A stretch of 64,000 bases of DNA, taken from NCBI RefSeq assembly GCF_013334205.1, contig NZ_CP054424.1, positions 3,430,001 through 3,494,000 of the forward strand, read 5' to 3'. Below are positions 1-64,000 of this stretch, piece after piece. Source of the DNA: Rhodoferax sp. BAB1. GTDB lineage: Bacteria > Pseudomonadota > Gammaproteobacteria > Burkholderiales > Burkholderiaceae_C. The notes under the pieces were generated by a model. It made no database searches, was not told the origin of the DNA, and worked only from the letters and a program-made list of their open reading frames with translations. Every line of letters starts with the position of its first letter. Within the stretch, counting starts at the first letter, position 1. A program made the translations under genes and the position numbers.

Positions 1-1
1 C

Positions 2-1318
2 AAGGCAGGACGTGCCGATACCGCGACCGACCCTGCGCCGCTGGAGATGTTCGAGACCACGATCCAGTTCAAGCCGCGCGATCAATGGCGGCCTGGTATG
101 ACCTTGGACAAACTGGTGGACGAACTGGATCGTAGTGTTCGGGTACCAGGCCTGTCCAATATCTGGGTGCCGCCCATCCGCAACCGGATCGACATGCTGG
201 CTACGGGTATCAAGAGCCCTGTGGGCGTCAAGGTGGCGGGCCCGGACTTGGCCACCATTGATGGTCTGACGCGTCAGATCGAGCAGGTCGTCAAGCCGGT
301 ACGGGGTGTCAGCAGCGCCTTGTCCGAGCGTCTCACAGGAGGCCGCTACATCGATGTAGATATCAACCGGCAAGCCGCCGCCCGCTATGGGCTGAACATC
401 GCCGACGTTCAGGAAATCATGGAGGGAAGCCTGGGCGGCATGGAGATCGGCAAGACCGTCGAAGGCCTGCAGCGGTTCAGCATCAACCTGCGCTACCCCC
501 GCGAGATGCGGGACTCCTTGCCCCGCCTGCGGGCCTTGCCTATCGTCACGCCAGCTGGGCAGCGACTGCTGCTGTCCGACGTGGCTGATATCCGCATCAG
601 CGATGGACCACCCATGCTGCGCAGCGAGAACAGCCGGCTGGCTGGCTTTGTCTACGTTGACGTGCGTGGCCGCGATCTACGTGGGACCGTGCTCGATATG
701 CAAAAGGCTGTCGCTGACCAGGTGCAGCTGCCCCCGGGCTACTCGGTGTCCTGGTCAGGCCAGTTCGAGTTCCTTGAGCGTGCCACGGCCAAGCTCAAGG
801 TGGTGATTCCCTTCACCCTGCTCATCATCTTTGTGTTGCTCTACATCACCTTCCGCCACATCGGGGACGCCGTGCTGATCATGGGCACCCTGCCTTTCGC
901 CTTGATCGGCGGCATCTGGCTGCTCTGGGCCTTGGGACACAACGTCTCCGTGGCCAGCGTGATTGGCTTCATCGCCCTGGCCGGAGTGGCAGCTGAGTTT
1001 GGCGTGATCATGCTGCTCTACCTGAGGCAGTCCTGGGAGACCCGCCTGGCGCAGGGACGCATGGATGAGGGGGCGCTGCTGGAGGCGATACGCGAAGGAG
1101 CGGTGCTACGCGTCCGCCCCAAGGCCATGACCGTAGCCACCATCGTGGCCGGCTTGCTGCCGATCTTCTGGGGTAGTGGGACGGGTAGTGAGGTGATGCA
1201 GAGGATTGCGGCGCCCATGGTGGGCGGGATGATCAGCGCGCCCTTGTTGTCGCTCTTCGTTGTCCCGGCTGTTTTTTATCTGATGAGAGGCCGGGACTGC
1301 CGCTTAATTAGCCCGTGA
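2..1318 (+). CDS. cusA: CusA-type heavy-metal RND efflux pump, C-terminal part (5' end outside window)
   Basis: This is the last 438 codons of a roughly 1050-residue inner-membrane RND transporter; the frame is open from base 2, so the gene begins outside the window. The family pumps Cu(I)/Ag(I) out through a CusCBA tripartite complex, driven by protons. The sequence follows CusA closely: NRIDML (Met codon at 194), GGM (Met at 440) and GPPML (Met at 614) match the three periplasmic-cleft methionines of CusA, favouring Cu/Ag over the CzcA-type Zn/Co substrates. The last third holds the expected membrane helices, with [13 protein letters not shown] and VRPKAMT conserved. The C-terminus is normal, so the gene is cut only by the window edge. 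CusB/CusC partners would lie upstream and are not visible. Confidence 0.93.
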
Positions 1319-1592
1319 TCCGAAGCTCACGTCAGGAACAGCGGTTGTCGCGCGATTGGAGTGACCTGTCCCTTTAAACTTTAGTCTCGCACTCTGAAGC
1401 CGCTACTAACCCGATTACTGTTCAATGACCGCTATCGATTGCAGTGGACATGGGCGCTACGAATCGACGTGACGGCAACCAGCCTGGAGCGGATACTAGG
1501 TATGGCAAGGCCAATAAACTAAGCCATGTTACATATAGTGTTCGCCAGTCGCTCACGAAGGATATGCGCTGCGCTGGAAATTCGAGGAACGT
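1319..1592. other. Intergenic spacer between cusA and the CBASS operon
   Basis: No convincing gene is seen. The spacer must hold the promoter of the CBASS operon, but no clear -35/-10 pair stands out. At 1345-1362 there is a stretch starting TTGTCGCGC that resembles one at 13121-13136. The base composition is less GC-rich than cusA. This may be the junction of two accessory modules. Confidence 0.4.
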
Positions 1593-2516
1593 ATGACAAA
1601 AAGAAACGATATTACGGAGCTACAGGCGAAGCCGGAAATGGTGCGCCTAATCTGGGCGCGGGACAAGACCTATCAAGCAGCCAAGCACACGCAGGGCTGG
1701 TTCGTCTTCTGGACTGCTGCGGTGCCGGTCCTCGGTGCACTAACAAGCGGCCTGTGGCCTGATTTGAAGCCCGCGCTCGCGCTGATTAGCCTGCTGTTAC
1801 TCTTCCTCGATGTCGGCCTCATCGACCGCCTACAGAAGGAGCGTTTGAAGCGGGGCGCGAAGCTGCAGGAGGAGTTTGACACCAGGGCTTTTGGGCTGCC
1901 GTGGAACAAGTTCGTCGCAGGCGACAAGGTCCTCCCAGAAGACGTGACTGAGGCGGCTTCTGCGGCGATGCCGGCTAGGCGGCAGAAGGAAATCGAGACC
2001 TGGTACGAGGCCTCCGTCTCGCGTGTTCCCCTTGCCTACGGCAGGCTCGTTTGCCAGCGAACGAACATCTCGTACGACTCGCGGCTGCGTCGCCGTTATG
2101 GCAACGGGCTATTCAGCGTGACGCTGGTGCTCGCCATCATTGTTCTGGTCGCTGGAGTTCTGCTGGACCCCAAGTTCACCGACGCAATCTTGGGTTTGGC
2201 GATGGTCGCTCCCATACTGTCGTGGGCCTTGCGCGAGCACCGCAAGCAGCTCGACACCTGCAATTCGCTGCAGAACCTGCAGAGTGAGTTTAAAACGGTG
2301 TGGACCAAGGCCCTGGAAGGTGCCAGCGACGAGGAGCTAAAGGTCGACTCGCGCCAGCTTCAGGACGCCATTTATCAGCACCGAGCGAGCGCGCCGCTTG
2401 TTTTCGACTGGGTTTACTACCGGATGCGTTCGAAGAACGAGAGAGAGGCGCACGCAGCTGCGGAGGAGTTCGTCAAGCAAGCCGAGGAAGCTCTGAGTGC
2501 CAGGGGCGTGGCATGA
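1593..2516 (+). CDS. S-4TM family putative pore-forming effector (CBASS effector)
   Basis: A 307-residue protein with four predicted transmembrane helices in two pairs (about 35-55, 58-79, 171-191 and 197-214), separated by a charged cytosolic segment and followed by a charged helical tail. This is the layout of the S-4TM effectors described beside SMODS nucleotidyltransferases; in that model a cyclic nucleotide made on infection triggers membrane disruption and cell death. The start has AGGA just upstream. The stop overlaps the next start as ATGA (2513-2516), so effector and synthase are translationally coupled, as in known CBASS operons. Family assignment rests on topology and context; pore formation here is inferred. 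Confidence 0.82.
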   Translation: MTKRNDITELQAKPEMVRLIWARDKTYQAAKHTQGWFVFWTAAVPVLGALTSGLWPDLKPALALISLLLLFLDVGLIDRLQKERLKRGAKLQEEFDTRAFGLPWNKFVAGDKVLPEDVTEAASAAMPARRQKEIETWYEASVSRVPLAYGRLVCQRTNISYDSRLRRRYGNGLFSVTLVLAIIVLVAGVLLDPKFTDAILGLAMVAPILSWALREHRKQLDTCNSLQNLQSEFKTVWTKALEGASDEELKVDSRQLQDAIYQHRASAPLVFDWVYYRMRSKNEREAHAAAEEFVKQAEEALSARGVA

Positions 2517-3964
2517 AGTTGCTCGAACACTTCAAAACGTTCCTCGACGACCAGGTCGACCTGAATCAAACGCGGGGCGACCAGCTCGACTCCAGCGTTT
2601 CGGCGGTTCAGACTGCAATTAAGGACAGCGGCTGGAAGTCGTCCATCATCGAGTTCTCAGCTCATGGCTCCTGGGCACATGGCACCATCATCAAGCCGCT
2701 TCCGGACAAGGAGTTCGACGCCGACCTGCTCGTCATTGTCAAGCCAGTGGAGGGCTGGGAAGCGAAGGACTACGTCAACACCCTCTACTCCGCCCTGGAG
2801 CAGAACGCGACCTACAAGGACAAGCTGCGGCGCTATTCGCACTGCGTCACCATCGAGTACGCGGGGATTCGCCGAATCGATATTGCTCCCGTCGTGCGCG
2901 GCCGCTGGATTGCCGGATTGGACGAGGTCTGCAACCGAACAAGCAACGAGTTCGAGCGCAGCGCGCCCACTGAGTACACGAAGTGGGTGGTCCAGAAGAA
3001 CGCCATCGCGGCCGGCAACGACCTGAAGAAGGTCACCAGGCTGCTGAAGTACCTGCGCGACATCAAGGGCAACTTCACCTGCCCGTCGTTCCTGCTGACT
3101 ACCCTCCTGGGCTATCGGGTCCAAGAGTCGGACAAGTACGCGAACACGTTCCCGGACACCCCGACCACGCTCAAGTGCTTGCTCGGTCGGCTCGATGATT
3201 GGCTGCAGGCCAATCCGACCCTGCCGGAGGTACGCAACCCAGTGCTTCCCACAGAGGTGCAGAGTAAGGCGTGGGACGAGACCAAGTACTCGAACTTCCG
3301 CGAGAAGATAAATCTGTACCGTGGCTGGGTGGACGAGGCGTACGATGAGCAAGACCGGGACGAGTCAATCGGCAAGTGGCGGCGCGTCTTCGGTGACGAT
3401 TTCGCGTCTGGCGAGACCAAGGAAGCCGCATCGCGGATTAGCGAATCGGCTGTCGTGACCAAGTCCACCAGCGCCGTTGCTCTGGCCGGCCAATACAAGG
3501 ACTTAGTCGAGTGGGTCAAGCAAGCTGGCCTTCAGGTCATTCCTGCGAAGCTGCGTAAGCTCCCGCACATTGAGCGGCCTAAGTGGCGTCGGGCGCAGAA
3601 CAGCTACACGGTCAAGGTTGCGGCCCAGCTCCTTAACGGCGAGTACGGCTCCAGCCTGGGACCGGTGTCCTCCGGGCAGCCGCTGCAGCCGAAGTACTGG
3701 ATTCGCTTCACAGCTGCTAACAACATCGGCGCGCCGTTCCCGGACGATTATCGGGTCTGGTGGCGCGTCACGAACACTGACAAGGTCGCGACCGCGGCTG
3801 GCCAGTTGCGAGGCGAGTTCTACAAAAGCGACGCGAGTACGCCAGCAAGTCGTGTGGAGCACCTGGAGTACCGTGGCGTTCACTTCGTGGAGGCTTTCTT
3901 AGTTCGTAAGTCAGACGACCGGCTCTTGGGCCAGTCGGATCCGTTCTACGTAGTCATTGAATAA
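2513..3964 (+). CDS. CBASS CD-NTase: SMODS nucleotidyltransferase with C-terminal AGS-C sensor domain
   Basis: A 483-residue cyclic-oligonucleotide synthase. The polymerase-beta-like active site is complete: G52-S53 (HGSWAHGT), D69/D71 (EFDADLLV) and the third aspartate D123 (RIDIAPVV). A helical region follows. The last roughly 140 residues (from LRKLPHIERPKW to FYVVIE), rich in beta strands and aromatics with WWRV and HFVEAFLV, fit the AGS-C domain that often follows SMODS domains. The start is the ATG at 2513 overlapping the effector stop; the frame is open further upstream but that stretch lies inside the effector gene. The nucleotide product cannot be predicted. No Cap2/Cap3 (E1/E2/JAB) or HORMA/TRIP13 genes are nearby, so the operon resembles minimal CBASS. 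Confidence 0.87.
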   Translation: MKLLEHFKTFLDDQVDLNQTRGDQLDSSVSAVQTAIKDSGWKSSIIEFSAHGSWAHGTIIKPLPDKEFDADLLVIVKPVEGWEAKDYVNTLYSALEQNATYKDKLRRYSHCVTIEYAGIRRIDIAPVVRGRWIAGLDEVCNRTSNEFERSAPTEYTKWVVQKNAIAAGNDLKKVTRLLKYLRDIKGNFTCPSFLLTTLLGYRVQESDKYANTFPDTPTTLKCLLGRLDDWLQANPTLPEVRNPVLPTEVQSKAWDETKYSNFREKINLYRGWVDEAYDEQDRDESIGKWRRVFGDDFASGETKEAASRISESAVVTKSTSAVALAGQYKDLVEWVKQAGLQVIPAKLRKLPHIERPKWRRAQNSYTVKVAAQLLNGEYGSSLGPVSSGQPLQPKYWIRFTAANNIGAPFPDDYRVWWRVTNTDKVATAAGQLRGEFYKSDASTPASRVEHLEYRGVHFVEAFLVRKSDDRLLGQSDPFYVVIE

Positions 3965-3984
3965 GCCGGCCAGATGGTTCCGAT

Positions 3985-4773
3985 ATGTCCGTCCTGAGTT
4001 ATCTGGAGTCACTGGCTGGCGACGCATTGCATCTGCCAAGCGAGAAGAAGAAGGTCCAAGATGCCGTACTGAAGTTGCAGGAGCGACTTACCCGGCACTT
4101 TGGCAAGGAGCTCGAGCAGCACTTCAAGTTCGGATCCTCTGTTCGCGGAACCAACCTGCCTCAGCAATACGCTGAGGACATGGACATCGACTACTTGGTC
4201 GTGTTCCGCGAGCGCGGCTTGGCACCGAAGACTTTATTGCGAAAGTTGGTGGACTTTGCTCAGAAGCACTATCGCCAAAACGAGGTGTTCCAGTCGTCGC
4301 CCGCTGTAGTGGTCGCCATGAGCTCAGTGAGATTCGAACTCGTACCGGCAAGGCGAACCCTAACCGGCCTCTTCCACTCGCATGAAATCCCGAACGCGAG
4401 GGCAACCGATTGGGTCGGTACGAACCCTCGTGGCTTTGAGCGCGCTCTCATCGAGAGAAATAAGGAGTGCCACAGCCGACTGAAGGTGGCCATCCGCTTG
4501 GTGAAGATGTGGAACGCGGGAAACGGCTACGTATTCAGCAGCTTCCGGCTTGAAAATATAGCCATTGACCTCTCATACCCATGGGACAAGAACCTGAAAG
4601 ACTACTTCTGTCGCCTGCTCTCGGAGTTGCCGGAATCTGAACTCGACGCGGCCTGGCGCGTGGAGCGGCTAGGCCGGGGCAAGAATCTGCTGGCCGACGC
4701 CCTCCGTCTGGAGGAAAGCGGGGAAGTCGCAAATGCCTACAAAGTGCTTGACCGACTATTTGGCAATGAATGA
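3985..4773 (+). CDS. Second CD-NTase-like nucleotidyltransferase in the CBASS operon
   Basis: A 262-residue protein starting 20 bases after the CD-NTase. It has its own nucleotidyltransferase signature: G50-S51-S52 (FGSSVRGT), D67/D69 (EDMDIDYL) and a third carboxylate that is glutamate, E118 (VRFELVPA), rather than the aspartate usual in CD-NTases. It has no AGS-C or other sensor domain and is not a simple duplicate of the 483-residue enzyme. Spacing and strand say it is co-transcribed with the effector and CD-NTase. It could make a second signal, modify RNA or nucleotides, or regulate the first enzyme; the sequence does not decide. No strong Shine-Dalgarno precedes the ATG, so translation may depend on coupling. 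Confidence 0.75.
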   Translation: MSVLSYLESLAGDALHLPSEKKKVQDAVLKLQERLTRHFGKELEQHFKFGSSVRGTNLPQQYAEDMDIDYLVVFRERGLAPKTLLRKLVDFAQKHYRQNEVFQSSPAVVVAMSSVRFELVPARRTLTGLFHSHEIPNARATDWVGTNPRGFERALIERNKECHSRLKVAIRLVKMWNAGNGYVFSSFRLENIAIDLSYPWDKNLKDYFCRLLSELPESELDAAWRVERLGRGKNLLADALRLEESGEVANAYKVLDRLFGNE

Positions 4774-5157
4774 TTCTCGCTGCGCATTGTCGCCTTGTCG
4801 GTCGCTGGGCAACCGTTGGTGAGCGACCGCGCTGTGCTCAGGGGTATTGGGTTCCTGCTGCAGATACCCAGAAGGTGATATGTGTCGATGATCCTGAGTG
4901 GTCGGGAGCGGTCACCTAGCTGCGCGGCCCAGAACGACCGCAATCAGCCTGTTCCCGTAATTCGCAGAATGCAGGGTTCCGTCGCCTTTAACGTACATTG
5001 ACCATAACGGAGAGAACTACCGCTTCTGGTTGAACGCACGCTGCTAGATCGTCAACATCAGCAGGACTGATCAGAGTAGACCGGCATGGGGGATGTGCTT
5101 GGGCCAGCGCATATTGGAGCTCTTGGGTCCAACACGGTGTATGCGTGAGAATTGAGC
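4774..5157. other. Non-coding spacer after the CBASS operon
   Basis: About 380 bases without a convincing gene. An 8-bp perfect inverted repeat, CGGTCGCT (4799-4806) and AGCGACCG (4822-4829), follows the CBASS stop by 25 bases. It lacks a T-run, so it could be a factor-dependent terminator or a protein-binding site. The rest presumably carries the promoter of the next gene; nothing else is recognisable. Confidence 0.4.
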
Positions 5158-7098
5158 ATGGTTACCGAAATCCGCGTCGAACAGAAGTCGCAGACACCTC
5201 TGGAGGCTTTACGCGACCTAATCATGGCGTGGGCACGTGACAAGGATACCGGTGAACCCGTCTACATCATTGAGCTCGGCACTGACCGCCGCGGCTCCCA
5301 CTCGCGCTGCATCTGCCCCAGCTGCCTCGCACCACTGACGGCCGTCAATGCAGCGAAGGCCGAATTCATCAAACGCCCGCATTTCCGACATCCATCAGGA
5401 ACCGAAAAGCATTCCTGCTCGATCGTCGCCGCCCGATTCGCTCTGCTGAAGGAAGTCCAAGCGGATGGATGGATACAACTGCCCCAAGTACGACGCAAGG
5501 CATCCGCGAGAGGGCTGTCTGGCCAGACTTACGAAGCTTGGGTGTCCGCACCAGCGGAAAAGGTACGCATTACCCATGTCAATTTTCAGGACCATGCCCG
5601 TGCGTTGCTAACCCTCGAAGATGGGCGCAGTCTGCAGGTCCTGCTTACCGGAACAGCCGTGGTTTCGCCATCTGAGGAGATCGGCGCCTGTCTGACGCTC
5701 AATATAGACGACCCGGAAGCAGACTCGCTTTCACCCGAAGAGCTTCGAAAGCGCCTCGTACTCTTGCCGGACATGTTGTGCTGGCAGTCCCATTGGGCAG
5801 ATGATGTTCTGAACACGCGGGCCCAAGACTCGCTCGAACGCCAGATGTTGGAGGCGATCGACGCACCGCCGCCTGACTTGGATCTGAGCAACATTCCGGC
5901 TGAGCTGCGCCGAGAGACGGTGCTGCACTACATGGCGAAGCAGATTCTGAAAGACGTTGGGGAAATCCGAGTCCCCGCCATCAGCCATGAAGTAACAAAA
6001 CGAGCCTCGACCGGCGAGACCTTCACCAGATCATGGAGCAAGCCTGAAGCCACGCTCATCCTCAGCAACATCGAACTGGAATGCCGTCTTGGCCGAGTCG
6101 TGCCTGACATCGTGTGCGAAGCAAAGGATGGGTACGGAAACATCCTACCCCGGCTATGCATCGAAATCACCGTGACGAACCCTATCGACGAGGAACGCAA
6201 AGCGCGATTACTGAAGGAGGGCACCGCCACGCTGGAAGTCGATCTATCTAGAACGGGTGGCCGGCTGACACAGGTCGAGTTTCAAGAGATGCTGGTGCGC
6301 GAGGTCGACTTCAAGAACTGGATCTGTAATGTCGAGGCCTCGGCGGCATTTGATGAACTGCGGCGGCAGGTGGATGCCGACGTCCAGCAGCACCTGGGCG
6401 AGATCGCAAAAGCGCGGAAATGGCGCAGCGAAGTCCTTGCAATGGACGTGAAAGACATTGGCCGCCTGTACCTCGCTGCCATGACTAACTACCTGCAAGA
6501 ACAGGATCTGCTGGACGGAGGCATGCCGAAGGCATCAAGAGAAGCGGTAGAGGCTGCACGGGTTGAGGTGATGCGACTGGCAGACATGATGGCGGTTCAT
6601 GGGTACTTTGGCGGAACAGGCGCCTCCAAAGGAAGTGCGGTTAGTCTGCTGTCCAGATTTCTATCGCTCAAACATGATCGTGGTATTGGGTACCGGATGA
6701 GCACTGGTTTCGAAGTACTCAATGCCATCTGGCAATCTGGATCAGGCAATCGCAAAGATATCCCGATGTACCTCGCGGCGGCCCGCCTTTGGAAGATTAC
6801 TCTTTCCGAGAAGCAGGCCGGCACCCTGAAATCCTGGCGCATCGAGGTCAAGCGGAGCATCGAAGCCGGAGAGGATACCTATCTACGCCAGCCAAGCAAC
6901 GATAGCCTTTTGAGGCTGCTGTTCCCCGATCTACGAGACGCGTTAGCCGAAACCACGAAGAACGCCCTGGAAGACCGATTCCGTCTCAAGACGAATCAGC
7001 CAACCAGACGCGATGGCTACTTGAGCGGAGCCGAACTGGAACGCTGGCTCAGAGACCATCCTGAAAGTGCACCAATGTGGCAACACCTGAGAAAATAG
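5158..7098 (+). CDS. CoiA-like protein: N-terminal Cys/His zinc site and predicted PD-(D/E)XK nuclease core
   Basis: A 646-residue protein of unclear function. Near the N-terminus, CxCPSC followed by RPHFRH and HSC forms a Cys/His cluster like those of competence protein CoiA and related families. In the middle, VVPDIVCEAKDG followed by LCIEITVTNPIDEERKARL gives a D...ExT-type nuclease-like core, with TNPIDEERKARLL typical of CoiA-like proteins. The C-terminal 250 residues are helical and not recognised. I chose ATG 5158 because GAGA ends seven bases upstream; TTG at 5152 is in frame but badly spaced. It stands alone between the CBASS operon and a reverse-strand gene. A DNA-processing or defence role is plausible but inferred; there is no competence operon here. 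Confidence 0.6.
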   Translation: MVTEIRVEQKSQTPLEALRDLIMAWARDKDTGEPVYIIELGTDRRGSHSRCICPSCLAPLTAVNAAKAEFIKRPHFRHPSGTEKHSCSIVAARFALLKEVQADGWIQLPQVRRKASARGLSGQTYEAWVSAPAEKVRITHVNFQDHARALLTLEDGRSLQVLLTGTAVVSPSEEIGACLTLNIDDPEADSLSPEELRKRLVLLPDMLCWQSHWADDVLNTRAQDSLERQMLEAIDAPPPDLDLSNIPAELRRETVLHYMAKQILKDVGEIRVPAISHEVTKRASTGETFTRSWSKPEATLILSNIELECRLGRVVPDIVCEAKDGYGNILPRLCIEITVTNPIDEERKARLLKEGTATLEVDLSRTGGRLTQVEFQEMLVREVDFKNWICNVEASAAFDELRRQVDADVQQHLGEIAKARKWRSEVLAMDVKDIGRLYLAAMTNYLQEQDLLDGGMPKASREAVEAARVEVMRLADMMAVHGYFGGTGASKGSAVSLLSRFLSLKHDRGIGYRMSTGFEVLNAIWQSGSGNRKDIPMYLAAARLWKITLSEKQAGTLKSWRIEVKRSIEAGEDTYLRQPSNDSLLRLLFPDLRDALAETTKNALEDRFRLKTNQPTRRDGYLSGAELERWLRDHPESAPMWQHLRK

Positions 7099-7117
7099 CT
7101 GCCGTTTAGTAGTCCCG

Positions 7118-7390
7118 TCAAGCAGCTTGGTGCACTTCGGCAACCAGCGCCACCAAACGGCTAGCCATTGCCTCAGCCTGACTTGGCAACTGGGAAATCG
7201 CTGCTGTTTCCAGTCGGCATCCGTGGTAGGCAACGTTTACGAACTTCGCGACTTCTTCAGGGATGAAGTCGGCAGCATGGAGCAAGACTTCCCGTATTGA
7301 CTCGTGATAGCTAGGCGCTTCCTCAAAGCGCGAATAGTAAGCCGCATAAACCGCTGGTGCTTCCTTCACGATGATCAAGTCCAAAACCAC
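7118..7390 (-). CDS. Small hypothetical protein
   Basis: A 90-residue acidic, mostly helical protein with no recognised family. The frame extends upstream to a TTG at 7423, but the extension contains a strong ribosome-binding site (GCGGAGG) eight bases before the GTG at 7390, which makes that GTG the likely start. The mature-looking sequence begins VVLDLIIVKEAP. It is convergent with the CoiA-like gene, leaving about 20 bases between stops. The clean binding site and balanced residue use support a real gene; no function can be offered. Confidence 0.5.
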   Translation of the reverse strand: MVLDLIIVKEAPAVYAAYYSRFEEAPSYHESIREVLLHAADFIPEEVAKFVNVAYHGCRLETAAISQLPSQAEAMASRLVALVAEVHQAA

Positions 7391-7571
7391 GTTTCTTTCC
7401 TCCGCGTTCGTTGTGTCGGCCAATGTAACCCACGCCGAATTGGGGTGGAGTACGTGCGATGGAGTCGAACACTGCAGAACATAGAGTGACCGCTATGCGG
7501 GTAGATTTTCACTAGTGGTCGATAGAAGAACCAAGCGCGGCCGTTAGTTAACTCGCCAGTTAAGCAGAAGC

Positions 7572-8000
7572 CTAGACCTCTGCCAAACGCGCTGCAGCGC
7601 CACGCTTGCCCAGCTTGCGCACTTCAGCGATGCCCTGCAGCTGGCTGGCCCGTGGTTTGGACTGCCCCTTCTCCCAGTGGTAGATGGTCTGCAGCGAAAC
7701 ACCGAGCAGTTTGCCCATATCGGCGGCTGACAGACCCAGCTTCTTGCGCAGGCTGGCAAAGCCATCGGCGCGAAAGCGAAGCTGGGAGGCTTCTTCCGAC
7801 TTGTCGTTAGCGGAGGCGGCCGGCTTGCTCTTTCTTAGTTTGGCAATGAAGCGGTCCTGTTCGGCCAGTCGCCGCTTGAGGGCAGCGATGTCGCTACGGT
7901 ACTGGGCCGAGGCCTTCTTCAGGGTCTCGGTTTCAGCGCGGATCTCTTTGCGTGCAATACGGGAAATCTCTGATTTCAGGAGGCTAGCGATATTGGCCAT
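7572..8000 (-). CDS. Coiled-coil plus helix-turn-helix (Xre-like) regulator
   Basis: A 142-residue protein. The N-terminal half is a long charged heptad-like helix (about residues 10-60, rich in Lys, Arg, Glu and Ala), then a low-complexity linker and a C-terminal helix-turn-helix: LRKKLGLSAADMGKLLGV followed by SLQTIYHWEKGQSKPRA, an Xre-type DNA-recognition pattern placed unusually at the C-terminus. I prefer ATG 8000 (MANIASLL) over the upstream ATG at 8033. It is the last gene of the seven-gene reverse-strand run that starts near 12300, and probably a regulator of it, although a structural DNA-binding role is also possible. Confidence 0.7.
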   Translation of the reverse strand: MANIASLLKSEISRIARKEIRAETETLKKASAQYRSDIAALKRRLAEQDRFIAKLRKSKPAASANDKSEEASQLRFRADGFASLRKKLGLSAADMGKLLGVSLQTIYHWEKGQSKPRASQLQGIAEVRKLGKRGAAARLAEV

Positions 8001-8064
8001 TTCGGTCTTTGTTGTTAGTAGAGACCACGCCATCTTACAAGTCAGTCAGATTCTCGGGTGGCCA

Positions 8065-8484
8065 TTACATATAAGCCCCAGCCGCGATACCCTCAATCAG
8101 GGTCAGCGCCTTCTTCTGATCCACGTCAGAGCCAAGGTACTCGATCGGCTTGCGCCATCCGAACCAAAGACGTGGCTCACGGAGCCAGTCATTCATCCAG
8201 CGCCTGGCCTCCCGCCGTGCGTTGACGGTTTGGTACCCGTAGAGATGGAGCGCCAATGCATGGAGACGAAGCGCCCCCATAGCCCGCGCCTGGTGTTTCG
8301 GCGGTAAGGCTTCGCGCCGGTGAATCCTGCGCCACACGACATGCCTGCTCATGCCCAGCAGCTGAGCCATGCGAGTTGTCGACACCTCGAAGACTGGAGC
8401 CAGTTTCTGGATGATTTCTGCCGGCAGAACGATCGGGCTGTCTACCTCATCGAGAACGCTCGGGGATGGTGGGTTCAGCATCAT
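8065..8484 (-). CDS. Xre/MbcA/ParS-like antitoxin-type protein without an adjacent toxin
   Basis: A 139-residue protein with a central helix-turn-helix (MAQLLGMSRHVVWRRIHRR) and a C-terminal part, RRWMNDWLREPRLWFGWRKPIEYL, resembling the toxin-binding MbcA/ParS/Xre domain of RES-Xre toxin-antitoxin systems (the usual pattern is WL..pn..l.g..Pl..l). The start at 8484 is supported by AAGGA seven bases upstream. No RES-domain toxin is adjacent: the gene upstream in the same operon encodes a metallophosphoesterase and the downstream one an HTH protein. It may be an operon regulator or an antitoxin recruited against a non-RES partner. Family assignment is by motif only. Confidence 0.62.
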   Translation of the reverse strand: MMLNPPSPSVLDEVDSPIVLPAEIIQKLAPVFEVSTTRMAQLLGMSRHVVWRRIHRREALPPKHQARAMGALRLHALALHLYGYQTVNARREARRWMNDWLREPRLWFGWRKPIEYLGSDVDQKKALTLIEGIAAGAYM

Positions 8485-8495
8485 GTCAATTCCTT

Positions 8496-9305
8496 TCAAA
8501 TCTCGATCGCCAGGCTAGGCTGGAACAACTCATTCAGAAGGCTTCCCGAGGGTGTCGGGTAACCCCTGGGATTGCAGATCACCCGGGTCAGACCGAAGGT
8601 GTAATCCGAGTTGTCGTGAACGTGTCCATGAACCCACAGCTTCGAGCGTCCCACCAGCTGCGTCAGGTTGGATGCATAGGCCGGACTCAACTTGTCTCCC
8701 TGGTAATACTCCGGGATGGATTGCCCCAGCGGCGGGTGGTGGGTGACGACGACAGTCTTGTCCGGGTCTCCCATGGCAAGCTGTTGATCGAGCCACGCGG
8801 CGCTCTGCACGTGTCGACGCAAGGTGAGCTGCGGGATCAGCTTCACGGCTCTGAACTCCCGCCAGTCCTGGTTCTCGCCAGGCTTGCGATCCAGCTTGAT
8901 CTGCCGGAAGTCCGTCATCAGGCTCAGCGCCTCTCTCATGCTCTCCCGGCGGCGCTCCTCGCCATAAAGACAGTAGTCGGTCCAGAGCGTGCACCCCAGG
9001 AACCGGACCCCGAGCAGCTCCACCGCCTCGTTCTCCAGGAAGTGGATGCCCAGCTGGGCCGACTTCTCTCGGATCTTGCGCAGGTTGCGGTTCCAGTAAC
9101 GGCCGTAGAACTCGTGGTTGCCAGCTACCAGGACGATCTCCTTGTTCGGGAAGGCCTGGCGGGCCCACATCGGCGCCTGAACCCCCTCGTGGATGTCCCC
9201 GGCAAGCACGACCACATCCGCATCAGCGTCGATGCGCCGACCGTCGACCACGGGATCCATCGCCGAGATGTCGTTGTGCAGGTCACTCAGCACGAGCAGC
9301 TTCAC
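8496..9305 (-). CDS. Calcineurin-like metallophosphoesterase (first of two)
   Basis: A 269-residue cytoplasmic phosphoesterase with all five family motifs in order: DLH (SDLHND, residues 8-10), GDIH, GNHE, THHPP and GHVH, giving the two-metal site. Such enzymes hydrolyse phosphomonoesters or diesters, including cyclic nucleotides and nucleic-acid ends; the substrate cannot be read from sequence. The start is GTG 9305 or TTG 9308. An AGGAGAG sits upstream and the GTG overlaps the stop of the previous gene (GTGA), so the two phosphoesterases are translationally coupled. The next start, for the Xre/ParS-like protein, is 12 bases beyond its stop. Confidence 0.88.
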   Translation of the reverse strand: MKLLVLSDLHNDISAMDPVVDGRRIDADADVVVLAGDIHEGVQAPMWARQAFPNKEIVLVAGNHEFYGRYWNRNLRKIREKSAQLGIHFLENEAVELLGVRFLGCTLWTDYCLYGEERRRESMREALSLMTDFRQIKLDRKPGENQDWREFRAVKLIPQLTLRRHVQSAAWLDQQLAMGDPDKTVVVTHHPPLGQSIPEYYQGDKLSPAYASNLTQLVGRSKLWVHGHVHDNSDYTFGLTRVICNPRGYPTPSGSLLNELFQPSLAIEI

Positions 9306-10069
9306 CAATTTTTCTCTCCTACAAAGATCACCTCGCCCAGGCCGTTCTTGATGGAACAGACCCGTAGGCCGATGGCATCAAATCCCAGCTGCTCACGCTG
9401 CAGGGAATAGGCAGCCGTCCTATCATCGTGGTGGTGCCCGTGGAACATCCTCTGAGCCTGGAGTGACCTGGCAAGCATGTCCAACTCCGTGTGGCCATGG
9501 GGATGGCAGGATGGCGCTTCATGCGTGACCAGGATGTCGGCTCGCCGCTGACTCAGCCGGCCGACCTCCGCGGCATAGATCGCAGACAGATAGGTCGGCG
9601 ACGGCCTTTGACCATCCCGGTACCGGAAGGTGCCTCCCCTCAAAGCCTCCTCACGGCTGCGGAACAGAGGCTCCGAAGGCGGCATCCAGACCCGTCCCAC
9701 AAAGTGCCCGCCAAGCCCAGCCACCCGGATGCCCTCCATTTCCATCACCTGACCATGGATCGAGATGGCATCCCCTGAGTCGTGGAGCATTTCCCAATGC
9801 TCGTAAGAATCGGCGTCGTGATTGCCGGGAATGAAGGCGATATGGATCGCCGGATCCCAACGTTTGATGGGCTCCAGAAGTTGCCGAAACGGCTTGTGGC
9901 TGATGTCGATGTCACCGGCGAACACGATCCAGCTCGGTTGCACCTCGGCAGCCATCAGGCTCCTGGCCACGTACTTGAACTCACCGTGGACATCGCCCAC
10001 GAACCAGATCCGGCGCAGAGCCTCGGCTTTCTGCTGGTCGAACTCGCCGACCTTCTGTTCGATGGTCAT
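9302..10069 (-). CDS. Calcineurin-like metallophosphoesterase (second of two)
   Basis: A 255-residue phosphoesterase, clearly different from its neighbour: DVH (VGDVHGEF, residues 26-28), GDID, GNHD, THEAPSCHPHG and GHHH. The WFVGDVHGEF start and the GHHH end resemble protein-phosphatase/diadenosine-tetraphosphatase-like members. The start chosen is ATG 10069 (MTIEQK), one base after the stop of the preceding gene; an in-frame ATG further up lies inside that gene. Tight coupling on both sides argues that the two phosphoesterases work with the upstream Cys/His protein and AAA+ ATPase. Substrate unknown. Confidence 0.86.
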   Translation of the reverse strand: MTIEQKVGEFDQQKAEALRRIWFVGDVHGEFKYVARSLMAAEVQPSWIVFAGDIDISHKPFRQLLEPIKRWDPAIHIAFIPGNHDADSYEHWEMLHDSGDAISIHGQVMEMEGIRVAGLGGHFVGRVWMPPSEPLFRSREEALRGGTFRYRDGQRPSPTYLSAIYAAEVGRLSQRRADILVTHEAPSCHPHGHTELDMLARSLQAQRMFHGHHHDDRTAAYSLQREQLGFDAIGLRVCSIKNGLGEVIFVGEKNW

Positions 10070-10070
10070 G

Positions 10071-10685
10071 TCACACCTCATCGTCTTTCTTGTGTTTGGC
10101 AAGGATGCGTTCAAGTTCCGCTACGGATTTCAGGCGCTGCTGCTCTCTGGCTGCCTTGTCCTTCTCATCGAGGAGGTTGTCCCAGAAGTCCGGTAAGCCG
10201 CTGGGCTGCTGACGTTGCGCCCGGTGCTCGGGACAGAGCACCAGGGAATAACCGACATCGACGTCCTGGCTTCCCTCCTTGCCGCAGACCAGGCAGACAA
10301 GCCGGGTTGCCATCTCTGCCTGCATGGCCAGCCGTCGGATCTCGGTATTGACCTGCTCGAAACTGCGATCCTGGTCGGTACGGATCCGCCGCTCGAAGGG
10401 CACCACCTGGCTCAGGACGCCACCGGGCATCTGGATGTCCAGGCGCAGGTCCGGCTTGCGGCCCTTGAACTGGAAGTAAAAGCGCGCCGAGCCGAACTTC
10501 TCCTTGACCTGGCTCCAGTGGAAGCCACGCTTGTCCTGGCCCAGGACCTGGTCCACATCCGCACACAGTTGGGTAAAGACCACCACCCAGCCCTTGGCCA
10601 TGGCAATGCCCAGTTCCGGGTCCTGAAACTGGTAGGGGTAACGTGATTGCAGGTCTTTGAGCGACAGGGGTTCTTGGGTATTCAT
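10071..10685 (-). CDS. Hypothetical protein with a Cys/His (zinc-like) motif
   Basis: A 204-residue soluble protein I cannot place in a family. Residues about 1-90 look like a compact alpha/beta domain rich in aromatics (YPYQFQDPELGIAM, FHWSQVKEKFGSARFYFQF). Around residues 130-153 CLVCGKEG is followed after some 15 residues by CPEH, a CxxC...CxxH pattern that could bind zinc. The C-terminus is a charged helix. A strong AAAGGAG precedes the ATG. It sits between the AAA+ ATPase gene (22 bases upstream) and the phosphoesterase (one base downstream), so it is an integral operon member, perhaps an adaptor. Confidence 0.72.
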   Translation of the reverse strand: MNTQEPLSLKDLQSRYPYQFQDPELGIAMAKGWVVVFTQLCADVDQVLGQDKRGFHWSQVKEKFGSARFYFQFKGRKPDLRLDIQMPGGVLSQVVPFERRIRTDQDRSFEQVNTEIRRLAMQAEMATRLVCLVCGKEGSQDVDVGYSLVLCPEHRAQRQQPSGLPDFWDNLLDEKDKAAREQQRLKSVAELERILAKHKKDDEV

Positions 10686-10707
10686 TTGGGCTCCTTTCAG
10701 GGTGAGA

Positions 10708-12012
10708 TCAGTGCAACAAGCCGGCAGGCGGAACGTCTTCGCCGGCGAACTCGCTGGCGTCCCGACGCACCTGTTCCGGCAGATCGGCCAGGGCTATCTG
10801 GTGACGCCCATCCACCCGAGCCGCGGCATAGGCCCGCTTGAGCGCCTGGATCTGCTCCCGGGCGCTGAGATGGGCGATGTAGCGCACGAGCGGCAGGGCC
10901 GGCGGCTGAAAGCCGGGCAGGTTCATCTCCTGGTGCACTTCCTGGGCAACCACCTCGGCCATCTGAAGAGCCTGGGCGCCTGAGGGCTGCTCGATCCAGA
11001 ACTCCTGGAACCGCGATCGCAAGGACTGCGGAATCCGCTCCAGCTCGTTGGCCGTGGCGATCCAGATCACCCGGCTGGCGTTGAACTCGAAGTCCACGCT
11101 GATGTCGCGCACGCGGTGCGAGGTCACCGGCTCCAACAGGGAGTGCAAGGAGGCCAGGGGGTCACCCTCGGGCCGCTTGCTTGCCTTGTCGATCTCGTCC
11201 AGCAGGATGACCGGGTTGGCGTACTCGCCCAGCACCACCAGCTCGAAGACGGAGCCGTAGGTGGTGTTGGCCCAGTTCTTGTCGGAGCCGAGCAAGGAGA
11301 CGCCGGATTGGCCGTTGTCAAAAGGTAGGCGGCGCATGACTGTGCCGAGGGCCTGGGCCAACTCCTGGGAGAAGCGGGTCTTGCCGATGCCTGGGTCACC
11401 AGCCAGCAGGATGGGCGGGATGTGGAAGGCCTTGCCCGTCAGCTCAGCGAAGGCGTACTGATCCCTGACCAGGTCGAGCACGGGCGAGAAGTGCGGGAAG
11501 GCCTTGCGCAGGTGCTCGAACCCCTGCAGGTCAACGACCGGCTGGGCCAGAGCGCGCAAGTGTCCCCGGGCCTTGATCTGCTTGTAGAGCAGTTCATTGC
11601 GCTTGTGGATCTCCCGGTCAGGCGTACGGGACTTGAGGTCCTTGATGAGCTTGAGGGGTTCTAGCACCTCATGGACGACGACGAACTCTCCGGTCTCGGC
11701 TGACCTGGTGGATTCGACGGCCGCTTGCTCCAGATCCTTTGACTCACGGTCAGGGTCGAGCTCGTTGGCGCCCAGGGCTGAACGGGGCTTGAAAAACGCG
11801 GACGGGGACGACTCGTCGGCTGCCTTGCTCTGCCGGAGGTTTTGTTCTTCCTGGGCTTTGAGGGCTTCAGCAGCAAGCCGCTCCTCTGTCAGGGCCTGCA
11901 GCAGACGGTTAGGCAGGACGAGCGTGACGCAGCGGTAAGTGTCGTCTTCTTTGAAGGAGTAGTCGCCGTAGCCCGGAAGGGCTGCTTCGTCTTTCTTGGT
12001 GTTCTGTCTCAT
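10708..12012 (-). CDS. AAA+ ATPase (Lon-like ATPase module without protease domain)
   Basis: A 434-residue protein. The first roughly 160 residues are charged and helical; the ATPase core follows with Walker A GDPGIGKT (205-212), Walker B VILLDEID (268-275), sensor-1 ATAN (319-322) and the arginine-finger region LRSRF (331-335). The core (PPILLAGDPGIGKTRF, LLDEIDKASKRPEGDP, LLEPVTSHRVRD) is close to the ATPase of Lon proteases, but the chain ends after the small lid subdomain with no Ser-Lys protease domain. It probably remodels a protein partner, perhaps a product of the downstream genes. AGGAG lies six bases before the ATG. Confidence 0.85.
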   Translation of the reverse strand: MRQNTKKDEAALPGYGDYSFKEDDTYRCVTLVLPNRLLQALTEERLAAEALKAQEEQNLRQSKAADESSPSAFFKPRSALGANELDPDRESKDLEQAAVESTRSAETGEFVVVHEVLEPLKLIKDLKSRTPDREIHKRNELLYKQIKARGHLRALAQPVVDLQGFEHLRKAFPHFSPVLDLVRDQYAFAELTGKAFHIPPILLAGDPGIGKTRFSQELAQALGTVMRRLPFDNGQSGVSLLGSDKNWANTTYGSVFELVVLGEYANPVILLDEIDKASKRPEGDPLASLHSLLEPVTSHRVRDISVDFEFNASRVIWIATANELERIPQSLRSRFQEFWIEQPSGAQALQMAEVVAQEVHQEMNLPGFQPPALPLVRYIAHLSAREQIQALKRAYAAARVDGRHQIALADLPEQVRRDASEFAGEDVPPAGLLH

Positions 12013-12051
12013 GTTGGGCTCCTGTGACTGGTGAGTCAGGAGCCCTGGCGT

Positions 12052-12300
12052 CTACGCGTGAATTGGGGTGTTTCGCGTGAGCCGGAACTCCTGGACGGAA
12101 TTCGAGGTGGAGGTGGTGCAACTACCGGTCCATTTGTGATGAATGGACCGACGGGTGCTTACCGCTGCGCGAATTCGTGCGTCGTAGGAGAAGCGCATGG
12201 ACATGGCCAGGACGGAGCGCTTGATGGAAGATGTCAGGGCACGCGCAGACACCCGGCCGGCATGCGGCTGGAGGAGTGACTGGTGTGCGGGGACGAACAT
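12052..12300 (-). CDS. Small basic hypothetical protein at the head of the AAA+ operon
   Basis: An 82-residue, Ser/Arg-rich basic protein (MFVPAHQSLLQ start) with no recognised family. Support comes from GGAG seven bases before the ATG at 12300 and from its place 39 bases upstream of, and co-directional with, the AAA+ gene. Residue composition is less convincing than for its neighbours. An alternative is that this stretch is simply the operon leader. Confidence is therefore modest. Confidence 0.4.
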   Translation of the reverse strand: MFVPAHQSLLQPHAGRVSARALTSSIKRSVLAMSMRFSYDARIRAAVSTRRSIHHKWTGSCTTSTSNSVQEFRLTRNTPIHA

Positions 12301-12486
12301 TTGATTGCTCCAGTGGATGAGCCAAAGATTACCGGAGTAGCTGGGTTTACGCAAAAGTGGGTCGATCAATTCCGAGTAAAAAATTTCCGATATCGGTTAG
12401 TGATTTCGAGGCGGATGTGGTAGCCGACCCCTGCTTGCGACTGAAAATTCTCGGAAGGTTCATAGCAGGACCATCGCGGCAGTGAA

Positions 12487-12966
12487 TTAACGGTATCGGT
12501 GACGCTCCGCTTTGCCTTCCAAGTCGTTGAGTGAAGTTGCGAGGCGGTAACTGATTCGCGACCAGCTGCTGAGATCAGACTGTTCTTTTGGCCCAGAAAA
12601 GACCTCAGCCCATAGAACTCCACGAGCGTGACCAGCACGATCAACAAAAATCTGAGTCTGACGCCGCCCCTTTCTGCTCAATGCGTAACGTGTCACACGG
12701 CGATCCGCTTTTGCTGGCGGTTGGACCTTGTGAACTAGGCCATCCGAGCACAGCTGTTTCAGCTGAGCCTGAACTCGGGCCGGAGATGCGCTTGCTAGCC
12801 GCGCCAGTTCCGTCAAGTTCAACCCTCCTGGCTTGTCAGGGTTCTCGAGATGCCAGCAGACCATTGCCTGCGTCAAATTCAGACCAGAAGCTTCAAGCGC
12901 ATCCTTCAGAAGCGATGCGACGTAATCACCCATGCGGATGAAACCAAGTAAGTGGCCAAGATCCAT
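12487..12966 (-). CDS. MarR-like winged-helix regulator
   Basis: A 159-residue protein with a MarR-like layout: an N-terminal helix (LLGFIRMGDYVASLLKDALEASG), a winged-helix core (LNLTQAMVCWHLE, LNLTELARLASASPARVQAQLKQLCSDGLVHKV) and the wing with basic DRRVTRYALSRKG, the DR.....LT..G signature of MarR proteins. The tail is longer than usual and less conserved. A perfect 16-base palindrome lies 23 bases upstream of the start, a likely autoregulatory operator. It points the same way as the AAA+ operon and could regulate it, or regulate the divergent gene at 13200. Confidence 0.68.
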   Translation of the reverse strand: MDLGHLLGFIRMGDYVASLLKDALEASGLNLTQAMVCWHLENPDKPGGLNLTELARLASASPARVQAQLKQLCSDGLVHKVQPPAKADRRVTRYALSRKGRRQTQIFVDRAGHARGVLWAEVFSGPKEQSDLSSWSRISYRLATSLNDLEGKAERHRYR

Positions 12967-12989
12967 TTTGGAAAACCGTAACCGTCATG

Positions 12990-13005
12990 TTGCGACTTGT
13001 CGCAA
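12990..13005. promoter_or_regulatory. Perfect palindrome upstream of the MarR-like gene, candidate operator
   Basis: TTGCGAC-TT-GTCGCAA: two 7-base arms with a 2-base spacer. It lies 23 bases upstream of the start of the MarR-like gene and in the divergent region before the gene at 13200. Related half-sites occur at 13095-13100 (TTGCGA), 13121-13129 (TTGTCGCGC) and 13760-13779. It could bind the MarR-like protein or be a transposase-binding site. Confidence 0.5.
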
Positions 13006-13052
13006 CCCAGCAACAAGAAAAAGAAAACGAAGCTGTTTAAAAAACAAGCACC

Positions 13053-13072
13053 TTATTCAAATTTTTGAATAA
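13053..13072. promoter_or_regulatory. AT-rich palindrome in the divergent intergenic region
   Basis: Arms TTATTCAAA and TTTGAATAA around a 2-base centre, a perfect 9-base inverted repeat. It sits between the MarR-like gene and the 13200 gene, 60 bases from the other palindrome. It lacks GC in the stem and so is an operator-like site rather than a terminator. Confidence 0.45.
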
Positions 13073-13199
13073 CTATTCTGCCACCCCGGTTGCCTTGCGA
13101 AATGCAGTGCGTAGTGCAATTTGTCGCGCATTGAGTATCAGCTATTGAAGTAGCGAGCAAGCCCTGGACCGTACTTCATTTGGCCGGTAAATTGAGCTT

Positions 13200-13565
13200 A
13201 TGACGTCGGAAACCCTAGCTGAACTCGAAGACAGCCAAAGTCAAATCCCCGCCAAATTGGCGAACCAATCGGACTCGCTACTGCGTGTCTCGATCGCACA
13301 CCTCGTCGCGCGGTATGGGCTGGTTCTAGATGGGCATGCGTTGGTTGAGGTGCTGCGCTACCCCTCGTTAAGCGCACTCGAGCGATCGATGCAGCGTGGG
13401 CATTTGAGGCTGAATACCCTCAAGTTGCCGAACCGGCGGGGGGTTTTCGTGCACGCACAGGAGCTGGCCCAGTATCTGGTGCGAGCAAGTGAGAACGAGC
13501 AAGACGAATCGGAAGATTCCCAAACTGAGTCGCCAAAAAGGACTCGGATTGAGAAAGGAGCGTGA
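13200..13565 (+). CDS. Small putative DNA-binding protein upstream of the transposition genes
   Basis: A 121-residue protein. Residues about 30-95 (HLVARYGLVLDGHALVEVLRYP, then LERSMQRGHLRL...LPNRRGVFVHAQELAQYL) look like an excisionase/AlpA-type winged helix, with the Arg/Gly pair in the wing and the YL end typical of such domains. The last 25 residues are acidic and disordered. It lies about 290 bases upstream of tnsA, in the same orientation. A role in regulating or targeting the mobile element is plausible, but no specific family is recognised. Confidence 0.6.
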   Translation: MTSETLAELEDSQSQIPAKLANQSDSLLRVSIAHLVARYGLVLDGHALVEVLRYPSLSALERSMQRGHLRLNTLKLPNRRGVFVHAQELAQYLVRASENEQDESEDSQTESPKRTRIEKGA

Positions 13566-13857
13566 GCAGAAAAAGCGAAACAGAGTGCAGAAAGCGGAAG
13601 GCCCGGCTCAGATTGCAGTCTGAAACCAGGCCTTTGAGTCCGCATCCTTGGAAGGGATGCCCTCACTGTAACCCTTAGCGCCTCCAGGATCAACACCTGG
13701 TACGTTCGGGCGACCTTTCTCACCTTTTCCATTCTCCAGTTACTGCTAGTTGTTGTTTGTCGTCGCGTTTTTGCGACGAACAAACTCAACTGGCCTGGCG
13801 GAGCTTTGCCTGCAGCGCATGTGAAAGGGCCTTTGGCCATTTTGAAAGGCAAGTGAA
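13566..13857. other. Spacer upstream of tnsA, candidate region for a transposon end
   Basis: No gene is seen. At 13760-13779 a hairpin, TCGTCGC-6-GCGACGA, repeats the GTCGC/GCGAC theme of the palindrome at 12990. CCAGG...CCTGG forms a short inverted repeat near 13685-13701. In Tn7 the end nearest tnsA lies just upstream of it, so the end and TnsB sites would be expected between about 12.97 and 13.86 kb. I could not identify the terminal TGT or a target duplication. Confidence 0.35.
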
Positions 13858-14601
13858 GTGAAACGATCTGACTATGACATCTATGACTCGTTGCTCCGCA
13901 GCGACTTTACGCCTGCAAGCAGGAATCTACCTAAGGATGTAGAGCTGCCACGTGGGCTGAGCTGGGATATGTTGCCCAACTTGCCCTTCGCGAACCGCAA
14001 GACGCGACGCCTTATCACTCGATCGGGTGCGAGGGTGCGAGGGATCCATCAGCATCCACGTACTGGGCGGTGTGAGTGGGAGTCCAGTTTGGAGCGTAGC
14101 CTGTACACGCTTTTGTCCATGGCGGGCTCGGTCAGCCGGGTCTTTAGCCAGCCACTCGTTATCAATCTCAATTCAGGTGAGTACACGCCGGACGCCCTGG
14201 TGTTCCTAGTGACTGGCAAACGTGTGTGGATCGAGTGCAAGCCGCGGCGCCATCTTGATGACGAGGTGCGGGCTAAGTTGACCGAAGCCGCACTGACTTT
14301 TATGGCTGCTGGCGACCGCTTCGTCATTGTTGACGAGTCTTGCCTGGATGAAAACCTACCTACGGTGGCTAACGCCAGGCTGTTTTCTGCCTGGTACGGG
14401 CAGCCGATGGACATCGTGCCCCTGGTGAGTGAGCCGCAGACCTATGCTGCTTTGACAAGTCAATACGGCGTCCATGCCGTTAATCGCGCAGTCGCCCGTG
14501 GCGACATGGTGCTGGACTTTGGCATTGAACTGTCGCAGAAGTCGTTGTTGTGGACCCCTAAGAAAGGAGAGCTTTATGAGCCCGATTTCCTTCGTGCCTA
14601 A
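13858..14601 (+). CDS. tnsA: TnsA-like transposon endonuclease
   Basis: A 247-residue protein of the TnsA family, the restriction-like nuclease that cuts the 5' strands at transposon ends so that the element moves by cut and paste with TnsB. The catalytic pattern is visible: E75 in WESSLE, D112 in YTPDALV and E126-C-K128 in VWIECKP. The start is GTG 13858 with AAAGG eight bases before it. The 3' end overlaps the tnsB start by 26 bases. TnsA separates this element from TnsA-less Tn5053/Tn402-type elements, which move by replicative cointegrates. Confidence 0.88.
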   Translation: MKRSDYDIYDSLLRSDFTPASRNLPKDVELPRGLSWDMLPNLPFANRKTRRLITRSGARVRGIHQHPRTGRCEWESSLERSLYTLLSMAGSVSRVFSQPLVINLNSGEYTPDALVFLVTGKRVWIECKPRRHLDDEVRAKLTEAALTFMAAGDRFVIVDESCLDENLPTVANARLFSAWYGQPMDIVPLVSEPQTYAALTSQYGVHAVNRAVARGDMVLDFGIELSQKSLLWTPKKGELYEPDFLRA

Positions 14602-16651
14602 AGCGAGATTCAGGCTCCTTGGGCGTTTGCTGACGATCCTGGGGATGAAAAAAAAGGAAGAGCAGACACAACTCGAGGTCATGGATGAAGACGGCGTCGC
14701 CCATGTTTACACGCAGGATTTTCTGCTGGATCAGTACTCGAAACGAAACCTGCGGGCGGCAGATTTCATCCAGGAAGAGGTTGAGCGCCTAAGCCAGACG
14801 AGAAACCCTCTTCTTAAGCTCTTGAGTGACCTTGGGGAGAGCGAACGCAAGGAGGGAGAAAGAAATGCCAGCCTACTGAATGCAATCAACGAGGAAGGCG
14901 GATTTCATCGGGGTAACGCTGACTTCTGGAAGGGGCGCTACGCTGTGCTCTGTAAAGAGCATGGCTTCAAAAGAGCACCAGATAGGTCAACGGTTCAGCG
15001 TTGGTTGCGGAAAGCGCAAGGAGCGACAGACATTCCGTTGCAAATCATTCTTGCCCCCAAGAATGAACTCAAAGGCGGTCGAGGCAAGATCCGGCTGACA
15101 TCGGATGTGGAGCAGATTGTCGAGACTTGCGTCCAGGACATCTATCTCTCAAGTGAGAACACGCCGCTTACAGACTGTCATACCGAGCTGGTGAAGCGAA
15201 TTGCAACGGAAAACGAATTTCGCTACAAGCAGAACAAACTCAAGCCAGTTAGCTACGGGCAACTTCGGCGCTATGTTCAAGGCATCGATGCGTACGAAAT
15301 CCACGCAACTAGATTCGGCAGAGAAAGCGCGGGAAAAAAGTTTCGCGTCTCCCGGAGCAACACAAACCGTGTACGGCGAGCTCTGGAGCGCGTCGAAGTT
15401 GACCATACGCCGCTAGATATTTTTGTTGTCGATGACGACGGAGAAGTCCTTGGGCGGGCTAATCTGACCATCATCATTGACAAGCGCACAAGGGCCATCC
15501 TCGGCTACAACTTGGGATTCGCAGGACCGTCAACGATCTCTGTCTTACGAGCGATCAAGCACGCTGTTAAACCAAAAACGTACTTGCAGGAAAAATTTCC
15601 TGAGGTCAAAAACGATTGGCCCATGTTTGGACTGATTGACCTACTGGCTATGGACAATGGTTCTGAGTTCCATGCTGTTCCATTCAAGACGACTGTATTC
15701 GATATGGGCATTACACAAGAGTTGGCCTATATGCCTAGAAAACTGCCCTACTACAAGGGACTAGTGGAGTGGATACAGAAGTATTTGAACAGCAGTATCT
15801 CTGCGGGCCAGCCAGGCGCAACGATGTCACATCATGAGCAACGCAACAAAGAGCGGCCGCCGGAAGAGTATGCAGTTCATACGCTGGACAGCCTCCACAA
15901 GATGATGCATATCTGGATCTGCGACTTCTATCACCCGAAGATTCAAAAGAAGTTGGGAACGAGTCCTTACAAGATGTGGAAAGAGTTGACGTCCCTGATG
16001 CCGGTACGGCTACCGGCTAGCCAAGAGCACCTGGATCTCGCTTGCACTATTCCGACCACTCGAAAACTCCAAGCCTATGGTGTGGAAGTTTGCTACCTGC
16101 GCACCTTCTGCAACGAAGAACTCGAGCGTCTGTTGAGGCGGTACGGCAAGTCCATCACGGTCGAGGTTCGATACAAACCCTACAAGCTAGACCGGGTCTG
16201 GGTGAAAGATCCAGGCACAAATGAGTGGTTCATTGTCGAGAACTACGACTTGGAAACGCGCAACACCACAGAATGGCAGCAGGAGCAAGCGCAAAAAATT
16301 ATCAGAGACGAGATGAAAGCGCATGACATGGTGCTGTCACTCGCCGAGGCCCTAGAGAAACTACGGTCGATTGGAAGAAACCTTCAGAGCGCAAAACCGA
16401 TGGCTCAACGCCGACGGGCATTGAAGATGCTGGGGCTCCTGCCAGAGGTCAATTTGATTGACGAACCAGTCGAGGCACCAAAGCCGGAGCAACCCAAGAA
16501 AGCCAAAACAACGGCGTCCCGTCCGGCTCCAAACGTAGTCAAGCCCGAGCTGGTTCGGGAAAAGCGTGCAGAACCTCCAGCGCCTTCCTATCAAAACAAA
16601 TTGCCGACATCAGGCGGGTACTTCGCAGTCAAAGCGCTGCCGGTCATGTGA
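14576..16651 (+). CDS. tnsB: TnsB-like DDE transposase (Mu/rve superfamily)
   Basis: A 691-residue transposase that recognises the transposon ends and makes the 3' strand breaks and joins. The DDE residues are D276 (EVDHTPLD), D360 (LAMDNGSEF) and E398 (YKGLVEW). N-terminal helical DNA-binding domains (about 110-250) precede the RNase H core, and a Mu-transposase C-terminal beta domain (about 510-600, RYKPYKLDRVWVKDP) and a Pro/Ala/Lys-rich tail follow; the tail usually contacts TnsC. I chose ATG 14576, six bases after AAAGGAG, because the longer frame lies inside tnsA. Base composition is visibly less GC-rich than the core chromosome, fitting recent transfer. Confidence 0.92.
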   Translation: MSPISFVPKARFRLLGRLLTILGMKKKEEQTQLEVMDEDGVAHVYTQDFLLDQYSKRNLRAADFIQEEVERLSQTRNPLLKLLSDLGESERKEGERNASLLNAINEEGGFHRGNADFWKGRYAVLCKEHGFKRAPDRSTVQRWLRKAQGATDIPLQIILAPKNELKGGRGKIRLTSDVEQIVETCVQDIYLSSENTPLTDCHTELVKRIATENEFRYKQNKLKPVSYGQLRRYVQGIDAYEIHATRFGRESAGKKFRVSRSNTNRVRRALERVEVDHTPLDIFVVDDDGEVLGRANLTIIIDKRTRAILGYNLGFAGPSTISVLRAIKHAVKPKTYLQEKFPEVKNDWPMFGLIDLLAMDNGSEFHAVPFKTTVFDMGITQELAYMPRKLPYYKGLVEWIQKYLNSSISAGQPGATMSHHEQRNKERPPEEYAVHTLDSLHKMMHIWICDFYHPKIQKKLGTSPYKMWKELTSLMPVRLPASQEHLDLACTIPTTRKLQAYGVEVCYLRTFCNEELERLLRRYGKSITVEVRYKPYKLDRVWVKDPGTNEWFIVENYDLETRNTTEWQQEQAQKIIRDEMKAHDMVLSLAEALEKLRSIGRNLQSAKPMAQRRRALKMLGLLPEVNLIDEPVEAPKPEQPKKAKTTASRPAPNVVKPELVREKRAEPPAPSYQNKLPTSGGYFAVKALPVM

Positions 16652-16666
16652 TTCAGAAAAAGCACT

Positions 16667-17593
16667 ATGTTCAAACACAGCAAAAATATTCAAGCCGTAT
16701 TCACGCCTGCATTTGAGAAATGCTGGAACGAAGTTGGCGCGCTGCATGTGGAGCAGAAAACTCTTTCAGATCCGAAGAACTTCATGATCCTCGGGGTCTC
16801 AGGTGTCGGAAAGAGTACTTTACTCAGCAAATATAAGGAGAAACATAACGATGAGGAGAGCAAAGGCGCAGGCCGCGTACCTGTCGTAACGTTCAGTGCG
16901 CCTGCGGCGCCCACGCCAAAAGCCCTGATGCAGGCAATCAATAGGGCCCTTCGCGGGCCAGAGACCGGAACAAGTGCTGAACTAATGCAACGCGCTGTTC
17001 AGTACATCAATCACTTCAAGGTTGAGATGCTGTTCATGGATGAAGCACACCATCTGATTGATCGTGGGCGTATGAAGACACATGCGCATCTCGGAGATTG
17101 TTGGAAAGAATTCAGTGATCAAGTTGGGTGCTGCATCGGGATGTGTGGCGCTCCCCGGTTGAGGCTGCTTTTCGAAACGAATAACCAGCTGCGGAACCGC
17201 TGGTCCTCTAGTTTTGTGTTGCGCCCTTTCTCATATGACGATGGTCAAGAGGCACTTGCAGGTTTTGTTTTTACTTTGATACAGGAAGGTGTGTCGGAAA
17301 ATTGCCAACAATTTCTGCTCCAGTCGGACACGATCTCTCGAATTCAATATGCAACAGACGGCGTTCCAGCGGTTGTGGTGAAGTTCCTGCGGAGTTTGAA
17401 GAAGGTGATGACGGGTTTGGGTGAGCTGGACATGACAGTGTTAGATAAGGCCTGGAATTTCCATGGCACAGCCAGGCTGCCGACACACCGACGCCCCTTC
17501 CACAGGGACTTCAACTTCGAGCGGCTTATGGGATATGAAGAACCTTTCTATCCCAGCTCGTTCGATGGGGATAACCATGCAAATTTCTCCTGA
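16667..17593 (+). CDS. tnsC: TnsC/TniB-like AAA+ transposition regulator
   Basis: A 308-residue ATPase that links target selection (TniQ/TnsD) to the TnsAB transposase. Walker A is GVSGVGKST (43-51), Walker B MLFMDEAHH (121-129), and CGAPRLRLLFETNNQLRNRW provides the sensor and arginine region. It is shorter than Tn7 TnsC (about 555 residues) and close to TniB size, so the element mixes a TnsA/TnsB pair with a TniB-sized regulator. It begins 15 bases after tnsB and its 3' end overlaps tniQ by 17 bases. Confidence 0.9.
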   Translation: MFKHSKNIQAVFTPAFEKCWNEVGALHVEQKTLSDPKNFMILGVSGVGKSTLLSKYKEKHNDEESKGAGRVPVVTFSAPAAPTPKALMQAINRALRGPETGTSAELMQRAVQYINHFKVEMLFMDEAHHLIDRGRMKTHAHLGDCWKEFSDQVGCCIGMCGAPRLRLLFETNNQLRNRWSSSFVLRPFSYDDGQEALAGFVFTLIQEGVSENCQQFLLQSDTISRIQYATDGVPAVVVKFLRSLKKVMTGLGELDMTVLDKAWNFHGTARLPTHRRPFHRDFNFERLMGYEEPFYPSSFDGDNHANFS

Positions 17594-19382
17594 CTTAATC
17601 CCAGGCCTTCCTCATGTGCCTCCGTACAAAGAGGGGGAGCTTATCCAGTCCCATCTGAGACGGATTGCGGACGCCAATCACATCAGCCTTGGCCATTTGA
17701 GTCAAATGCTGGCGGGAAAAACGCTTCCAACGACCGAGATCGAGCGCCGTCAACTTGCGGAACGCATCGCCGAAAAGTTGGGTCATCCATCGGATCAAGT
17801 GGAGTCGCTGACTCTGCCGGGCTACTTGCTCCGCCAGGGTAATAAGTCCTCTAGAAGACAAGTCTGCCCAGAATGTCTTTCCCAGGAGGCGACGCAGACT
17901 GCGCTGCTAGCGGAGCCCGCGTACGCCATCTGCCCTATACACGGCTTGGCACACCTTGTGAAGTGCCCAGCGTGTCACAGGCAGTTGCTGTGGGGTTTAG
18001 GGAAGCGGCACGCATGCTTGTGCGGTTTTGACCTCCGTAACGGTGAGCGCGTCAAAGTATCAGCGGACACCCTAGAGCTATTCCGTGCCTGCCTTGAGGA
18101 TCGACCGCTGGCAGACTTGCAGACGGCATTGTCGGTTGATACGCCAGCTACCAGGATGGAGCGCCTGAGAAGTGCCCTGGACTATCTGTCGACTAGATGT
18201 CCTGCGGATGAAAGCCCTCAAAGGGCTCGTCAAAAGTCAATGTTATCCAACGCGGCGTATCAATGGGACAGCATCGGCATGCGTGTTGAAGCAAACCCGT
18301 TGCGATTGATCGATGTCGTGATGGATATTGAGATGCAACTGGTCTACACCCAGACAGACCCTGGGCGAGCAGTTTCAAGACCCGCGCAAATACGTGAGGC
18401 GATTTCCTGGGCTCATCTTCGTAATCTTGCGATGAATTCTCACCAGCGCGTGATAAATCTAGAACAGACAATCGACATCGGTTGGATCGCAGAGATGCAT
18501 GGTCTTGAGCCCCAAGACGTACTTGCCGTTCAATTAGAAACCAATAATCACATCTCGCCTCCCCTTCGCAGTGAGATGCGATCACAGTTAGGCAAACTGA
18601 AGCGACAACGCGGAGACAACCCTGAATGGGAGACGCAGCGAATTGCTGATTTGATCAGTCTGGTCCAGGAGCTCAGGTCGGTTCATGAAACAGAGTGGCT
18701 GAAGCGTTTTCGGATTGACGAGAAGGCCAATCTGTTTGCTTTCGTTGCGGCCGGGTCGCTTCAACCGTGGGCACCCGTTCAGATAGAGAACTGGCATGTG
18801 CTCCAGAGTGACGTTGAACGGGCATTTCGACCGGTTTCCGGTAGGTCATTCCCAGATCTGCAGCGGAAAGAGAAGAGCGATATCTACGCGGTGAATTTTC
18901 TTCAGATCTTTAGTGCTGATGTCGCACCGGCCGACTGGCTTGGTTTGTCCTGGCGAGAGATTGGGGAACGCGTGGAAAAGCTTGTTCGAATGAGTGAATG
19001 GCCCATTAGTAGTCCAGGTTGCCAGCAGAACCAGTTAGCCGCTCCTCTCGGCTTCTGCTCATTCCTGAAGGGAGGGCCATTACTAGTATGCGGGGATTCG
19101 ACAGAAAAGCATGGCCTTGAGAGACTCGTACTAGTTGGCGAATCCTGGGAGGCAGTAGCTCTTGAGCTCGAGCAGGTGTGTTTGCGAGCGCAGGCTAACT
19201 TTGCCGGACTAAATGATTGGCAGCGCGTTGCTGCCAATGTCGCCTGGGATTACGCGCTTAGTATGAAGTATGGTGAGTCCGAGGTTGTGGCGAGGAATAG
19301 GGCGAACGCCAAGATGGTAACGGTCGAACCCTTTCCTCATAAGACGCTGTGTGCAGTGATCGAGCAATATGAAGCTCCTTAA
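17577..19382 (+). CDS. tniQ: TniQ/TnsD-family target-selection protein
   Basis: A 601-residue TniQ-family protein. After an N-terminal LPGLPHVPPYKEGELIQSHLRRIA segment typical of TniQ come zinc-binding pairs: C97/C100 (CPEC), C119/H122 (CPIHGL), C130/C133 (CPACH) and C147/C149. The long C-terminal half is helical and unrecognised, as in TnsD proteins that bind a fixed attachment site. Whether this one reads a specific site cannot be told. The start is ATG 17577, inside the end of tnsC; the upstream in-frame ATG at 17463 lies deep in tnsC. No Cas genes are nearby, so this is not a CRISPR-guided element. Confidence 0.86.
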   Translation: MQISPDLIPGLPHVPPYKEGELIQSHLRRIADANHISLGHLSQMLAGKTLPTTEIERRQLAERIAEKLGHPSDQVESLTLPGYLLRQGNKSSRRQVCPECLSQEATQTALLAEPAYAICPIHGLAHLVKCPACHRQLLWGLGKRHACLCGFDLRNGERVKVSADTLELFRACLEDRPLADLQTALSVDTPATRMERLRSALDYLSTRCPADESPQRARQKSMLSNAAYQWDSIGMRVEANPLRLIDVVMDIEMQLVYTQTDPGRAVSRPAQIREAISWAHLRNLAMNSHQRVINLEQTIDIGWIAEMHGLEPQDVLAVQLETNNHISPPLRSEMRSQLGKLKRQRGDNPEWETQRIADLISLVQELRSVHETEWLKRFRIDEKANLFAFVAAGSLQPWAPVQIENWHVLQSDVERAFRPVSGRSFPDLQRKEKSDIYAVNFLQIFSADVAPADWLGLSWREIGERVEKLVRMSEWPISSPGCQQNQLAAPLGFCSFLKGGPLLVCGDSTEKHGLERLVLVGESWEAVALELEQVCLRAQANFAGLNDWQRVAANVAWDYALSMKYGESEVVARNRANAKMVTVEPFPHKTLCAVIEQYEAP

Positions 19383-19422
19383 GGCTAGCAATTAGAAGGA
19401 GTCGCCGCAGCGGATAAATCGA

Positions 19423-20163
19423 TTAAGTGGGCGCTGTGTTTGGATGTCTAAGAAAGAGATGAAGCATCCATAGCGCGGGTCGACTATTACTGCGTGAGTG
19501 CTGAGAAGAGTAGGAAGAGTTCCAAGGTGCTAGATTTACGTCTACTACGAGGTCGTGCCCAACGAGCCTCTCGGTTTGCAATCGCGCTTCTGACTGATAC
19601 TCAGCTATTGCAGAGTCGGCGACATAGCCAAGTAGACCGCCGATCAGCTCATCGGTGTACGGTTCTTCCTCACGAAGAAACCGGCCAAGGCCTTCTTCAC
19701 CAAGGTATCGGTGTTCTATGTCAGAGCGCTCTCTAAGCGGCTTGGCCTCAATCACGAGCTCTGGCCCATTCGGGATATACGTCTCGTAGCGTAGGTCCAC
19801 TCGTTTTCGATGGCTGCCAGCCAATTGACTTGAGCGGGCGGGCTTCTCATAAGTGAAATGGATCTGCCGAAATTCATGAGTGGATGGGAGATGGCGGAGA
19901 TAATCTTCGACGTAGTCACCGATCTCATAGGTCAGTGCATTTTCATCGGGGCGTGCGGTTTTACCCTTTTGGCCTTTCTTCGGTTTACGAATGGCGCCTT
20001 TCTTGCCGCAAAAATCTTGCCAATCACGAGTAAGACGTTCTTCAGCGTGCTTGAGCGTCAAGATCGTGCAGGTCAAAAGATGGCGCATGAACGCCGCTTT
20101 GGTATCGACATAGCCCGCTTGTGCGGGCAGCTCAGTTGTTGAGAGTGGATGCAATTTAGCCAC
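19423..20163 (-). CDS. Putative restriction endonuclease (PD-(D/E)XK type) of the RM operon
   Basis: A 246-residue protein with a recognisable nuclease core: D123 (KRVDLRYE) and E139-A-K141 (LVIEAKPL), the D...ExK pattern. A lysine-rich stretch (about 55-70) may contact DNA. It starts with GTG 20163, overlapping the methyltransferase stop (20156) by 8 bases. Gene order (Xre controller, methyltransferase, nuclease) is the usual logic of a restriction-modification system in which the nuclease is made last. Recognition sequence unknown. It converges with tniQ, 40 bases away. Confidence 0.68.
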   Translation of the reverse strand: MAKLHPLSTTELPAQAGYVDTKAAFMRHLLTCTILTLKHAEERLTRDWQDFCGKKGAIRKPKKGQKGKTARPDENALTYEIGDYVEDYLRHLPSTHEFRQIHFTYEKPARSSQLAGSHRKRVDLRYETYIPNGPELVIEAKPLRERSDIEHRYLGEEGLGRFLREEEPYTDELIGGLLGYVADSAIAEYQSEARLQTERLVGHDLVVDVNLAPWNSSYSSQHSRSNSRPALWMLHLFLRHPNTAPT

Positions 20164-23100
20164 GGCTTGTTTGCATGAGTTGTTGCATCACAGTTGCGCC
20201 GTCAGCAAACGCTGCTTCAATAGTCCAGTGTTGTCGCCCTGCAGGTTTGGAAAGTCTCGCAATAGGAGCGCTGTATGTGATTTGAAGGCTGTCAGAAAAC
20301 TCCGCAACTCCAGGCATCTTGATATTGACGTCGCTACGCTCAAGTTGGTCGACTGGTTTTGAGCCGGAGTGCTTTGACAGAGATATATACAAGTTGTATT
20401 TATTCGATGATGTCTTAGGCACTTCAGTCCAGATCTCTGGTCCGCCTTCAAGACAAATAGGCCGAACCGAGAAATCCAAAGCCTGGGAGTAGAGGGCAAT
20501 TTCGTCAGCTGTTGGCGTACTGTTGAGCGTAGTTGGGGTTCCGCCATCCTCAAACTCATGACGAAACTCGGTGTACTCGATTGCAGCTTGAGCACTCCAG
20601 TCGACGAGTTCGGCGCGTTCACAAAACAGCTTAGTCCGACCTTGATCGTCTGCCGCCAGAAACGTTTCGATAAATGGATCATCTAACCCCTGAAACGGAA
20701 CTGGCAATGTCAGCAAGTCGTTCTTCTCAAGCCGAGTCCGATCTAAGATCCAAAGGCGCCCATAAAGCGCATAGAGATAGTTTGCGATGCTGGACTCAAA
20801 GAAGACGCCCAAGGCAAACAAAAAGCGCTGGCGCAAGCTTCGAACAGCAGCATTAGAGGTGGGCGTCGTAAAGAAAATCGCATTAATTGAAGAGTTAAAT
20901 GCGACAGGTCGCCATGAATATGCGAGGTTCGTCATGCTTCGTGGGACCAGAAGCACATCTCCTGAAAATCGCCTCACGAAATTGGGCGCAATATCACCGA
21001 TCACTGCGGGATCAAGGGCGACCTCTTCGCCGTCTGGGAGCAAGGAGAACTGAAAACCACGGCCAATAGTTTTGACACCTGGGGCAACGCGGATGTCATT
21101 GGCTTTGTTTTTGTCCGCACCGTGAAGAAATTCTGGGTTAAGGCCGGTCTGCGAGGGCGACCCACCTTTGCGAAGCTCAAGACCCAACGTCTTTAGCAAT
21201 TGATTCAAAGGAAGCAGGCGTCCAACAGCGGTGCTGTCCGAGATGAATCGCTTAATGTGCCTATCGACTGGACGAAGCATCAGTAGCTCGAACCAGCTCT
21301 CCTCACTGCGCTGCAAGTCTCGCTGGATAACGGTCTGCACCTGGGCCCTGTCTAGGGTAATCAACCAGGGATCGTCATTTACCGCAGCAGGTAGTTGGGC
21401 GCGAGTTGGTGAATAGCTCCAAACCTTGGTCGAAGAGCTTGGTGGACGATTCCGTAGCAGCACCGCACATGCTGCTTGTCGGGCATGCGAGAACAACGTG
21501 TATCGTAAGTGTGAGAGATTGACCACGCCGATCAATTCGATGTCACGTGCAAGCGATGTCGGAAACTTTGATGCACTCGGACCCACCAACGACTTCGTTG
21601 GCAGTACCAGGGCTGCGATACCACCTTGTTTTAGAAGGTTATGTGCGGCCCACCAAAGAGTGTGTTCGGCCGCCTCGTTAGAGTCAACTCTGTCGCCCTG
21701 AATGACCTCAAGTCTGTCCGCATGTCGCGTAATGTCCTGGATTTGTTGCCAAGGCGGATTCCCGATAACAACGTCAAATTTATGCGCGCGAACGTCAGTA
21801 GTCTGAATATCGAAGACGTCAGAGCAAATAACGTTGGTCTTGGCAAGTGGCGGGAAAAGCGTCTCAGAAGCCTTTCCTGCAAGACATGAGTAAATGTCTT
21901 CCTGCTCGACGTACTCAAGCATCGTGACGTACAAGGAAAAGGCCGTAACAGAGTGTGCAGAGCGACTCTTCTCAATCGCAAAAATAGAATTGAGAAGAAG
22001 CTCCCGGAGTTTGGAGGCGCTTAGTGCAGAGCGCTTCTTGGTGGCCAGCTCGTGCTCAATGATGCGACGGAACGCGCCGACTACAAAGACTCCCGATCCT
22101 GCTGTGCAATCAATAACCCGCAGCTCGGACGTAAGGGGAATCTCATCTTCGAGACGATCTAAGACGAAGTCGACCAAGAATGGAGGCGTATAAAAGACAC
22201 CTTGGAGCCTCTTGCCGTCGCTGTCTTCTGATTCAAGGAATTGCTCATAGATGGCCGAGAGCGTTTCGGTCTGGAGACTAGAAAGAGCAAACTCGAAAAA
22301 GCTGAGCTGAATCCCATCGGCCTGAAGGTCGTCGCCGAGTTTGATGCAATCCCGAAGCAATTGAACATCAGCATCAGAGAATCCTTGTCGCTCGGCTTTG
22401 TTCAAAGGGAAAATAGTCCCGTTTAGAACTTTGTCCAAGGCATCAAATACGCTCCAAACCAACGTGGTTGACAGCTTTGCTCCACGGTCCTCAAAGCAGC
22501 TCGTGGCCTGGAACTGCTGTAGCCATTCGTTCGAAATCAATCCGCGATCACGAAGAATATAAAAATAGAGGAAGCGACCAATGAGCGCATTGGCCGCTCG
22601 CGCTGTGACGTTGCTTTGCCGAACCAAGCGTGCGCTGAGTGCCCCTAAGGTGGACAAGAGGCGTTGGTCTACACGCGCACTTGGATTGATGCTGAAGTCT
22701 TTCCATGAAAGGGAGGACAGCAATCTAGTCGCGTTGAACTGATCAAGAGAAGTAAGCTTCGGCCCAAAAGAATTGCCAAGCGTAAGTTCCTCTGAAGGAA
22801 TGGCCGAGATCTTGGATAGCCAGTCGGATTCTGTGAACGCGAAATCAAATCCTTCGCTCAAAAAGACCGTCTCAGGCGTACAAATGATTAGGAGAGGTAC
22901 TAGTCCCTGGCTCCAGACTTTGCGATGCACATTAAGTCTGGCAGATTGCGCGTCTGTCGCCGTGGCGATATACAGAAGAGGTACGAATCGGCGTTTTTCA
23001 GTTCCGGTACCGGTCTGCCAAGTACCAAATGCACCTTGGACGCCCATGGTGTCACGTGCTTGGCGCAGTGCCCCAACGGGGCCACAAATTGCATCGAAAC

Positions 23101-23173
23101 GCGATGCCTCAACCCACGCGTCCGAAGTGCGGAAGCCAAGGCGGTCGACAATTTGGTCGAAGGTGCGAGTCAC
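20156..23173 (-). CDS. Large N6-adenine DNA methyltransferase (Eco57I-like)
   Basis: A 1005-residue class I methyltransferase. SAM-binding motif I is VIDCTAGSG (353-361), preceded by GVFYTPPFLVDFVL (325-338), and the catalytic motif IV is NPPW (472-475), meaning adenine-N6 methylation. The N-terminal 300 residues form an unrecognised domain without an obvious PD-(D/E)XK site; the C-terminal 400 residues look like a target-recognition domain. Size and order resemble Eco57I/type IIG enzymes, but the separate nuclease gene overlapping its 3' end argues for split functions. It begins with GTG 23173, 15 bases after the Xre gene. Confidence 0.87.
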   Translation of the reverse strand: MTRTFDQIVDRLGFRTSDAWVEASRFDAICGPVGALRQARDTMGVQGAFGTWQTGTGTEKRRFVPLLYIATATDAQSARLNVHRKVWSQGLVPLLIICTPETVFLSEGFDFAFTESDWLSKISAIPSEELTLGNSFGPKLTSLDQFNATRLLSSLSWKDFSINPSARVDQRLLSTLGALSARLVRQSNVTARAANALIGRFLYFYILRDRGLISNEWLQQFQATSCFEDRGAKLSTTLVWSVFDALDKVLNGTIFPLNKAERQGFSDADVQLLRDCIKLGDDLQADGIQLSFFEFALSSLQTETLSAIYEQFLESEDSDGKRLQGVFYTPPFLVDFVLDRLEDEIPLTSELRVIDCTAGSGVFVVGAFRRIIEHELATKKRSALSASKLRELLLNSIFAIEKSRSAHSVTAFSLYVTMLEYVEQEDIYSCLAGKASETLFPPLAKTNVICSDVFDIQTTDVRAHKFDVVIGNPPWQQIQDITRHADRLEVIQGDRVDSNEAAEHTLWWAAHNLLKQGGIAALVLPTKSLVGPSASKFPTSLARDIELIGVVNLSHLRYTLFSHARQAACAVLLRNRPPSSSTKVWSYSPTRAQLPAAVNDDPWLITLDRAQVQTVIQRDLQRSEESWFELLMLRPVDRHIKRFISDSTAVGRLLPLNQLLKTLGLELRKGGSPSQTGLNPEFLHGADKNKANDIRVAPGVKTIGRGFQFSLLPDGEEVALDPAVIGDIAPNFVRRFSGDVLLVPRSMTNLAYSWRPVAFNSSINAIFFTTPTSNAAVRSLRQRFLFALGVFFESSIANYLYALYGRLWILDRTRLEKNDLLTLPVPFQGLDDPFIETFLAADDQGRTKLFCERAELVDWSAQAAIEYTEFRHEFEDGGTPTTLNSTPTADEIALYSQALDFSVRPICLEGGPEIWTEVPKTSSNKYNLYISLSKHSGSKPVDQLERSDVNIKMPGVAEFSDSLQITYSAPIARLSKPAGRQHWTIEAAFADGATVMQQLMQTSRG

Positions 23174-23188
23174 GGCAATCTATCCCAA

Positions 23189-23488
23189 CTAGGCGGCAGT
23201 CTTTGGGCCTGGGCGGCTGCCTGGCTTATGAAGAGTTCGAACATTGCTCGCATTCGAACCGCTTTCACCAATTGGGAAGACGTTGAAGCGCGCAAAAATG
23301 GTGGCGGGATCAAGGCCGCGATCCGCGCATTCACCAAGCAAGATCACCAGCATGGTGTATGTCCGCGGCACGGTGCCAGACTTCGCATAGTTCGACACCG
23401 AGCTTGGCCGAACACCCAAATAAGCTGCGAACTGATTGATAGTCAGTCCAGCCTTGCCCAGGTGTCGACGAAATTCCGAGTACGGCAT
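23189..23488 (-). CDS. Xre-family controller protein of the RM operon
   Basis: A 99-residue regulator with an N-terminal helix-turn-helix (LTINQFAAYLGVRPSSVSNYAKSGTVPRTY) and a short C-terminal tail rich in Ser, Gly and Pro. It is the first gene of the operon with the methyltransferase and nuclease, the usual position of a C-protein that delays restriction until methylation is complete. ATG at 23488 or 23491 is possible. A palindrome at 23505-23522 directly upstream is the likely binding site. Confidence 0.75.
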   Translation of the reverse strand: MPYSEFRRHLGKAGLTINQFAAYLGVRPSSVSNYAKSGTVPRTYTMLVILLGECADRGLDPATIFARFNVFPIGESGSNASNVRTLHKPGSRPGPKTAA

Positions 23489-23504
23489 CATGATTTTGAG
23501 ATTG

Positions 23505-23522
23505 TCTCATGATTTTATGAGA
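23505..23522. promoter_or_regulatory. Candidate operator of the RM controller
   Basis: TCTCAT-6-ATGAGA, perfect 6-base arms, lies 14 to 34 bases upstream of the Xre start. Partial repeats of the same half-site (CTCAT at 23531-23535) follow. Position and symmetry fit a controller-protein binding site that overlaps the promoter. Confidence 0.55.
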
Positions 23523-23752
23523 AAGGCTCATTTCAAGCGCTCCGGGATCAAGGCGCTTATGTGCCATTTCTGCCGATTTTGGAGCTGGGCAATTATCTTG
23601 AAAAAGACAGGGGAAAAGGCGATTTCTATAGACAGAACGCAGGGGATCGTTTCTGAAGTTGTTGCCTAAGTCATTGATTTTTCAGAAGGATTTAGGGCAT
23701 CTTCTTTGGTACCCTCCAAGAGGGGGCCCAAGGGGCTCGGTAGAATCGACCG

Positions 23753-24319
23753 ATGGAAGCCTTTCTGATTTCGACCGGCCTGGTCGCGCTGGCCGAAATG
23801 GGCGACAAGACGCAGCTCCTGGCCCTCATCCTGGCGCTTCGTTTCCGCAAACCCTGGCCCATCGTGGCCGGCATCCTGGTGGCCACCGTGGTCAACCATG
23901 CTTTGGCCGGCGCCGTTGGCGCCTGGGTCACCACGGTGCTGGGACCGGTCTGGCTGCGCTGGATCCTGGGCCTGTCCTTCCTGGCCATGGCGGTCTGGAT
24001 GCTGATTCCCGACAAGATCGACGACGAGGGCACCGACCGCGCGCCGCGCTGGGGGGTGTTCGGCACCACCGTGATCGCCTTCTTCCTGGCCGAGATGGGT
24101 GACAAGACCCAGATCGCCACCGTGATGCTGGCCGCGCAATACCAGGCCTGGGCCTGGGTGGTCGCCGGCACCACGCTGGGCATGATGCTGGCCAATGCGC
24201 CTGTGGTCTGGCTGGGTGAACGCATGACACGCCGCATCCCGATCCGCCTGGTGCACCTCGTCTCGGCGGGGATCTTCGTGGTGCTGGGCCTGGTGGTGCT
24301 GTTCGGCTGGGGCGCTTAG
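23753..24319 (+). CDS. GDT1/TMEM165 (UPF0016) family cation exporter
   Basis: A 188-residue inner-membrane protein of six predicted helices arranged as two homologous halves, each carrying the family signature EMGDKTQ (residues 14-20 and 114-120). Bacterial members such as Vibrio MneA export Mn2+; eukaryotic ones move Ca2+/Mn2+. The start is ATG 23753. It is the first GC-rich core-type gene after the mobile region. The 260 bases upstream were checked for a manganese (yybP-ykoY) riboswitch and no convincing one was found. Confidence 0.9.
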   Translation: MEAFLISTGLVALAEMGDKTQLLALILALRFRKPWPIVAGILVATVVNHALAGAVGAWVTTVLGPVWLRWILGLSFLAMAVWMLIPDKIDDEGTDRAPRWGVFGTTVIAFFLAEMGDKTQIATVMLAAQYQAWAWVVAGTTLGMMLANAPVVWLGERMTRRIPIRLVHLVSAGIFVVLGLVVLFGWGA

Positions 24320-24325
24320 AGCCTG

Positions 24326-25147
24326 TCAGCCTTGATCCGGCTTGCGCCGGTAGATCACGTAGTAGGCCAGACCCACCAGCACACTGCCCCCGACCAGATT
24401 GCCCGCAATCACCGGCAGCAGGTTGCCCAGCATGCCGCCCCAGCTGACCGGGGTCGTGGCGCCCAGTGGGCCGAAATGCTGCAAGAGCATGGCCAGCGGC
24501 ATCAGGTACATATTGGCGATGCTGTGCTCGAAGCCGGCAGCGACAAAGGCCATGATGGGAGGCACCACGGCCACCGCCTTGTCCACCACGCTGCGCCCGG
24601 CCATGGCCATCCACACAGCCATGCAGACCAGCACATTGCACAGTACGCCGCGGAAGAATGCCTGCAGTGGCGGCAGGTCCTGCTTGGCCAGGGCGATCTT
24701 CACCACCTGCTGCCCGATGGCACCGCCATTCAGATCGGTGTGCCCGCTGGCAAACACCAGCACGGCCAGGCCGGCCGCGCCGATGAAGTTGGCCCCGCAC
24801 ACCAGAACCCAGTTGCGCAGCACCTCGAAGCTGCTGATGCGGCCATCGGCCCAGGCCATGGCCAGCAGGTTGTTGCCGGTGAAGAGTTCGGCGCCGGCCA
24901 CCACGACCAGCAGCAGGCCCAGCGAGAACACCAGGCCACCCCCGATGGCGCTGGCGGCAAAACCCAGCGTGGCATCCGACTTGACCAGCACAAAAAGCAT
25001 GGCCCCCAGCCCGATGAAAGCGCCCGCGAGCACACCCAGCATCAACAGAGGCAGGGTCGGCAGGCGCGCCTTGCTCACCCCGACCGATTCGATGCGCTGG
25101 GCGATTTCACTCGGGGCGTAGGCGTCGGATCCGTACAGCTCGGACAT
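24326..25147 (-). CDS. Formate/nitrite transporter family channel
   Basis: A 273-residue FNT-family membrane protein with six helices. Diagnostic segments are AELFTGNNLLAMA and FEHSIANMYLMP; the His in the latter is the conserved gating histidine of FocA/NirC. FNT proteins form pentamers that pass formate, nitrite or hydrosulfide; the substrate is not decided by sequence, and no pfl, nir or asr gene lies alongside. It ends seven bases from the convergent GDT1 gene and diverges from the metX leader. Confidence 0.88.
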   Translation of the reverse strand: MSELYGSDAYAPSEIAQRIESVGVSKARLPTLPLLMLGVLAGAFIGLGAMLFVLVKSDATLGFAASAIGGGLVFSLGLLLVVVAGAELFTGNNLLAMAWADGRISSFEVLRNWVLVCGANFIGAAGLAVLVFASGHTDLNGGAIGQQVVKIALAKQDLPPLQAFFRGVLCNVLVCMAVWMAMAGRSVVDKAVAVVPPIMAFVAAGFEHSIANMYLMPLAMLLQHFGPLGATTPVSWGGMLGNLLPVIAGNLVGGSVLVGLAYYVIYRRKPDQG

Positions 25148-25195
25148 GGTTACTCCGGTATCGGGTGGTGAAGACTTGGACTTATACTAATCCTC

Positions 25196-25260
25196 AGCGC
25201 CGATTTGAACCCGATTGCGGGCGCCGGAACCCTGGAGTTCCGAAGTTCAGCTAAACAGGC
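25196..25260 (+). promoter_or_regulatory. SAM-II-like riboswitch aptamer upstream of metX
   Basis: The leader fits the SAM-II (SAM-alpha) pseudoknot. P1 is GCGCC (25197-25201) with GGCGC (25220-25224). The enclosed loop contains the conserved GATTTGAACC and ATTGC. The 3' part carries the conserved GCTAAA (25250-25255). The loop's TGAAC (25206-25210) pairs with GTTCA (25245-25249) to form the pseudoknot. An extra hairpin, GGAAC-6-GTTCC (25226-25241), fills the connecting loop. SAM binding should hold the pseudoknot and switch off metX-metW. The identification is by eye against the known consensus. Confidence 0.72.
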
Positions 25261-25281
25261 AAGGTGTTTCCGTCATCTGAG

Positions 25282-25320
25282 ACCCGGCCCAGCTGAACGC
25301 TATGCCGGGTTTTGTTTTTT
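25282..25320 (+). terminator. Intrinsic terminator/antiterminator of the metX leader
   Basis: ACCCGGC (25282-25288) and GCCGGGT (25304-25310) form a stem followed by a T-rich run (25311-25320), ten bases before the metX start. The loop contains AGCTGAAC (25291-25298), the exact complement of GTTCAGCT (25245-25252), which is the 3' pseudoknot strand of the aptamer. The two structures exclude each other, giving a simple SAM-controlled attenuation switch. Confidence 0.75.
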
Positions 25321-25329
25321 GAGCCACAG

Positions 25330-26475
25330 ATGTTGATTGCCCAGCCTCAGGCCATGACCTTCGACGCCGCCCTGCCCCTGCAGAGCGGCGCGAGCATCCG
25401 CGGCTACACGCTGGCCTACGAGACCTACGGCACGCTCAATGCCGACAAGTCCAACGCCGTGCTGATCTGTCACGCGCTCAATGCCTCGCACCATGTGGCC
25501 GGCGTCTACGAAGGCCAGCCGAAAAGCGAGGGCTGGTGGGACAACATGATCGGCCCGGGCAAGCCGGTGGACACCGACAAGTTCTTCGTGATCGGCGTCA
25601 ACAACCTGGGTTCCTGCTTCGGCTCCACCGGTCCCATGCACGTCAACCCGGACACGGGCAAGGTTTACGGCGCCGATTTCCCGGTGGTGACGGTGGAAGA
25701 CTGGGTCAGCGCCCAGGCGCGCCTGCTCGATGCCCTGGGCATCCAGACCCTGGCGGCCGTGATGGGTGGCAGCCTGGGCGGCATGCAGGCCTTGAGCTGG
25801 ACGCTGCAGTACCCGGGGCGCGTGCGCCACGCCGTGGTGGTGGCCAGCGCGCCCAACCTCAATGCCGAGAACATTGCTTTCAACGAGGTGGCGCGCCGCG
25901 CCATCGTGACCGACCCGGATTTCCATGGCGGCCATTTCTACGAACACGGCGTGATCCCCAAGCGCGGTCTGCGCATCGCCCGCATGATCGGCCACATCAC
26001 CTACCTGAGCGACGACGTCATGAACGAAAAGTTCGGGCGCGAACTGCGCAGTGCCGTGGCCGGCACGGTGCGCGAGGGCTACCAGTACACCACGCAGGAC
26101 ATCGAATTCCAGATCGAGAGCTACCTGCGTTACCAGGGCGACAAGTTCAGCGAGTACTTCGACGCCAACACCTACCTGCTGATCACCCGGGCGTTGGACT
26201 ATTTCGACCCGGCGCGCCGGCACGATGGCAATCTGAGCCGCGCGCTGGCGGCCGCACGCTGCAAGTTCCTGCTGGTGAGCTTCAGCACCGACTGGCGCTT
26301 TTCACCCAAACGCAGCCGCGAGATCGTCAAGGCCCTGCTCGACAACCGGCGCGAACTCAGCTACGCCGAGATCGATGCGCCGCATGGACACGACGCCTTC
26401 CTGCTGGACGATGCGCGCTACATGAAGCTGGTGCGCTCCTATTTCGAGAATATCGAGGGAGAGCTCAGGTCATGA
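25330..26475 (+). CDS. metX: MetX, homoserine O-acyltransferase
   Basis: A 381-residue alpha/beta-hydrolase-fold enzyme for the first committed step of methionine synthesis, acylating homoserine from acetyl- or succinyl-CoA. The nucleophile is S148 in GGSLGGMQ; the Asp (STDWRFSP) and His (APHGHDAF) of the triad are present. The [12 protein letters not shown] segment is the type seen in proteobacterial MetX proteins reported to use succinyl-CoA, so either donor is possible. ATG 25330 with GAG six bases upstream is preferred; a TTG at 25312 lies inside the terminator. It is preceded by the SAM-II-like switch and overlaps metW as ATGA. Confidence 0.95.
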
Positions 26476-27053
26476 GCGATCGCCGGACCCTGGAAACCAT
26501 CGCCAGCCTGGTGCCGCAGGGCGCCCGTGTGCTGGACCTGGGCTGTGGCGACGGCGCCTTGCTGGCCCATCTGCAGGCCACGCGCGGCTGCAGCGGCTAC
26601 GGCATCGAGATCGCCGACGACAACGTGCTGGCCTGCGTGCGGCGCGGCGTCAACGTCATCCAGCTGAACCTGGACGAGGGCCTGTCCCTGTTCGAAGACC
26701 AGAGCTTCGACGTGGTCCTGCAGATCGACACCCTGCAGCACCTGCGCAATGCCGAAACCGTGCTGCGCGAGACCGCGCGCGTGGGCAAGACCGGCATCGT
26801 GGCCTTTCCCAATTTCGCCCACTGGCCGAATCGCCTCAGCGTGCTGGGCGGGCGCATGCCCGTGACGCGCCGCCTGCCCTACCAGTGGTATGACACACCC
26901 AATATCCGTGTCGGCACGCATGCCGACCTGGAAGTGCTGGCCCAGCGCAACGGCCTGCAGATCCTGGACAGCTTCGGCCTGCACAATGGCCGTCTGCGGC
27001 GCTTCATGCCCAATCTGCTGGCTAGCACTGCGGTGCTGAAGTTTTCGCGTTGA
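26472..27053 (+). CDS. metW: MetW, methionine biosynthesis protein
   Basis: A 193-residue SAM-methyltransferase-fold protein ([12 protein letters not shown] motif I near residue 20) of the MetW family, found beside metX in many proteobacteria and reported to be needed for, or to stimulate, homoserine acylation. Conserved features include GIEI, LQHLRN and [11 protein letters not shown]. Start codon and metX stop overlap (ATGA), so the two are translationally coupled and share the upstream riboswitch. Confidence 0.93.
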
Positions 27054-27081
27054 AGCCCGACGTAGAACGGAGTCTTGTCCA

Positions 27082-27666
27082 ATGGCCGTGAACCCGGAGA
27101 TGAGTAGCCAGGACCACGCCGCCCGCGCCCGCAGTTTGCTGGCCGGAGCCACCGAGGTGTTTGATGCCGCCGCCGTGCAAACCGCGATGGACCGTGTGGC
27201 CGCGCAGATCAACGCCCGTTTTGATACCGACGGTGCCCCCGCCTTCCCGCTGGTGCTGGGGGTGATGGGTGGGGCGGTGGTCTTTGCCGGCCAGATCCTG
27301 ACGCGCTTCACCTTCCCCCTGGAGTTTGATTACATCCACGTCACCCGCTATGGCGCCAAGGACCAGGGCGGTCGGGTCGAGTGGAAAGTGGAGCCGCGTG
27401 CCGAGGTGCGCGGACGGACCGTGATCGTCCTGGACGACATCCTGGACGAGGGAGAGACCCTGGCCCATGTGAAAGAACGCCTGCTGGACATGGGCGCGGC
27501 CGAGGTGCTGCTGGCGGTGTTTGCCGACAAGGACATCGGCAAGGCCAAACCCGCGCGGCCGGATTATGTGGGTCTCGTGCTGCCCAACAAATTCGTGGTC
27601 GGTGTAGGTATGGACGCTTACGGCTACTGGCGTAACCTGCCCGGTATCTGGGCGCTCGACATCTGA
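27082..27666 (+). CDS. hpt: Hypoxanthine-guanine phosphoribosyltransferase
   Basis: A 194-residue purine-salvage enzyme that converts hypoxanthine or guanine with PRPP to IMP or GMP. The PRPP-binding loop VIVLDDILDEGETL is diagnostic, with VLGVMGGAVVFAGQIL forming the pyrophosphate-binding loop. It lies 28 bases behind metW, so could be a third member of the riboswitch-controlled transcript, though GGAG before its ATG suggests independent translation. It converges with dctM. Confidence 0.88.
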   Translation: MAVNPEMSSQDHAARARSLLAGATEVFDAAAVQTAMDRVAAQINARFDTDGAPAFPLVLGVMGGAVVFAGQILTRFTFPLEFDYIHVTRYGAKDQGGRVEWKVEPRAEVRGRTVIVLDDILDEGETLAHVKERLLDMGAAEVLLAVFADKDIGKAKPARPDYVGLVLPNKFVVGVGMDAYGYWRNLPGIWALDI

Positions 27667-27694
27667 GTTGATGCGCCTAGCAGGGCGCAGCGCT

Positions 27695-28990
27695 TCAAGT
27701 CCCGTAGCCCATGGTCCGGGGCAGCCAGAGCACGATTTCGGGGAACAGGGTGATCGCTACCAGCAGCCCCAGCAGCATCACCAGGAAAAGCCAGCCTTCG
27801 CGCATCATCTCGCCGATGGGAATACCGGTCAGGGCCTTGGTGACGAAGAGCAGCATGCCGAAAGGCGGATGGATCAGGCCGATCATCATATTGAGCACCA
27901 CCAGCACGCCGAAGTGCACCAGGTCCACACCCAGCATCCTGGCCGCGGGCAGCAGCATGGGCACGAAGACCAGCAGTAGCACCGAGACGTCCAGGAAACA
28001 GCCCAGGACCAGGAACAGCGCGTTCACCATGAACAGGAACTGCAGGCGGCTCAGCTGCAGGCTCTCGACCCAGGCCGCCATCGCCTGGGGCACCCCTTCG
28101 GCCGTGAACGCATAGTTCAGCATGAAGGAGCCGGCCAGGATGATGGTGATCACCGCGCTGGAGCGCGTGGACTCCAGCACCACGCCCCAGAAGGAACGCC
28201 AGCTCAGCGCGCGGAACACCACGGCCGCCAGGACCAGCGCATGCAGGGCCGCGACGGCCGCGGCCTCGGTGGGCGTGAAGGCACCGGAGTAGATGCCGCT
28301 CAGCAGCACGATGGGCATGGACAGCGGCAACGCCCCGCGAAACAGGATGCCCGGCCATTCCTTGAGCGGCACCGGGGCCTCGCGCGGCATCTGGCGTTTG
28401 TGGGCGATGTAGTGCACCACCCCCATCATGAGCAGCGTCATGCACACCCCCGGCACCACGCCACCGAGAAACAACGCGCCGACCGAGGCGCCCGACACCA
28501 GCGCGTAGATCACCATGGGAATGGAGGGCGGGATGATGGGCCCCAGGGTGGCGCTGGCCACGACCACGGCGCCGGCGAAGCCGCGGCTGTATCCGGGCTT
28601 TTTCAGCATCTGCTTGATCGTGACCAGGCCCGGCCCGGCGGCGTCGGCTATGGCGCTGCCGCTCATGCCCGAGAAGATCACGCTGACCAGGATGTCTACC
28701 TGGGCCAGGCCGCCACGCATACGACCGACCAGGATGCGGCAGAAGTCGAAGATGCGTTCGCTGACCGTGCCCGCGTTCATGATGTTGGCGGCGAAGACGA
28801 ACAGAGGCACCGCCAGCAGCACGTAGCTGTTGTATAGGCCGTTGCTGACCTGCTCGGCCACCAGGCCCAGGTCCTGGCCCTTGACCAGCAGGTAGGCCAC
28901 CCCGGCCATCAGCATGGAAAAACCGATGGGCATGCGCAAGAGCATGCCGGCCAGCACCACGCCCACCAGGGCCCACAGGGCCAGGCTCAT
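27695..28990 (-). CDS. dctM: TRAP transporter large permease (DctM)
   Basis: A 431-residue polytopic membrane protein, the Na+- or H+-coupled permease of a tripartite ATP-independent periplasmic transporter. RMPIGFSMLMAGVAYL near the N-terminus, FSGMSGSAIADAAGPG and PPSIPMVIYA are typical DctM segments. The start is ATG 28990, overlapping the stop of dctQ (ATGA); the longer frame upstream lies in dctQ. Substrate is not deducible; C4-dicarboxylates or other organic acids are usual. Confidence 0.93.
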   Translation of the reverse strand: MSLALWALVGVVLAGMLLRMPIGFSMLMAGVAYLLVKGQDLGLVAEQVSNGLYNSYVLLAVPLFVFAANIMNAGTVSERIFDFCRILVGRMRGGLAQVDILVSVIFSGMSGSAIADAAGPGLVTIKQMLKKPGYSRGFAGAVVVASATLGPIIPPSIPMVIYALVSGASVGALFLGGVVPGVCMTLLMMGVVHYIAHKRQMPREAPVPLKEWPGILFRGALPLSMPIVLLSGIYSGAFTPTEAAAVAALHALVLAAVVFRALSWRSFWGVVLESTRSSAVITIILAGSFMLNYAFTAEGVPQAMAAWVESLQLSRLQFLFMVNALFLVLGCFLDVSVLLLVFVPMLLPAARMLGVDLVHFGVLVVLNMMIGLIHPPFGMLLFVTKALTGIPIGEMMREGWLFLVMLLGLLVAITLFPEIVLWLPRTMGYGT

Positions 28991-29466
28991 GAGGAGTGCT
29001 CCAGGTCTTCCAACTCCTGGCCCCGCCAGGTCAACCAGAGGCCATGGAGGCTGCGCCACACCAGGGCCAGCAGCAAAAACACGAAGGGCAGGAAGACCCA
29101 CTCAAAGGACAGGCCGAGCACGGGTGTGCCTTCGCGCCCCATGAAATGCACATAGTCCCAGCTGGCCGGGATGGCCACCGCCGCCAGGCCGCCGATCAGC
29201 AGATGGCCGGCGAAACGCATGATGCGGCGCACGGGCCGGCTGGCGCTGTTCCACAGCAGGTCGAACACCACGTGCTCGCGCTCGGGCACCATGAAAGCCG
29301 AAGCCCAGAGGATGACCCACAGGTAGAGCACCACCGCCAGCTCGTCGGTCCAGGGCAGGGGGCGGTCAAAGCCGAAGCGGGCCGTGATCTGCACCAGGAA
29401 GACCCCGAACAGGCACAGGAACATCAGTCCGCCCAGGGTCTGGGCAGCCTTGCGCAGCAGGCCCAT
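28987..29466 (-). CDS. dctQ: TRAP transporter small permease (DctQ)
   Basis: A 159-residue protein with four predicted helices, including LGGLMFLCLFGVFLVQITARF and the DctQ hallmark WTDELAVVLYLWVILWASAFMV. It pairs with DctM to form the membrane part of the TRAP system. It begins three bases after the dctP stop and overlaps dctM, so the three genes form one dctPQM operon. Confidence 0.91.
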   Translation of the reverse strand: MGLLRKAAQTLGGLMFLCLFGVFLVQITARFGFDRPLPWTDELAVVLYLWVILWASAFMVPEREHVVFDLLWNSASRPVRRIMRFAGHLLIGGLAAVAIPASWDYVHFMGREGTPVLGLSFEWVFLPFVFLLLALVWRSLHGLWLTWRGQELEDLEHSS

Positions 29467-29469
29467 GGA

Positions 29470-30474
29470 TCAGCGCGTGGCGTTGATGCGTTCGAGCAGG
29501 CCGGCCGGCCAGACCTTGGCGTAGTCCGAGCGGGCGTAGCTGTCCTGGACCGACTTGCGGAAGGCCTCGACATCGGGTGTGCTCACTTGCAGGCCCTGTT
29601 GCCGGAAGAAGTCGACCAGCTGTCCTTCTTCCTTGATCCGGTTTTCGTTGTTGAACTTCGAGGCAGCCTGTGCCGCGGCCATCACGTTCTGTTTCTGCGC
29701 CGGCGTCAGAGCGTTCCAACTCTTGTTGGAGATGGTGATGAAGAGGCTGTCGACCAGATGCTGGGTCAGCACCAGCTGTTTGGTCACCTCGTAGAACTTG
29801 GCGGCCCGCGCCGTGGGCAGCGGGTTGTCCTGGCCGTCGATGGTGCCGGTCTTCAGGCCCAGATAGACCTCGCCGAAGGCCAGCGGCGTGGCGGTGGCGC
29901 CGAGCGCTTCGCCCAGGAACAGCCATTCCTTGGTGCCGGGCATGCGCAGTTTCACACCCTTGAGGTCGGCCGGCGTGCGCACCGTGCGCACTTCGCGCAG
30001 GTTGAGCTGGCGTGTGCCCAGATAGACCGTGGACAGCACGGTCAGGTCCATCTTGTCGGACACGGTCTTGAACAGCTCGGTGCCGATCGGGCCGTTGAAG
30101 ACCTTCTGCTGATGCTGCGGGTCCCGCACCACATAACCGGCGGTGAAGATCGAGAAGGCGGGCACCAGCTTGGCGATGTCGAAAGCCGAGATCGAGGCCA
30201 GCTCCAGGTTGCCGCGCGCCATGGCGGCCGGCTCGGTACCCTGCTTGAACAGCGCGGCGTTGAGGTTGATCTGCACATCGAACTGGTTCGGGGCGGATTT
30301 CTCCAGCGAGTCCTTGAACACGGTCCACATTTTTGCGTGCCAGTCGTCGGGCACGGCGGGGGAGGAGATGCGCAGGGGAATCTTGGCCTGGGCCAGGGCC
30401 GGCTGGGCCAGGCCGCAAAGAGCCGTGGCGCAGGCGAGCAGCAGGCCGCGGCGCAGGGGGGAGGCTGTAGTCAC
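29470..30474 (-). CDS. dctP: TRAP transporter substrate-binding protein (DctP)
   Basis: A 334-residue periplasmic binding protein with a clear Sec signal peptide (RRGLLLACATALCGLAQPALAQA). The DctP domain follows, with GVKLRMPGTKEWLFLGEALGATATPLAFGEVYLGLKTGTIDGQDNP, in which the Arg of KLRMP is the usual carboxylate anchor, implying an organic-acid ligand. The start is GTG 30474, six bases after GGAG. Divergent from an M20 peptidase gene. Confidence 0.92.
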   Translation of the reverse strand: MTTASPLRRGLLLACATALCGLAQPALAQAKIPLRISSPAVPDDWHAKMWTVFKDSLEKSAPNQFDVQINLNAALFKQGTEPAAMARGNLELASISAFDIAKLVPAFSIFTAGYVVRDPQHQQKVFNGPIGTELFKTVSDKMDLTVLSTVYLGTRQLNLREVRTVRTPADLKGVKLRMPGTKEWLFLGEALGATATPLAFGEVYLGLKTGTIDGQDNPLPTARAAKFYEVTKQLVLTQHLVDSLFITISNKSWNALTPAQKQNVMAAAQAASKFNNENRIKEEGQLVDFFRQQGLQVSTPDVEAFRKSVQDSYARSDYAKVWPAGLLERINATR

Positions 30475-30558
30475 GGGGGTCTCCTGATAGTTTTGAGAGT
30501 GTAAGCAGGCCGGGGATGAATATACTGGCAGCGGCCCAGCATTTCGACAAGGATGCGC

Positions 30559-32034
30559 ATGAATACCCGTGCTCCACTAACCGTGCTCGATACCGCCCAG
30601 GCGCTGGAGGAGATCAGCCGCGCCTGGGACGGGGATATCCTGCGCCAGCTCAGCGATTACATCGCCATCCCGGCCAAGTCGCCCATGTTCGACCCCTTAT
30701 GGGCCCAGCACGGTTATATCGATACCGTGGTGCGCCATGCGGCCACCTGGGTCGAGGCACAGAAGGTCGAGGGCCTGAAGCTGGAGGTGATCCGCCTGGA
30801 AGGCCGCACGCCCGTGATCTTCTTCGAACTGCCGGCCAGTCGCGGTGAGGGCGAGGCCCCGGTGTCAGCCCAGACCGTGCTCATGTACGGCCACCTGGAC
30901 AAGCAGCCCGAGTTCAGCGGCTGGCGCCATGACCTGGGCCCCTGGACGCCCAAATACGAAGACGGCAGGCTCTACGGCCGCGGCGGGGCCGACGACGGCT
31001 ACGCCGTCTACGCCAGCATCGCGGCCATCGCCGCGCTGAAAAGCCAGAAACTCGCGCATCCGCGCATCGTCGGCCTGATCGAGACCTGCGAGGAAAGCGG
31101 CTCCTACGATCTGCTGCCTTATGTCGATGCCCTGCGCACGCGCCTGGGCGATGTGGGCCTGGTGGTCTGCCTGGACTCCGGCGCCGGCAATTACGACCAG
31201 CTCTGGCTCACCACCAGCCTGCGCGGCATGGCCAGCGGTGTGCTCAAGGTGGAGATCCTGACCGAAGGCGTGCATTCGGGCGACGCCAGCGGCGTCGTGC
31301 CTTCGAGCTTTCGCATCCTGCGCCAGGTGCTGGACAGGCTGGAAGACAGCAAGACTGGTCGCCTGTTGCCGCAGAGTTTTCATTGCGAGGTACCCGCCGA
31401 GCGCCTGGCGCAGGCACGCGCCACGGCCGCTATCCTGGGCGAGGAACTGTACAAACGCTTTCCCTGGGTGCATTACGACTGCGAGGGCGACAGCCGCGTG
31501 GCCTTGCCCATGACAACGGACCCGCTGCAGGCCCTGCTCAACCGCACCTGGGTGCCGACGCTGAGTGTCACCGGCGCCGAAGGCCTGCCGGACCTGCAGA
31601 ACGCCGGCAATGTGCTGCGCCCCCACACCGCTTTCAAGCTCTCGCTGCGCCTGCCGCCCCTGGTGGAGGCCGCCACGGCGGTGCAGGAACTCAAGACCCT
31701 GCTGGAAGACAACGCGCCTTACCAGGCGCGCGTGACCTTCGAGGGCCTGAGTTCGGCCACCGGCTGGAACGCGCCAGCGACGGCGTCCTGGGTCGCGCAG
31801 GCGCTGGACGAGGCCTCGCGCAACTTCTACGGCGCACCTTGCGGCTACATCGGCCAGGGCGGCACCATCCCGCTCATGAACATGCTGTCGCGCGGTTTCC
31901 CGAAAGCCCAGATGATGGTCTGCGGTGTGCTCGGCCCCAAGAGCAATGCCCACGGCCCCAACGAGTTCCTGCACGTGCCCTATGCCCGCAAGCTGACCGC
32001 AGCCGTGGCGCAGGTCATCGCCCGGATGGCCTGA
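30559..32034 (+). CDS. M20 family metallopeptidase (dipeptidase-like)
   Basis: A 491-residue zinc hydrolase of the M20/CPG2-like group. Visible metal ligands: H in MYGHLDKQP, D in GRGGADDG, EE in ETCEESGS and D in VCLDSGAG; the lid/dimerisation domain lies between. Probable substrates are dipeptides or N-acyl amino acids. ATG 30559 is preferred because AAGG is six bases upstream; an ATG at 30553 is too close. It is divergent from the TRAP operon, which could supply its substrate, but this is only suggested by position. Confidence 0.88.
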   Translation: MNTRAPLTVLDTAQALEEISRAWDGDILRQLSDYIAIPAKSPMFDPLWAQHGYIDTVVRHAATWVEAQKVEGLKLEVIRLEGRTPVIFFELPASRGEGEAPVSAQTVLMYGHLDKQPEFSGWRHDLGPWTPKYEDGRLYGRGGADDGYAVYASIAAIAALKSQKLAHPRIVGLIETCEESGSYDLLPYVDALRTRLGDVGLVVCLDSGAGNYDQLWLTTSLRGMASGVLKVEILTEGVHSGDASGVVPSSFRILRQVLDRLEDSKTGRLLPQSFHCEVPAERLAQARATAAILGEELYKRFPWVHYDCEGDSRVALPMTTDPLQALLNRTWVPTLSVTGAEGLPDLQNAGNVLRPHTAFKLSLRLPPLVEAATAVQELKTLLEDNAPYQARVTFEGLSSATGWNAPATASWVAQALDEASRNFYGAPCGYIGQGGTIPLMNMLSRGFPKAQMMVCGVLGPKSNAHGPNEFLHVPYARKLTAAVAQVIARMA

Positions 32035-32102
32035 GAGGCTGCGAGCAAATTGCCCATGGCCGCTCATCCCCCTCAAACCCCCCCACTCGGCGTTGCAAAT
32101 GC

Positions 32103-32122
32103 GCGCCGTAGCCCGAGCTACG
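32103..32122. repeat. Hairpin, GCCGTAGC-4-GCTACGGC
   Basis: A perfect 8-bp stem with a 4-base loop in the 172-base spacer after the M20 peptidase gene. It has no T-run and resembles intergenic palindromic elements rather than a classic intrinsic terminator. It may stabilise the 3' end of the M20 transcript. Confidence 0.45.
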
Positions 32123-32206
32123 GCTGTGCTTTGCGCCTGGATTGGGAGTGTTTGCGTGGCCTGCTCGACCACGGTCAATTCACTCTCAGCCTCTGAGGAC
32201 GAGCGC

Positions 32207-33046
32207 ATGCCGGAATCCACCCTGACCACTTTTGTCGCCGCCGACGGCGACAACCTCGCCATCCAGGACTGGCCGCTCGATCCCAGCACCCCGCTGCGCG
32301 GTGTGGTGCTGCTGGTGCACGGCCTGGGCGAACACGCCGGGCGTTACGACGAGCTGGCGCAGCGCCTCAACAGCTGGGGTTTTGCCGTGCGTGGTTATGA
32401 CCAGTACGGCCACGGCGAGTCCGGTGGCGCGCGCGGGGGCCTGCCTTCGGACAACCGCCTGGTGGAGGACCTGGCCGACGTGCTGGGCAGCACGCGCAAG
32501 CGCATGGACGCCGGTTTGCCGCTGATCCTGCTGGGACACAGCATGGGGGGCCTGGTCGCGGCGCGACTGGTGGCCCTGGGCCTGGCGCCGGTGGATGGCC
32601 TGGTACTGTCCTCACCCGCCTTCGACCCAGGACTCAACGCCATCCAGCAATTGCTGCTGGCGGTGCTGCCGGCCATCGCCCCCAATTTGCGCGTCGGCAA
32701 CGGTCTCGATCCGAAATGGATCTCGCATGACCCGCAGGTGGTACAGGCTTACCGGCAGGACAAGCTGGTTCATGACCGGATTTCCGGGCGGCTGGCACGT
32801 TTCATTGCCGATGGGGGCGCCGCGGTGCTGGCTGCGGCGCCGTTATGGCAGGTGCCCACGCTGCTGCTGTATGCGGGCAGCGACCGGCTGGTCAGCCCGC
32901 GCGGCAGCGCGGCCTTTGCGCAGGCGGCGCCGGCCCGGGCCGTGACGACCCACTGCTTCAAGGACCTCTACCACGAGATCTTCAACGAACTGGAGCGCGA
33001 ACCGGTCTACGCCCGCTTGCAGCAGTGGCTGGACCAGTGGTTCTGA
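32207..33046 (+). CDS. Alpha/beta hydrolase, monoacylglycerol-lipase-like
   Basis: A 279-residue serine hydrolase. Nucleophile elbow GHSMGG, oxyanion segment LLVHGLGEHAGRY, YDQYGHGESGG, Asp in YAGSDRLVSP and His in LYHEIFNE give the full lysophospholipase/monoacylglycerol-lipase pattern. ATG 32207 has GAGG eight bases upstream; an upstream in-frame ATG (32093) would add a signal-like peptide across the hairpin at 32103-32122 and is less likely. It converges with an MFS gene. Confidence 0.88.
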   Translation: MPESTLTTFVAADGDNLAIQDWPLDPSTPLRGVVLLVHGLGEHAGRYDELAQRLNSWGFAVRGYDQYGHGESGGARGGLPSDNRLVEDLADVLGSTRKRMDAGLPLILLGHSMGGLVAARLVALGLAPVDGLVLSSPAFDPGLNAIQQLLLAVLPAIAPNLRVGNGLDPKWISHDPQVVQAYRQDKLVHDRISGRLARFIADGGAAVLAAAPLWQVPTLLLYAGSDRLVSPRGSAAFAQAAPARAVTTHCFKDLYHEIFNELEREPVYARLQQWLDQWF

Positions 33047-33052
33047 GGCGGC

Positions 33053-34225
33053 TCAGGCCCCCGTGGCCGCCTGGCGGCGCAAGGCCAGCCACATCAGCGC
33101 GAAGCCGGTCAGCGCCACCGGCACCAGTGAGCCGACGTTGAGCAGCCACCAGCCCTGTGTGGTGACCAGCGCGCCGGAGGCAAACGAGGTCAGGGCCATG
33201 ACGGCAAACACGGCGAAATTGATGGCGGCCTGGGCGCGGTCCTTCTCTTCCGGCCGGTAGGCCTGCAGCGCCAGTGTGGTGCTGCCGGTGAACAGGAAGT
33301 TCCAGCCCACACCGAGCAGGAACAGGGCGATGAGGAACTGGTGCAGGTCCACGCCCGTGAGGGCGATCGCGATGCACAGGAAGTTGAGCAGCACGCCGAC
33401 GCCCATGATGGTCAGCGTGCCGAAGCGCTTGATCAGGTGGCCGGTGAAGAAACCGGGCGCAAACATGCCGATCACGTGCCATTGCAGCACCAGCGCCGCA
33501 TCGTCGAAGGGATAACCGCAGACCTGCATGGCCAGCGGCGTGGCGGCCATCAGCAGGTTCATGACGCCATAACCGAGCGCAGCGCCCACGGCGGCCACGA
33601 AAAACAGGGGCTGGCGCGCGATCTCCCAGATCGGCCGGCCGCCCGAAGCGCCCGGCGCCGCCTTGGGCACGGCCGGGAAGCGCACGAAGGCCATCAGCGC
33701 CATGCCGAGCACGGCGACCACCGCCAGCGCCAGGTAAGCGCCGGCAAAAGGCGTGGCCAGCACATTCTTGGTGTACTTGGCCAGGTTCGGGCCGATGATG
33801 GCGCCGATCAGGCCGCCGGCCAGCACCAGCGAGACGGCTTTTTCGCGGTAGCTGGGCGCTGCCAGTTCGGCAGCGGCAAAACGGTAGAGCTGGCCGTTGG
33901 CGCTGTAGTAGCCGGCCACCACGGTGGCCGCCACCAGCAGCCAGAAATTGTTGCTCCAGGCCGCATAGGCGCACAGCAGGGCCGACAGCAGCGCCACCCC
34001 CAGGCCGATCTGGAACGAGGTCTGACGACCGTAGCGCACCTGCGAGCGCGCTACCATCCCGGTGCTCAAGGCGCCGCCGACCACGTAGCCCATGACCGGC
34101 AGCGTGGCCATCCAGCCCAGCGGGGCCAGACTCAGGCCCACCAGGCCGTTGATGGCGATGAATACGACGTTGTTGGTGAGGAAGAGGCCCTGGCAGATCG
34201 CCAGCAGCAGCAGGGGACGGTTCAT
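33053..34225 (-). CDS. MFS transporter
   Basis: A 390-residue major-facilitator protein with about twelve helices (FLTNNVVFIAINGLVGLSLAPLGWMATLPVMGYVVGGALST near the start is typical of small efflux-type MFS). Loop 2-3 carries RSQVRYGRQTSF. Substrate unknown. The start overlaps the rsmE stop (ATGA), making it the third gene of an amgK-rsmE-MFS operon. Confidence 0.86.
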   Translation of the reverse strand: MNRPLLLLAICQGLFLTNNVVFIAINGLVGLSLAPLGWMATLPVMGYVVGGALSTGMVARSQVRYGRQTSFQIGLGVALLSALLCAYAAWSNNFWLLVAATVVAGYYSANGQLYRFAAAELAAPSYREKAVSLVLAGGLIGAIIGPNLAKYTKNVLATPFAGAYLALAVVAVLGMALMAFVRFPAVPKAAPGASGGRPIWEIARQPLFFVAAVGAALGYGVMNLLMAATPLAMQVCGYPFDDAALVLQWHVIGMFAPGFFTGHLIKRFGTLTIMGVGVLLNFLCIAIALTGVDLHQFLIALFLLGVGWNFLFTGSTTLALQAYRPEEKDRAQAAINFAVFAVMALTSFASGALVTTQGWWLLNVGSLVPVALTGFALMWLALRRQAATGA

Positions 34226-34941
34226 GGGCCCAGTGTAAGGCTTGCGAGGGCGGCCAGCGGGGCCGTTTCGGCACGCAGCGTGCGCGCGCCCAGGCTGACG
34301 GGCACAAAACCCTGGGCACGCGCCGCCTGCTCTTCGGCGGGGCTCAAGCCGCCCTCCGGGCCGGAGAGGAAGACCACGGGCTGCGACGACAAGCGTGCCA
34401 TCTGCAGCGACAGCGGAATGCTGTCGGGCTGCAGCGACAGCAGCAGGCGCTGCACCGGCAGGCCGGAGGCGAGCCAGGCAGCGACCGATGACACGGCATG
34501 CACGGTGGGCACGCGGTTGCGGCCACTCTGCTCGCAGGCCGCGATGGCCACGCCCTGCCAGTGGCTGCGTTTCTTCTCGGCGCGCTCGCCGCTCAGGCGC
34601 AGCACGCTGCGTTCGGCCTGCAGCGGCTGCAGGCTGGCCGCGCCAAGCTCGGTGGCCTTCTCGACCAGCCAGTCCATGCGCTCATTGGCCGGCATGCCCA
34701 GGGCCAGGTGCACTTCGCGCGGGGCTTCGCGTTCGATGGCGGTGTGCGCGGCAACTTCCACCAGCACCTCGCTGCGGCCCATGCGGGTGATGCGGGCTTC
34801 GCATTCGCCCCCTACGCCGTTGAACAGGGTGATCGCGTCGCCAGGCTGCAGGCGCAGCACCTGCACGTGGCGCGCGGCCCCGTCGGGCAGTTCCAGCGTG
34901 GCGCCGACGGGCAGCGGCGTGGGACAGTGAAAACGTGGCAT
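34222..34941 (-). CDS. rsmE: RsmE, 16S rRNA m3U1498 methyltransferase
   Basis: A 239-residue SPOUT-class RNA methyltransferase. The N-terminal PUA-like part (ATLELPDGAARHVQVLRLQPGDAITLFNG) is followed by the knotted domain with VFLSGPEGGLSPAEE and SLGARTLRAETAPLAAL, the SAM-binding knot of RsmE. Its start abuts the amgK stop exactly (TGAATG). Confidence 0.94.
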   Translation of the reverse strand: MPRFHCPTPLPVGATLELPDGAARHVQVLRLQPGDAITLFNGVGGECEARITRMGRSEVLVEVAAHTAIEREAPREVHLALGMPANERMDWLVEKATELGAASLQPLQAERSVLRLSGERAEKKRSHWQGVAIAACEQSGRNRVPTVHAVSSVAAWLASGLPVQRLLLSLQPDSIPLSLQMARLSSQPVVFLSGPEGGLSPAEEQAARAQGFVPVSLGARTLRAETAPLAALASLTLGP

Positions 34942-36048
34942 TCAGACGCGGCCGTAAGCGTAGCCGCTGACCTCGTGGATGCCCTCGACCTCGTCGACCA
35001 GACGCAGCAGGGGCTTGAGCTCGATGTAGCGCGAGCAGGTGGCGCGGATGTAGGCGATGAAACGCGGTGCATCGGCCAGGTACTGCGGCTTGCCGTCGCG
35101 CAGGGTCAGACGGGCGAAGATGCCGGCCACCTTGAGATGGCGCTGCAGGCCCATCCACTCGACCCCGCGGTAAAACTCGCCGAAGTCGTCGCCCACCGGC
35201 AGGCCGGCGGCCCGCGCCTGTTGCCAGTAGCGGATGGTGACGTCGAGCACGAAGTCCTCTTCCCAGCTGAGGAAGGCGTCGCGCATGAGGCTGGCGATGT
35301 CGTAGGTGATGGGGCCGTAGACGGCATCCTGGAAGTCCAGCACCCCGAGTCGCGGCTCTGCCGCATCGCCCGGGATCATCAGGTTGCGCGGCATGAAGTC
35401 GCGGTGCACGTAGACGCTGGGCCAGGCCAGATTGCGCTCGATGATCAGGCTGAACATCCGGTCCAGCGTCTCGCGCAGCTTGCCCTCGACCGCCACGCCG
35501 CGGTGGCGGCCCAGGTACCACTCGGGGAAGAGCTCGAGTTCGCGCCGCAGCAGGGCCGTGTCGTAGGGAGGCAGCACGTCCGGGCGTGAGGCCTTTTGCC
35601 ACTGGACCAAAGCATCGACGGCCTTCAGGTACAGCGGCAGGTTGGCGCCGGCGTTTTGCGGGTCGATGAGCTGCATCATGGTCTGGCTGCCCAGGTCGGA
35701 CAGCAGCATGAAACCCTGGGTCTCGTCCCAGGCCAGGATCTGCGGGACGTGGAGCCCGGCCTGCGCCATCAGGCCGGCCAGTTGCACGAAGGGCCGGCAG
35801 TTTTCCTTGTCTGGCGGGGCGTCCATGATGATGCGGCTGCCCTGCTCGCTGTCGATGCGCAGGTAGCGCCGGAAGCTGGCGTCCGCCGAGGCCGGGCGCA
35901 GGCTGGCGGGGTGGAGGCCCTGGGCATCGGCCAGGCTGAGCAGCCAGCGGTCAAAAGCGGCCGCACGCTGTGGATGGGACCAGGACACGGCAGGCGCGGA
36001 GCCTCCCGCGGTGGCGTGGGTGGCGGAGTGGGAAGTGGACAGGCTCAT
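34942..36048 (-). CDS. amgK: AmgK-like cell-wall sugar kinase
   Basis: A 368-residue aminoglycoside-phosphotransferase-fold kinase. The position next to lptD, the sequence ASADASFRRYLRI at the start, VHRDFMPRNLMIPG (catalytic loop with Asp) and GVLDFQDAVYGPITYDIASLMRDAF (Mg2+ site) match AmgK, which phosphorylates N-acetylmuramic acid at the anomeric carbon in peptidoglycan recycling. Its usual partner murU is in this window but about 15 kb away (51265-52029). Divergent from lptD with 45 bases between starts. Confidence 0.87.
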   Translation of the reverse strand: MSLSTSHSATHATAGGSAPAVSWSHPQRAAAFDRWLLSLADAQGLHPASLRPASADASFRRYLRIDSEQGSRIIMDAPPDKENCRPFVQLAGLMAQAGLHVPQILAWDETQGFMLLSDLGSQTMMQLIDPQNAGANLPLYLKAVDALVQWQKASRPDVLPPYDTALLRRELELFPEWYLGRHRGVAVEGKLRETLDRMFSLIIERNLAWPSVYVHRDFMPRNLMIPGDAAEPRLGVLDFQDAVYGPITYDIASLMRDAFLSWEEDFVLDVTIRYWQQARAAGLPVGDDFGEFYRGVEWMGLQRHLKVAGIFARLTLRDGKPQYLADAPRFIAYIRATCSRYIELKPLLRLVDEVEGIHEVSGYAYGRV

Positions 36049-36093
36049 GGATAATCCATTCTACAAACCCTGCTACCCCTGAGCCCCTGCGTT

Positions 36094-38445
36094 TTGTCCA
36101 TTCCTTTGCGTCCCGTGCTGAAACCACTGGCACTGCTGGCCTGTGTGCTGTGGCAGGGCGGTGGGGCGCATGCCCAGCAGGCATCGGCCCTGCCGGAGCC
36201 CTTGCAGCTGCGCATGAGCCCACAGTTGCAGGAACGCATCCTGCCGGAGCAGCGCAACGCGTCCCCCACGTTCGTGACGGGCCAGCAACTCGCGGCCCAG
36301 ACCGATAGCGAACTGGTCCTGGAAGGCCAGGTTGAGCTGCGGCGCGCCGACCTGGTGATCCGGGCCGACCGCCTGGAGTATGACCAGGCCCGTGATCTGG
36401 CGCGTGCGCGTGGCCACGTGCGCATCAACCAGGCGGGCAATGTGTTCGAAGGTTCGGCCCTGGATCTCAAGATCGACGCTTTCGAAGGTTTCGTCGACCA
36501 GGCGAATTACCAACTGCGCTCCAACGAGGCGCATGGTGAGGCGGATCGTATCGATTTTCTCGACGACAAGCGTTCCGTGGTGCGCAACGCCACTTTCACG
36601 ACCTGTCAGCGCCTCCCCGGGGCGGACTGGATGCCGGATTGGTTGCTACGGGCGGCCACCATGCGCTTTGACAGCGAGGAAGAGACGGCCGAGGCCGAGG
36701 ATGTCACGCTCACCTTCAAGGAAGTCCGCCTGCTGGGCCTGTCCTCCCTGACCTTCCCGCTGACGGAAAACCGCAGGTCCGGTTTTCTGCCGCCGACCCT
36801 GGGCGCCGACAATATCAGCGGCACGGAAGTGACCGTCCCCTACTACTGGAACATCGCGCCCAATCGCGACGCCACCTTCTACCCCACGGTGATGAGCAAG
36901 CGGGGTGTGAATTACGGCGGGGAGTTCCGCTATCTCGAAGAGGCTTACCAGGGGCGCCTACGGGTCGACTACCTGCCCGATGACCAACTGCGTAAGCTGG
37001 ACCGCTGGGGCCAGTCCTACCAGCACCTCGGCACCCTCGGCAGCGGGCCAGCCGGCCAGCTGGGCCTGAACCTGAACCTGAACCGCGTCAGTGATGACAA
37101 TTTCTGGCGCGACTTTCCGCGTGGAACGACGTCACTGACGCAGCGCCTGCTGGCCAACGACATGTCCTTGAACTGGCGTCGTGACGCCTATTCGGCGACC
37201 TTGCGTACCCTCCAGTGGCAGACGCTGCAGGACCCGCTGGCGCCGATCGTTCCCCCCTATGACCGCATGCCCCAGCTGGTGGCGCGCTACCAGCAGCCCG
37301 ATGCCGGTGGCTTCGATGTGGGGCTGGAGGCCGACTACACCGACTTCCAGGCCGATCGCCAGCTCACGGGCCAGCCCAATGCCCAGCGCAGCGTCCTGCG
37401 CGGGCAGCTCAGTTATCCCATGCTGGGCGCGGCGGGTTTCATCGTGCCCAAGGTGTCCATGCACTCGGTCAATTACAACTTCGATACGGCGCTGGCCACC
37501 GGCCAGCAACAGGCCGGGCGCAGCGTGCCGAGCTACAGCCTGGACAGCGGCCTGGTTTTCGAGCGGGAAACCAGTTACTTTGGCAACAGCTTCCGCCAGA
37601 CCCTGGAGCCTCGCCTCTTCTACACCTACACACCCTATGTCGCGCAGAACCACCTGCCCAATTACGACTCGGGTGCGCTGGACTTCAACTTTGCCAGCAT
37701 CTATGCAGAAAACGCCTTTGTCGGCAATGACCGGATTGCCGACAACGATCTGCTGACGGTGGGCCTGTCCAGTCGCCTGCTGGATCCCGATAGCGGAGCC
37801 GAGATCGTGCGCCTGGGCATCGCCCAGCGCGTGCGTTTCGAGGACCAGCGTGTGACCCTGCCCGGAGGCACGGTCTCGCCCAAGGGCATCAGCGACATCC
37901 TGCTCGGGGCGGGTCTGACGATCGATCCGCGCTGGTACGTCGATACGACGGTGCAGTACAACCAGGAAACCGGCGAGTCTGAGCGCGCCACGGTCAGCAC
38001 GCGCTACAACCCCAGCAACTACCGGGTCGTCAACCTGGCCTACCGTTACCAGCGCAACCTCAGCGAACTGGTGGATGTGGGCTGGCAATGGCCGCTGAAT
38101 GATCTCTGGGGCGATCGCGGGCAGGACCTGGGCCGCGGCCGCGGCGAGGGCACGGGGCGCTGGTACAGCGTGGGGCGGCTGAACTACAGCCTGCAGGACC
38201 GCAAGCTGGTCGATTCCGTACTCGGACTCGAGTACGATGGGGGCTGCTGGTTGGGCCGTATCGTCCTCGAACGGCTGCAGACGGGCCTGGTGACGAGCAC
38301 CCAGCGCATCATGTTCCAGCTGGAGTTCGTGGGCCTCTCGCGTTTGGGCATCGATCCCCTCCAGACCTTGCGAAGAAACATACCGCGCTACCAGATCCTG
38401 CGTGAGCAGGTGGACCCCCCCAGCCGGTTCAGCAATTACGATTGA
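36094..38445 (+). CDS. lptD: LptD, LPS-assembly outer-membrane protein
   Basis: A 783-residue outer-membrane beta-barrel that inserts lipopolysaccharide in the outer leaflet with LptE. After a signal peptide (to about residue 27) comes the periplasmic OstA-like domain (about 65-170, LVIRADRLEYDQARDLARARG) and then the 26-strand barrel. Only two mature cysteines stand out, C171 (TTCQRLPG) and C718 (DGGCWLG), so a single inter-domain disulfide is expected rather than the two of E. coli. The start is a TTG at 36094, chosen because it gives a clean signal peptide. First gene of lptD-surA-rsmA. Confidence 0.93.
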   Translation: MSIPLRPVLKPLALLACVLWQGGGAHAQQASALPEPLQLRMSPQLQERILPEQRNASPTFVTGQQLAAQTDSELVLEGQVELRRADLVIRADRLEYDQARDLARARGHVRINQAGNVFEGSALDLKIDAFEGFVDQANYQLRSNEAHGEADRIDFLDDKRSVVRNATFTTCQRLPGADWMPDWLLRAATMRFDSEEETAEAEDVTLTFKEVRLLGLSSLTFPLTENRRSGFLPPTLGADNISGTEVTVPYYWNIAPNRDATFYPTVMSKRGVNYGGEFRYLEEAYQGRLRVDYLPDDQLRKLDRWGQSYQHLGTLGSGPAGQLGLNLNLNRVSDDNFWRDFPRGTTSLTQRLLANDMSLNWRRDAYSATLRTLQWQTLQDPLAPIVPPYDRMPQLVARYQQPDAGGFDVGLEADYTDFQADRQLTGQPNAQRSVLRGQLSYPMLGAAGFIVPKVSMHSVNYNFDTALATGQQQAGRSVPSYSLDSGLVFERETSYFGNSFRQTLEPRLFYTYTPYVAQNHLPNYDSGALDFNFASIYAENAFVGNDRIADNDLLTVGLSSRLLDPDSGAEIVRLGIAQRVRFEDQRVTLPGGTVSPKGISDILLGAGLTIDPRWYVDTTVQYNQETGESERATVSTRYNPSNYRVVNLAYRYQRNLSELVDVGWQWPLNDLWGDRGQDLGRGRGEGTGRWYSVGRLNYSLQDRKLVDSVLGLEYDGGCWLGRIVLERLQTGLVTSTQRIMFQLEFVGLSRLGIDPLQTLRRNIPRYQILREQVDPPSRFSNYD

Positions 38446-38449
38446 CCCC

Positions 38450-39826
38450 ATGAAGCGTTACCAATTCCCTGCCCTGATCCTGGCGGCCATCACTTGCCTG
38501 CCGGCCGGGTCCCAGGGCCTGCGCCCCCCGGGTACCCCGGCAACGGGGCCATCCGCCGCGCCCCCGGCGGTCGCGGTGCTGGCGTCGGGCGTGCGTTCCG
38601 CCGACTTCATCGTCGCTGTGGTCAATGCCGAGCCCATCACCAATCTGCAGGTCAGCGCCGAGGTCGAGCGCGTGCGCCGCCAGCTGGCTGCCCAGCGCCA
38701 GCCGGTGCCGGATGCGAGGGAGCTGGCGCGCCGGGTGCTGGATCAGCTGATCAGCGAGCGTACCCAGCTGCAACTGGCGCGTGAACAGGGCCTCAAGATC
38801 GACGAGCCTTCGATAGACCAGGCCGAGCAGTCCGTCGCCAGCCAGAACCAGCTGACGGTTGCGCAGCTGCGCCAGCAACTGGAGCGCGAAGGCATGGACC
38901 GGGAGCGTTTCCGCGAGCAATTGCGCGACCAGCTGCTGCTGACCCGTCTGCGCGAACGCGAAGTGGAGGCCCGTGTGCGCGTCAGCGATGCGGAGGTGGA
39001 CCAGTACCTCGCCGAGCAGCAGGAGCGCAGCGCCGATCCCGCCACCCTGATCCTCAACATGGCCCACATCCTGGTGGCCGTGCCCGAAGGGGCCAACGAA
39101 CAGCAGCAGGCCGAACTGCAGGCCAAGGCGCAGCGCGTTTTGCAGCGCGCGCGCGCCGGTGAAGATTTTGCGGTGTTGGCGCGTGAATTTTCCGATGCGG
39201 CCGACCGCGCCAACGGCGGCCAGCTGGGCCTGCGCACAGCTGACCGCTATCCGCCCCTGTTCCTGGAGGCTACCCGCACGCTGGCCCCGGGTGATGTCAC
39301 CGGGCCCGTGCGCTCAGGGGCCGGTTTCCATGTCATCCAGCTGATCGAGCGGCGCCAGCCCGGGCTGCCGCCGACGACCGTGACGCAAAGCCGTGCACGC
39401 CACATCCTGCTGGTGCCCAGCACCCAGCTCGATGAGGCCCAGGCGCGCGACAAGCTCAACGATTTCCGCCGCCGCATCGTGGCGGGCGAAACCGACTTCG
39501 CCACACTGGCGCGCCAGCACTCGCAGGACGCCAGTGCAGCCCAGGGCGGCGATCTGGGCTGGGCCAACCCCGGCATGTTCGTGCCCGAGTTCGAGCGGGT
39601 CATGAACCAGCTGGCGCCCGGCCAGATCGGCCAGCCCCTGATCTCGCGTTTTGGTGTGCACCTGATCCAGTTGATGGAGCGACGCAATGCCAGTCTGAGT
39701 GCGCGCGAGCAGCGAGAACTGGTGCGCAACATGCTGCGCGACAAGAAATACGACGAGGTCTACAACAACTGGGCACGTGATGTGCGCGCACGCGCCTATG
39801 TGGAGTTGCGCGAAGCGCCACAATAA
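38450..39826 (+). CDS. surA: SurA, periplasmic chaperone and peptidyl-prolyl isomerase
   Basis: A 458-residue chaperone for outer-membrane proteins. A signal peptide and Pro/Ala-rich spacer precede the SurA N-terminal domain (about 50-170), then two parvulin domains (ILNMAHILVAVPEG...GFHVIQLIERR and SRARHILLVPST...GVHLIQLMERR) and a C-terminal helix. ATG 38450 lies four bases after the lptD stop; translation is likely coupled. Confidence 0.94.
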   Translation: MKRYQFPALILAAITCLPAGSQGLRPPGTPATGPSAAPPAVAVLASGVRSADFIVAVVNAEPITNLQVSAEVERVRRQLAAQRQPVPDARELARRVLDQLISERTQLQLAREQGLKIDEPSIDQAEQSVASQNQLTVAQLRQQLEREGMDRERFREQLRDQLLLTRLREREVEARVRVSDAEVDQYLAEQQERSADPATLILNMAHILVAVPEGANEQQQAELQAKAQRVLQRARAGEDFAVLAREFSDAADRANGGQLGLRTADRYPPLFLEATRTLAPGDVTGPVRSGAGFHVIQLIERRQPGLPPTTVTQSRARHILLVPSTQLDEAQARDKLNDFRRRIVAGETDFATLARQHSQDASAAQGGDLGWANPGMFVPEFERVMNQLAPGQIGQPLISRFGVHLIQLMERRNASLSAREQRELVRNMLRDKKYDEVYNNWARDVRARAYVELREAPQ

Positions 39827-39866
39827 AATGTTGGCCCCCACGCTTGTCACTCTGTGTACTGCGCTG

Positions 39867-39895
39867 CCCCCCAAGGGGGCCCTCGCGCCTTGGGG
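39867..39895. repeat. GC-rich palindromic element between surA and rsmA
   Basis: CCCCAAGG (39869-39876) and CCTTGGGG (39888-39895) face each other across an 11-base GC-rich loop. Related C-run/G-run palindromes occur at 40770-40787 and, less perfectly, near 23714-23735. These look like copies of a dispersed intergenic palindrome rather than a terminator, since rsmA usually follows in the same transcript. Confidence 0.5.
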
Positions 39896-39925
39896 CGGCC
39901 CGGCGGCACTCAAGGCCTCATCACG

Positions 39926-40690
39926 ATGAGACACATTCCGCGCAAGCGTTTCGGCCAGCATTTCCTGACCGACGCCGGCATCATCGACGGCATTGTGCGC
40001 GCGATCGATCCGCGGCCGGGTCAGGCCATGGTCGAGATCGGCCCCGGGCTGGCAGCGCTGACACAGCCCTTGGTCGAGCGCCTGGGGCGCCTCATGGTCA
40101 TCGAGCTGGACCGGGATCTGGCCACGCGCCTGCGTGCCCATGCGCAACTGGTGGTGATCGAGTCCGATGTGCTCAAGGTCGATTTCACGCAGCTGGCCCT
40201 GGCGCAGAACGTGCAGAAGCTGCGGGTGGTGGGCAACCTGCCCTACAACATCTCCACGCCCATCCTGTTCCATCTGCTTGAGCATGTGGCGGTGGTCGAG
40301 GACCAGCACTTCATGCTGCAGAAGGAAGTCATCGACCGCATGGTGGCCGAGCCCGCAACGTCTGACTACGGCCGCCTGAGTGTCATGCTGCAGTGGCGCT
40401 ACGCCATGGAAAACGTGCTGTTTGTCCCGCCCGAGAGCTTCGACCCGCCGCCGCGCGTGGACAGCGCCGTGGTGCGTATGGTGCCGCATGCCCAGCCGGC
40501 CGTGCTGGATCAGAAGCGGCTGGAGCAACTGGTGCAGGTGGCTTTCAGCCAGCGCCGCAAGATCCTGCGCCACACGCTGGGGCGCTGGCTGGAAGAAAAA
40601 GGCATCACGGCCGCCTTCGATCTGCAGCGACGCGCCGAAGAGGTACCGGTGGCGGAATACGTGGCCTTGGCCCAAGCCCCGGCTCTATGA
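39926..40690 (+). CDS. rsmA: RsmA (KsgA), 16S rRNA m6(2)A1518/A1519 dimethyltransferase
   Basis: A 254-residue methyltransferase that dimethylates two adjacent adenines in helix 45 of 16S rRNA during small-subunit assembly. RKRFGQHFL at the N-terminus, [11 protein letters not shown] (SAM motif I) and the catalytic NLPYNIS are diagnostic. The start is ATG 39926; an in-frame ATG at 39854 falls within the repeat element. Followed by a good intrinsic terminator. Confidence 0.95.
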
Positions 40691-40699
40691 AGTGAAAAA

Positions 40700-40722
40700 G
40701 CCACCGGCGAGCGGTGGCTTTT
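40700..40722 (+). terminator. Intrinsic terminator after rsmA
   Basis: GCCACCG (40700-40706) and CGGTGGC (40712-40718) form a 7-bp GC-rich stem with a 5-base loop followed by TTTT (40719-40722). It starts ten bases after the rsmA stop and ends the lptD-surA-rsmA transcript. Confidence 0.85.
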
Positions 40723-41028
40723 GTTCGTGGGCACTCGCGGAACTGGCTTTGCCAGGCCGCTGGGCGCGGCCCCCTCTTCAGAGGGGGACGGCGCGAAGCG
40801 ACGGGGTGCTTCGGCTGACTATTGGCTACGCGGCAGCGAGCCAATAACCAGCATTAAACGGGCTGCTCATGCGCAGCGCCAGCGGTGATACGTCGAGCAA
40901 TTTGTCGGTCGGCATCTTCTCGCCGCCGTCCTCGCCCAGTTCTATTCCGGTCGGAGCAGTTTCGCCGGGGGCGCCTTCCGCTTTAGCCTCATTCGCCCGT
41001 TCTGCTTGGCTGGTTTGTGCAGAACGGG
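40723..41028. other. Spacer with palindromes between rsmA and barstar
   Basis: About 300 bases. A repeat-like hairpin CCCCCTCT-2-AGAGGGGG lies at 40770-40787. From 41050 down to 40826 a reverse-strand frame of 74 codons exists, but it reads through the end of the barstar gene and the hairpin at 40995-41029, has no good start and is Ala/Glu/Gly-rich; I do not call it. No other gene is seen. Confidence 0.45.
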
Positions 41029-41029
41029 C
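40995..41029 (-). terminator. Long hairpin at the end of the barstar gene
   Basis: GCCCGTTCTGC (40995-41005) and GCAGAACGGGC (41019-41029) form a perfect 11-bp stem with a 13-base loop. The stem begins within the barstar stop codon. No T-run follows on either strand, so it may act as a 3' stabiliser or a weak terminator. Confidence 0.5.
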
Positions 41030-41430
41030 TACAGAAAAGAATAGAAGCACCGGAATGGTACCTTGCGGTCATTCCAGTAATCGGCGGCATCGCGGAAGAT
41101 GTCGAGCAGCTGCTCGCGTGCTTCCTTGTCGAACTTGGCGTTGGCCGGGATGTGCTCGAGCACGGCAATGAAGCCAGGCTGCGGGCCCGACTTGTGCAGC
41201 GGATCCGTCAAGCAGTCATACAGGGCGTCAAAGTTCTTGCCCACATTGGCCGGCAGCATGAACTGCTGGGCAATCAGGTCCAGCACATCCTGCCGTGACT
41301 GGGCCTCGGCCAGGTTGGCATACAGGAAGTGGTGACCCAGACCCTGGGCGGCCTCCTGCAGGTCCGATACCCGGAAGGCCCGGATCGACTGAACGATATT
41401 GGTTCTTACAGTACGAAGTGGTGTATCCAT
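41029..41430 (-). CDS. Barstar-family ribonuclease inhibitor
   Basis: A 133-residue protein of the barstar family, cytosolic inhibitor of barnase-type RNases. FMLPANVGKNFDALYDCLTDP is the barstar core, with the acidic surface (Asp/Glu after the NFDALYD helix) that blocks the RNase active site. The frame runs far upstream but that part lies in the RNase gene; ATG 41430 (MDTPLRT) is the sensible start. It follows the RNase gene by 37 bases, so toxin and inhibitor are co-transcribed. Confidence 0.86.
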   Translation of the reverse strand: MDTPLRTVRTNIVQSIRAFRVSDLQEAAQGLGHHFLYANLAEAQSRQDVLDLIAQQFMLPANVGKNFDALYDCLTDPLHKSGPQPGFIAVLEHIPANAKFDKEAREQLLDIFRDAADYWNDRKVPFRCFYSFL

Positions 41431-41467
41431 CCCCGCGTCTCTTTCTTGGCTAAAACACTGATCCGAT

Positions 41468-41860
41468 TCAGGGCACGATCCGGCGAAAGCTCGCGTAGTG
41501 ATCGGCCGTGTAATAACAGGCATCCGGCGTCGTCGGCGGGCCACCGCAGACAATCCTGCGCGTGCCCCGGGTGCGCGCCCCAGGGGTGGGGACGGTGTAT
41601 TCGCGGTAGTAGCCGCGCTTGTGGGCCGGGAGCAAACGCTCGCGGTTGCCAAACACCGTGCCATCCTTCTCATACGGAAACGGCCCGCCCTGGAGAATCC
41701 GGCGATAGGTTTCCGCACCCTGGCGTGGCAGTTCCGCCACCGACACCGTCATGGCGGCGTCCCCTGATGCCGGGCCTCGGGCCCCGACCCCAGTGGACAC
41801 ACAAGCTAGCGCCAGCAAAAAGCCAGTAAGTACCAACTTGATGCCTGAGCTGCGTCCCAT
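41468..41860 (-). CDS. Secreted barnase-like guanyl ribonuclease
   Basis: A 130-residue protein with a signal peptide (about residues 1-27, LVLTGFLLALACVSTGVGA) and an RNase T1/barnase-superfamily domain: FPYEKDGTVFGNRERLLP, YYREYTVPTPG (general-base Glu), TRRIVCGG (Arg) and YYTADHYASFRRI (His). It cleaves RNA after guanine in known relatives. The downstream barstar protects the cytoplasm from unexported enzyme. Two cysteines (VCGG and DACYY) may form a disulfide. Confidence 0.85.
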   Translation of the reverse strand: MGRSSGIKLVLTGFLLALACVSTGVGARGPASGDAAMTVSVAELPRQGAETYRRILQGGPFPYEKDGTVFGNRERLLPAHKRGYYREYTVPTPGARTRGTRRIVCGGPPTTPDACYYTADHYASFRRIVP

Positions 41861-41881
41861 GAGTCAAACTTGTTATTACTC

Positions 41882-41897
41882 TCCGGGTAAACCCGGA
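41882..41897. repeat. Small hairpin TCCGGG-4-CCCGGA
   Basis: A perfect 6-bp stem with a TAAA loop, 22 bases upstream of the RNase start. It may be part of the 5' leader of the RNase transcript and could affect its translation. Little more can be said. Confidence 0.35.
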
Positions 41898-41931
41898 AGA
41901 TTCAAGCCCGAGAGTGTCGCCGATCTGGTCC

Positions 41932-41974
41932 AAAAAAGCAAGGGCTTGCCTAATTCTTAGGCAAGCCCTTGCTT
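41932..41974 (-). terminator. Strong intrinsic terminator of maeB
   Basis: An 18-bp perfect stem (41936-41953 with 41957-41974, 3-base loop) followed on the reverse strand by a run of T (41932-41937). It lies about 50 bases after the maeB stop. The stem is unusually long and perfect. Confidence 0.92.
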
Positions 41975-42021
41975 GGTGACAGGATAGGCCGTGAGTGCGT
42001 ACTGCCCTTGTTTTGCCAGGC

Positions 42022-44325
42022 CTAGCGGATATTGGCATCCGCCACGGTAAGGGCGGTCATGTTGACGATGCGGCGCACCGTGGTGCTGGCGGTCAGGATG
42101 TTGACCGGCTTGGCCTCGCCCAGCAGCACCGGGCCGATGGCGATGTTGCCGCCGGCGGCCGTCTTCAGCAGGTTGTAGGCGATGTTGGCAGCGTCGAGGT
42201 TGGGCATGACCAGCAGGTTGGCCGAGCCGCTCAGGCTGCTGTTGGGCATCAGCACGGCGCGGGCGGCAGCGTCCAGGGCCACATCGCCATGCATCTCGCC
42301 GTCCACTTCCAGCCAGGGGGCCTGCACGCGCAGCAGATCCAGGGTCTGGCGCATCTTGATGGCGCTGGGCTGGTTGCTGCTGCCGAAATTCGAATGGCTC
42401 AGCAATGCCGCCTTGGGGTGCAGGCCGAAACGCATCATTTCCTCGGCGGCCATGATGGTGATCTCGGCCAGCTGTTCGGCCGTCGGGTCGTAATTGACGT
42501 GGGTGTCCACCACAAAGATCTGGCGGTCCGGCAGGATCAGGCCGTTCATGCAGGCATAGGTGTTCACACCCGGGCGTTTGCCGATAACCTGGTCGATGTA
42601 CTGCAGGTGCATCGAATTGGTGCCCCAGGTGCCGCAGATCAGACCGTCCACATAACCCTTGTGCAGCATCATGGCGCCGATCAGTGTCAGGCGCCGGCGC
42701 ATCTCGATCTTGGCGATCGGCGCCGTCACGCCCTTGCGCTCGGTCATGCGGTGGTAGGTCTGCCAGAAATCGCGATAACGCTCGTCGTGCTCGACGTTGA
42801 CCACGTCGTAGTCCTGGCCCTCCTTCAGGCGCAGACCGAACTTCTCGACCCGCTGGGCGATGATGGCCGGGCGTCCGATCAGGGTCGGGCGGGCCAGGCC
42901 CTCGTCGACCACGATCTGGGCGGCGCGCAGGATGCGTTCCTCTTCACCCTCGGCGTAGGCCACGCGCTTCTTGGTCGCCTTCTTGGCGGCCATGAAGATG
43001 GGCTTCATGGTGGTGCCCGAGGCGTAGACGAAGGCCTGCAGGCGCTCGCGGTAGGCCTCCATGTCGGTGATGGGGTTGCGCGCCACGCCGCTGTCCATGG
43101 CCGCCTGGGCCACGGCCGGCGCGATCATGATCATCAGGCGCGGGTCGAAGGGCTTGGGGATCAGGTAGTCCGGGCCGAAGGACAGCTGCTCGCCAGCGTA
43201 GGCCGCGGCCACCACCTCGCTCTGCTCGGCCTGGGCCAGTTCGGCCATGGCGCGCACGGCGGCGACTTCCATCTCGTCGGTGATGGTCGAGGCTCGCGCA
43301 TCCAGCGCACCACGGAAGATGTAGGGGAAGCACAGGACGTTGTTGATCTGGTTCGGGTAGTCCGTGCGACCCGTGGCCATGATGACGTCGTCGCGCGCGG
43401 CCTTGGCTTCTGCGGGATCGATTTCCGGATTCGGGTTGGCCAGGGCGAAGATGATGGGCCGGGCCGCCATCTTCTTGACCATGTCGGCCTTGAGCACGCC
43501 GCCGGCGGACAGGCCCAGGAAGATGTCCGCGCCGGCGATGACGTCGGCCAGCTTGCGCGCGTCGGTTTTCTGCGCAAATTGGCGCTTGTCGTCGTCCATC
43601 AGCTCGGTGCGGCCTTCGTAGACCACACCGGCCAGGTCGGTCACCCAGATGTTCTTGCGCGGCATGCCCATCTTGAGCAGCAGGCCCAGGCAGGCCAGCG
43701 CGGCGGCGCCGGCGCCCGAGGTGACGAGCTTGACCTCCTTGATGTCCTTGCCGGCGACCTTCATGCCGTTGAGCAGGCCGGCTGCCACCGTGATGGCGGT
43801 GCCATGCTGGTCGTCGTGGAAGACCGGGATCTTCATGCGTTCGCGCAGCTTGCGTTCGACGTAGAAACAGTCCGGGGCCTTGATGTCTTCCAGGTTGATG
43901 CCGCCGAAGGTGGGCTCCAGCGCAGCGATGATGTCGACCAGCTTGTCCAGGTCCGTCTTCTCGTCGATCTCGATGTCGAAGACGTCGATGCCGGCGAATT
44001 TTTTGAACAGCACGCCCTTGCCTTCCATCACCGGCTTGGAGGCCAGCGGGCCGATGTCACCCAGGCCCAGCACGGCCGTGCCGTTGGTGATCACGCCGAC
44101 CAGGTTGCCGCGGCTGGTGTACTTGTAGGCCGCGGCCGGATCCTTGACGATTTCCTCGCACGGCGCAGCGACACCGGGGGTGTAGGCCAATGCCAGATCG
44201 TGCTGGTTGATCAGCTGCTTGGTGGGCGCGATGGCGATCTTGCCGGGGGTGGGAAACTCGTGGTACTCGAGGGCGGCGCGACGCAGTTGTTCGCGTTTGT
44301 CGTTGGACGACGGTGTGCTGGACAT
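42022..44325 (-). CDS. maeB: MaeB, NADP-dependent malic enzyme with phosphotransacetylase-like domain
   Basis: A 767-residue two-domain enzyme that decarboxylates malate to pyruvate, making NADPH. The N-terminal malic-enzyme half has YTPGVAAPC, the metal site FHDDQHGTA and the nucleotide fold [10 protein letters not shown]. The C-terminal half (from about residue 430) is a phosphotransacetylase-like regulatory domain, as in E. coli MaeB where it responds to acetyl-CoA. ATG 44325 is seven bases after AGGAG; a TTG at 44328 is adjacent. Single-gene transcript with its own terminator. Confidence 0.95.
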
Positions 44326-44517
44326 CAATCAACTCCTGCTGCAGGCCTGATTTGTGATGGGGCCGGACAGCGCGGTCATTCGCACGGCCCGTCCCAACGG
44401 TCTGCTTCTGTGGGGAAACGGATTGTAGACCTCGAAAGCCACGGTTTTGCCCAAGGCCACAGGGGAAAGAGGCCTCGGTTTTTACTTATACGCAAAACTG
44501 GCGCGACCGCTCCGTCT

Positions 44518-44766
44518 TCAGCCAGGGGCGGATTCCGCAGTCACACCGGGTTGGGCGAAATTCGGAAGTGACTTGCGTTCCCAGGCTTTCTCGTGGAGGA
44601 AGAAGGCCACGGCCTGCACCGTGGGCTCCAGCAGGCTCAACGTGAAGGCCATGAACAGATCACCCGTCACCGCATAAGCGACCGCGGCGGCCACCATGAT
44701 GTGCACCAGGTAATAACTCGCGGTCTTCTTGAGCGTGGGCAGATTGGCGCGGGCGAAATTGGCCAT
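44518..44766 (-). CDS. DUF2061 small membrane protein
   Basis: An 82-residue protein with the DUF2061 pattern: KTASYYLVHIMVAAAVAYAVTGDLFMAFTLSLLEPTVQAVAFFLHEKAWER. Two predicted helices flank the conserved Glu-Pro, and HEKAW closes the domain. The function of the family is not known. GGAG lies shortly before the ATG. Single gene between maeB and the PhnD-like gene. Confidence 0.86.
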   Translation of the reverse strand: MANFARANLPTLKKTASYYLVHIMVAAAVAYAVTGDLFMAFTLSLLEPTVQAVAFFLHEKAWERKSLPNFAQPGVTAESAPG

Positions 44767-44861
44767 GACAGCATCTCCAAAAACAAATGGATTGGCCGCA
44801 ATGGTAGTTTTTATCTATCCAGCAGCCCAATTGCTTTTGCCAAAGACCGACATAGGCCCGC

Positions 44862-45686
44862 TTATTTCTCCAGCCAATCGAGCAGGACGTTCATGCGATC
44901 TTCACCGCTAGTATCAAAGGCCGCGATACCGATGCGTTGCAGGATCTCTGGGCCCCCGGCCTTGTCCGGCAAAGAGACCAGCGCCATCTGGATCGCCTTG
45001 ATCTGCTCGGGTTTGAACCGGGCGTGCGCCACCAGCGGGAAATAGGGCTGGGCCACGCTACGGTGCAGGACACGAAAGCCGTCCTTGTCCAGTTTGCGTG
45101 CCGGACCGGAATAGGAGGCAATGGCCCCGATGTCGGCGAATTTGTTGTCCAGGTAAAAGGTCACGGCCGCCTGTTCGCGCACGTACTGCACGTTTTCCTT
45201 CGCCAGGTCGATGCCGCGGTCGCGCAGCTCGGCGCGGCAGAAGCGCGACATGTAGGACACCTGCTCGGGCATGACAAAGCGTTTGCCCCGGGCCTGCTCC
45301 AGTTTCTGGATGGGCGCATCCTTGGGCACGACGATGAGGCATTGCCCATCGGGCTGTGCACTGGCCAGGTAGTGGTAGCCGTTGTCACGCATGCCGCGGG
45401 CCGGATAGTCGCTGGGGCGGGCCATGACGAAGTCGAACTTGCCGTCTTTCATGCCGCTTTCCAGCGTCGCGAACTCGCGAGCGAACACGACGCTGACCTT
45501 GGTCCGCAGAACACCGCCGATCACGTTGGCCAGGTCCTGGTATTTGGCAATGACGCGGCCATGGTCGAGGCCGCCGGAGGTGCCTTCACTGATGGCCAGC
45601 ACCAATTGGGACTGGGCCCGCGCCGGCCCACCTGGCAACAACAGGGCGACCAGACACAAAACACAGAGCCTATGCACAAACTTCAT
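44862..45686 (-). CDS. PhnD-like periplasmic substrate-binding protein
   Basis: A 274-residue protein with a signal peptide (to about residue 24, LVALLLPGGPARAQ) and a PhnD/SsuA/transferrin-like binding fold: KYQDLANVIGGVLRTKVSVVFAREFATLESGMKDGKFDFVMARPSDYPARGM. No ABC permease or ATPase is adjacent, so it is an orphan binding protein. It lies just downstream of soxX but is separated by an intrinsic terminator, so it is probably its own unit. Ligand unknown; oxyanions are typical of the fold. Confidence 0.82.
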   Translation of the reverse strand: MKFVHRLCVLCLVALLLPGGPARAQSQLVLAISEGTSGGLDHGRVIAKYQDLANVIGGVLRTKVSVVFAREFATLESGMKDGKFDFVMARPSDYPARGMRDNGYHYLASAQPDGQCLIVVPKDAPIQKLEQARGKRFVMPEQVSYMSRFCRAELRDRGIDLAKENVQYVREQAAVTFYLDNKFADIGAIASYSGPARKLDKDGFRVLHRSVAQPYFPLVAHARFKPEQIKAIQMALVSLPDKAGGPEILQRIGIAAFDTSGEDRMNVLLDWLEK

Positions 45687-45740
45687 CAGCGATCCCCATC
45701 AAAAGAAGAACAACATTCAGAACACTGAATCTGCTGGCCG

Positions 45741-45767
45741 AAAAAACCCTCTCGCAGGGCGAGAGGG
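45741..45767 (-). terminator. Intrinsic terminator of the sox operon
   Basis: An 8-bp stem, CCCTCTCG (45747-45754) with CGAGAGGG (45760-45767), is followed on the reverse strand by six T (45741-45746). It lies 17 bases beyond the soxX stop and closes the sox transcript before the PhnD-like gene. Confidence 0.9.
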
Positions 45768-45783
45768 CTTGGTCAGCAGGAGT

Positions 45784-46440
45784 TTACTGGTTGACCGGCG
45801 ACTTGGGGTCGAGCAGCAGGGCCATGATGTGCTTGACCTGCTGTTCGGTCAGCACGCCCTTGTGACCGGCGCGCGGCATCTGCGAGCAGGCGTTGTAGGC
45901 ACGTGCGTTCCAGATCTTGCCCCAGGTGTACTGGATGATGGCCGCAGACTCGGGCGCATACAGGTTGCTCACACCACGGATCTTGCCGTAGTTGTACAGG
46001 CTCGGGCCCAGCGTGCCAAAGGAGATCTCCTGCTTGCTGATCTGGTGGCAGTTGTAGCAGTTGCCGCCGTTCTCGCTGCCGGCCGCATCGCTCCAGGTCA
46101 TGCCGCGACCGCTCTGGGCAATCTTCTCGCCTTCCTTCCAGTCACCGATGTACTGGCCGCCCGCGGGCCACTTGATGCTGGCGAAGTTGGCCGCCTCGAT
46201 GGCCTTGGCCGTCTTCTCCTCGATGGGCTTGCCCGCCACGTCGGCCTTCATGCATTCGAGGTTGGCATCGTCCAGCACCAGGCGGTCGACCTTGGCCTGG
46301 CCCTGGTCACGGAAGGAGGCCTTGGCGATGTCGGTCGCCATCTTGTCCAGCTCGGCGCTGCTGGGCAGGCTGGAGCAGCCAGCCACCAGTGCAGCAGCCA
46401 GGGCAGCAAAGCCTGCAATGTAGAGAGTCTGTTTTTTCAT
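45784..46440 (-). CDS. soxX: SoxX, c-type cytochrome of the thiosulfate-oxidising complex
   Basis: A 218-residue SoxX. The haem site is C128-Y-N-C131-H132, with a candidate distal Met in ACSQMPRAG. SoxXA couples thiosulfate to the SoxY cysteine and releases two electrons. The N-terminus, LAAALVAGC22SS, looks like a lipobox, so this SoxX may be a lipoprotein rather than a soluble periplasmic protein. It follows soxA by 15 bases and is the last gene before the terminator. Confidence 0.93.
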   Translation of the reverse strand: MKKQTLYIAGFAALAAALVAGCSSLPSSAELDKMATDIAKASFRDQGQAKVDRLVLDDANLECMKADVAGKPIEEKTAKAIEAANFASIKWPAGGQYIGDWKEGEKIAQSGRGMTWSDAAGSENGGNCYNCHQISKQEISFGTLGPSLYNYGKIRGVSNLYAPESAAIIQYTWGKIWNARAYNACSQMPRAGHKGVLTEQQVKHIMALLLDPKSPVNQ

Positions 46441-46455
46441 GGTATCGGTCTCCTC

Positions 46456-47259
46456 TTAGCGCTTGATGGCCGGGGCGATGTTCTCGGCGCCCTTGGCGTT
46501 GACACCCATATAGGTGCCCAGGGCGACGGTGGCGTCACTGCCAAACAGCGGGTAGGGGAAACGCTGCTGGCGGTAGCAGTCGTTCAGGCGCAGCTGCATG
46601 CTCCACATCTGGCCGTTGGAGACGCGGTAGGCCGGCCAGGCGGCAAAGCCGATGCCGTCACCCGGATTCTTGGTCAGGTTGGGCAGGTCCTGCAGGCGGA
46701 TGCGCTTGCCGTCCTCGCCGTGGCAGCTGGCACAGGAGAAGTCGTGCGAGCCGCTGCGCATGAAGAACAGGCGCTTGCCCACTTCGTACATGACCTGCTC
46801 CTGGCTGTGGCTCTGGGGCAGGTTGAATTTCATGCCGCGCGACTCGGCAGCGATCCAGGTGGCCAGGGCCGTGACGTTGGCCTGCTCGCCGCGGCCAAAG
46901 GCCGTCTTGGCGATCTCCGCGCCGTTGAAGCCCTGCAGGGTCTCCATGCAGCTCACCAGGCGGGACTCCAGGTCCTGCACCTTGTTGGTGTCGGCAAAGT
47001 GGCGCGGCAGCTCGACGAAAGCACCCTTGACCACGCCCGGGCCCTTGCCCAGATCACACTTCTCCAGCGAGGCGTTCTTGGGGCCGCGCTTTTGCTTCCA
47101 CAGGTCTTCACCCTTGGCTTCGAACAGCTCGGCCGGGTTACCGTCGGCCAGCATGGCGCGGTATTCCGCAATGCCGTCGCTGGCGGACTTCTGGGCCAGC
47201 GCACTTGCCGCGAGCATTGCGCTGGCGAAAAGCAGAGCCCAAGACTTGGCGTATTTCAT
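46456..47259 (-). CDS. soxA: SoxA, monohaem SoxXA subunit
   Basis: A 267-residue SoxA. The haem motif is C176-A-S-C179-H180, and C228 (LNDCYRQQR) is the active-site cysteine that becomes a persulfide ligand. The N-terminal domain keeps single cysteines C68 and C104 but no CxxCH, so it is the monohaem type. Signal peptide ends near LAQ23. I chose ATG 47259, five bases after GAGG; GTG 47265 is alternative. Confidence 0.94.
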   Translation of the reverse strand: MKYAKSWALLFASAMLAASALAQKSASDGIAEYRAMLADGNPAELFEAKGEDLWKQKRGPKNASLEKCDLGKGPGVVKGAFVELPRHFADTNKVQDLESRLVSCMETLQGFNGAEIAKTAFGRGEQANVTALATWIAAESRGMKFNLPQSHSQEQVMYEVGKRLFFMRSGSHDFSCASCHGEDGKRIRLQDLPNLTKNPGDGIGFAAWPAYRVSNGQMWSMQLRLNDCYRQQRFPYPLFGSDATVALGTYMGVNAKGAENIAPAIKR

Positions 47260-47291
47260 AGTCACCTCTTTCTTGTTTGCAGGAATCTTGC

Positions 47292-47603
47292 TCAGGACAC
47301 CGTTGTTTCGTCGGTACGGCTGTCGCCCTTGTTGTCCTTCCAGGTCACGGCAATCTTGTCACCGGCCTTGGCACCCTTGACCACAAACTGCATGAAGGGG
47401 TTCTTGGAGACGGCCGGGCCCCACTCGGCGGTCATCACAACCTTGCCGTTCAGGGAGGCGCTGACGTCCTGGATGAACCACGCCGGCACCAGCTTGCCTG
47501 CCGAGTCCTTGCGTTGTCCGGATTCCATTTCGTGGCTCATGAGTACGCGCACGGTGGCCTTGTCGCCAGCGGCTTGCGCGCGAATGCGCATCGGATCTGC
47601 CAT
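47292..47603 (-). CDS. soxZ: SoxZ, sulfur carrier partner of SoxY
   Basis: A 103-residue beta-sandwich protein without a signal peptide, carried out of the cell with SoxY. MRIRAQ, VRVLMSHEMESGQRKD and GPAVSKNPFMQFVVKGAKAGDKI are standard SoxZ segments. It lies between soxY and soxA on the same strand. Confidence 0.95.
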   Translation of the reverse strand: MADPMRIRAQAAGDKATVRVLMSHEMESGQRKDSAGKLVPAWFIQDVSASLNGKVVMTAEWGPAVSKNPFMQFVVKGAKAGDKIAVTWKDNKGDSRTDETTVS

Positions 47604-47655
47604 TTTGATACTCCTAAATCTGTGTGAATACTGTGGTGGTTCTGTGCGTCAGCGC

Positions 47656-48111
47656 TTAACCGCCGCAGCCGCCCAGCGTGACCTTGACTTCCTTCTTCGC
47701 AAAGAAGGCCTTGCCATCAGCCATGATGGCCACGGCGTACACGTCCGAGGACTGGCCCATCTTGGCGCGCGTGGCAAAGTTGGCTTCCACCGCATCGCTC
47801 ACGTTGAACATGGCCACCATGGCCGCCGGGTTCTTCTCCACCAGGATCAGCATGCGCTTGACGCCTGCCAGCGTGGTGCTGGCCGTCAGCGGCACCACCG
47901 CACCGTTCTCGGCAATGTCCGGACCACCAATGGTCACGTCCTTGCTCTCCACCGGAGCGCCCGCGCCCAGGGCCTTGGCCACTTCGGCCGCGGTCTTGGC
48001 GTCAAAGGCAGCCTTCTCGTAAGCCGCAGCCTGCTGCGGGATCAGGCCGGCGGAGGCCAGCAGGCCCGCCACCACGGCGCTTTGTTTCAGTGTCTCGCGA
48101 CGAGTTTGCAT
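47656..48111 (-). CDS. soxY: SoxY, sulfur-carrier protein
   Basis: A 151-residue protein with a Tat signal (RRETLKQSAVVAGLLASAG) that exports the SoxYZ heterodimer, and the C-terminal GGCGG swinging arm whose C149 carries the sulfur intermediate. VTIGGPDIAENGAVVPL is the typical core. Start at 48111 follows the DsrE-like gene by 37 bases. Confidence 0.96.
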   Translation of the reverse strand: MQTRRETLKQSAVVAGLLASAGLIPQQAAAYEKAAFDAKTAAEVAKALGAGAPVESKDVTIGGPDIAENGAVVPLTASTTLAGVKRMLILVEKNPAAMVAMFNVSDAVEANFATRAKMGQSSDVYAVAIMADGKAFFAKKEVKVTLGGCGG

Positions 48112-48148
48112 CGATGTCTCCTTGTTGAAATGAAAGGCGAGAGAAAAA

Positions 48149-48595
48149 TCAGGGGCGGATATAGGCGTAGCCCTGCTGCTGCTTCTGCATCAGCTCCACG
48201 ACGCCTGCCGGTACGTAGGCGATGTCGGGCAACATGTCGGCCCGGCTGAGCTTCTGCGCCTTCAGGGTGTTCTCGCAGGCAACGACCTGCATACCGCCCT
48301 TGAGCGCCGCAGCAATGCGAGCGGCCACCGGTGAGTCGAGTTTCAGCATGCCGATGCCGGGGCCGTAGACCACGATCTCCAGCGCCACGGTGCTGGCACC
48401 CAGGTCCTGGATCACGTTTTGCGCATTGTTCAGGGCCAGGTTCCATTTGCCAGGATCGTTGTCGCTGACCTGGATGACGAGCTTGTTGGGCCTGCTGCTC
48501 TTGTCGCTGGCCAGGGCCGGGGTGGATACGAAGGCGCCTGCCAGCAAGGTGCTGGCTGCCGCGATGAAACTGCGCTTGCCGGTGATATCCCTCAT
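48149..48595 (-). CDS. DsrE-family periplasmic protein at the head of the sox genes
   Basis: A 148-residue DsrE/F-like protein with an N-terminal signal (RSFIAAASTLLAGAFVSTPALA). The core (KLVIQVSDNDPGKWNLALNNAQNVIQDLG, LEIVVYGPGIGML) is a DsrE fold, with one cysteine in VVACENTLKAQ at the usual sulfur-trafficking position. DsrE proteins pass sulfur as persulfide; here it could serve the Sox cycle. It is co-directional with soxYZAX. Confidence 0.85.
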   Translation of the reverse strand: MRDITGKRSFIAAASTLLAGAFVSTPALASDKSSRPNKLVIQVSDNDPGKWNLALNNAQNVIQDLGASTVALEIVVYGPGIGMLKLDSPVAARIAAALKGGMQVVACENTLKAQKLSRADMLPDIAYVPAGVVELMQKQQQGYAYIRP

Positions 48596-48649
48596 GCTTG
48601 TTGTCTCCTGGGTTTGTGATGGTGGGATGGGGAACGAACTACAAGGAAA

Positions 48650-49219
48650 TCAGGCCGGTGGCAACGAGAAGACGCGGTTGGCCACGGCCAGCGCCTTTTT
48701 CTTTTCCGCCACGAGAATCAGCGGCCGGCCGTCACGGCCGGTCACCACCTGCCAATGGACATTGCCCCACCAGCCCTGGTCTTCCTTCAGGTGGACCGGC
48801 TGCTCGAAGGCAAAGACGGTGACGATGCCGCCCTTTTCGAAGAAGGTGGTCAGGTGGTAGGCCAGCTTGCCGTCGATGTCGCAGGGGCGCATGAGCTGTG
48901 GGTAGCCGGGGACGGGCTTGTTCTTTTCCAGGCCCAGTTGCGCCAGCAGGGTAGGCGCGTCCATGAAGCTGCCGCGCAGCGTGCGCTCGTAGTACTCGTG
49001 TTCGATGGCGCCGCGCACCAGCTCATGCGGGCGCACCGCCAGCACACCGCCCAGCAGGGCGCCGGCGACGAAGGCCAGCACGCAACAGCTCTGGACCCAG
49101 CGGCGCGAGAACCAGGGTGTATGGCGGAACAGCGATACAGGGGCCTCGCCCGTTTCATAAGCCAGGGAAAGCTCAGCCCGGGCCCGCAGGTCAAAATCGT
49201 CGTCAAGTTTGGGGTGCAT
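48650..49219 (-). CDS. Probable anti-sigma factor, single-pass membrane protein
   Basis: A 189-residue protein: a short charged cytosolic N-terminus (about 1-40), one transmembrane helix (about 41-62, VQSCCVLAFVAGALLGGVLAV) and a periplasmic domain ending in VVTGRDGRPLILVAEKKKALAVANRVF. It begins 18 bases after the ECF sigma gene, the classic position of its membrane-bound inhibitor. It resembles small DUF3379-like anti-sigma proteins, but no catalytic motif is visible. Confidence 0.7.
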   Translation of the reverse strand: MHPKLDDDFDLRARAELSLAYETGEAPVSLFRHTPWFSRRWVQSCCVLAFVAGALLGGVLAVRPHELVRGAIEHEYYERTLRGSFMDAPTLLAQLGLEKNKPVPGYPQLMRPCDIDGKLAYHLTTFFEKGGIVTVFAFEQPVHLKEDQGWWGNVHWQVVTGRDGRPLILVAEKKKALAVANRVFSLPPA

Positions 49220-49237
49220 GGTTCTGTCCTTCCCGCC

Positions 49238-49792
49238 TCAGCTCTTGCGTAGCGGGGTGACCCGGCTGCCGGCGGGAACCGGGCTTTGCCCGTTGTCAAG
49301 GTTCTTTGGTGCTGGCGTGACCAGGGCGTTCTTGAGCGCATCGCGCGCGCGCGCCAGCCGGGAGAGCACGGTGCCGGGCGCGATCTCCAGCGCCTCGGCG
49401 ATCTGTGCCGTTGGCATGTCGTCGAAATAGTGCAGCACCAGGACTTCGCGATGGATGGGGGCGATACGGCTCAGGGCCTTGACCACATCAAGCTTGTTGT
49501 CGATGCCTGCATCGGCGGCCTCGCCCCACTGGTCTTCCTCGCTGTCGTCCAGGGAAATGGTGCAAGGCGGCAGGTGGCGGAAGATGCTGCGCCGCATGAT
49601 CTGGAACAGCCAAGGGCGTACCAGAGTGGCATCGCGCAACTGGTCGCGGTGCTTCCAGGCATTGGTGTAGCAGTCCTGCACCACGTCTTCTGCAATCGCA
49701 CGCGATCCCGTCAGCGCCCAGGCGCTGCGCATCAGGAAACGGTAGTGATCACGAACCCACTGGTTGTAGCGGGCCTCAGAGTTCAGGAACAT
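49238..49792 (-). CDS. ECF-type RNA polymerase sigma factor
   Basis: A 184-residue group IV sigma factor. Region 2 is seen in YRFLMRSAWALTGSRAIAEDVVQDCYTNAWKHRDQL and RPWLFQIMRR; region 4 in LSRIAPIHREVLVLHYFDDMPTAQIAEALEIAPGTVLSRLARARDAL. ATG 49792 is preferred; the frame also opens at TTG 49798. The gene heads the row anti-sigma, dsrE-like, soxYZAX, so it may drive the sox genes. Upstream, on the reverse strand, GGGAATA lies about 30 bases before the start and could be an autoregulated -35 element; this is weak evidence. Confidence 0.88.
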   Translation of the reverse strand: MFLNSEARYNQWVRDHYRFLMRSAWALTGSRAIAEDVVQDCYTNAWKHRDQLRDATLVRPWLFQIMRRSIFRHLPPCTISLDDSEEDQWGEAADAGIDNKLDVVKALSRIAPIHREVLVLHYFDDMPTAQIAEALEIAPGTVLSRLARARDALKNALVTPAPKNLDNGQSPVPAGSRVTPLRKS

Positions 49793-49870
49793 ATGCAAGA
49801 GAGCGCGGAAACAGCGCGTCTATTCCCGGCAAATCCGGGTATTTGCTAGGGGTTAACCCGCGCGGCAGCT

Positions 49871-51268
49871 TCAGGGGCGCATCAGGGCTTCGATTTCGTC
49901 GGCGTTCACCGGTACGCCGCGCGAGATCAGTTCGCAGCCGTTGGCGGTGACGAAGGCGTCGTCCTCGATGCGGATGCCGATGTTCCAGTATTCGCGCGGC
50001 ACGTCCTCGGCCGGGCGCACATAAAGACCGGGCTCGATGGTCAGGCACATGCCCGTTTGCAGGAGGCGGCTGGGCCGGTCCTTGATGACTTCGCCGGACA
50101 GCGGATCCTTGCGTTCGCTGAGCTGGCCCCGTTCGCTCGGTTCCACATAACTGCCGCAGTCATGCACGTCCATGCCCAGCCAATGGCCGGTGCGGTGCAT
50201 GTAATAACGGAAATAGGCGCGGCTGGCGATCACGTCGTCCACGCTCCCCACTTTGTGCTTGTCGAGCAGGCCCAGGTCCAGCAGGCCCTGCGAGAGCACG
50301 CGCACCGTTGCCTCGTGCGGCTCGACAAAGCGCGCGCCGGCACGGGTAGCCTCGACCGAGGCTTCCTGCGCAGCCAGGACCAGCTCGTAGAGCGCGCGCT
50401 GCGGGCCGGTGTAGCGGCCGTTGGCCGGGAAGGTGCGGGTGATGTCGCTGGCGTAGCCGTCGAGCTCGCAGCCGGCATCGATCAGCACCAGTTCGCCGTC
50501 GCGGATGGCCGCATTGTCGGCACGGTAGTGCAGTACGCAGGCGTTGGCGCCCGCAGCCACGATGGAGCCGTAGGCCGGGTATTGCGAGCCGTGGCGGCGG
50601 AATTCGTGCAGCAGTTCGGCGTCGAGGTGGTATTCGCGCACGTCCTGGCCCGCGCGCAGCATGCGGGCCGACAGCTGCATGGCGCGGATGTGGGCGCCAG
50701 CGCTGATCTGCGCAGCACGCCGCATCACCTCCTGCTCGTGGGCGTCCTTGACCAGGCGCATCTCGTCCAGCAGGGCGCACAGATCGCGCTGGGATTCCGG
50801 GCACAGTGCCCCATAGCGCACGCGCGAGCGCACGGCCTTGAGCCAGCCTTCGATGCGGCCTTCCAGGCCAGGATGTGTGGCAAAGGGGTACCAGACCGTG
50901 GCCTTGTTTTCCAGCAGTTTGGGCAGGCGTTGCTCCAGTTCGGTCACGGGAACGGCAGCGTCTACGCCCAGCGTGGCCGGTGCCGCCTCGGGACCGAGGC
51001 GGATGCCGTCCCAGATCTCGCGTTCTAGGTCCTTGGGATTGCAGAACAGGGTGGTGTGACCCTCGCTGGTGATGACGAGCCAGGCGTTGGGTTCGCCAAA
51101 GCCGCTCAGGTAGTGGAAATAACTGTCGAAGCGGAACAGGAATTCGCTGTCGCGGTTGCGCAGGTGCTCGGCGGCGGTGGGCACGATGGCCACGGCATCC
51201 GGGCCAAGCTGGGCGGCCAGGCGCGCGCGACGCTGGGCGTAGAGGGCGGCGTTGGGAACAGTGCTCAT
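49871..51268 (-). CDS. pepP: PepP-like Xaa-Pro aminopeptidase (M24B)
   Basis: A 465-residue dinuclear-metal aminopeptidase that removes N-terminal residues preceding proline. N-terminal creatinase-like domain (NRDSEFLFRFDSYFHYLSGF), then the M24 core with metal ligands in LIDAGCELDGYASDITRTFP (two Asp), TGHWLGMDVHDCG (His), LTIEPGLY (Glu) and RIEDDAFVT (Glu). The start overlaps the murU stop as ATGA. Confidence 0.95.
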   Translation of the reverse strand: MSTVPNAALYAQRRARLAAQLGPDAVAIVPTAAEHLRNRDSEFLFRFDSYFHYLSGFGEPNAWLVITSEGHTTLFCNPKDLEREIWDGIRLGPEAAPATLGVDAAVPVTELEQRLPKLLENKATVWYPFATHPGLEGRIEGWLKAVRSRVRYGALCPESQRDLCALLDEMRLVKDAHEQEVMRRAAQISAGAHIRAMQLSARMLRAGQDVREYHLDAELLHEFRRHGSQYPAYGSIVAAGANACVLHYRADNAAIRDGELVLIDAGCELDGYASDITRTFPANGRYTGPQRALYELVLAAQEASVEATRAGARFVEPHEATVRVLSQGLLDLGLLDKHKVGSVDDVIASRAYFRYYMHRTGHWLGMDVHDCGSYVEPSERGQLSERKDPLSGEVIKDRPSRLLQTGMCLTIEPGLYVRPAEDVPREYWNIGIRIEDDAFVTANGCELISRGVPVNADEIEALMRP

Positions 51269-52029
51269 GGTCTTGCGGGTGATGCGTTGAGTTGTGCCAG
51301 GCGCTCCGGGGTGCCGACATCGGTCCAGGCCCCGGTATAGAGCTCGGCGCTGATGCGCTGATTGTCCATGGCCTTGCGCAGCAAAGGTGCCAGCGGGGTC
51401 TTGACGCCCTGCGGGTTGCCGGCCGGGATCTCGCACCAGGGCCGGGCGAAAAATTCGCGGCGGTACAGGCCGATGGTGCTGTAGGTGTATTGCACGGCCG
51501 ACTGGTTCAGGGCCAGCTGGCGGCCGGGGGCCTGCGGATCGGGCGCCAGGCCGAAGTCGCCGTCCGGGTTGTGCGGCGGGTTGGGCACCAGCCAGAGATG
51601 GGCCAGCTTGTCGCTACGGGCAAAACGTTGCACGGCCTGGCGCGAGAACTCGAAACCGGGCGCATAGACATCACCCGCGAGCACCCAGAAGATGTCGCCC
51701 AGCAAGGGCAGCGCACGTGAGATGCCGCCAGCCGTTTCCAGCGCAGCGCCGAAATCCAGGCTTTCCCAGGAGTATTCGAGGGCCAGGGCGCGCCCGCAGC
51801 TGCTGTGCGGCAACGGGCCGAAATACGCCGGAATCTGTTCGCCCAACCAGGCGGTGTTGATCACGATGTCGGCGAAACCGGCATCGGCCAGGGCGTCGAC
51901 ATGCCACTGCAGCAGCGTTTTGCCCTGCACCGCGAGCAGGGGTTTGGGGATGGCATCGGTCAGCGGGCGCATGCGCTCGCCGCGTCCGGCCGCCAGCACC
52001 ATGGCCTTGATGGAAATCGGATCTTGCAC
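51265..52029 (-). CDS. murU: MurU-like N-acetylmuramate-1-phosphate uridylyltransferase
   Basis: A 254-residue nucleotidyltransferase. AMVLAAGRGERMRPLTDAIPKPLL is the sugar-1-phosphate nucleotidyltransferase signature, with the Mg2+-binding Asp in WVLAGDVYAP. Together with AmgK (34942-36048) it forms UDP-MurNAc from recycled MurNAc, bypassing de novo, fosfomycin-sensitive synthesis. The start is taken as GTG 52029; the in-frame ATG at 52002 would cut off the first strand. Operon with pepP, divergent from tkt. Confidence 0.87.
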   Translation of the reverse strand: MQDPISIKAMVLAAGRGERMRPLTDAIPKPLLAVQGKTLLQWHVDALADAGFADIVINTAWLGEQIPAYFGPLPHSSCGRALALEYSWESLDFGAALETAGGISRALPLLGDIFWVLAGDVYAPGFEFSRQAVQRFARSDKLAHLWLVPNPPHNPDGDFGLAPDPQAPGRQLALNQSAVQYTYSTIGLYRREFFARPWCEIPAGNPQGVKTPLAPLLRKAMDNQRISAELYTGAWTDVGTPERLAQLNASPARP

Positions 52030-52139
52030 AGCCCGCACTGTAGACCATGGCACAGGCGTCGCCCGCCCATCCCGTCCCGCAGCTAGGGGCCGGTAAAATA
52101 GCGGGTTCCCCCTGACACCCCCTTCCGGAGCGGCCCTAC

Positions 52140-54155
52140 ATGGCAAATACCCGACAGATGGCCAACGCGATCCGCGCGCTGGCAATGGACGCAGTGCAAC
52201 AAGCCAATTCCGGACACCCGGGTGCGCCCATGGGCATGGCCGACATGGCCGTGGCGCTCTGGGGCGACCATCTCAAGCACAACCCGACCAACCCGCAGTG
52301 GGCCAACCGCGACCGCTTCGTGCTGTCCAACGGCCATGCCTCCATGCTGCTGTACGCGCTGCTGCACCTGACGGGCTACAAGCTGCCGATGCAGGAACTC
52401 AAGAACTTCCGCCAGCTGGGCAGCAAGACGGCTGGCCACCCCGAAGTGGGCCACACCCCCGGCGTGGAAACCACCACCGGTCCGCTGGGCCAGGGCGTGA
52501 GCAATGCCGTGGGCATGGCGCTGGCCGAGAAACTGCTGGCCCGCGAGTTCAACCGCGAAGGCCACAGCATCGTCGACCACCACACCTACGTTTTCCTGGG
52601 CGACGGCTGCATGATGGAAGGCATCAGCCACGAGGCGGCCTCCCTGGCCGGCGCCTGGAAACTCAACAAGCTGATTGCCCTGTACGACGACAACGGCATT
52701 TCCATCGACGGCCAGGTGCAGCCCTGGTATGCCGACAACACCGCGCTGCGCTTCGTGTCCTACGGCTGGAACGTGATCGGCCCGATCAACGGCCACGACA
52801 CGGCCGCCGTGTCCGAAGCCATCAGCCGCGCCAAGCAGTCGGGCAGCCAGCCCACGCTGATCATCTGCAAGACCGCCATCGGCCAGGGTTCGCCCAATCG
52901 CGCCAACACCGCCAAGGCCCACGGCGAGCCGCTGGGCGCCGAGGAAATCAAGCTCACCCGCGAGGCCCTGGGCTGGTCGCACGAACCCTTTGTGATCCCG
53001 CAGGAGGTGGCCAGCGACTGGAACGCCACCAGCCGCGGCATGAGCGCGCAGCAGCAGTGGGAGCAGACGTTTGCCGCCTACCGTACCGCCCATCCGGCCC
53101 TGGCGGCCGAGTTCGAACGCCGCATGAAGGGCGAACTGCCGAAGAACTTCGCCCAGGTGGCGGTGGACGCCGCTGTAGCAGCCCATACCAAGGCCGAGAC
53201 CGTGGCCACGCGCAAGGCCAGCCAGATCGCGCTCGAAGCCTTCACGGCCGCCCTGCCCGAGCTGCTGGGTGGTTCGGCCGACCTGACCGGCTCCAACCTC
53301 ACCAACACCAGTCACACGCCCAATCTGCGTTTCGATGCCGAGGGCCATGGCAACGGCGGGCGCCACATCAACTACGGCGTGCGTGAGTTCGGCATGGCCG
53401 CCATCATGAATGGCGTGGGCCTGCATGGCGGTTTTATCCCCTACGGTGGCACCTTCCTGACCTTCAGCGACTACTCGCGCAACGCCATCCGCATGGCCGC
53501 GCTGATGAAACAGCGGGTAGTGCACGTGTTCACACACGACTCCATCGGCCTGGGTGAGGATGGCCCCACCCACCAGTCCGTGGAGCATGCCGCCAGCCTG
53601 CGCCTGATCCCCAATCTGGACGTCTGGCGTCCCGCCGACACGGCCGAGACCGCCGTGGCCTGGGCTGTGGCCCTGCAGAACAAGAACAAGCCCACGGCCC
53701 TGCTGCTGAGCCGCCAGAACCTGCCCTACGCGCCCAAGAAGGACCTGGGTGATATCAGCCGCGGCGCCTATGTGCTGTCCGAGCCGGCCGACCTGGGCCT
53801 GAAGCAGAAGGCTCGTGCCGTCATCATCGCCACCGGCTCCGAAGTGCAGCTCGCGCTCAAGGCACAGGAATTGCTGGCCGCGAAGAAGATCGCCGTGCGT
53901 GTGGTCTCCATGCCCAGCACCACCACCTTCGACCAGCAGAAACCCGCCTACAAGCAGGCCGTGCTGCCCGCCGGTCTGCCGCGCATCGCCGTGGAGATGG
54001 GTGTGAGCGACGGCTGGTGGAAATACGGCTGCGCTGCTGTGGTGGGCATCGACACCTACGGCGAGTCGGCCCCGGCCCCGGTGCTGTTCAAGCACTTCGG
54101 CTTCACGCCGGAGAACGTGGCCGACACGGTGCAGGCCGTGCTGGCCCGGAACTGA
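52140..54155 (+). CDS. tkt: Transketolase
   Basis: A 671-residue thiamine-diphosphate enzyme of the pentose phosphate and Calvin pathways, moving two-carbon units between sugar phosphates. [15 protein letters not shown], the TPP motif [18 protein letters not shown]...DDN, and the pyrimidine-domain [21 protein letters not shown] with [14 protein letters not shown] are all standard. Length is normal. Followed by gap after 37 bases. Confidence 0.97.
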
Positions 54156-54171
54156 TTTCCTTGTGTTTTAA

Positions 54172-55191
<1,020 letters not shown>

Positions 55192-55226
55192 GTTCACGCG
55201 TCGGCCCGTCGAGGGCGATGACGACA

Positions 55227-55265
55227 CAAGGGCTCATGACCGCAAGGCATGGGCCCTTGGTTTTC
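55227..55265 (+). terminator. Probable intrinsic terminator of tkt-gap
   Basis: CAAGGGCTCATG (55227-55238) and CATGGGCCCTTG (55248-55259) pair over 12 bases with one G-U wobble, 9-base loop, followed by GTTTTC. It begins 36 bases after the gap stop. Confidence 0.75.
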
Positions 55266-55392
55266 TGTGCTGGCCGGTTCAAGCACGCGATGTCAGGCAT
55301 ACCAGGGGGGGCTTGACGGCGTACGCCTTCTACCTATGATCCAGACAGCACAGGCATCCGCCTGCATGCACTACGGATCCAGGGGGTAAGCG

Positions 55393-56523
55393 ATGAGACT
55401 CGCACAGCTGCTGTTGATGACGCTGGTGCTGCTGGCAGGCGCCGGCAGCCGGGCGGAAACGGGTGTCAGCGACAAGGAAATCATCGTCGGGCAGTTTGCG
55501 GCCATGTCTGGCCCCGCTGCCCAGCTGGGCCAGCGCCTGAACGTCGGCATCCAGGCTTATTTCAAATCGGTCAATGAACAGGGCGGCGTCAATGGACGTA
55601 CCCTGCGCCTGCTCACGCGGGACGACGGCTATGAGCCCGACAAGGCCGTGGCGGCAGTCAAGGGCCTGATCGAGCAGGACCAGGTGTTTGCCCTGGTCGG
55701 TTCAGTGGGCACACCCACCGGACTGGCGGCACTGCCAGTCTTCACGGCGGCGAAGGTGCCCATGGTGGGCATGTTCACCGGCGCCCAGGGATTGCGCGAG
55801 CCCTTCAACCGCTATGTCTTCCATGTGCGGTCCAGCTACTTTGACGAGACCGAGCGCATCGTGCAGCACCTGACCACGCTGGGCGTGAAAAAAATAGCAG
55901 TGTTTTATCAGAACGATGCCTATGGCAAGGCCGGCCTGGAGGGCATGATGCGTGCGCTGACCAAGCGCCAGCTCAAGCCGGCTGGCACGGCGACGGTGGA
56001 GCGCAACACCGTGGACGTGGCGGCGGCGCTCAACACCCTGCTGCCGGCGCAGCCCGAAGCCGTGGTACAGATCGGTGCCTACAAGGCCTGTGCCGAGTTC
56101 ATCAAGCAGGCACGCGCCAGGGGTTATGGCGGCCAGTTCTTCAACGTCAGCTTCGTGGGCTCCAAGGCCCTGGCCGACGAGCTCGGGCCGGCTGGCATGG
56201 GCGTGGTGATCTCGCAGGTGGTGCCCTTTCCCTACATTCCCTCGTCCCCCGTGGTGCGCGAGTACCAGCAGCGCATGAAGGAGTCCGGCCAGACCGAGTT
56301 CGACTTCTCCAGCATGGAGGGTTTCCTGATCGGCAAGGTCTTTGTGGAAGGTGTGCGCAGGGCCGGCAAGAACCTGACGCGGGACGCCCTCATCACGGCC
56401 CTGGAGTCCATGAAGGATGTGAACCTCGGCGGCTTCGAAATCAATTACTCGCCGCGCGACCACTCGGGCTCGAAGTACACCGACCTGACCATCATCGGCC
56501 GCGATGGCCGCTTTGTGCGCTGA
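55393..56523 (+). CDS. Branched-chain-amino-acid-type (Liv) ABC substrate-binding protein
   Basis: A 376-residue periplasmic protein with signal peptide (to about residue 21) and a type I binding fold of the LivJ/LivK group: IIVGQFAAMSGPAAQLGQRLNVGIQAYF, VFALVGSVGTPTGLAALPVF, KKIAVFYQNDAYGKAGLEGM. No permease or ATPase genes are adjacent, so it is an orphan. Such proteins bind amino acids or aromatic acids; ligand not predicted. Confidence 0.9.
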   Translation: MRLAQLLLMTLVLLAGAGSRAETGVSDKEIIVGQFAAMSGPAAQLGQRLNVGIQAYFKSVNEQGGVNGRTLRLLTRDDGYEPDKAVAAVKGLIEQDQVFALVGSVGTPTGLAALPVFTAAKVPMVGMFTGAQGLREPFNRYVFHVRSSYFDETERIVQHLTTLGVKKIAVFYQNDAYGKAGLEGMMRALTKRQLKPAGTATVERNTVDVAAALNTLLPAQPEAVVQIGAYKACAEFIKQARARGYGGQFFNVSFVGSKALADELGPAGMGVVISQVVPFPYIPSSPVVREYQQRMKESGQTEFDFSSMEGFLIGKVFVEGVRRAGKNLTRDALITALESMKDVNLGGFEINYSPRDHSGSKYTDLTIIGRDGRFVR

Positions 56524-56525
56524 GG

Positions 56526-56561
56526 CATCAGACGCATGCTTTGTCAGGCACGCGTCTGATG
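56526..56561. terminator. Bidirectional terminator-like hairpin between convergent genes
   Basis: CATCAGACGC (56526-56535) and GCGTCTGATG (56552-56561) form a perfect 10-bp stem with a 16-base loop, between the Liv-type gene and the convergent topoisomerase gene. There is no long T-run on either side. Confidence 0.6.
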
Positions 56562-56568
56562 GCGTGCT

Positions 56569-59523
56569 TCAGCTCAGGTGCTTGCCAACGATGCCGGCCA
56601 GCTCGAACATGGTGACCTGGGCCTTGCCGAACACCGGCTTGAGCTTGGCGTCGGCATTGATGGCCCGCTTGTTCTGGGCGTCCTGCAGGCCCTGGGCCTT
56701 GATGTAGTCCCACAGCTTCTTGATCACCGCGGTGCGCGCCACCGGTTCGCTGCCGATCACGGCGGCCAGTTCGGCGCTGGGGGTCAGGCCGGCGGCTGCC
56801 TTGCGCGGCGCCTTGGCGGTCGTGGTTTTGGCGGCGCCTTTCTTGGCCGGCGCCTTTTTGGCGACGACCTTTTTCGCAGCGGTTTTCTTGGCGGCCGGGC
56901 CGCTCGTCTTGGCCGCCGCGCCTGCAGCGGATTTGGCCGCCGTCTTGCGCGGCGGGAACTTGGACGGCGCGAACTCGAAGGCGACCTTGTTGGCCTCCGC
57001 ACTCCAGGCCAGGAAGGCCTTGAAGGGACGGCGCGTGCGCATGGAGACGAACTTGTCGAGTAGGTCGGTCTTGCCCGTGCTCAGCAGCTTGGCCATCTGC
57101 TCGCGCTCGATGGGCTGCTGCAGGATGATCTGGCCGCTCTTGAAATCGCAGCTCGGCGTGGGCTGGGCCAGGGTGGGCACGGTTCTCTCGCAGACGTAGT
57201 TCTTGCCGTGCTCGTAGACCGCGCCACCGCATTTGGGGCAGGCGCCCAGCGACTCCTTGGCCGAGAAGTCCACCAGCTCGCCGGTTTCCTCCGCCTTATC
57301 GTCGCCGAAGTCGAATTCGAGCTTGTAGTTCTTCGTCTCCTCGTCGAACTTGATCACCATTTCGGCGGTGAAGGGCCAGCCGGCCTTGGAGCGGAAACCG
57401 TCCAGCGGGCCGATGCGCTTGTCGCGCAGGAATTGCTCCACTTCGGCCACCTCGAAGGTGCGGCCGGCCGGGGTCTTGCCAAAGGAGAAGCCGCAACCCT
57501 CGCCATCCCCCTTCTTGCCGGTGCAGGTGTAGCGACGGTAGTTTTCCTTGACCACGCCGCCGCAGTTCGGGCAGGGTGTGGTGAGCGTGGCGTAGTCGCC
57601 GGGCACGGTGTCGCGGTCGTACTCCTTGGCCTTCTTGACGATGTGCTCGGTCATGGCGGCGATCTCGCGCATGAATTCGGCACGCGACAGGCGGCCATGC
57701 TCCATCTCGGAGAGCTTGTATTCCCACTCGCCGGTCAGCTCGGGCTTGGAGAGCTCTTCTACGCCCAGGCCGCGCAGCAGGGTCATGAGCTGGGAGGCCT
57801 TGGCGGTGGGAATCAGCTCGCGCCCTTCGCGCAGCATGTACTTTTCGTTCAGCAGGCCTTCGATGATGGCCGCGCGCGTGGCGGGTGTGCCCAGGCCTTT
57901 CTCGTGCATGGCCTCACGCAGCTCGTCGTCCTCGATCAGCTTGCCGGCGCCTTCCATGGCGGAGAGCAGCGTGGCTTCCGAATAACGGGCCGGGGGCCGG
58001 GTCTTCAGCCCCTTGGGCTCGACGCTGTTGGTCTTGACCTTCTCGCCGGTCTGCACCGGCACCAGGGTCTTGCTGCTGCCTTCGCCCGGCGCCAGCTCGT
58101 CCTCGGCCTCCTTGCCGTAGATGGCCAGCCAGCCCGGCTTGACCAGCACCTTGCCTTCGCTCTTGAAGTTGTGGCCGGCGGCCGTGGTGATGCGGGTGGT
58201 CACCTGGTACTCGGCGCTGGGGAAAAAGATCGCCATGAAACGGCGTGCCACCAGGTCGTACAGCTTCTGCTCGGCGTCCGAGAGGCCGCTGGGCGCCTGC
58301 AGCGTGGGGATGATGGCAAAGTGGTCGCTGACCTTGGCGTTGTCGAAGATGCGTTTGTTGGGCTTGATGTAACCACCCTTGAGCGCGGTGGCCGCGTGCG
58401 GTGCCAGGTGCTTCATGCCGGAGTCGGCCAGCATGCCGAAGGTCTCCTTGGCCACGGCCAGATAGTCCTCGGGCAGGTGGCGTGAGTCGGTCCGCGGGTA
58501 GGTCAGGGCCTTGTGGCGCTCGTACAGGCTTTGCGCGATGGACAGCGTGGTCTTGGCCGAGAAGCCGAACTTGCCGTTGGCTTCGCGCTGCAGGCTGGTC
58601 AGGTCGAACAGCATGGGGGAGGCCTGGGTGCTGGGCTTGCTTTCCTCGCTGACGGTGGCGGTCTGGCCGCGCACGGCATCGGCTATGGCGGTGGCTTCCT
58701 GCTCGCTCCAGACGCGGTCAGCCCGCTTCTCGGCGTCGTCTTCGGTCTTCTTCCACTTCGGGTCGAACCATTTGCCCGCGTAGTCGCCGGCCTGGGCGCC
58801 GAAGCTGGCGTGCACCTCCCAGTAATTGCGGCTGATGAACTTGCGGATCTGCTCCTCGCGTTCCACCACCACGGCCAGCGTGGGCGTCTGCACCCTGCCC
58901 ACGGTGGTCAGGAAGAAGCCACCATCGCGCGAATTGAAGGCGGTCATGGCACGGGTGCCGTTGATGCCGACCAGCCAGTCGGCCTCGGAGCGGCTGCGCG
59001 CCGCATCGGCCAGGGGCAGCATCTGTTTGTCGCTGCGCAGCTTGTCGAAGCCGTCGCGTATGGCCTGGGGCGTCATGCTCTGCAGCCACAGGCGCGAGAC
59101 CGGTTTGCGTTGGGTCTTGGCGCGAGCTGGAGCGGCATCTTCGTTGCCGAAGGCGTACTGCTCGATCAGACGGAAGATCAACTCGCCCTCGCGGCCCGCG
59201 TCGCAGGCGTTGATCAGCTGGCCCACGTCCTTGCGCTTGGCCAGCTTGACCACGGCGTTCAGGCGGGTCTTGGTCTTGTCGACCGGCTTGAGGTCGAAAT
59301 GCGGCGGAATCACCGGCAGGTGGGCAAAGCTCCACTTGCCGCGTTTCACGTCGTACTGCTCGGGCGCCTGGATCTCCACCAGGTGGCCGACGGCACTCGT
59401 GACGACGTAGGTATCGCTCTCGAAATGCTCGTCATGTTTCTCGAATTTGCCGGCAGTGGGCGTGAGGGCGCGCACGATGTCTTGGGCGACCGAAGGCTTC
59501 TCAGCAATGACCAGGGTTTTCAT
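56569..59523 (-). CDS. topB: DNA topoisomerase III with C-terminal Lys/Ala-rich linker and SWIB domain
   Basis: A 984-residue type IA topoisomerase. The Toprim domain is at the N-terminus (LVIAEKPSVAQDIVRAL; metal site CDAGREGE, 107-114), the nucleophile is Y342 in ALTYPRTDSRHLP, and Cys clusters (CPNCGG...C near 650, CPKCGG...C near 750) form zinc ribbons. After about residue 845 comes a Lys/Ala/Pro-rich, histone-H1-like linker, then a roughly 75-residue SWIB/MDM2-type domain (GLTPSAELAAVIG...LWDYIKAQGLQDAQNKRAINADAKL). The SWIB fusion is known in some bacterial topoisomerases, including chlamydial ones. ATG 59523 is the conserved MKTLVIAEKPS start. Confidence 0.93.
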   Translation of the reverse strand: MKTLVIAEKPSVAQDIVRALTPTAGKFEKHDEHFESDTYVVTSAVGHLVEIQAPEQYDVKRGKWSFAHLPVIPPHFDLKPVDKTKTRLNAVVKLAKRKDVGQLINACDAGREGELIFRLIEQYAFGNEDAAPARAKTQRKPVSRLWLQSMTPQAIRDGFDKLRSDKQMLPLADAARSRSEADWLVGINGTRAMTAFNSRDGGFFLTTVGRVQTPTLAVVVEREEQIRKFISRNYWEVHASFGAQAGDYAGKWFDPKWKKTEDDAEKRADRVWSEQEATAIADAVRGQTATVSEESKPSTQASPMLFDLTSLQREANGKFGFSAKTTLSIAQSLYERHKALTYPRTDSRHLPEDYLAVAKETFGMLADSGMKHLAPHAATALKGGYIKPNKRIFDNAKVSDHFAIIPTLQAPSGLSDAEQKLYDLVARRFMAIFFPSAEYQVTTRITTAAGHNFKSEGKVLVKPGWLAIYGKEAEDELAPGEGSSKTLVPVQTGEKVKTNSVEPKGLKTRPPARYSEATLLSAMEGAGKLIEDDELREAMHEKGLGTPATRAAIIEGLLNEKYMLREGRELIPTAKASQLMTLLRGLGVEELSKPELTGEWEYKLSEMEHGRLSRAEFMREIAAMTEHIVKKAKEYDRDTVPGDYATLTTPCPNCGGVVKENYRRYTCTGKKGDGEGCGFSFGKTPAGRTFEVAEVEQFLRDKRIGPLDGFRSKAGWPFTAEMVIKFDEETKNYKLEFDFGDDKAEETGELVDFSAKESLGACPKCGGAVYEHGKNYVCERTVPTLAQPTPSCDFKSGQIILQQPIEREQMAKLLSTGKTDLLDKFVSMRTRRPFKAFLAWSAEANKVAFEFAPSKFPPRKTAAKSAAGAAAKTSGPAAKKTAAKKVVAKKAPAKKGAAKTTTAKAPRKAAAGLTPSAELAAVIGSEPVARTAVIKKLWDYIKAQGLQDAQNKRAINADAKLKPVFGKAQVTMFELAGIVGKHLS

Positions 59524-59543
59524 CTGACTACAATCCAGTTTCT

Positions 59544-59571
59544 CGCGCGCGCGTACGCGCACGCATACACG
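59544..59571. other. Alternating purine-pyrimidine tract (Z-DNA-prone) in the topB/SET divergent region
   Basis: Twenty-eight bases alternate strictly between pyrimidine and purine, mostly CG and CA steps, with further CG-rich blocks to about 59590. Such tracts adopt left-handed DNA under negative supercoiling. The tract lies 20 bases upstream of the topoisomerase start and within the promoter region shared with the SET gene. The alternation is direct; structure and function are inferred. Confidence 0.6.
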
Positions 59572-59621
59572 GGCGCGCCCACGCGCGCCCATACGAGTTC
59601 ACCTTACCAAATTTTTCAGCA

Positions 59622-60155
59622 GTGTCCAAGAATTCCGTTTCCGAGTCCGGCCGCCGTATCCAGACCCGCCGCTCCGGCGTCCATGGCAAGGGGGTCTTTG
59701 CCGTCCAGGACATCCCCAAGGGCGAAACCCTCATCGAGTACGTGGGCGAGATCATCAACTGGAAGGAGGCGCTGCGCCGCCACCCCCACGACCCCAAGGA
59801 TCCCAACCACACCTTCTACTTCCACGTCGATGAAGATCACGTCATCGACGCCAAGGTGGGCGGCAACTCCTCGCGCTGGATCAACCACTCCTGTGAGCCC
59901 AACTGCGAGGCCGACGAGGAAGAGGGCCGCGTCTTCATCAAGTCGCTGCGCAAGATCAAGGCGGGGGAGGAGCTCAACTACGATTACGGCCTCATCATCG
60001 ACGAGCCCTACACCAAGAAGCTCAAGGCGGAATACCCCTGCTGGTGCGGCAGCAAGCTCTGCCGCGGCACGCTGCTGGCACCGAAGGACGACGACAAGCC
60101 CAAGAAATCGAAGAAGTCCAAGAAGAAAAACAAGTCCAAGAGCGACAAGCGCTGA
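59622..60155 (+). CDS. SET-domain protein methyltransferase with post-SET and lysine-rich tail
   Basis: A 177-residue SET protein. Signatures are HGKGVFAVQDIPKGETLIEYVGE, RWINHSCEPNC (NHSCEPNC 88-95) and GEELNYDYG (117-123), followed by a post-SET cysteine cluster C140-W-C142...C147. The last 22 residues are Lys/Ser-rich (KKSKKSKKKNKSKSDKR). SET domains methylate protein lysines with SAM; bacterial substrates known include histone-like and ribosomal proteins. GTG start with weak ribosome-binding site. Divergent from the SWIB topoisomerase, and 11 bases upstream of birA. Confidence 0.92.
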   Translation: MSKNSVSESGRRIQTRRSGVHGKGVFAVQDIPKGETLIEYVGEIINWKEALRRHPHDPKDPNHTFYFHVDEDHVIDAKVGGNSSRWINHSCEPNCEADEEEGRVFIKSLRKIKAGEELNYDYGLIIDEPYTKKLKAEYPCWCGSKLCRGTLLAPKDDDKPKKSKKSKKKNKSKSDKR

Positions 60156-60166
60156 AGGAGTTCGCC

Positions 60167-60925
60167 ATGCTGCGTTGGCCGGCCGAAGCGATCTGGGAAG
60201 CGGTGGCGCCCACCCTGCCCGGTTTCACGGTCGAGGTGCTGCCGCAGGTGGATTCCACCAGCACCGAGCTGATGCGCCGCGCCCGTGCCGGCCGGCTGGA
60301 GCCGGTGCTGCTGGTGGCCGAAGCGCAGACCGCCGGCCGCGGCCGCCTCGGGCGGCCCTGGAGCAGCGGCGCACAGCCCGGGGACGTGCTGACCTTCTCC
60401 CTGGGCCTGCCCCTGCAGATGGCTGACTGGTCCGGCCTGTCGCTGGCCGTGGGCCTGAGTGTGGTGCAGAGCCTGCACCCGGACCTGCGGCTCAAGTGGC
60501 CCAACGATGTCTGGCTGGCCGACCGCAAGCTGGCCGGCATCCTGATCGAGACCACCCAGATCGACACGGCGCGCTACGCGGTCATTGGCGTGGGGATCAA
60601 CATCACGCCGCGGGACGCGACCGGGTTGGCCACGGCACCGGCCTGGCTGCAGGAGCTGGTGCCCGGCACCGACGCGCCGCAGGCCCTGCTGCAGGTGGCC
60701 GCGCCCCTGGTTCAGGCCGTGCAGCGTTTCGAGGTCCAGGGCTGGGCACCCTTCCAGTCCGCTTATGCAGCCAGGGATGTGCTGGCCGGCCGCGAGGTGA
60801 CCTTGAGCGACGGGACCATCGGCCAGGCCCGGGGCGTGGATGGCAGCGGCGCGCTGCTCGTGCATACTGCTGCCGGGCTGAAGAAAATCTCCAGTGCCGA
60901 AGTCAGTGTCCGCCCCCTGAACTGA
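60167..60925 (+). CDS. birA: BirA, biotin-protein ligase (no HTH domain)
   Basis: A 252-residue ligase that attaches biotin to the acetyl-CoA carboxylase carrier protein. TAGRGRLGRPWSS is the biotinyl-AMP-forming loop, KWPNDVWL the catalytic segment, KLAGILIET and GVGINI typical. The chain lacks the N-terminal winged helix of E. coli BirA, so it does not repress biotin genes. The start is ATG 60167 after AAGGAG. Confidence 0.94.
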   Translation: MLRWPAEAIWEAVAPTLPGFTVEVLPQVDSTSTELMRRARAGRLEPVLLVAEAQTAGRGRLGRPWSSGAQPGDVLTFSLGLPLQMADWSGLSLAVGLSVVQSLHPDLRLKWPNDVWLADRKLAGILIETTQIDTARYAVIGVGINITPRDATGLATAPAWLQELVPGTDAPQALLQVAAPLVQAVQRFEVQGWAPFQSAYAARDVLAGREVTLSDGTIGQARGVDGSGALLVHTAAGLKKISSAEVSVRPLN

Positions 60926-60939
60926 AGACCCCCCTCACC

Positions 60940-61599
60940 ATGCTGCGCTTCCTCGTCCTGCTGCTGGTCCTCCTGAATGCGGGCTATTTCGCCTGGTCGC
61001 ATGGCATGCTGCGCGCCTACGGCTGGGCCCCGGCCGAGCAGAGCGAGCCGCAGCGTCTGCAGCAACAGATCCGGCCCGAGGCCATCCGCATCCTGCCGAC
61101 CGAAGAGGCGCGCCGGGCCGAGCAGGTGGCACTGACGCCGCCCAAGCCGCCGGAGTGCCTGCAGGCCGGCCTGTTCGACGAGGCCCAGACCGAGGCCGTG
61201 CGCAAGGTGCTGGAAACCGCCTTGCCGGTCGGAGCCTGGGCCCTGGAGACGACGGTGGAGCCGGCTCGCTGGATCGTTTACATGGGCAAGTTTCCCAATG
61301 CCGCGGCGCTGGAGAAAAAGCGCGCTGAACTGGACAAGATGAAGTTGAAGCTACAGCCTCTGGACAACCCCGAACTGCAGTTGGGTCTGTCGCTGGGGCG
61401 TTTCGAGACCCAGGCCCAGGCCCAGGCCTCGCTGAATACGCTGCAGCGTCGGGGTGTGCGCACGGCGCGTGTGGTCGAGGAGCGGCCCGAGACCCGGCAA
61501 AGCCTGCTGCGCATCCCGGCCGCCGACGAGGCCCTGCGGCCCAGGCTGGAAGAACTCAAGCCGGTATTGGGCGACAAGACGCTGCGCAGCTGCCGCTGA
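60940..61599 (+). CDS. Membrane-anchored SPOR-like domain protein
   Basis: A 219-residue protein. One N-terminal transmembrane helix (LRFLVLLLVLLNAGYFAWS) is followed by a charged, Pro-containing linker and a C-terminal roughly 75-residue SPOR-like fold (RWIVYMGKFPNAAALEKKRAELDKM...LSLGRFETQAQAQASLNTLQRRG), in which GRF..QAQAQ matches the second repeat of SPOR domains. SPOR proteins bind denuded peptidoglycan at the septum. Fifteen bases after birA, a pairing common in these bacteria. Confidence 0.82.
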   Translation: MLRFLVLLLVLLNAGYFAWSHGMLRAYGWAPAEQSEPQRLQQQIRPEAIRILPTEEARRAEQVALTPPKPPECLQAGLFDEAQTEAVRKVLETALPVGAWALETTVEPARWIVYMGKFPNAAALEKKRAELDKMKLKLQPLDNPELQLGLSLGRFETQAQAQASLNTLQRRGVRTARVVEERPETRQSLLRIPAADEALRPRLEELKPVLGDKTLRSCR

Positions 61600-61620
61600 T
61601 CCGGGCGCGCGGACGGGTCT

Positions 61621-63066
61621 TCAGTCCGGCGTCAGGTCGAAGCGCACCGTGAACCGCGCCCCGGGCGGTGTCTGTCCGGGGTGCGTGTCTTCCACGCTGA
61701 TGCGCGCGTGGTGCTGCTGGGCGATTTCCTGGGCGATCGGCAGGCCCAGGCCCGAGCCGTCGACGTCATTGCCCAGGGCCCGGTAAAAGGGCTGGAACAC
61801 CAGCTCACGTTCCGCCAGGGTGATGCCCGGCCCCGAGTCTTCCACCTGCAGCACGATGATCTTGCCGAAAGGGTCGGCCAGCACCCGTGCGGTGATGACC
61901 CCTGGCTTGTCGATGGTCGACGGCGTGTAGTTGATGGCGTTGTCCAGCAGGTTGCGCACGAGTTCCTTGAGCAGGGTCGGATTGCCTTCGAACATCACGC
62001 CGGGCATGCCCGGCTGGGCGCCTTCGTAACCCAGGTCGATGTGCTTGTCCATGGCGCGCGGCACGCTGTCCTGCACGACTTCCATGGTGATGCGTGCCAG
62101 GTCGCAGGGCTGGCGGCTCATGGCGGTGGTGCCGGCTTCGGCGCGGGCCAGCGCCAGCAGCTGGTTGACGGTGTGGGTGGCGCGGATGCTGGCACGTCCG
62201 ATCTGGCGCAGCGACTGCTTGAGCTCCTCGGTGCTGGTGCCTTCGCGCTGGGCCAGGTCGGCCTGCATGCGCAGGCCGGCCAGCGGTGTCTTGAGCTGGT
62301 GCGCGGCATCGGCCAGGAAGCGCTTTTGTGCGCCGATCGAGTCCTTCAGGCGCAGCAGCAGGTCGTTGACCGAGGACACCAGGGGTGCCACTTCCAGCGG
62401 CACGGCCTGCGCGTCCAGCGGGCTGAGGTCATCCGGGCGCCGGGCCCGGATGCGTTCTTCCAGGCGGTTGAGCGGCTTGATGGCCTGCACCAGCGCCAGC
62501 CAGACCAGCAGCACGGCCAGCGGCAGCGTCACGAACTGCGGCAGCATCACGCCCTTGATGATCTCGGCGGCCAGCACCGAGCGTTTGTCCAGGGTCTCGG
62601 CCACCTGGACCAGCGCTGTTTTGGTGGCCTGTGTATCCAGGGCCACCCACATATAGGCCACACGGATGTCCTGGCCGTGCAGCACGTCGTCGCGCAGGCG
62701 CACGGTGCCGGCCAGCACGGGTTCGTCCTCGGGCGGCAGGGGAAAGTCCCGTTCGCCGCTGAGATAAACGCCGTGCAGGCCCAGGACCTGGTAGTAGACC
62801 GTGTCGATGTCGTCGGCACGTAGCAGCTCCCGTGCCGGCAGCGGCAGGTTGAACTGCACGTGCTGCTGGTTGACCGTGACCAGCTGGGCCAGGGCGTTGA
62901 CGTTGTATTCGAGCGTGCGATCGAAAGGCTTGCCGGCGATGCTCTGGGCCACCAGCCAGGTCAGTACCAGGCTGATCGGCCACAGCAGCAGCAGCGGCGT
63001 GAGCATCCAGTCCAGGATCTCACCGAAGAGCGAGCGCTGCTCGCGCTGGAACAGCTTCATCGGCAT
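61621..63066 (-). CDS. TctE-like sensor histidine kinase
   Basis: A 481-residue inner-membrane kinase: two transmembrane helices (about 22-43 and 178-198) around a periplasmic sensor domain typical of TctE/QseC-like kinases, then HAMP-like linker, DHp with H box DAAHQLKTPLAGLR, N box NLLDNAINYTP, and G boxes DSGPGIT and GSGLGLPI. It pairs with the OmpR-type regulator upstream. TctE-type kinases sense tricarboxylates; the ligand here is unknown and no tctABC genes are in the window. ATG 63066 or 63060 may be the start. Confidence 0.9.
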   Translation of the reverse strand: MPMKLFQREQRSLFGEILDWMLTPLLLLWPISLVLTWLVAQSIAGKPFDRTLEYNVNALAQLVTVNQQHVQFNLPLPARELLRADDIDTVYYQVLGLHGVYLSGERDFPLPPEDEPVLAGTVRLRDDVLHGQDIRVAYMWVALDTQATKTALVQVAETLDKRSVLAAEIIKGVMLPQFVTLPLAVLLVWLALVQAIKPLNRLEERIRARRPDDLSPLDAQAVPLEVAPLVSSVNDLLLRLKDSIGAQKRFLADAAHQLKTPLAGLRMQADLAQREGTSTEELKQSLRQIGRASIRATHTVNQLLALARAEAGTTAMSRQPCDLARITMEVVQDSVPRAMDKHIDLGYEGAQPGMPGVMFEGNPTLLKELVRNLLDNAINYTPSTIDKPGVITARVLADPFGKIIVLQVEDSGPGITLAERELVFQPFYRALGNDVDGSGLGLPIAQEIAQQHHARISVEDTHPGQTPPGARFTVRFDLTPD

Positions 63067-63118
63067 GGCCTGTCTGCCGGGTGCCGATGCCGGCCGGTGC
63101 CGCGCGCAGGACCCATGG

Positions 63119-63790
63119 TCACTGGATCTTTTCCAGGCAGTAACCCAGCCCGCGCACGGTAGCGATTCGGATCGGCCCCTTCTCGATCTTCTTGCGCAGG
63201 CGGTGGATGTAGACCTCGATGGCGTTGTTGCTCACCTCTTCGCCCCATTCGCACAGGCGCTCGACCAGCTGGTCCTTGCTGACGAGGCGGCCGGTGCGCT
63301 GCAGCAGCACCTCCAGCAGGCCGAGTTCACGCGCCGAGAGTTCGACCATGCGGCCGTCGATGGTGGCCACACGGCCGGTCTGGTCGTAGACCAGCGGGCC
63401 GTGCTTGATGTGGCTGCTGGTGCCGCCCATGCCGCGACGCACCAGGGCGCGCACCCGCGCTTCCAGTTCCTGCAGCGAGAAGGGTTTGGCCATGTAGTCG
63501 TCGGCGCCGTAGTCCAGGCCCTTGACGCGTTCGTCCACGCTGTCGGCCGCCGTGAGGATCAGCACGGGCAGGCTGGAGCCGCGCGCGCGCAGTTTCTTGA
63601 GCACCTCCAGGCCGTGCAGCTTGGGCAGGCCCAGGTCCAGGATCAGCAGGTCGAACTCGCTGTTGGTCATCAGGGCCGCATCGGCCTCGGTGCCGCTGGC
63701 CACGTGGTTCACGGCGGCGCCGGAGCTGCGCAGGGTGCGTAGCAGGCCATCGGCCAGCACCTGGTCATCTTCGGCGATCAGAATCCGCAT
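63119..63790 (-). CDS. OmpR-family response regulator (TctD-like)
   Basis: A 223-residue regulator. Receiver domain with D8/D9, phosphoacceptor D52 (LLILDLGLPK) and Lys in MAKPFSLQEL; winged-helix DNA-binding domain with LSARELGLLEVLLQRTGRLVSKDQL and SNNAIEVYIHRLRKKI. First gene of the pair with the kinase, 52 bases upstream of it. Confidence 0.94.
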   Translation of the reverse strand: MRILIAEDDQVLADGLLRTLRSSGAAVNHVASGTEADAALMTNSEFDLLILDLGLPKLHGLEVLKKLRARGSSLPVLILTAADSVDERVKGLDYGADDYMAKPFSLQELEARVRALVRRGMGGTSSHIKHGPLVYDQTGRVATIDGRMVELSARELGLLEVLLQRTGRLVSKDQLVERLCEWGEEVSNNAIEVYIHRLRKKIEKGPIRIATVRGLGYCLEKIQ

Positions 63791-63855
63791 CTTGGTCTCC
63801 TGGGCAGCCGGCTGTCAGTCGCAGTCAACGGCTTGCGTGTTGTTGTGTCGCAATT

Positions 63856-63999
63856 TTAGGCGCTCGCATAGGCCTCCAGCCCAAGGGCAATCACGGTGGC
63901 CACTTCGGGGCTCACGGCCTGCTTGAGTTCGGCTTCGGCCTGGATCACGGCCCGCTGGAAGCCGCGCAACCAGGCCAGTCCGGTGGGCGTGAAGCGCAC
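63856..63999 (-). CDS. MarR-like regulator, C-terminal end (5' part outside window)
   Basis: The last 47 codons of a reverse-strand gene: VRFTPTGLAWLRGFQRAV...AELKQAVSPEVATVIALGLEAYASA. The T..G..WL pattern, then a long helix and a short one, fits the C-terminus of MarR-family proteins. The rest is outside the window, so the family call is tentative. It lies upstream of, and co-directional with, the response-regulator gene. Confidence 0.5.
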   Translation of the reverse strand: MRFTPTGLAWLRGFQRAVIQAEAELKQAVSPEVATVIALGLEAYASA

Positions 64000-64000
64000 C

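Follow-up and report, generated by a model that had tools for sequence, protein, structure and literature searches.

Organization of the topB/SET locus

The window analysed in this study is a 64,000-nucleotide stretch of the genome of Rhodoferax sp. BAB1. As the initial annotation had described, it carries two divergent genes, encoding a DNA topoisomerase III (TopB) and a SET-domain protein. Their starts are 98 bp apart. The features of the locus are:

56569..59523, minus strand: topB, DNA topoisomerase III with an H1-like linker and a SWIB domain, 984 aa (NF011313/PRK14724 and Pfam)
56785..56943, minus strand: Lys/Ala-rich, H1-like linker of TopB, residues 861-913 (direct reading)
56575..56784, minus strand: SWIB domain of TopB, residues 914-983 (PF02201, 3.5e-24; a genome search led to the same place)
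59524..59621, no strand: 98-bp divergent intergenic region between topB and SET (sequence)
59622..60155, plus strand: predicted SET-domain protein lysine methyltransferase, 177 aa, GTG start (PF00856, KMT2A match, structural model)
60039..60062, plus strand: post-SET cysteines C140, C142 and C147 (99% conserved, 183 sequences)
60084..60152, plus strand: Lys-rich C-terminal tail of SET, lineage-specific, of low model confidence (sequence and pLDDT)
60167..60925, plus strand: birA-like biotin-protein ligase gene, conserved partner downstream of SET (TIGR00121 birA_ligase, 1e-44, on a longer frame)

A consensus scan of positions 59300-60300 (shuffle mean 0.1) gave one weak sigma-70-like match (9/12), which lies at 59507-59534 in the orientation of SET and overlaps topB in part. 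By homology, topB starts at position 59523 (MKTLVIAEKPS), while the mechanical ORF start is 59592.

The TopB protein matched the NCBIfam topoisomerase III model PRK14724 (NF011313) over residues 1-984 of 984 with 1951 bits (cut-off 1088), its core was similar to the solved topoisomerase III 1d6m_A (2.1e-92), and the Pfam domains Toprim, Topoisom_bac, Toprim_Crpt and SWIB were identified within it. With a SWIB score of 84.8 bits (cut-off 25) it belongs to the topoisomerase III/SWIB fusion class (PRK14724), and its score against the topoisomerase I/SWI domain fusion model PRK06319 was below the cut-off (188.1 bits vs. 868). Residues 861-913 are rich in Lys, Ala and Pro, and the description of the protein as a SWIB-fused topoisomerase III with a Lys/Ala-rich, H1-like linker was thus correct. 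The core is shared with the model of unfused TopB proteins, PRK08173 (1482 bits, residues 2-900); proteins of this type also have Lys-bearing tails but, unlike the TopB of the window, lack SWIB, and they are still paired with SET in genomes of the host family. Lys-rich tails are present in both fused and unfused orthologues. A histone-H3-like K.PRK motif occurs in 47 of 77 fused linkers, and it was dropped as a meaningful signal because it arises too easily in a stretch rich in Lys, Ala, Pro and Arg.

The SET protein

The only SET gene found by the genome search encodes a 177-aa protein in which PF00856 covers residues 22-123 (9.8e-26, 90.7 bits, cut-off 22.4), and among proteins of solved structure it is closest in sequence to human KMT2A/MLL1 (1.7e-26). 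Among 183 SET sequences, N88, H89, C91 and Y122, together with C140, C142 and C147, are conserved at 99-100%, Y120 at 93% and S90 at 77%. The three post-SET cysteines are presumably zinc ligands, and they, the NHSC motif and the catalytic Tyr are given here the roles that are usual in SET enzymes. The AlphaFold model has a pLDDT of 81.5 with a confident SET core, and a Foldseek search with it returned MLL1 (2w5z_A) as the top match (E 3.7e-14, probability 1.00, TM 0.62/0.61); MLL SET domains were the best solved fold matches, and NSD and SETD2 were among the top 50 listed. The active-site residues are intact, and we infer that SET is an active protein lysine methyltransferase.

The protein thus has the full SET and post-SET parts and the Lys-rich tail of its own that had been reported for it. 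The tail (pLDDT <50 for residues 158-177) is specific to a lineage: a long Lys-rich extension was found in 24 of the 125 readable orthologues, and 75 of the 125 end within 12 residues past the CRG motif. It had been proposed that the enzyme may methylate this tail. The chlamydial NUE is described as automethylating (PMC3980110) and the tail of the window SET is indeed Lys-rich, but with such a tail in only 24/125 orthologues self-methylation cannot be the general role of the protein, and we regard it as highly improbable that it is the main one.

Conservation of the SET/TopB pair

SET was matched in 187 of 200 genomes of the host family, and in 119 of the 122 genomes of this survey with both genes listed SET and TopB are adjacent and divergent. 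The same arrangement was found in all 12 further SET-bearing family genomes that were fetched (drawn from 20 in which SET was unlisted in the adjacency survey). The closest named relatives of the window are Curvibacter-like. Of the 131 SET loci fetched from the family, 129 have birA downstream of SET on the same strand. In the 91 fetched loci that span 10.9 kb or more, TopB was found in 90 and birA in 91, vs. GAPDH in 35 and LivK in 6, which indicates that gene order is not kept by default. The SET/TopB pair is real and well beyond chance, as the family-level scores, the near-invariant active site, the confident AlphaFold model and the conserved gene order confirm.

The SWIB fusion is not required for the pairing: of the 119 TopB frames next to SET, 32 fall below 960 aa and hence below the fused size, and since unfused TopBs are paired with SET as well, the fusion was rejected as the reason for the pairing.

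The expectation that the two genes would be neighbours elsewhere was borne out in the host family, and only in part outside it, where close adjacency was seen in four genomes of one family and a looser neighbourhood in ten genomes of five families. In the former (f6) SET and TopB lie tail to tail, and the SETs sit on a different branch. In the latter (f4, f8, f10, f20 and f32) the two genes are 1.6-17 kb apart. In the f8 genome G056 some 3 Mb of a single contig lie between them, and in f3, f13 and f47 they are on separate contigs.

These data bear on the possibility that SET is a resident lysine methyltransferase that acts on an unrelated protein (a biotin enzyme, the biotin ligase encoded on the same strand, or else a ribosomal protein or translation factor), the TopB neighbourhood being inherited order or shared regulation. 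We consider this a serious contender, if short of an even chance. The constancy of birA after SET is in its favour, as are the distances of 1.6-17 kb, which look like an old shared neighbourhood, and the genomes in which the two genes are far apart or on separate contigs. Against it stand the tail-to-tail arrangement in f6, the persistence of the TopB-birA order after SET loss (described below), so that SET is not needed for that order, and the tail changes that go with SET loss when relatedness is ignored. As evidence of shared function, adjacency to TopB is limited by the equal conservation of birA as a neighbour, and adjacency can persist without shared function.

Comparison with known SET systems

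A set of SET, SWIB and topoisomerase genes has already been described in Chlamydiae (Waddlia Wcw_0377, Wcw_1713 and Wcw_0084; PMC6426960). As there, a single genome here contains a topoisomerase-SWIB fusion, a stand-alone SWIB protein, SET and Lys-rich H1-like proteins: the genome carries one SET, two SWIB domains (that of TopB and that of a separate protein) and two HC2 matches over the cut-off, namely the stand-alone SWIB protein itself (H1-SWIB) and a 154-aa Lys/Ala repeat frame. The differences are that the topoisomerase is of type III (PRK14724), whereas that of Chlamydiae is a topoisomerase I-SWIB fusion (PRK06319; 188 bits for the TopB of the window vs. a cut-off of 868), that the stand-alone SWIB protein carries an H1-like Lys/Ala repeat, and that the SET and topoisomerase genes are paired, also where the topoisomerase is unfused.

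Two prokaryotic SET proteins have been reported to act on endogenous chromosomal proteins. The cpnSET protein of Chlamydophila pneumoniae methylates the chlamydial Hc1 (Murata 2007, as told in PMC3980110), and it resembles the present SET in being bacterial and in occurring together with Lys-rich, H1-like proteins. Hc1 is the reported substrate in that case, and such proteins are candidate substrates here; the account of it in PMC3980110 mentions no gene pairing with TopB. Hc1 is described there as not methylated by NUE (PMC3980110), and the Hc1 methylation results in Chlamydia are called discordant (PMC6426960). Go1-SET of Methanosarcina mazei methylates MC1-alpha in vitro, likely at Lys37 (Manzur and Zhou 2005, as told in PMC3980110), and offers a similar parallel, although it is archaeal.

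Other bacterial SET proteins, BtSET of Burkholderia thailandensis and the Legionella LegAS4 and RomA, are reported as effectors acting on host histone H3 (PMC3980110), and their likeness to the window SET is at the level of the SET domain class. It is very unlikely that the window SET is a secreted effector on eukaryotic host histones like these or the chlamydial NUE. Its SET domain is nearest to eukaryotic histone methyltransferases and gives a weak match to the LegAS4/AnkI family model NF043024, but the score is far below the cut-off (45.8 bits vs. 550), the gene is fixed beside topB and birA, and the named relatives are mostly, by their titles, of water, soil and groundwater genera, in addition to metagenome genomes. 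Moreover, the presence of SET in 187/200 family genomes speaks for a resident role.

SET loss and Lys-Lys dyads

Seven SET-less genomes have kept TopB and birA facing each other across a gap of 172-232 bp, which indicates that SET was cleanly lost. The H1-like tails of SET-less genomes were compared with those of SET-bearing ones. In the host family, [AP]KK occurs in 2 of 8 SET-less vs. 103 of 116 SET-bearing TopB tails (P values here ignore relatedness), i.e. 13 of the 116 SET-bearing tails are without it. With the nearest named relatives of the window left out the figures are 2/8 vs. 37/48 (P 0.007, kinship ignored), and with the SET-less genomes collapsed to five genera 2/5 vs. 37/48 (P 0.11). 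An internal KK was present in the H1-SWIB protein of 5 of 13 SET-less vs. 23 of 27 SET-bearing genomes, relatedness again being ignored, and HC2 matches above the cut-off were found in 0/13 vs. 12/28, these matches being driven by composition and 2 of the 12 lying in frames longer than 650 aa.

Outside the host family 94 of 110 loci were compared, those of f1, f23 and f44 (the TopBs of the latter two have a different C-terminal stretch) and unfinished ends being set aside; the f6 tails were no part of this comparison. Among the TopB tails, 20 of the 26 from SET-bearing genomes contained [AP]KK, as against 30 of the 68 from genomes lacking the gene, and the median tail length was 64.5 in SET-bearing vs. 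29.5 in SET-less genomes, with different families making up the two groups in both comparisons. KK-rich TopB tails are also present without SET (G179 and G240). The Lys fraction of these tails did not differ (0.203 with SET vs. 0.204 without) and was rejected as a marker of SET outside the family.

There is a weak hint that SET-less genomes tend towards fewer Lys-Lys dyads in H1-like tails, and it fades when genera are collapsed. On balance it is somewhat probable that the difference is an effect of lineage, genome size or composition unrelated to SET, an explanation compatible with any of the other readings. Independent SET losses are few (2-4): on the TopB tree the SET-less label needs four changes, of which two are forced. 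The SET-less genomes are small (1.6-3.1 Mb), and SET-bearing relatives from their clades are sometimes dyad-free as well (TopB tails L155, L177 and L192; H1-SWIB L354). In G411, a SET-bearing relative within the main loss clade, H1-SWIB lacks an internal KK. The loss of significance at the genus level and the equal Lys fraction at the order level point the same way. On the other side, the compared H1-SWIB loci overlap widely in G+C, the SET-less rows lie in two separate parts of the tree, and the direction of the difference is the same in TopB, in H1-SWIB and outside the family.

Proposed role of the SET protein

Our tentative preference, held at somewhat less than even odds, is that SET is a resident lysine methyltransferase most likely acting on nucleoid proteins, at H1-like tails rich in Lys and Ala; we infer its substrate, the consequences for DNA binding and any regulation. 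SET would methylate lysines in the tail of its neighbour TopB, in that of the separate H1-SWIB protein and in those of any further H1-like proteins that a genome encodes. Such methylation may tune the binding of DNA by these tails, and altered binding would in turn tune topoisomerase III residence and nucleoid compaction. Within this proposal, it is rather doubtful that the TopB tail itself is a direct substrate. A more specific version appears unlikely, in which SET would methylate the KK dyads of the TopB, H1-SWIB and other H1-like tails, the dyads would decay after SET loss as unmethylated KK repeats became useless, and tail methylation would control TopB activity whether or not a SWIB domain is fused to the enzyme. 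The P value of 0.11 obtained after genus collapse weakens the nucleoid-tail proposals and favours an unrelated substrate and a lineage effect.

It is an unsettled matter whether bacteria direct SET enzymes at their own nucleoid or at the histones of hosts, as the discordant Hc1 data illustrate (PMC6426960). With its fixed SET-topB pair, natural SET deletions and named isolates, the host family would allow this question to be addressed by standard genetic methods and methyl-lysine proteomics, outside an obligate pathogen.

The TopB/SET gene pair

Three genes of the window were analyzed:

56569-59523, minus strand: TopB, topoisomerase III with a Lys/Ala-rich linker and a SWIB domain, 984 aa from the homologous start MKTLVIAEKPS
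59622-60155, plus strand: SET, predicted lysine methyltransferase, 98 bp from the TopB start
60167-60925, downstream of SET: birA-like gene (biotin--protein ligase)

The mechanical ORF of TopB starts upstream of the homologous start, at 59592. TopB scored 1951 bits against PRK14724 (NCBIfam topoisomerase III equivalog, 988 positions), and profile searches revealed Toprim, Topoisom_bac, Toprim_Crpt and SWIB (residues 914-983) domains, the linker comprising residues 861-913. The SET protein has a single Pfam domain (SET, residues 22-123), as well as post-SET cysteines and a Lys-rich tail, and its gene possibly forms an operon with birA.

On the 3.82-Mb contig SET is matched once and SWIB twice, in TopB and in a stand-alone protein; HC2, an H1-like protein model, has two matches over the cut-off. 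One of the latter is the stand-alone SWIB protein itself, here termed H1-SWIB. The two HC2 matches are:

L182 (locus of the same genome), 1507-1989: H1-SWIB, 160 aa, long Lys/Ala-rich repeat fused to SWIB
L183 (locus of the same genome), 1492-1956: 154-aa Lys/Ala repeat frame

H1-SWIB resembles a twin of the TopB C-terminus. The gene beside the 154-aa frame is presumably a ribonucleotide reductase subunit.

Conservation of the SET protein

The closest named relatives of SET were found in a Burkholderiales metagenome genome (98%) and Curvibacter sp. PAE-UM (96%). Relatives of less than 60% identity were also present in 49 plasmid records (e.g. NZ_CP014580.1), including 29 of Paraburkholderia and 12 of Caballeronia. 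Among 183 SET sequences of the family (Burkholderiaceae_C) and the order (Burkholderiales), rounded conservation was 100% for H21, G22, G24, N88, H89 and C91, 99% for Y122 and the post-SET cysteines, and 93% for Y120. An AlphaFold model (38 sequences) had a mean pLDDT of 81.5, with values below 50 at residues 1-8 and 158-177. Its best solved-structure matches were MLL SET domains; the best 50 of 399 matches (E <= 0.001) also included NSD, SETD2 and others.

Gene order in the family

Of 200 family genomes, 187 had a match for SET, 198 for SWIB and 194 for the TopB N-terminus. Since SET is this widespread, it is unlikely to be a secreted effector; in a profile search it did not reach the cut-off of the LegAS4 effector.

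Among the matches listed (150 rows each for SET and TopB), 122 genomes were present in both, and in 119 of these the genes were adjacent and divergent, with a median gap between matches of 156 bp (range 93-721); in two others they lay on different contigs and in one 8 kb apart. The SWIB fusion is unnecessary for this pairing, as 32 of the 119 adjacent TopB frames were shorter than 960 aa (87 were at least 960 aa). For 20 further SET-bearing genomes TopB was listed and SET was not; SET adjoined TopB in all 12 that were fetched. Of the 131 family loci fetched for SET, 125 had a TopB start within 1 kb. This set partly overlaps the 122 genomes, and its 80 named loci are those most closely related to the SET of the window. 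In five of the six remaining loci SET was near a contig end on the expected side of TopB, and the sixth was the 8-kb genome.

The main rival explanation is that SET acts on an unrelated protein and that the gene order is inherited. The 91 loci that were 10.9 kb or longer contained birA in 91 cases and TopB in 90, but GAPDH in 35 and LivK in six; a conserved gene order is therefore not the default. As a neighbour of SET, the birA-like gene equals TopB in conservation: of the 131 loci, 129 had it downstream of SET in the same orientation, and two had no birA match.

Two individual cases deserve mention. In L144 (genome G396) the TopB linker is Arg-rich, unlike H1, with an intact SWIB downstream, as if the frame had shifted and then returned. 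In L192 and L193 (G334 and G432) SET occupies its usual position beside TopB-SWIB, yet in the SET tree it has a long branch apart from the others, a possible replacement at a kept position.

Gene order outside the family

A draw of 250 genomes of the order gave SET matches in 62 and SWIB matches in 93; SWIB-matching frames of TopB-fusion size (>900 aa) occurred only in the window's own family (7/7 of its genomes). TopB was seen in none of 23 SET loci of other families (L011-L033), whose flanks extended 1.5 kb at most. Of 41 non-family genomes in which SET scored strongly (100 bits or more), 37 had a TopB match, and by coordinates the two genes lay within about 17 kb in 14: tail to tail at <=0.4 kb in family f6 (four genomes), at 1.6 kb in f20 (one), and at 4.6-17 kb in f4 (four), f32 (three), f8 (one) and f10 (one), two f32 distances assuming a circular contig. 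Two further f32 genomes had distances of about 32 and 88 kb. Against linkage count one f8 genome (G056), with about 3 Mb between the genes, and f3, f13 and f47, in which they are on different contigs of fragmented assemblies. Because the f6 SETs are on another branch of the SET tree than the main family clade, the f6 adjacency looks separate.

In f23 (L267, L277, L287, L291) and f44 (L240, L248, L250), the TopB C-terminus is a different conserved stretch, not a plain Lys-rich tail.

Natural SET deletions and Lys-Lys dyads

Thirteen family genomes of nine genera lacked a SET match; completeness was 90% or higher in 10 of the 13. TopB was fetched for eight; in all seven loci with flank, TopB and birA were still divergent (172-232 bp between matches) and SET was absent between them, while the eighth began at a contig end. 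On a TopB tree built from 75 of the 125 usable rows the SET-less label needed four changes, at least two of them forced, which implies repeated loss of SET, provided that the gene was present in the ancestor of the family.

Of the loci with SET, 103 of 116 had a TopB tail with A-KK or P-KK, versus two of eight without SET (Fisher, 1.4e-4, ignoring relatedness). Without the nearest named relatives the counts were 37/48 versus 2/8 (P 0.007, ignoring relatedness), and with the SET-less loci collapsed to five genera 37/48 versus 2/5 (P 0.11, likewise uncorrected for relatedness). Internal KK was seen in the N-terminal part of H1-SWIB in 23 of 27 genomes with SET (a non-random choice from the rows listed) and in five of 13 without it, at 7.83 versus 1.0 per 100 residues. 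HC2 exceeded the cut-off in 12/28 versus 0/13 genomes (17/28 versus 2/13 with weak matches); this model is sensitive to composition, its listed matches including some H1-SWIB proteins and TopB tails, and frames >650 aa contain two of the 12 best. Outside the family, A-KK or P-KK occurred in 20/26 TopB tails with SET and 30/68 without (15/41 of the latter at G+C >= 0.57), with no difference in Lys fraction. Several observations count against a SET/KK link: the SET-less genomes are small, SET-bearing G411 of the main loss clade has H1-SWIB without internal KK, three SET-bearing loci (L155, L177, L192) have TopB without either motif, and SET-less f10 genomes have KK-rich TopB tails. Dyad loss in nucleoid-protein tails may accompany SET loss, a lead drawn from sequence comparison.

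Proposed role

The same kind of system is already known in Chlamydiae. As precedents for the role proposed here, PMC3980110 reports that cpnSET methylates Hc1 and Go1-SET methylates MC1-alpha. The system described here is a variant of the chlamydial kind: its topoisomerase is of type III, SET and TopB form a fixed gene pair that does not depend on fusion to SWIB, a second arrangement has the two genes tail to tail, and there are clean SET deletions in nature. In the likeliest reading, SET would be a resident lysine methyltransferase of the bacterium, which would methylate the Lys-rich tails of nucleoid proteins, including that of TopB, and may in this way tune their DNA binding.
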